Assembly: GCA_004151065.3 (NCBI GenBank)
Contig: NWUY0300001337.1
Coordinates: forward strand, 41,747 to 63,334
Length of the DNA stretch: 21,588 nucleotides
Source: Larix sibirica
Taxonomy: Eukaryota > Streptophyta > Pinopsida > Pinales > Pinaceae
Direction: 5' to 3'
Each line of letters starts with the position of its first letter. The stretch's first letter is position 1. A model generated the notes under the pieces. It was not told the origin of the DNA. It saw nothing but the letters and a program-made list of their open reading frames with translations, and did no database searches. The translations under genes were made by a program, and so were the position numbers. Shown here piece after piece: positions 1-21,588 of this stretch.

Positions 1-399
1 GAAGCATTGTGGCTTCGTAATTTGCTTAGAGGGTTATTTGATCAAGAGTTGGAGCCTACGGTGATGCATTGCAATAATCAGAGTTCTATCAAACTCTCTA
101 AGAATCAAGTGTTTCGTGACAGGTACAAGCATATTGAGATCAGCTACCACTTCATCGAAGACAGGGTCCAAAAGGGAGCAGTCAAGCTCCAATACATTTC
201 TACAGATGAGCATGTTGCAAACATTCTCACCGAGCCCTTGGAAAAAGGGAAGTTTGTCTACTTCAGAGACAAGCTAGGAGTGGTGGAAAATGCCTTCCTC
301 GCGAAGAGGGAGTGTATGTTTTGTTTCGTGGATAGGTATTTCCATGGGGTGGGTGTCTTGCCCATGGGAATTGTCAACATGACCCTCTCATGTACTTAG
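1..399 (+). mobile_element. Ty1/copia polyprotein 3' end (RNase H), partial
   Basis: The frame is open from the window edge, so the start lies outside. It encodes the end of a Ty1/copia polyprotein. The RNase H region reads HCNNQSSIKLSKNQVF, then KHIEISYHFI, then YISTDEHVANILTEPLEKGKF, which is the usual copia order (CDNQSAI, KHI..YHFIR, T..Q.AD..TK.L). RNase H removes the RNA strand during reverse transcription in cytoplasmic particles. The domain ends near GVVENAFLAKREC at about position 312, next to a purine-rich stretch (gcgaagagggag). The remaining codons up to the stop at 397-399 probably run into the 3' LTR. No stop or frameshift is visible, so this copy is younger than the copia fragment at 1287-2096. 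The usual Asp of the CDNQS motif is Asn here, so activity is doubtful. Confidence 0.88.
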
Positions 400-589
400 G
401 AAATTCAGTTTAATTAAAAGAAATATTAAAGTGAATGTTCTTTTATTTTAATTGGGGTTAATTTAAGGAAAAGCCTAAGTTTAGGGTCTTTAGTGATTTA
501 AGTTAATTAAACGAATCTTAGTCCTTGATCTCAATTGGATGAGAACTAATCTCGACCATTGAAGTTAAGGGTTCGGTTCAACCCAAAAG

Positions 590-597
590 TATAAAAT
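590..597 (+). promoter_or_regulatory. TATA box in probable LTR
   Basis: A tataaaat motif in AT-balanced sequence about 280 bp inside the probable copia LTR. Its spacing from the LTR start fits the U3/R boundary of plant copia LTRs. Function is inferred from sequence and position only. Confidence 0.45.
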
Positions 598-787
598 CCA
601 GTATCTAAGGGGAGAGGAGAAGACACATTCATTTTTGTACAAGAGAGAAGCGCAAGCATTGAGTGGAGAATTGGAAGAAGGAATTTCTAGTTTTAGGTCT
701 CTTGGGGCAGGAGTGAGAAAGACCACATCTCAGGGTGAAGGAGCAATTGAACCAGCTCAAGGATGAGCTAATTTTCTTCTTGCAGGT

Positions 788-920
788 GTACCATACGAAT
801 CTGTACAGTCGTACGGATTTGGCCGTATGAATTTTCATACAGGACATATAGGCATTTGTACAATTCTGTACAGTCGTACAAAGTGTACAGTACAGATCCA
901 CACAGTTGTACAGACCGTAC
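788..920. repeat. GTAC-motif cluster with 65-bp-spaced repeat
   Basis: Ten GTAC tetramers begin at 788, 803, 811, 858, 868, 876, 885, 890, 908 and 917, where roughly half of one would be expected by chance. The 14-mer ctgtacagtcgtac occurs at 801-814 and again at 866-879. Several copies sit in the palindrome CTGTACAG. GTAC is the core bound by plant SQUAMOSA-promoter-binding (SBP/SPL) proteins and is the copper-response element core. Whether this cluster is bound by anything is unknown; it could also be simple repeat expansion. Confidence 0.6.
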
Positions 921-1286
921 AGGCCATACCTTAGGTTCGCAAGGGAAAAAATTATGGTTTTTGTTCTTTTTTTAGGCATATTTGCAGGTGAAGTTTCATC
1001 TTTAGCAGGGCTAAATTTGCCAGGTTTGCTGTGTAATCTCTCAGGGCCATTTTCACGGGAAGGGATCCCTTGTAAACTTGGATTATTAATTAATGAAAAG
1101 TTGATTCTGAAGGGCAGAAATCTGTGTGTTTATCTATTTTCCTGTTTTTTGTTTTCACTGCATTTCACCATTAATAGACCTCAACGTTATAAAATAACCA
1201 GTTGGCTGAAAAATAAATTTTTAAGCAAGGAACAACTAGGATTTGTTTTTATCTAGACCTGGGATCAAGAAAATTAACAAAATCCA

Positions 1287-2096
1287 CCAAGAGGCTTTGA
1301 AGTGCATGGGCATGAAACCCTTGTTTACAAGTTGAAAAGGACCCTTTACAGATCGTAGTATGCACCATGTGCATGGTAATTTAGGATCAATAGGTGTCTT
1401 TTAGGTTTGGGTTTCACTAAAACAAATGCATATTCCAATCTTTACTATTTGGTTGATAATTATAATCTTCTTGTTTTAGTCGTGTGTAGGCAATCTTATA
1501 CTTCCAGGAAGTTCAAAGAAACTTGTAGCATGGTGCAAGCTAAAGGCGGCAAGAGAATCTAAAATGAAGGACATCAGCTTGATGCACTATTTCTGGATTT
1601 AGGTGTGGCAAAGTCCAAGTGAGGTCTTCCTTGGACAAGGTAAGTATGCAGTCAAGATTCTGACGAGATTTAAATGATGCACTGTAAGCCCATGGCTACT
1701 CCTATAGTAGCAAATCTCAAATCATTTGTTGATTCAAATTTAGGTTTGATTGATCTATCTGTCTCCAGGTAATTGACAGATTCCCTAATGTATCTGATAA
1801 ATACCAACCCGATATTTGTTTTGTAGTCAACACCTTGAGCCAGTGTATGATGGAGCCTGGCAAGTTCATTGGGTTCTTGCAAAACAGGGGCTCTAATACT
1901 TGAAGGGCACAGTGCATTTTGGTCTGGGGTATGTTGGTGATGGAGAGTTGGTGTTGCATGGGTTTATAGACATCTTGACCAAGGCCCTAACAAAAGGGAA
2001 GTTCAAGATCTTCAAGGAAAGGCTTAGTGTGGTGGAGAACACATTCCTTGCTAAGTGGGAGTGTTCGTCTACCTGTGTAGCTCAGACAATGATCTA
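1287..2096 (+). mobile_element. Decayed Ty1/copia reverse transcriptase and RNase H fragment
   Basis: A second copia fragment on the same strand, spread over shifted frames with many stops. Recognisable blocks are PRGFEVHGHETLVYKLK (1287 on), YAPCAW and LLGLGFTKTNAYSNLYY, then after a shift near 1482 CVGNLILPGSSKKL, KMKDISLMHYF and VWQSPSEVFLGQGKYAVKIL, and finally KGTVHFGLGYVGDGELVLHG. This is the normal order of a copia reverse transcriptase and its connection. The catalytic YVDD is replaced by CVGN (1483-1494), so the enzyme is dead. GELVLHGF runs directly into ILTKALTKGKF near 1965-1980, which shows that about 100 codons of RNase H core were deleted. The tail VVENTFLAKWEC matches the tail of the fragment at 1-399, so both belong to related families. 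The 5' part of the element is missing. Confidence 0.85.
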
Positions 2097-2362
2097 GCTA
2101 GAGCATGTCCTCCTTCAACATAGCAACCCATAACATAGAGTTATGTACAGTAGAAGTGCGCCCTCCTTCAACATTCATACAACATTAATGAAGGTGCACT
2201 AATCTTTATGGATGAGAGAGAGATAGGTGGCACGTGCATGCACCGTCTTCAATTTATTTCCTCTTTTAGATGCTTTTCTATTTTCAACAAATCGGTTCTA
2301 AATCAATGTTTTTCTTTAATTAGTTTTGCATGCACAAGTAGAGGATGCAATTCCCTAAGATA

Positions 2363-2367
2363 GAAGG
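2363..2367. repeat. 5-bp target-site duplication, left copy (GAAGG)
   Basis: GAAGG directly precedes the TGTCACG terminus of the solo LTR and is repeated directly after its CGTGACA terminus at 3634-3638. Five bases is the usual target duplication length for plant LTR retrotransposons. Confidence 0.85.
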
Positions 2368-3633
2368 TGTCACGCCCCTAGGTTAGCAGAACCCTAGGGT
2401 TCCCTGATGACCACTTAGGAAGTCCATCGATTGGCAGTGCAACTGGAGATAGATGCGAGAGTGGGTGCATCACTCGTCGATAGAACCATCGTGAGGTTGG
2501 GCAACGCAGTTGGGTGGCCACCTTGCATGGCAGTGGCAAAGTGTGCTCATGCCCTTAAGCACTTTCAACACGGATGTGTTGTGCAGATTGGGCAAGAAGC
2601 CCATGCATCGAGACAGTTGGCAGCCAACTCAAGTTGGAAGCCCGGATGTTGGGGCACGAAGCCACACTTAAGTGATTGGAGTGCTTCGGCAAGAGAAGCC
2701 CGCATAACTTGGCAAGTCGGCTCATATGTGAAGAAGCTTCAATGAAAGGTTGCAACCTTTGGTCGCACCTCTTGGCTTGAAGTTCAAGAGTACATATATG
2801 GGAGCGCACTTGGCACATAGAGACATCCAATTTTAGATCAAGGAAGAGACAACAAGCTTACTAGTTTTCAAAAGGGAAACACACTACCTCAGGGAGGCGC
2901 CCAAGAAGGAGGGCGGACTTGTCTTGGCATAGGAATCGCAGGCCTTGGAAGTTCTGAGGTGCATTTCTTAGAGAGACTGGGAAAGATGACAGGTCTTGGG
3001 TCTTAGGAGAAGCACACTTTTTGACTTGGGAGAGGCGCTCTTGCCCTGATGAGATGAGCTCCTGGGAGAAGTGTTGAACTTGGTGGAGACACATCGATTG
3101 CAGCCTATGTGTAGCAGAATGCACTAAAGCAGGGCAGGAGGACTGAAGGAACTGCAAGCAAGCAGTGTGTTGTTGGGCAGACTATGGTGCAGGCTACTCT
3201 CTTGGGTGCAGTTTGCTAAGGGAGTTGGGGACCGACAGCATCAATACAGTAGCAATGGAGCACTCCTCATCAAGAGATTTGGCACGAGTGCAACGTTGAG
3301 GCAAACCTACGAATGCAACAAAAGTTCGATCGAAACGTTATCTTGGATTGTAACTTGAGTTGTCGTCGTTGAGGGCACGCTCTCAGCGTGTTGTCGAGCT
3401 GTGGCATCCCCTACATGTTGTAACAAGTCTCATTGTATTATATGATATTTGGGTGCACCCGGTTGAGGTGTCGCCGACAAACTTGTATTTTGGTCTATGA
3501 ATCGAGAAGGTGTAGTCTGCGAGGCTTCACCTCAAGCTGGTCTCACGACCGGGAGTGGCACCTGGGCAGTGTCACAAGCGAGAGAAGGTCAGGAACCCTA
3601 GGTTTCTGAGTCAGGCTCTCTAAGATCGTGACA
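2368..3633. mobile_element. Solo LTR, 1266 bp, with target-site duplication
   Basis: The block starts TGTCACGCCCCTAGG and ends CTAAGATCGTGACA. The termini are a perfect 7-bp inverted repeat (TGTCACG / CGTGACA) with the canonical TG...CA ends, and both sides carry the 5-bp direct repeat GAAGG. No polyprotein sequence lies inside, so this is a solo LTR left after recombination between the two LTRs of a full element. CCTAGG recurs near both ends. A repeated GAAGCC motif occurs around 2596-2700, and a TATA-like tacatatatg lies near 2790. Short open frames within it on both strands resemble no known protein and are treated as chance. Gypsy or copia origin cannot be decided from the LTR alone, and the orientation is not assigned. 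Confidence 0.85.
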
Positions 3634-3638
3634 GAAGG
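3634..3638. repeat. 5-bp target-site duplication, right copy (GAAGG)
   Basis: Right-hand copy of the duplication that flanks the solo LTR. Confidence 0.85.
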
Positions 3639-4375
3639 GAACATGCATAAGGTTTCCCAACTTAGTGAAGGGCACAGATCTTTAGGAGAGCACACTTCCC
3701 ATTTGACTCAATTATCCATGCAACCAGGTGCATTGGGGTTAGGAGTTCTTACTGCATGTAGAGGCAATATTGTGCATGCATCCAGATTTATTGTACATTT
3801 CTTCTTCCTAGTCTATGAAGGATAAGCAGGGTGCAACATTTTATGGTTGGAGAATCTAAATTTGGAGCTGTCACTTTCAATTTCTGTTTTCAGATTTAAT
3901 AGAAAATTACAAATGTTGTTAAGTGTTAATAAATCTATCTTTGATGTTTTATTTATCAACAGTATGTGTCTGTAGGTTAAAGTACTCCTAGAAGTGTAAT
4001 ATCCCGATTTTGACCCCATTGCATTAAAAATGTAAATGATGTAANCAGATTGAATTAAATGCTGAAAAACTAACATCTATTGGGGTTAAAAAAAATCACT
4101 TTTTGTTGTTCATGGTTTTGTTTGTCATATTGTATACATGCTTATCAAACTTTTATATATTGTTTCATGCTTTTGTCTATCAAACTATTCACATGTTTTC
4201 ATCTTGTCATCATAGTCCTAACTATTCACATGTTTTTATCTTTTAAGCACAATCATGTGATTTTTCTAAATACATCGTTAATAAATATTCAAAGCAAAAT
4301 ATATAAATGATATATATCCTTCTAGTTGACATGCAGACAAATGTAAAGCCATAAGAAACTTGGGAAGTTTGATAT
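3639..4375. other. AT-rich spacer without recognised gene
   Basis: No coding sequence is supported. A tgtaatatcccgattttgac stretch near 4009-4029 resembles the start of some plant gypsy LTRs, but no polypurine tract precedes it and no partner was confirmed. One ambiguous base is at 4045. Confidence 0.5.
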
Positions 4376-5290
4376 CTAGAGAGAATATTCTTCATCTAGT
4401 TCAATGTGGCCCTCATTTTGCAAAGTTGCCTCGGGCCTCTCCCTATCGATTTCCTCATCGTGAATTGGTCCCACTTTGTTGCTGCCTACATTAGCCCCAC
4501 AAATGGTGGTGATTAGGTAGTCAAACTTTTGTTCCAAACACACCATATTTGCCCTCGTTTGAGTCAATTTCTATTGAGTATCATGGTTTTGATTCTCATT
4601 GACCTCCATGGCATAGTCCACAATACCCCTCACCTACGAATATTATTTAAGAAGTCTATAGTATTTTGATTCTCGAACTTTGGTGTGGTCTGTATTAGGA
4701 ATCCAAGGTTGAGTATCCACATCTAGTTCAAGGGAATTAGGTATGTCCTCCTATCGACTTTTATCTTCTCCTTTCCTTTCAGTTGAACAAAGAATCCAAG
4801 GTGATATAACTTAGAGTCTTGTTTCAGGAATATGGTTTTCCTATTGCTTTCTCCCTCACATCTACCATTAATAGGGTGCTTTCAATGGGATTGACTACCA
4901 TTGCATACTGTGCCATGTTAAAGCGCTAATGAAAGAACATTGGAGAAGAATTTGACCTGGACTAAGAAAACCAACAAACTAGAGTGAAACTATAATTGAA
5001 GCAACCAAAGTGACACTATAACCACTGACAATCCTCTAGACAATCATCGAGGCTTCATATCTTTGTCCACCTCCATCATCACATAGATTGCCAAGTCCTA
5101 ATCCGTCTTCAAGGTGGACAAAAGCGATTAAAAGTTGCAAGTGGAATAGGACAACTTTGTAACAAAAGCATTCCTTCCATCATGACTCACATTGCCACTT
5201 GTTCCCATCATTTTATTAACCTCTCGCTTGTAGGAATCCAATAGCCAACCTTCCAATATGTCATGAGTTGACACCTTGTATGGAAAACTT
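4376..5290 (-). pseudogene. Unidentified minus-strand coding-like remnants
   Basis: Two minus-strand stretches look like decayed protein. The first (about 4720 down to 4376) contains VRGIVDYAMEVNENQNHD, then a stop, then LTQTRANMVCLEQKFDYL and a polar, acidic end. The second (about 5285 down to 5130) reads DILEGWLLDSYKREVNKMMG followed by GRNAFVTKL. The charged, helical and then acidic composition is reminiscent of retrotransposon gag sequence, but I do not recognise a family and frames change repeatedly. It may be two unrelated scraps. Confidence that either was once translated is low. Confidence 0.25.
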
Positions 5291-5353
5291 TCACGTTTAT
5301 ATTGATTTTATTTGTTTACTATAAATATTCAAAAAAATATGTTTCCTATATTA

Positions 5354-5433
5354 TGGCTCACAGAGGTAGAGCATTTGGTAATGTGTAATTGAGATGAGAT
5401 ATTGTAAATGGAAGATCACAAGTTAAAATCCCA
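5354..5433 (+). other. Weak tRNA-like segment (A-box/B-box-like)
   Basis: TGGCTCACAGAGGTAGAGCA (5354-5373) matches a tRNA A box well, and agttaaaatccc (5421-5432) is a degraded B box. The roughly 65-bp spacing is longer than in a normal tRNA, and no acceptor stem is evident. At best this is an old tRNA-derived SINE head. Confidence 0.3.
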
Positions 5434-5699
5434 ATGGGTAGAAAGAGAAACAAAATTACATAGTGTCCATGTATGCCAAAGCATAACATTCAGTTGATAT
5501 TCAAGATACATTTATGTCTTTTCAGGCCATGGCTTTACCACTATACATTCAAAATGGAGGAGAACAAAAACTTTGTATCAGTACAGACATATGTTGTGCA
5601 TTAAGTTGTTATCATATGACCTACGGACCCGATCGATCCACATCTACAAGAACATGAACTACCATGAACAAAACCGAACCAAAACTTGTTGTGCAATCT

Positions 5700-5718
5700 A
5701 GTATGGGGGGGATGTTGT
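5700..5718 (+). repeat. Polypurine tract / LTR start of an LTR retrotransposon
   Basis: agtatgggggggatgttgt is a typical purine-rich primer tract running into a TGT LTR start (TGTAACG from 5716). The same 19 bases with one mismatch occur on the minus strand at 15843-15861, which supports a shared retrotransposon family. The rest of the LTR could not be delimited. Confidence 0.5.
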
Positions 5719-5970
5719 AACGTGTAATGTTATGTAACATGGCATTCCCATAAAAAAGAAATAAAAATGCAAATGATGCCAGCTTAAACAAAAAAATATT
5801 AAATTCTATTGATTTTAACTTAAACCTAGATATATCAATGTGTAAAAAATTTAAGATAAAAAAAATTACACCAAAATTGAATCTCTCTGGATGCTGGTGC
5901 TTGATAGATCCGGTTTAAAATGGATCTATGCTGATACTCTAATTTCGAATTAAATATATGAAATATGTAA

Positions 5971-6516
5971 GTAATTGTCTTGTAATTTATACAAAATTAT
6001 AAGGAAATGAAATTAGGGCTTCATCATTTTTTTTCGTTAAGAAAATTATAAGTTAGATAATTAAATTTAGGATCGTTTTGAATAAGATTTTAAGTGTGTC
6101 AAGGTCGATTAAGATTTCAAGTGTGTGGTAGAACATCTAATGGTAGTTAATGAATTTATGTTAGTTTTACATTGAACATGTGATCGAAAGTGCTTAAGAA
6201 AGTTTGTAGGTATGGATGTAAAAGTAAAATATGTGTTGATAATAAAGTTTATTTATTCACTTAATTGTAATTGTCTTGTAGTTTGTAAAAACCTATATGT
6301 AAAGTGCATAAGAAAATAAAAGTAGGGTTTCGTCATTTTTTCTAAGAAGATTTATAAGTGAGATAATTAAATTTTGGATTGTTTTGAATAAGATTTTAAG
6401 TGTGTAAAGGTAGACGATTTAAAGATGGTTAATAAGTTTTTGTTAGTTTTACATTTAGGTATGGTTGTAAAAGTAAAATACGTGTCGATAATAAAGTTTT
6501 TACCACTTGATTGTCA
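5971..6516. repeat. Tandem duplication, about 296-bp period
   Basis: Copy 1 (5971-6266) and copy 2 (6267 to about 6516) share blocks in the same order: gtaattgtcttgta, a tagggcttcatcatttt-like block, a gataattaaatttnggat block, gttttgaataagatttta, tgttagttttacatt and gataataaagttt. Copy 2 lacks about 45 bp. Sequence after 6505 (cacttgattgtca) resembles the start of a third copy. No coding potential is seen. It may be satellite-like or part of an unrecognised element. Confidence 0.8.
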
Positions 6517-7029
6517 TATTTGTTGAGGTTTATTGGGAAATCCTAAGTCTATCACATTCACAAGTGATACTACTAGATGAACACCATAATTTTAAAATGT
6601 TATAATATGATTATCAGGGTCTTCTTCTTGAGGGTTACCCTCATTCTTAGGAATATTTAAAGGATTTATGGGCATAGTTGGGTAAGTTGCATCTTGATTG
6701 GACGTAGCCATGGAAGGTAAAGCATGGTTTTGATTCCCTGCTAGTAGAGGAAGACATGGAGGGTTATTTTGATTTCCACAAAAGGAGAAGAACAATTGCA
6801 TGAAGGATTAAGATCGTTATCTTTTTGCGCATGTAGAAGTTGCTCCCAATCTTCAGTATTTTGGGTTCTTTCCTCTCCTGGGATCTCTTAAGGACCTTAA
6901 TGTTCAATCCAAAGTGAAGGAGGCCCTTTATAGGTCTTTTGGTCATTCCTGGGATGTTTGCATGTAATAATGGTCCATTATTAAATGAAACCCAAAATAT
7001 TAGTGATATTTATCCGCTCTTTGGTGATC
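6517..7029. other. Spacer with no confirmed gene
   Basis: A short minus-strand frame (6592-6801) is Asn/Pro-rich and matches nothing I know. A plus-strand frame around 6828-6966 (VAPNLQYFGFFPLL... ending SFGHSWDVCM) is open but unrecognised. It could be an upstream part of the following LINE, but this is not supported. Confidence 0.3.
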
Positions 7030-10000
7030 GAATTTGACTTTATCAACAATGTGTATGCCCACGATGCACCCTTGAGTCAATTTCAATTTTCTTCAAGGGA
7101 CTGTAGGAGTATTAATTCAATAGGAGTGCACTCACTCTCCTTTCCTTCCTCCAACGCACTCCTTTTACCAATCCTCTTATTCCTACCTATAGGAACAAAA
7201 GACAAGGGGATGCGGTTGTGGCTAAGAAGTTAGACATATTTTTTCTAGTGGATGCTCTATTGGAAAATGTTTTTAGATATCGATCTCGGATTCAGACAGT
7301 CAACATTTGAAAATCACTTGCCAATTGTACTTCAGCTGGATTTCTCATAGGTGAAATGTAAGTTTCCTTACAAGTTATGTGTGGTCGGGGGAGGAGGGTT
7401 TTATTGCACTGGTGAGAGAACAATGAAGTCCCTTGAAAAGTGGGAGGGGCGGGTTTTCTATGTGTCTTGTGGTTGACAATCTTAAAAGATTGAAGTCAAA
7501 GGTCATCAAGTGGGAATGGGGTAAGAAAAAAGAGTTGAAGGTAGAGATATCTTGCATTGAGGAAAGGATTAAGATTGTGTATTTTGCAAACTCTCCAAGG
7601 GTGTTTTAAGGAATTGATAATAGAACATTGGGTGATATGGAAGCAAGAAAAAATAAATTGTTGTCTCTAGAAGAGGAGACCTGGAGACTGAAGAAATGGG
7701 CAATTTGGCTTGCCCAAGGGGATAGTAACAACAATTTTTTTCCATAAATTTGCATAACATGGGTGGAATGTCAATTCAATTTGGGAGATTAAAGGTATAA
7801 ATGGACATGTTATTAGATAACATGAAGAGTTGAAAAGGAGGCGAAATATCACTTTCAGGCTTCGTTTCAGTAACCTGTTGGTAATCATATTTTACATCAG
7901 TTAAATGTTATTCACAATCATCCTTCCTTCTTTACATTCGAGGAGGATAACAGGGTTGGTGAACCCGACACTTTAGAGGAGGTGAAGAAGACTTTATCTG
8001 GGTTTGCCAAGGAAAACAGTCTTGGGCCTAATGGATGGACTGCTGAATTTTTTGTGCAGTTATTTGAGATTGTTGGTCTTGATATACTAAGTCTAGTAGA
8101 GGAGGCTAGAACTTTTAGAAGAGTCTCAGGGGATATAAATTCAACATTTATCGTGCGTATTCCTAAAAAATCAAACCCTTCCTCCTTTAGTGAGTTTGGG
8201 TCTATTTCATCGTGTAATTGGCCTACAAATTGATTTCTAAGATCACAACTTCTAGGATTAAGAAGAATTTGCCTGAGCATATCTCCAAGGAGTAGTTTGA
8301 GTTTTGTAATTATAGGCAAATTTTGGATGTAGTGGGTGTTGCTCAAGAAAGGAAACATTCTATTAAGGTGAAGAGGTTGGAGGCCATCTTGTTGAAATTG
8401 TATATGGTTAAGGCTTATGATAAAGTTGATTGGGTTTTTTTGAGGCCGGTCCTCCTTCAAATAGGGTTAATACTTGATGTCACAAACTGGATTATGGGAT
8501 GTGTTACTTTAGTGAATTATGCAGTTCAAGTGAATGGAAACACTACATATTTATTTAAAAGCTACAAGGGGTTAGGATAGGGCTGTCCCCTGTCATGTTT
8601 GCTCTTCTTTATGGTTGTAGAAGGTTTGAGCTGTTTGATAACTAAAGCAAGAGTTGAAGGAAAAATCTCAAGTGTCAAAGTTTCTACAAACCATGCGATC
8701 TCGCACTCCTTATTTGTTGACGATGTGTTAATATCTGGGAATGGGACGACTCAGGAGTGGTTGGAGTATCAAGGAATGTTGAACATATTTTGTTTAGCTT
8801 TGGGCATGGAAATAAGCTATGAGAAATCAATGATGTTGCATAATGGACTCAGTGAACAGGTTCGTGCTCAGATAAAGGCTGTCATACCTTATCAGATGAT
8901 TAACATGGGTGAGGGGCTTAATACTTGGGGTATTTCCTGAATCCAAATGACTACATGAAGGGGGATTGGTAGTGGCTGCTCAAGAAGTTGGACAAGAGAA
9001 TTGAAAATTGGTGTTTCAAATGGATGCCTTTGGGGGGGATTAATTCTTGTGAAATATTTCTTAGAAGGTATTCCAGTATATTGGTTTCCCTTGGCATGGG
9101 TTCCTAAATTCATTTTAGAAAATATAGGGCATAAATGCTTTAAATTTCTTTGGAATATTAAGAAAGATAAGGAGGGGGTGCACCTGTTAAAGTGGTAAAT
9201 ATTGGCTGGGCATAAGCTTAAGGGTGGATGGGGTTTAAAGAACATTTTTAACTTTATTCAGGCTCTTGCCGCCAAGAGCTTATGGAGAAGCTTAACTGGT
9301 TTAGGAATGCGGAGTTGCCTAGTAAAAGATAAGTATATTAAAAGGAAATACGTTGAAGAATGTGTGAGAATGGATTCCAAAAGAACTAATATTGTTTCAA
9401 CTTATGGGAAATATTAGTTAAATATTTTCTTGTTATAGCAAAGTGGTTGGCTTGGAATATTGGGGGTGGGAAGAGGATGAAGGTGGGAAGGGATCCTTGG
9501 ATAGGTGGACCTCCTGGTCACAATCTGCCTATGCCTTTGTTAGAAGAGTCGAGGGTTAAAGGTTTTAGCACTCTGGACCAAGTCTCCCTTTAGGCAAGGA
9601 ATGCAATGACTGATCAAATGTGGTTGAGCAACATATCTTTGGGTCCGATAGGTCCATTGGAAAATGAATGGGATGAATATGTGCATGGCTTAAAGCATTA
9701 TGGCATAAGTCTTAATCAGAAAAAGGATGTCCTTGTTTGGTCCTACAACAATGCTAATGGCTAGGTGAATGATAAACTATCTTATCGATCTATTTATTTT
9801 TCCACTTCATTGGAAGAAGGATCATGGTGGTATAGGGTTATTTGGCAATGGAAAGGTCCTCTTAAGATCATATTGTTCCCGTGGCTGGCACTAGCTAATA
9901 AAATTCCTACAAGGAACAACTTACTGAAAAGAGAAGGAATTGGTCCTAATGTATGTTGTTGTGTTTAAATGCTAAAGAGAATGTTAATCATATGTTTATC

Positions 10001-11023
10001 CGATGTCCCTTTTTGAAACACATATGGAGGGCCCTTAAAGAAATTCTTAAGTTCAAGGGCTTGTGGATTTTTGTGTCTTTAGCTTGCATTCTGGAGAAGT
10101 GGGTGGACAGTGAATCAAATAGGTGCTTTAAGGAATTCCCAAGCTATTTATGCTGGGGTATCTGGTTGCACATGAATAAACTGATGTTTGAAGGGTGGAA
10201 TCCAAATGTAAACTTGGTTGTTCAAAAAATTCTTGGTTCCTTTTCTAAAGGTCCTCATGAAAAAGGGGAGGCAAGAATAAGGCAGGTAATATAACCTTTG
10301 TTTGATGAAAGTGTACATGTTGGATACTTCGATGGGGCTTGCCAAGACCTTGTAGGTAGATTTGGGATTTGTGTGGTTTTAAGGTTGAATGAGGCTCATT
10401 TTTTTTTGTCTCAAAATGGGAGGGGGATCTAGAACCAATTAAAGAGCATAATTTCTAGCTCTTTGGGTTTTTTTAAAGTTTGCAAACATTAAAATTTATT
10501 TCGATTGTAGGTGGCAGGGGTCTCTGGGGTAGATTGGGTGATTAACAACGCATCACTTTCTGTGCTCAATCTTGGTAGTTGGCATAGGAAGATCAGGAAA
10601 CTACATGAAACCTTCCAGGACATTCACTTCCAACCTATATTTAGAGAATTTAACACAATGACATACATGTTATCCAAAGAGGCTCTAGGTTTGGAGGAAG
10701 GAAGGTTATTTTTTGAAGAATCTAGGCTTTCTTCTCTAGTCCATAAGGATTCTTTTCATGCATATTGATTATGTAAGCAACTTTTCTCGTGGGATACACT
10801 GGTTTGGTGTTTTGGAGGTTAGTTGTGGGATGGATAGTATGTATGGTTTGGTTAGGTAGTTGTTTGTTTATTTGGGATGTAGGATCTGTTTGTTTTTTGT
10901 AAAGATGTTATGTATTATGGTTTGTAATAGGATTATTATCAATGCTTTGTAAACAATATCTTGATTCAAAATTAATGAATAACATATATATGGTTTTTTC
11001 TCAAGGAAAATAATAATAATAAT
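7030..11023 (+). mobile_element. Degenerate L1-type LINE with RNase H domain
   Basis: One non-LTR retrotransposon, 5' truncated or too decayed to follow before about 7030. It carries in order an endonuclease tail, a reverse transcriptase, a zinc-binding domain and a C-terminal RNase H, then a 3' UTR ending in an (AAT)n tail at about 11009-11023. Such elements copy themselves by nicking genomic DNA and reverse transcribing their RNA at the nick. The RNase H arrangement is known from plant L1 lineages. Multiple stops and frameshifts make it inactive. No convincing target duplication was found, partly because the 5' end is unclear. Confidence 0.88.
7194..10768 (+). pseudogene. LINE ORF2 relic: endonuclease, reverse transcriptase, zinc finger, RNase H
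   Basis: Endonuclease tail: NKRQGDAVVAKKLDIFFLVD (7194 on), then in another frame ENHLPIVLQLD (7309-7341), equivalent to the family SDH.PI motif with Ser-Asp changed to Glu-Asn. A charged connector follows (SLEEETWRLKKWAIWLAQGD). Reverse transcriptase: SLGPNGWT, IPKKSNPSSFSEF, a frameshift near 8219, stop TAG at 8293 in place of Gln, AYDKVDW (8413-8433), stop TAG at 8578 in place of Gln before GCPLS, and FVDD (8713-8724) as the catalytic motif. The thumb and connection region includes GIPVYWFPLAWVPKFIL and AAKSLWRSL. The zinc-binding domain (about 9840-10040) ends ENVNHMFIRCPF. RNase H opens with YFDGACQ (10324 on) and ends FREFNTMTYMLSKEALGLEE before the stop at 10766. The acidic catalytic set of RNase H is not intact. 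Confidence 0.88.
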
Positions 11024-12612
11024 ATGCTACGAATATAAAATAAGATAATAATTAAATAATTAATAATTAGGTTAACTAAAGTTAGNTGCCATACCTTTTA
11101 TTCATGATGAATTTGGCTAAGTTGTTCTAAAAGCCCAGATTTTAGTGCCATGTTCCCTTCCTTGCATTGGATAGAAGGGGAGGGGACGTGACAAGAAGAA
11201 ATTTTGATTGGCATTTTTGAGCTTTAACAATATAAGTTGTTAGGTTAGTTTTAAAATACAGAATCTGCTCACCATGGTCTGATTTTTTATTTCATTCAAG
11301 TATATGGTTTATTTCGGTATTTCATGATACCTTTTACCTAAAGGGAAGGAGGCCATCTTCTACTAGTATACATGATAAGGAAAGGGACTATTTCATTGAT
11401 CTCATAAAAACACATACAAAAGTATTTTTGTAACCTGCCCTGGATTACCATTGAGGCATTTAATATGTATAAATAAATAAAGGACCAAATTCCTAGATGC
11501 AAATGTTTCAATGTTCGCCCAAGTTTCTGGGATGCAGGGACGCGAGAGAGGCACACGTAGGAGTGGCATATGCAAAAGCACCCCCAAAAAAATTTAGGAA
11601 ACCTCGAAAGAGATGTTGGAGTCTTCAACATAGGAGACCCCACTAGGAATACTACAAAATTTATATCCTTGAAATTTTAATATTTTATAATTTAAGATTC
11701 TAAAGAATAATAGCAACAAAACCAACACTAACATCATGTATTGTGCTTGTCATCATTTAAACACTAAACTACTAACATCATAAATCACAATTCATTCATA
11801 AATGAGAAATCATCTAACTAAAATAAATCTAAAACGAAATATAGGTTACAATTTACAACCATACATAAGTTATGAATTAAAATTAGAATTGATCAATATT
11901 AAAAGCAAAATTGAAAATACAGTGAAATAAAACTTAAAACTGTGAAATCCCAGTCTTATACATCAAGATTCATATTTTTAAATGCCTGGGGACTTAAACG
12001 TTAAAAGTTAAAGACTCAAGTCTGATATATCAAGATTAAAAGAAAAGACAAACTAAAATAGAAAGAAATAGAACGTGTCAAATGACAAATGAGCATCATT
12101 GCTTAAGACAATGCGCTGGGAAAATGCCAAATTGGATTATCGAAGTCAACGACTATGGAAATCAGTGGGTAAATGCTAAAAAGCATTCCTAGGGTTAACC
12201 ACAAGACTCATGAAGACCAAAATCAATTAAAAAAATCGACCACTTTTTCGTTTTGGACCTTGAGAGGATGAGGAAACTCGAGAAACAATTCCTGATTTCG
12301 AGGAAACATGCCCTGGTTGCATTTCTGAGTGTTTACAAATTTGGGTATATGAGGGAAACGTTTACACTCGCATTTCCCTGTCCTAGAAACTCAAGGGGTC
12401 GCGGAATCGCGTTTCCATACCTCAAAAACACACTTCCGTGTTACACTGAAATATTTCAATTATGAGTGCAGGGCATTTTGGTCAAAAGGTATGATGAATT
12501 TCACTGTAAGTTCATCCAAATGTCTTGCGGCCATTTCCTGCCAGATGATAAGTTTAATAAATTGAAGTTGGAAAGATCTATTACAGGTATTAGTTACAAA
12601 TAAATTGTCTTT
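11024..12612. other. AT-rich intergenic spacer, no gene recognised
   Basis: About 1.6 kb with no supported coding, RNA or element boundary. One ambiguous base lies at 11086. Stretches around 11520-11640 and 12250-12440 are richer in GC and look repeat-derived (for example gaggaaac/gtttcc motifs), but I could not assign them. Confidence 0.5.
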
Positions 12613-13038
12613 AAGTATCAAGGAATTTGATACTTTTTGGTGCATAGAGGATCAAGGATTAAGGTGGATCTGTACTAGTTAAAATAATCCCTGGCAAATG
12701 AAAATTAGTCCACCATTTTTGTGTTTGCACTGCCATTTTAATGGCAAATAAATAATTTAAAAAACAGGCATGCTCCTTCATAACCAATGCCCAATAGGCC
12801 ATATGCAGAGGTGTTAAACCATCAAAACTATGTGTGTGTTAAGGTAACTCAAGGAATTTGATACGTGTTGATGCATAAAGGATCCAGGGTAAAGGTGGAT
12901 CTATCCTAGTTAAAGCAAATCCCTGGCAAATGGATACTAGTCCACCATCTTTTGTGTTTGCACAGCCGTTTTAATGACATAAAAATAATTTCAAATTAGG
13001 GCAGGCTCCTTCATAACCCATGCCCAATAGGCCATATG
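12613..13038. repeat. 231-bp tandem duplication, two diverged copies
   Basis: Copy 1 (about 12613-12805) and copy 2 (about 12842-13038) align over most of their length at an offset of about 230 bp. Shared blocks include caaggaatttgatac, taaaggtggatct, ccctggcaaatg, gtccaccat, tgctccttcataacc-like sequence and gcccaataggccatatg. By eye the identity is roughly 80 percent, so the duplication is old. The A-tailed retroposon at 13052 inserted exactly at the right edge of copy 2. Confidence 0.85.
12640..12832 (-). pseudogene. Possible ankyrin-repeat exon scrap
   Basis: On the minus strand, sequence from about 12830 reads SFDGLTPLHMAYWALVMKEH, and DGLTPLHMA is a good match to the ankyrin repeat core (DG.TPLH.A). 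It is preceded by acacacatag, which could be a splice acceptor. The frame stays open to about 12650 without further repeat units. The second copy of the 231-bp duplication repeats HMAYWA but lacks the DGLTPLH core. A single nine-residue match can arise by chance, so this is tentative. Confidence 0.3.
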
Positions 13039-13051
13039 TAATCATATTGTC
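13034..13051. repeat. 18-bp target-site duplication, left copy
   Basis: atatgtaatcatattgtc is repeated without mismatch at 13890-13907, immediately after an A tail. Together they bracket an 838-bp insertion. Confidence 0.92.
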
Positions 13052-13543
13052 GATATATGTGAGAAAAGGGGCTCTGCGATCTAGGATTTGAGAGTTGTCA
13101 AACAGATCTCGGCAGCCATGGATCCTTCCATGGCCACCATCCCCCCTTTTTTCACTGTAGTTGCCATCTGATTTGGCCAAACGGAGGCGGAAACGGCCGG
13201 TTCACTGTGCACGGCGTGTTTGGCGGAGCTTTTGCGCGGCGACCCATTGCTTTGCGGGCTCCTCCTGCGAACCAGTGGCAGCGGCAGTGAATCCTGGGCT
13301 GAGTTGTGCAGATAGGAAGTGTGTCCACGATGGGGGCATCGGCAGCAGCCAGACGGCGGTGGAGATCTGCTCAGACGCGGACTTCTGTTTTCTTTTGGCT
13401 GCGGCGGCAACTCTTTGTCAAGGACGACATTGGCTGGATGTCCTCAGTGCGGTGTGAACCTTTCGTGGTGGCACTGTGACTACCTGTGATGGTGGTTTCA
13501 GCCTTCATATTCCGGTGGCTCTGCAACCTCCAGTTGAGTTTCT

Positions 13544-13666
13544 GGTTTTTTTGTTTTCTGCATCTGTCGACATCTCAATTGGCTTCTCTCTTTCTTGTTT
13601 TCTTTGGTTTTTTTGTTTTCTGCATCTGTCGACATCTCAATTGGCTTCTCTCTTTCTTGTTTTCTT
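13544..13666 (+). repeat. 62-bp tandem repeat, two near-identical copies
   Basis: Unit starting ggtttttttgttttctgcat occurs at 13544-13605 and again at 13606-13666 with almost no differences. It lies in the T-rich 3' half of the retroposon. Non-coding repeats of this kind are common in LINE 3' UTRs, but the near identity suggests a recent duplication or one carried by the source element. Confidence 0.9.
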
Positions 13667-13874
13667 CAGCTCCCAATGAGCTGGTTCGTCATTGTACATG
13701 AGCCATTCTTGGCTGCCCTCATCTAGGGTTTATTAGATTTAGGATTATTTTTCTGGTGGTGTTTTGGTATCTGTTTTTTTTTCTATGAAGCTGATAAGCT
13801 GTTTACTGGAAAGCGCTCTAGAAGCCTTTCTGCAATATGTAATTTGATTATTCCTAATGAAATTAGGCTTTTTT

Positions 13875-13889
13875 TCCTTCGAAAAAAAA
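13875..13889 (+). other. Retroposon 3' terminus with A tail
   Basis: ttccttcgaaaaaaaa closes the insertion directly before the right target duplication. The A tail marks the plus strand as the transcript strand. Confidence 0.8.
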
Positions 13890-13907
13890 TATGTAATCAT
13901 ATTGTCA
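13890..13907. repeat. 18-bp target-site duplication, right copy
   Basis: Exact repeat of 13034-13051. Its first base is ambiguous with the end of the A tail. Confidence 0.92.
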
Positions 13908-14117
13908 TAATTATCCAGGGAAAAAATAATAATGGTAATAATAACTCGACAATGCACTCTGCAATGTCTTTCTAACCAAAACTTTATAAATAGAAGAAAA
14001 ATAATTTTGAGATGCATCCAGCGTGTGCCTTTAGCTTTTAACTTTGCTAGTAATTGAGGAGAAAGGCATCAAATTTATATTCAAGAAATTGAGAGAACGA
14101 TTTATGATGAAATATTT

Positions 14118-14119
14118 AC
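14118..14119 (-). other. Splice donor of IDH exon 1
   Basis: On the minus strand the exon ends CTCAAG followed by GTAAATATT. The homology stops exactly here: the next codons (VNISS, stop) do not match the conserved continuation of the family. Confidence 0.85.
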
Positions 14120-14668
14120 CTTGAGGCTTTCGACCACACCAGGGACGACCTCGTGCTCCAGACCAGCGTATTCTCCCTCTGTATTCTCCCTGATGACGAC
14201 AATATCGACATTGTCGTGACGGGTGGGGAGGCCGGGCAAATTAAAGCAATGAACGAGGGACGCAAACAGGTCCAACTCCTTCCTCAACTGCACGTTCAAA
14301 GAACTGACCCCACCTCCCACGGGAGTGGCCAGACCCCCCTTCAGGCACACCTTATTCTTCTTGATGGAATCGATCACCTCGGCGGGCACCCTCTGCATAT
14401 TCCCGCTGACTTCATATGTCTCGAAATACACTGGCGCGTGCATAGCCTCCATCACCTGCTGCACGGCACCTGTGACGAGGGGCCCTATGCCGTCCCCTGG
14501 AATAAGGGTCACTGCCCTCGGGGTACCGTCCCCCGGCCGCGGCATGTAAGTTATGCTCCTCCTCGACCAGGAGGGTTCTGATCCCTTTCTCAGCACTTGC
14601 GCCCATACTGACCGATTTCTCCCCATTTCTTTCATAATCCATCTACCACCCCTACTCGCCATTGCCAC
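14120..14668 (-). CDS. IDH1: NAD-dependent isocitrate dehydrogenase regulatory subunit, exon 1
   Basis: The exon encodes 183 residues and ends at a good splice donor (AAG|GTAAAT; GT at 14118-14119), phase 0. The product is a regulatory subunit of the mitochondrial NAD-isocitrate dehydrogenase, which with the catalytic subunit oxidises isocitrate to 2-oxoglutarate in the citric acid cycle. Residues 1 to about 40 are Arg-rich and nearly free of acidic residues (MAMASRGGRW... SRRSITYMP), a mitochondrial targeting presequence. Then come VTLIPGDGIGPLVT (nucleotide/substrate fold start), KNKVCLKGGLATPVGGGVSS, LNVQLRKELDLFASLV, FNLPGLPTRHDNVDIVVIRE and NTEGEYAGLEHEVVPGVVES. GGGVSSLNV and CFNLPGLPTRH are typical of regulatory rather than catalytic plant subunits. 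The first ATG (14668) was chosen as the most upstream in-frame start. The remaining roughly 190 residues of the family are not found in the window. No defects are visible. Confidence 0.93.
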
Positions 14669-14870
14669 GCTCTCCGCGTTGATTTGAATTTGACTGGATT
14701 CGATTGCGGTTCAAGGGTTTCTTGCGTATATTTGCAGGGGTTAATGGCGGAATGAGTTAATTACGAACGGTTTTTCATGTGAAGATTATAGTTAGATGGG
14801 CCTTTGCCATGAAGAACTTTAAGGCAAGCTGTGGAACCGCGCTCTGGTGCACTCAAATTTGGCGCGGTAT
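14669..14870 (-). promoter_or_regulatory. Probable IDH promoter and 5' UTR
   Basis: Upstream of the IDH start, on the minus strand, a TATA-like tataatc lies at about 14783-14789. A site II-type element (TGGGCC, 14797-14802; AGGCCCA when read on the minus strand) lies about 130 bp from the ATG. Site II elements are recurrent in promoters of plant genes for mitochondrial and ribosomal proteins. TTTGGCGC (14858-14865) matches the E2F consensus TTTSSCGC. Sequence between 14669 and about 14780 is the likely 5' UTR. All are motif matches without experimental support. Confidence 0.4.
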
Positions 14871-15040
14871 GCTCTCCATCCACAAATAAAAACGAAGGCT
14901 TTAGTTTTTAGTTTTGGCTTACAGAGGGAAGTACATTGTGGGAATACAAATGATCGATTTTCGTCTTAATTTTTTTATTTTATTTTAATTAATTAGTACT
15001 CGCATGATGATTTGATGTCACTTGAATAGGGCTTGGGGAG

Positions 15041-15214
15041 ACTTTTAATATAAAAGTTTCATCGATGTAATTTTGAAATGAGATATTATAAAGTTTTGTG
15101 AATAAACATTTGGTAATGGTGTAAACTTTTAACATAAAAGTTTCATAGTTACATCAATGTAATTTTAAAATGAGATATTATGAAGTTTTGTGAATAAACA
15201 TTTAGTGATGGTGT
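15041..15214. repeat. Tandem duplication, about 84-bp period
   Basis: acttttaatataaaagtttcat at 15041 recurs as acttttaacataaaagtttcat at 15125. Both copies continue through gatgtaatttt, aatgagatatta, aagttttgtgaataaacatt and atggtgt. Copy 2 carries about 6 extra bases (agttac). No coding sequence. Confidence 0.9.
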
Positions 15215-15296
15215 TTATATTTTGTGGGGTTGGGGAAGAGGGGAGCTATGGAAGAAGATTCCGTGGACTTTTGCCTGGAAACATAGAACCACATGA

Positions 15297-15416
15297 CTTT
15301 TCTAGAGAGAATTTTATTTTTATTTTGTAAAAAGGGCTTTTAAGGAGGGTGAAGTGAAATCTCTATAGAAAATTGTATTTTATTTTGTAGAAATAGTTTT
15401 TAAGGAGGGTGAAGCT
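15297..15416. repeat. 60-bp tandem duplication
   Basis: Blocks agagaattttatttttattttgtaaaaa and taaggagggtgaag (15341) recur exactly 60 bp later as agaaaattgtattttattttgtagaaa and taaggagggtgaag (15401). No coding sequence. Confidence 0.85.
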
Positions 15417-15513
15417 CGAAGAAGGGAATAGAATCTAGTTAAGGGAAATGGACTAATGCAGGGTTTGAGTAAATCCAAAATACTTAAAATTTGGTTTTTC
15501 CAAATTAGATAGT

Positions 15514-15599
15514 CATGTTGAATTGCCTATGTTTTACTAAGGAGAATAATAGATAGCATGTTGAATTACCTATGTCTTACTAAGGAGGATAGTAACAAA
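15514..15599. repeat. 43-bp tandem duplication
   Basis: catgttgaattgcctatgtt (15514) and catgttgaattacctatgtc (15557) each continue with ttactaaggag-a-atag. Third short tandem duplication within 600 bp. Confidence 0.85.
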
Positions 15600-15842
15600 T
15601 ATAAGCTCACTTAAAAGTTTCTCCGAAATATAATTTTGCTAAGAGAACATAGATACCTCGTAGTATTATTATAGAACTTAGTTATCAAGATCCATCTTAA
15701 ATCCAAATCTATTAAGCACTAAGAGGGACCTATGTTGGTTTTAATTTTTGTAGTATTGTGTAAAATTTAAGATTAAGCCAACGTATGTTAACGAATAGCA
15801 TTATTTTGTTTTGTTGTCACGTGTGTTACGTTAAGTTACATG

Positions 15843-15861
15843 ACAACATCTCCCCCATACT
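15843..15861 (-). repeat. Polypurine tract / LTR start, minus strand
   Basis: The minus strand reads agtatgggggagatgttgt, identical but for one base to 5700-5718. The LTR would extend leftward (below 15845) and the internal region rightward, but no polyprotein is recognisable in 15862-16400, so the element is truncated or very old. Confidence 0.5.
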
Positions 15862-16429
15862 GGGTTGTAGAGCACCTCGCTACTCCCAGTGCAATAATGA
15901 GATGGTAAGCCCTGCAGTCTCAAACCTGAACCAAAATGATGTGTTGCCATGTATATCCCAATAAATCATTAACAACAATGGGATTATGGGCGATGTGTTT
16001 TCTCCATGTAAAACTCCCTTGCCAAGTTATTATCAATTAGACTTGAAATTTATTAAAACCAAGCGAGGTCCTACTAGACAAAAGAATGTGTGGTTCTTAT
16101 GGCAAATCCCTACTCGACATCTCTACTCAATATAATTCCATAAAATGAGGTTTGCAAGATTTGACAGAAAAGGATTTTGTAGGAAGTGACTTGAAGGAAA
16201 CCCTAGAGAATAAGAGGCAATATGATGTGAGACATAAACCCAAGAGAAAGTATACAAGTTGTCTTAAATTGCTAAAGGAAAAGATGAAATTGGTTATTGT
16301 TCAAGACGTAGTGGTTAATTGGAGAGGGATTTACCTAGAGACAATCGTAATAGGAAGGTTTCATGGTAGAAAAAAATTAGACAAAACCCTCTATGACTAG
16401 GTAAAAAAAGGTTTGGAAAAACGAAATCG
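15862..16429. other. Spacer upstream of LINE ORF1 relic
   Basis: No gene recognised. A Lys-rich frame at 16152-16400 matches nothing known and is not called. The last 30 or so bases may be the LINE leader. Confidence 0.4.
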
Positions 16430-16690
16430 ATGGAGTTGCTTTCCTCTTCCTCGCAAACCCTGAGCCTGCAGGTCGTCGCCAGTTTGCCCCCTGCGCTTGA
16501 GATCCAAGTGAATCCATGTAACAAAGAGCCCACTTTAGCTACTAACTGAGTCCGGACGGATTTCAAAGAGAAGGCTTCGCTTCTCTTTGCCAGGGGTGAA
16601 TCTCAGGTCGTCGTTCCAAGGGTCTCGATCCCATTAGGCCAGTCAACGGTGGGTTACCAAAACCAAGCAGCATTGGGGGAGCATAAGGGT

Positions 16691-16918
16691 TTTCTATTTT
16701 TCGTGATGCTCCTTTCAGGCTCTCCCAGATGCTTTCTCATGAGCCCATCGGATCCTGTCGATCACTTGCTACGAAAAATCCAAAGCTTGACCGAGATCCC
16801 GGGTTGCTGCCTGCACCTTTTCTTTCATGGCTGGTTTCTTCAGATGGGGGCTCGGTTAGGAGATTATGGTATATCCAAAGACGAAACCATCTCTTTTGTA
16901 TATGGCTTGAGAGGTGGA
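16691..16918 (+). other. Ubiquitin-like domain within LINE ORF1
   Basis: Seventy-six codons align to ubiquitin without a gap, from FLFFVMLLSG (ubiquitin residues 1-10) to VYGLRGG (70-76). By my count 28 of the 73 positions from residue 4 to 76 are identical. Matches include Phe4, Val5, Leu8, Gly10, Lys29, Ile30, Gln31, Ile36, Pro37, Leu43, Phe45, Gly47, Leu50, Gly53, Leu56, Asp58, Tyr59, Ile61, Lys63, Thr66 and the terminal LRGG. Lys48 is Trp and Ile44 is Phe. The order, spacing and LxDYxI signature make chance unlikely. It lies inside the ORF1 frame with no stop between it and residue 41. Confidence 0.82.
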
Positions 16919-17611
16919 AATGAGGGTGCCCCGAGGTCATCTTCTTCGCAGTAGCGTTCATTCAGAGATGCTATGAAATCTAAAAATCTTGGGGCTTTGA
17001 AACCAAAGCCTTTGTCAGGTTCAACCTTCATTATCAAACACTCGGAAGAAAAACCCACCGAAAAGCTGGAAGACTCCCACGCACTTATCAATGGGTATAA
17101 CCTCAGTCGAACGAGCCTCATTTGCAGATTCAACAGGCTTTGGCCCTCTGCTTTTGGTTTAAGGGAGTAGATTAATCAAGCATGGGTTGTGGAGCACAAG
17201 TTGTTTCTATGCTCCAAGGGGTTCTTCATTGCTCGTTTCTCGTCGAAGGAGGATTGTGACCAAGTCATCGAGAAAGGGCCGTGGTTTTAGGGAAGTTCGG
17301 GGATTTCTATGCATCGATGGTTCCCTGAGTTTGATCTGTTGTCAGTCCCAGCAATGGTTACACAGGTCTGGGTAAGACTTCCAAACCTTGCCTTGCATCT
17401 TTGGTCTCTCGATTCATTTGCTACCATTGGCAACTCTTTGGGAAGGTCTATCAAGAGTGATATAGATAGAATCTCAAAATGCCTAGCCACTTTTTGTGGG
17501 ATTTTTGTTGAGTTGGATCTGACCAAAGGGCTTCCAAATAAGATCTCTATCGAATGGGGCGATTCAAAACCCCACCTGCAGCTCATCGATTATGAACAAA
17601 CAAATTTTATA

Positions 17612-17653
17612 TGCAGATCTTGTCAACAACCGGGACACCTTTAGGGTGTTTGT
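17612..17653 (+). other. CCHC zinc knuckle of LINE ORF1
   Basis: CRSCQQPGHL-stop-GVC follows the CX2CX4HX4C pattern exactly, with the four ligands intact and a TAG codon in the last spacer. Zinc knuckles of this type bind nucleic acid and are standard at the end of DUF4283 in plant LINE ORF1 proteins. Confidence 0.85.
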
Positions 17654-18284
17654 TCTATAACCCCGGTCCCTTCGATGAAAAGATGTCCTAAAGGGTGGGA
17701 GGAGGGCAAGAATTAGAAGAAGAACTCAGTGTCTCAACCGAGAGGAGATGTTCCTACTAATCCTACCACTATTGAGCGTGACTAATCTCATCCTTTGTCT
17801 AAGTCTCATCGGCCCCTAATGTCAGTTCCACCTCCAGGGGCCCCTGAAAAGGCCCTTGTTTACGAAGAAGGGAACGATATGGTAATAGTTACGGCTCCAT
17901 TCTTGGGTGGCTAGAAATGCTCTCATGAGACAGATAGTTCAGATAGTGACAAGGAAGCATACCTGGTCCATAGGATGATTGATTCTAAAGGATCGTCACT
18001 CCAATTGGTCGTAGCTGCAAATTTCATGCTTGCGATAACTCAACACGGTAGATTGATGTCTGGAAGAAGAGAAAGGATTCACGTCAGTCTTCTCAGTAAC
18101 CAGATATCTTGCTCACAGGGTGTGTACGGTGATGGTTTGTTATATCTTTTGCTAAGGTTGGATAGCTTGTTTTTTGTTGGCCCGGTTTGTGGTGGGTTCA
18201 ACTTTGTATCAATATGTAATTATTTCTTTGATTAATAGAAGGTTCCTCAACTTACTCACAAAGACAACTACATAGTATTAATAA

Positions 18285-18545
18285 TAACTATGTAATATAT
18301 AAAATATTAAATATATATAATATATTAATATTCTAACTATATATAAACTACATTATATTAATATATTAACATTATTATTACATATTATATAGTATATCTT
18401 ATAATATTAATATTAAAATTTGTTAATATATTATGTATATTAACTATATAATATATTAATATATAGAATAATCATATAGAATATATTAATATTCTAACTA
18501 TATTAATAAAATAGTATATTCATATATTACCATTAATATTTACAA
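18285..18545. repeat. AT-only low-complexity island
   Basis: About 260 bp of almost pure A/T with many overlapping palindromes (ttaatattaa, aatatattaatatt). Longer words such as aatatattaatattctaact recur at about 18320 and 18482. It lies just past the end of the LINE relic. No coding sequence. Confidence 0.85.
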
Positions 18546-20250
18546 GAAAAACAGTCTAATTAAAAAATTTGAAAAAAAAAAGAGCTATGTTTACAGACTA
18601 GCTTCCTTCCTTCGCAGATCAATCGTTAATATGTCCAGCTTAGTGAGAACCCATCCCCATACTTACTACACCAGCAGGCTATTGGTTTTCAATTGAGAGC
18701 CTTCGAACATTGAAATAAATGTTCCTCCCCTGTGAGTTATCGAGAAACACCATACGAGATACATTGTTTAATACATCACTATCGACGTACAAGGAAAAAT
18801 ACGAGATGCAACTGCCACAAGGAAAATTCACAAGGAGATCATTTGCAGGTGGAAGACCATTAGTTATGGTTGATTAGTTTAATGAATGATCAAATAAATA
18901 TTCAAGTTTGCAAAGTAATTGTTAAAATTTCAATCTCTGTGAGCATCTGGACGGTTAATGGTCAGATTGCATTACATGTTTTTGAAGGTCCGATTGCAAG
19001 TGGCAAACTCTTTAATATGGTTGATAGACCTAATGATGATTATCAAGAAGAATTCCAAAATTTCTATAGCTACATAAATTAAACATGAAGTCTAGAATGG
19101 ACTTTTAAAAATACAGGTCGTGATCAAACTGAACATTTGAAAAAATGATACTCTGTTTAAAAATTATATAGTGACTATGGTATTGTGTCTCTTGATACCT
19201 TTCATTTCCAGATCCAGATCCAATAAAGTATAGATTTGCATCATTTTTAGATATTGGAAAGTCTAGACTTAGATCGCACTAAAAATGAAATTTAGTCCTT
19301 GGTTTTTCCTGAGAGTGGATTTTAAAAATGATTTGGAAGCAGATAGAAATGAAGATTATGGCTAATTCTGCCATTGATACACCAACATTCTAAGTCCTTG
19401 ATATAAATCCAGGTGCTCTTAATTAATTCTGTCTATGAAGGATGATCTTATCTTTTTTTATGGATATTACAAGATTGAACTGCTCTAACGAGTCCTGAGC
19501 TTCAACTCATTATTTGTGCTATGCTAGTATGTACATTATAATGACATCAGAAATTGATTTCGATGGAGTAGTCGTATTGAAGAAAGTTTGGTCCTTATGC
19601 ATTGTAAATTTAGTAGCCCAAGCATGTTTTAGGGAATTAAATGCTGTAGAATCTGCCCATCATATATATTGAAAAGCAGTCTCCAGATGCCTCAAATATT
19701 GATAGTTAAAGCTATTATAGGAGAGCAAAGCTACCCTTTTGCAATTCCGTGGAGGGATTTCCCTTACCCTCGTCCAAGGGAAATTGAGTGATGAGCACGA
19801 TTTACTTATTTATTGATTATTCCAAAGGCCTTAGGGGCTGGAAATCTCATTCTGGTGTGAAGGTAAAAATCTCAAAATTCATAGAGGATGAGGATGGAGG
19901 AGAGAGCAGTGGCAGTGGTAACGACTTTGGTGATTCTAACCTGGAGGACTATTCACAGTTGTGAGTTGAGATTCTTCCATTTATGGTTTTTGGTATCTAC
20001 CTTATTTTGCACTGTCCATTACCATTCCCACCTATAATATTTCTCAGCATCACTATCTAACATCTATATAGTAATGTGGAAGACATGAAGGTGTGAATGG
20101 TTGGTGAAGTGAAGAGGTGAAACTGTGGAAGTGGTTCTCCATTCCTCAAGGATGCTCATGCCCCACCTGCAATGTTTCATTCTTCAATGTTTACAAATAT
20201 CATAAAACAATAAAGGGACTTAATATGACATCAATTTGAATGCTCGCTCA
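18546..20250. other. Unassigned sequence
   Basis: No gene is supported. A 70-codon frame at 18870-19082 (MISLMNDQINIQV..., ending NFYSYIN) has ordinary amino-acid composition but no family resemblance I recognise. A second open stretch near 19830-19965 contains an acidic Ser/Gly-rich segment (EDEDGGESSGSGNDFGDSNL). Either could be a relic exon. No splice structure is convincing. Confidence 0.35.
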
Positions 20251-20596
20251 AGCAACTTTGTGGAATATGCGCGCACTGTAATAGAAATAGATTACCATTG
20301 CTCATTGATCGCAAGTTTTAGGGATATGAAAATCAACTATTCATAGGAGTGGTGGAATACATTTGTTTATTATGTGTGCACCACAGTCAATTATCAATAG
20401 TCATTGGATACGAAATCCCTATAGAGGAGTGTCCTCTGCACCAATTCCTTTAGAGGGACTTTTTACAAGATCCATTTGCAGCCTCTTATGGATAATCTAG
20501 AAGCTCAAACTTATGAAACATGTGAGAAGGACATTATGAAGTATTTTCTGTATAAGAAAGCGGTTCATGAAGTTNTGTGATCTATTTGTGTGAGCA
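20251..20596 (+). pseudogene. PRMT5: PRMT5 (protein arginine methyltransferase 5) pseudogene fragment
   Basis: Clear but broken similarity to the plant type II arginine methyltransferase PRMT5. Blocks in order: SNFVEYARTV (20251 on, weak), NYS-stop-EWWNTF (20338-20361; the family has Trp at the stop), LLCVHHSQLSIV after a frameshift, then after a gap of roughly 100 family residues RDFLQDP, and in another frame [34 protein letters not shown] (20476-20577). The [14 protein letters not shown] block is the most conserved. The AdoMet-binding and catalytic core that should follow is absent. Stops, at least two frameshifts, an internal deletion and loss of the enzyme core make it non-functional. Whether it is a processed copy or a gene remnant cannot be told. 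Confidence 0.8.
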
Positions 20597-21253
20597 GTTT
20601 CTTAAGGTGTTTGATCTTCTAGAAATACCCTATGTTAGTCGAACATGGTATCAGCGTGCTTATAAAGTCTCACTTCCATTATTGATCAAGAGCTTGAACC
20701 GGTGTAGCCATGTGCATGAAAGGATTTCTACATTATGTTATTTATGTGTATTTATGGGATGATAGAGGTGTTTCATTGCGTCCGGAGCGTTGCTTTCTAT
20801 TGGAAATGCTTTTTGTTTCTCTCAAAAAGGTTTCTCTTTGCCCAAGATATGACCATTTTACTGGATTCATAGGTATATTGTTTACATTTACGGATTTATA
20901 AACAAAAAAAAAATATCATGTTCTTTCATATTCTAGGCTGGTTTTTTGTTTTATTCCCAGTTTGTTACCTATTCCAACTATGTATGCTCTTTGTTGTGCG
21001 CTATGTGCGAACTCGACAAATAAGAAATAGAACGAAAGAGTTTTCTTCACTGCATATGCTCTTTGTCATGCACCTTGTGCAAACTCAGTCAACCAAGGAT
21101 TAACCCAAAATTTGAGAAATTTTTGTTTCAAAAATTCATTTTATGTTTTTGTGTGGTTGTGTAAAGTGTCTTGCGGGCCAAAATGTAAATTTTTTCTAGT
21201 AGACACGCTCTCCCAACAACAACCCCTATTCTCCTCCATAATATTACTATTTG
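20597..21253. other. Spacer; short 72-bp-spaced duplication
   Basis: No gene recognised. tatgctctttgttgtgcgct (20983) and tatgctctttgtcatgcacc (21055) start two related blocks of about 35 bp, 72 bp apart, each followed by a tgtgc(g/a)aactc segment. Confidence 0.5.
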
Positions 21254-21257
21254 TTTT

Positions 21258-21475
21258 GCTTAACTCACTTGGTTGAAAGTTACTTTAATAAGTAAGAGGT
21301 CTTGGGTTCAAGTACCTATTTTGTTATACAAAAGTTCATGTAACTTTAATTTATAAAGTAACTCTTTGTAAAAGTGTTTCCCACTTGTTTTATAAAAGCG
21401 GGTCACTAATTTTAAAGCAACTCATTTGTAAAAGTGAGCTTGTAGGCAAAGTTAGTAGGGGGGGGAATTATTTAC
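21258..21475 (+). mobile_element. tRNA-derived SINE-like sequence
   Basis: taactcacttggttgaaag (21261-21279) fits a pol III A box, and gggttcaagtacc (21304-21316) fits a B box. The 43-bp spacing is that of a tRNA gene. There is no CCA-end acceptor pairing, so it is a SINE head rather than a tRNA gene. The following 150 bp contain three related copies of a gtaact..ttgtaaaagtg motif. The right end is not defined, and no target duplication was identified. Confidence 0.5.
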
Positions 21476-21588
21476 TTCTTTTTTTGCTCCCATCACCACA
21501 GATCAACTTGTGTCTGCCACATGGCTCCCTGGTTACTTTTATGCCTTTCTTCAAAAGGGCATAACTTTGGCATGCGAAGTCCATTTTT
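21476..21588. other. Window end, nothing recognised
   Basis: Short tail with no supported feature. Confidence 0.5.

Follow-up and report, generated by a model that had tools for sequence, protein, structure and literature searches.

An internal ubiquitin-like domain with a conserved diglycine tail in the ORF1 protein of a plant L1-type LINE family

Plant L1 elements are LINEs whose ORF1 protein can carry a DUF4283 domain, as in Celine of poplar (PMC11288735), and in the division of ORF1 proteins into five types they are assigned to type I, which combines an RRM with a CCHC zinc knuckle (PMC4120745). The kinds of domain given there for LINE ORF1 are the RRM, the CCHC knuckle, a coiled coil with a C-terminal domain, the PHD, an esterase and a zinc finger/leucine zipper; ubiquitin does not figure in the descriptions of the types, and the word is absent from the main text of that paper (PMC4120745), as it is from the main text of the Celine paper (PMC11288735). 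Among the papers listed by searches of the open PMC library, likewise, none reports ubiquitin in a LINE ORF1 in its title or abstract opening. In sugar pine, zf-CCHC (150), DUF4283 (81) and ubiquitin (43) rank with the most abundant domains of unannotated transcripts, and no connection among the three is drawn in the sections of that paper considered here (PMC5144951 Table 2).

Here we describe a window of 21,588 nucleotides from Larix sibirica (contig NWUY0300001337.1), in which one member of a plant L1-type LINE family is present as a decayed copy limited to ORF1 (Table 1). An earlier, sequence-only reading of the window had claimed a gap-free 76-residue match to ubiquitin ending in LRGG, and this was confirmed: the translated segment has 28 identities to ubiquitin over 76 residues without a gap (the earlier count was 28 of 73), ends in LRGG with Asn as the next residue, and scores 34.9 bits against PF00240 (curated cut-off 25.4, E 1.3e-8). 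Single ubiquitin chains in the PDB match it at E ~2e-8, and chains of ubiquitin fusion precursors are also among the PDB matches to the domain. When all six frames of the window are compared with ubiquitin without gaps, the runner-up reaches 16 identities, and the best match in each of five control shuffles of dinucleotide blocks has 15. The segment itself is free of stops and lies in a stop-to-stop ORF at 16550-16954, whereas eight stops interrupt the ORF1 frame as a whole, the first at codon 40 and the last at codon 495 of the read-through. The DUF4283 domain was correctly placed in the same frame, since PF14111 matches the read-through translation (X at stops) at E 3.4e-19 and the stop-free piece 17303-17464 at E 1.2e-10 (41.6 bits, above the cut-off of 27.2); the stop-to-stop piece 17198-17287 stays below this cut-off (E 4.7e-4, 20.3 bits). 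The CCHC knuckle reported in this frame, 3' of DUF4283, stands by its motif, with a stop at one spacer position, but not by its Pfam score, the zinc-knuckle matches being weak and below the cut-offs. By eye, the C-terminal motifs match those of the relatives P0002-P0006. No Pfam match to an endonuclease or reverse transcriptase of ORF2 was found at E 0.01 in the + frames of 14001-16430 and 17900-21588, which is why we call the copy ORF1-only and not an autonomous LINE, and a repeat search of 16150-18400 gave no convincing flanking target site duplication, the ends of this old copy being uncertain. Elsewhere in the window, PF00180 matches 14105-14710 on the - strand (E 5.9e-21), where an isocitrate dehydrogenase-type gene is represented by its first part; PF05185 matches ~20467-20578 on the + strand (E 9.8e-9, X at stops), where part of a PRMT5 arginine methyltransferase is likely to be an exon or a pseudogene piece; and 1-396 on the + strand resembles, by eye and with no Pfam match, the C-terminal end of a Ty1-copia polyprotein.

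Table 1. ORF1 features in the window and host-like sequences in the leaders of relatives.
Feature	Position	Strand	Evidence and remarks
N-terminal leader of ORF1	16430..16690	+	87 codons, one internal stop; start codon assumed (translation)
Ubiquitin-like domain, 76 residues, LRGG end	16691..16918	+	PF00240, AF2 model, PDB fold matches, 28/76 identities
Arg-Gly-Gly codons (domain residues 74-76), proposed deubiquitinase site after Gly76	16910..16918	+	Tail conservation
Linker from ubiquitin-like domain to DUF4283 region	16919..17116	+	SFRDA motif near start, one internal stop (translation)
DUF4283 domain	17159..17464	+	Two internal stops; PF14111 on read-through
CCHC zinc knuckle, CX2CX4HX4C	17612..17653	+	One internal stop; motif
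ORF1 C-terminal region, SDSDKE, K-rich end motif	17654..18099	+	Three internal stops; K-rich motif in another frame
Presumed element 3' end	18100..18245	+	By eye; end position a guess
P0003 leader			At5g48480-like glyoxalase; before it, eL32 start-like sequence by eye
P0009 leader			GST
P0019 leader			NAD-dependent epimerase
P0041 leader			DEAD helicase
P0069 leader			F-box; 24.6 bits against cut-off of 24.3
P0048 leader	P0048 residues 2-66		uS19; E ~1e-29

The beta-grasp fold anticipated for the ubiquitin-like segment agrees with an AF2 model and with fold matches in the PDB, and the domain is thus predicted to adopt this fold. In the model of the relative P0005, the ubiquitin fold forms a block with pLDDT 93-97 whose last residue is 111. 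From LRGG onward, residues 112-158 (pLDDT < 50) are predicted to be a disordered linker before DUF4283, which is modelled with confidence from ~170 and, examined for an RRM-like fold, shows the order strand-helix-strand-strand-helix-strand in 183-250. The best 50 matches of the fold search were all to ubiquitin.

Relatives were gathered by a read-through search (31), an alignment search (best 120 of 212) and a ubiquitin-less-relative search (best 120 of 126), and the matches listed gave, with P0001, a combined set of 191 proteins. An HMM covering ubiquitin residues 1-70, built from 17 relatives in the ubiquitin-bearing group, detected the domain in 86 of the 191 proteins (83 at E < 1e-4 and three above). 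As the HMM stops at residue 70, the tail was not selected for; even so, 83 of the 86 hits end in GG, the other three reading KLRRG, HLRRG and RLGGS. Identity to ubiquitin ranged from 23 to 36 of 76 in the 23 sequences compared. Open frames that run from the ubiquitin-like domain through DUF4283 to the CCHC knuckle occur in many relatives, so that the architecture is not a one-off and intact copies with the predicted domain order do exist. P0041 is the sole protein with two separate HMM hits; by eye the hit looks split, and the protein probably has a single ubiquitin-like domain interrupted by an insertion rather than two in tandem.

Named sources are few among these relatives: loci prefixed PITA (which we take to be Pinus taeda), Taxus chinensis, Cryptomeria japonica and some angiosperms. 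None of the named conifer proteins among the matches listed has a ubiquitin domain by HMM; the Pinus and Taxus models within the ubiquitin clade described below start late or have other upstream sequence, and two Cryptomeria models lie outside it. In viral and prokaryote genome contigs, 44 and 48 pattern matches respectively were found, none of which was a relative by tblastn. Of 123 relatives, 63 were tabulated by contig: 41 lie on contigs < 3.6 kb with the ORF1 end motif and 174-882 nt (median 353) outside the ORF, 10 on contigs < 3.6 kb without the exact motif, and 12 on contigs >= 4.4 kb. The short contigs, which also carry ubiquitin-less relatives (e.g. P0125, 435 aa on 1559 nt), hint at ORF1-only mRNAs without ORF2, that is, at a half-LINE like mammalian HAL1, with contig breaks as the alternative.

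A FastTree phylogeny of 175 DUF4283-CCHC cores was labelled with the presence of the domain (HMM E < 1e-4), of the tail ([LMI]RGG upstream of the core) or of neither, a leaf being called ubiquitin-less if at least 85 residues precede the core without a ubiquitin domain. Three proteins (P0102, P0111 and P0032) were exempted from the tail rule and two (P0139 and P0148) were relabelled by hand, because the RGG of these five comes after the S[YF]..[AV] motif and not before it. The smallest clade with all 88 ubiquitin-bearing leaves (76 domains, 12 tails) has 120 leaves and a support of 0.867; a node within it has 0.138. Its remaining leaves comprise 29 undecidable and three ubiquitin-less ones, namely P0179 (a partial Taxus model), P0093 and P0165 (PITA prefix), all from annotated genomes, and outside it lie 28 ubiquitin-less and 27 undecidable leaves. 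Intact relatives without the ubiquitin-like segment, which the sequence-only reading had held to count against its claim, thus exist, but 28 of 31 such leaves fall outside this clade; as the clade holds every ubiquitin leaf by construction, it is the three inside that are informative. In ubiquitin-bearing proteins the distance from GG to the core is 60-95 residues (median 66), and the 85-residue limit taken by itself is therefore not safe for every leaf. However, 18 of the 31 ubiquitin-less leaves have the S[YF]..[AV] motif with at least 39 residues before it, compared with at most 27 between GG and motif, and a tail there would have shown up; the other 13 calls rest on length alone and are less certain. 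The distribution fits a single gain of the domain followed by retention, and the moderate support, the hand-set labels and the 13 length-only calls leave room for a more complex history. The window copy groups with its nearest relatives in 11 leaves (support 1.0), and the next node (0.899) adds two Taxus sequences. Judged by this position in the tree, the ubiquitin-bearing ORF1 family probably consists of conifer jumping genes, and the best explanation for its architecture would be the acquisition, by the ORF1 protein, of a ubiquitin-like domain that lies internally, behind a variable N-terminal leader and ahead of the RNA-binding part made up of linker, DUF4283 and CCHC.

Conservation was assessed in 28 clusters made from the 65 of 70 full domains that align to the profile without a gap, the five with a one-residue deletion being left out. 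Although the median identity among cluster representatives is 34%, the tail is kept: the best-kept positions are, in order, 75, 76, 47, 74, 72, 35, 10, 43 and 73, so that positions 72-76 (RLRGG), with ranks 5, 9, 4, 1 and 2 of 76, take five of the top nine places. These five positions are not needed for the ubiquitin fold. Leu8, Arg42, Lys48, Lys63 and Val70 are not kept across the 28 clusters: position 8 is L, P, I or T, position 42 is Y, N or R, position 70 is mostly N, S, T or M, and Lys48 and Lys63 are found in 55% and 40% of the weight, respectively. After the GG (n=83) stand A (30), S (29), C (9), M (5), T (4), V (3), N (2) and Y (1), so that 71 of these 83 residues belong to the group A, S, T, V and M, and the position beyond is varied. 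Met is residue 1 of the domain in only 1 of the 70 full domains and at least 13 residues lie upstream in all 70, which indicates that the domain is internal.

What precedes the domain is hypervariable in the relatives. In the proteins from the read-through and alignment searches, at least 100 residues stand before the domain in 53 of 124. In 14 of the 44 pairs that are at least 80% identical from the ubiquitin-like domain to the C-terminus, the leaders show no similarity at E 1e-3, and in 11 an alignment covers 70% of the shorter one; among the 51 pairs with 70-80% identity, 44 lack leader similarity. In 75 pairs with a core identity of at least 85%, mean identities were 0.36 for the leader (65 pairs), 0.66 for the ubiquitin-like domain, 0.81 for the linker, 0.93 for the core and 0.78 for the C-terminus, and leader identity in distant pairs is ~0.24. 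The faster divergence of the ubiquitin body than of the adjacent linker in these close pairs is unusual for a ubiquitin fold. It counts against a strong constraint on the surface and would suit either a loose demand, for fold and tail, or a conflict with host factors. N-terminal portions of host proteins stand in frame before the ubiquitin-like domain in six of the 53 leaders (Table 1), and in P0009 the GST piece abuts, by eye, the apparent own start of the element. Since assembly chimeras or exon-trapped transcripts are possible and only in-frame joins are visible, we treat these host pieces as a lead and not as proof of capture.

An exposed and conserved tail between two folded domains, mostly small residues after it and a disposable leader before it together look like a fusion that is processed by deubiquitinases. 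As in a processed ubiquitin fusion precursor, the diglycine is followed by a residue other than Pro, both in the window (LRGG-N) and in all 83 relatives with the GG end. We therefore propose, as the reading we hold to be rather probable on these sequence comparisons, that cleavage by host deubiquitinases takes place behind Gly76, either co- or post-translationally, and would free an ORF1 protein bearing a small N-terminal residue while the leader-ubiquitin part is discarded. ORF1p would thereby be insensitive to whatever precedes it, in-frame pieces of host genes included. Among the three functions that the sequence-only reading had offered for the domain, a leader cleaved by deubiquitinases appears the best supported; a stability tag or a solubility module is disfavoured because neither explains why a floppy RLRGG tail should be the best-kept part. 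A further step, which we put forward tentatively, is that the domain serves the element as a release device: any in-frame host start codon and coding piece might precede it, host deubiquitinases would always free the same ORF1p, and swaps of leader, possibly also of promoter, would spare the element's RNA-binding protein. Expression from captured host 5' ends could follow, with leader-ubiquitin as a by-product that may itself disturb the ubiquitin pathway. Several observations count against cleavage. Many deubiquitinases use the Ile44 patch and Arg42, and the degraded state of both here could weaken recognition; a ubiquitin body less conserved than the linker in close pairs is unexpected under tight constraint; the Asn after GG in the window is among the rare residues at this position; and the leaders could be held open for a reason other than release by deubiquitinases.

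We considered whether the domain might instead stay attached to ORF1p as a permanent ubiquitin-like module, either as a solubility or assembly unit or as a docking site for the proteasome or for ubiquitin-binding proteins. Integral domains of this kind are common in cellular proteins, and the retained hydrophobic core and predicted fold would suit one here; yet they have usually lost the diglycine, whereas RLRGG is among the best-kept parts of this family while the binding patch (Leu8, Val70) drifts, and we regard this reading as unlikely. The tail conservation could also be taken to mean that the released leader-ubiquitin is activated by the E1 of the host and becomes coupled to proteins of host or element, as a retrotransposon modifier or a pathway poison: Arg72, Arg74 and GG, the part read by both E1 and deubiquitinases, are kept, and the rapid divergence of the body would be in keeping with a conflict with host factors. 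On the other side, Arg42 and the Ile44 patch are not kept, there is no sign of activation and the leader would remain on the N-terminus of the modifier, which makes this reading improbable.

That the domain is a passive, functionless leftover of the past capture of a host ubiquitin gene is improbable too. The broken window copy, the pieces of host proteins in leaders and the rapid change of the ubiquitin body agree with it, but it does not sit well with a domain that is present in 86 of 191 proteins, gap-free in 65 of 70 and furnished with a near-invariant tail at 34% median identity. Hardly credible is the view that the segment matches by chance, or that a LINE and an adjacent host ubiquitin gene were merged artefactually, a view for which only the decayed state of the window copy speaks: profile and fold matches and the 28 identities against a next-best 16 oppose it, the PF00240 score and the identity controls rule out chance, and relatives that share the domain order rule out a neighbouring host gene.

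In the ubiquitin-eL40 and ubiquitin-eS31 precursors, ubiquitin is joined through LRGG to an unrelated protein and cut off by deubiquitinases; it is nearly invariant in such precursors and starts the protein with Met1. The order of ubiquitin, LRGG and an unrelated protein is the same in the family described here, but the domain is internal, is not begun by an N-terminal Met1 and, in the sequences compared, is identical to ubiquitin at 23 to 36 of 76 positions, which illustrates the extent to which a ubiquitin sequence can diverge with its tail intact. With type I ORF1 the family shares an RNA-binding domain followed by a gag-like CCHC knuckle (PMC4120745), while the ubiquitin-like domain and the long variable leader in front of DUF4283 set it apart from plant L1 ORF1 proteins such as that of Celine (PMC11288735). 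A LINE that bears such a domain may account for the joint appearance of DUF4283 and ubiquitin among the unannotated sugar pine transcripts, where the abundance of zf-CCHC, DUF4283 and ubiquitin perhaps represents this family (PMC5144951). The 5' HDV-like ribozymes of R2 and L1Tc likewise free an element product from a host co-transcript, but act on RNA and not on protein (PMC4035085, PMC3774820). If the proposed site is used, the family would provide a case in which a mobile element brings its own cutting site to fusions with pieces of host genes. The 2A-like peptides of other non-LTR retrotransposons also separate translation products by an element-encoded sequence, through ribosome skipping at NPGP (PMC4981915); a 2A peptide is ruled out here, as NPGP is absent from all 191 proteins, and the ubiquitin-like domain, which would require host proteases, might do a comparable job with a borrowed protease site. 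Should this hold true, it would represent a new route of retrotransposon protein processing and a natural parallel to 2A.
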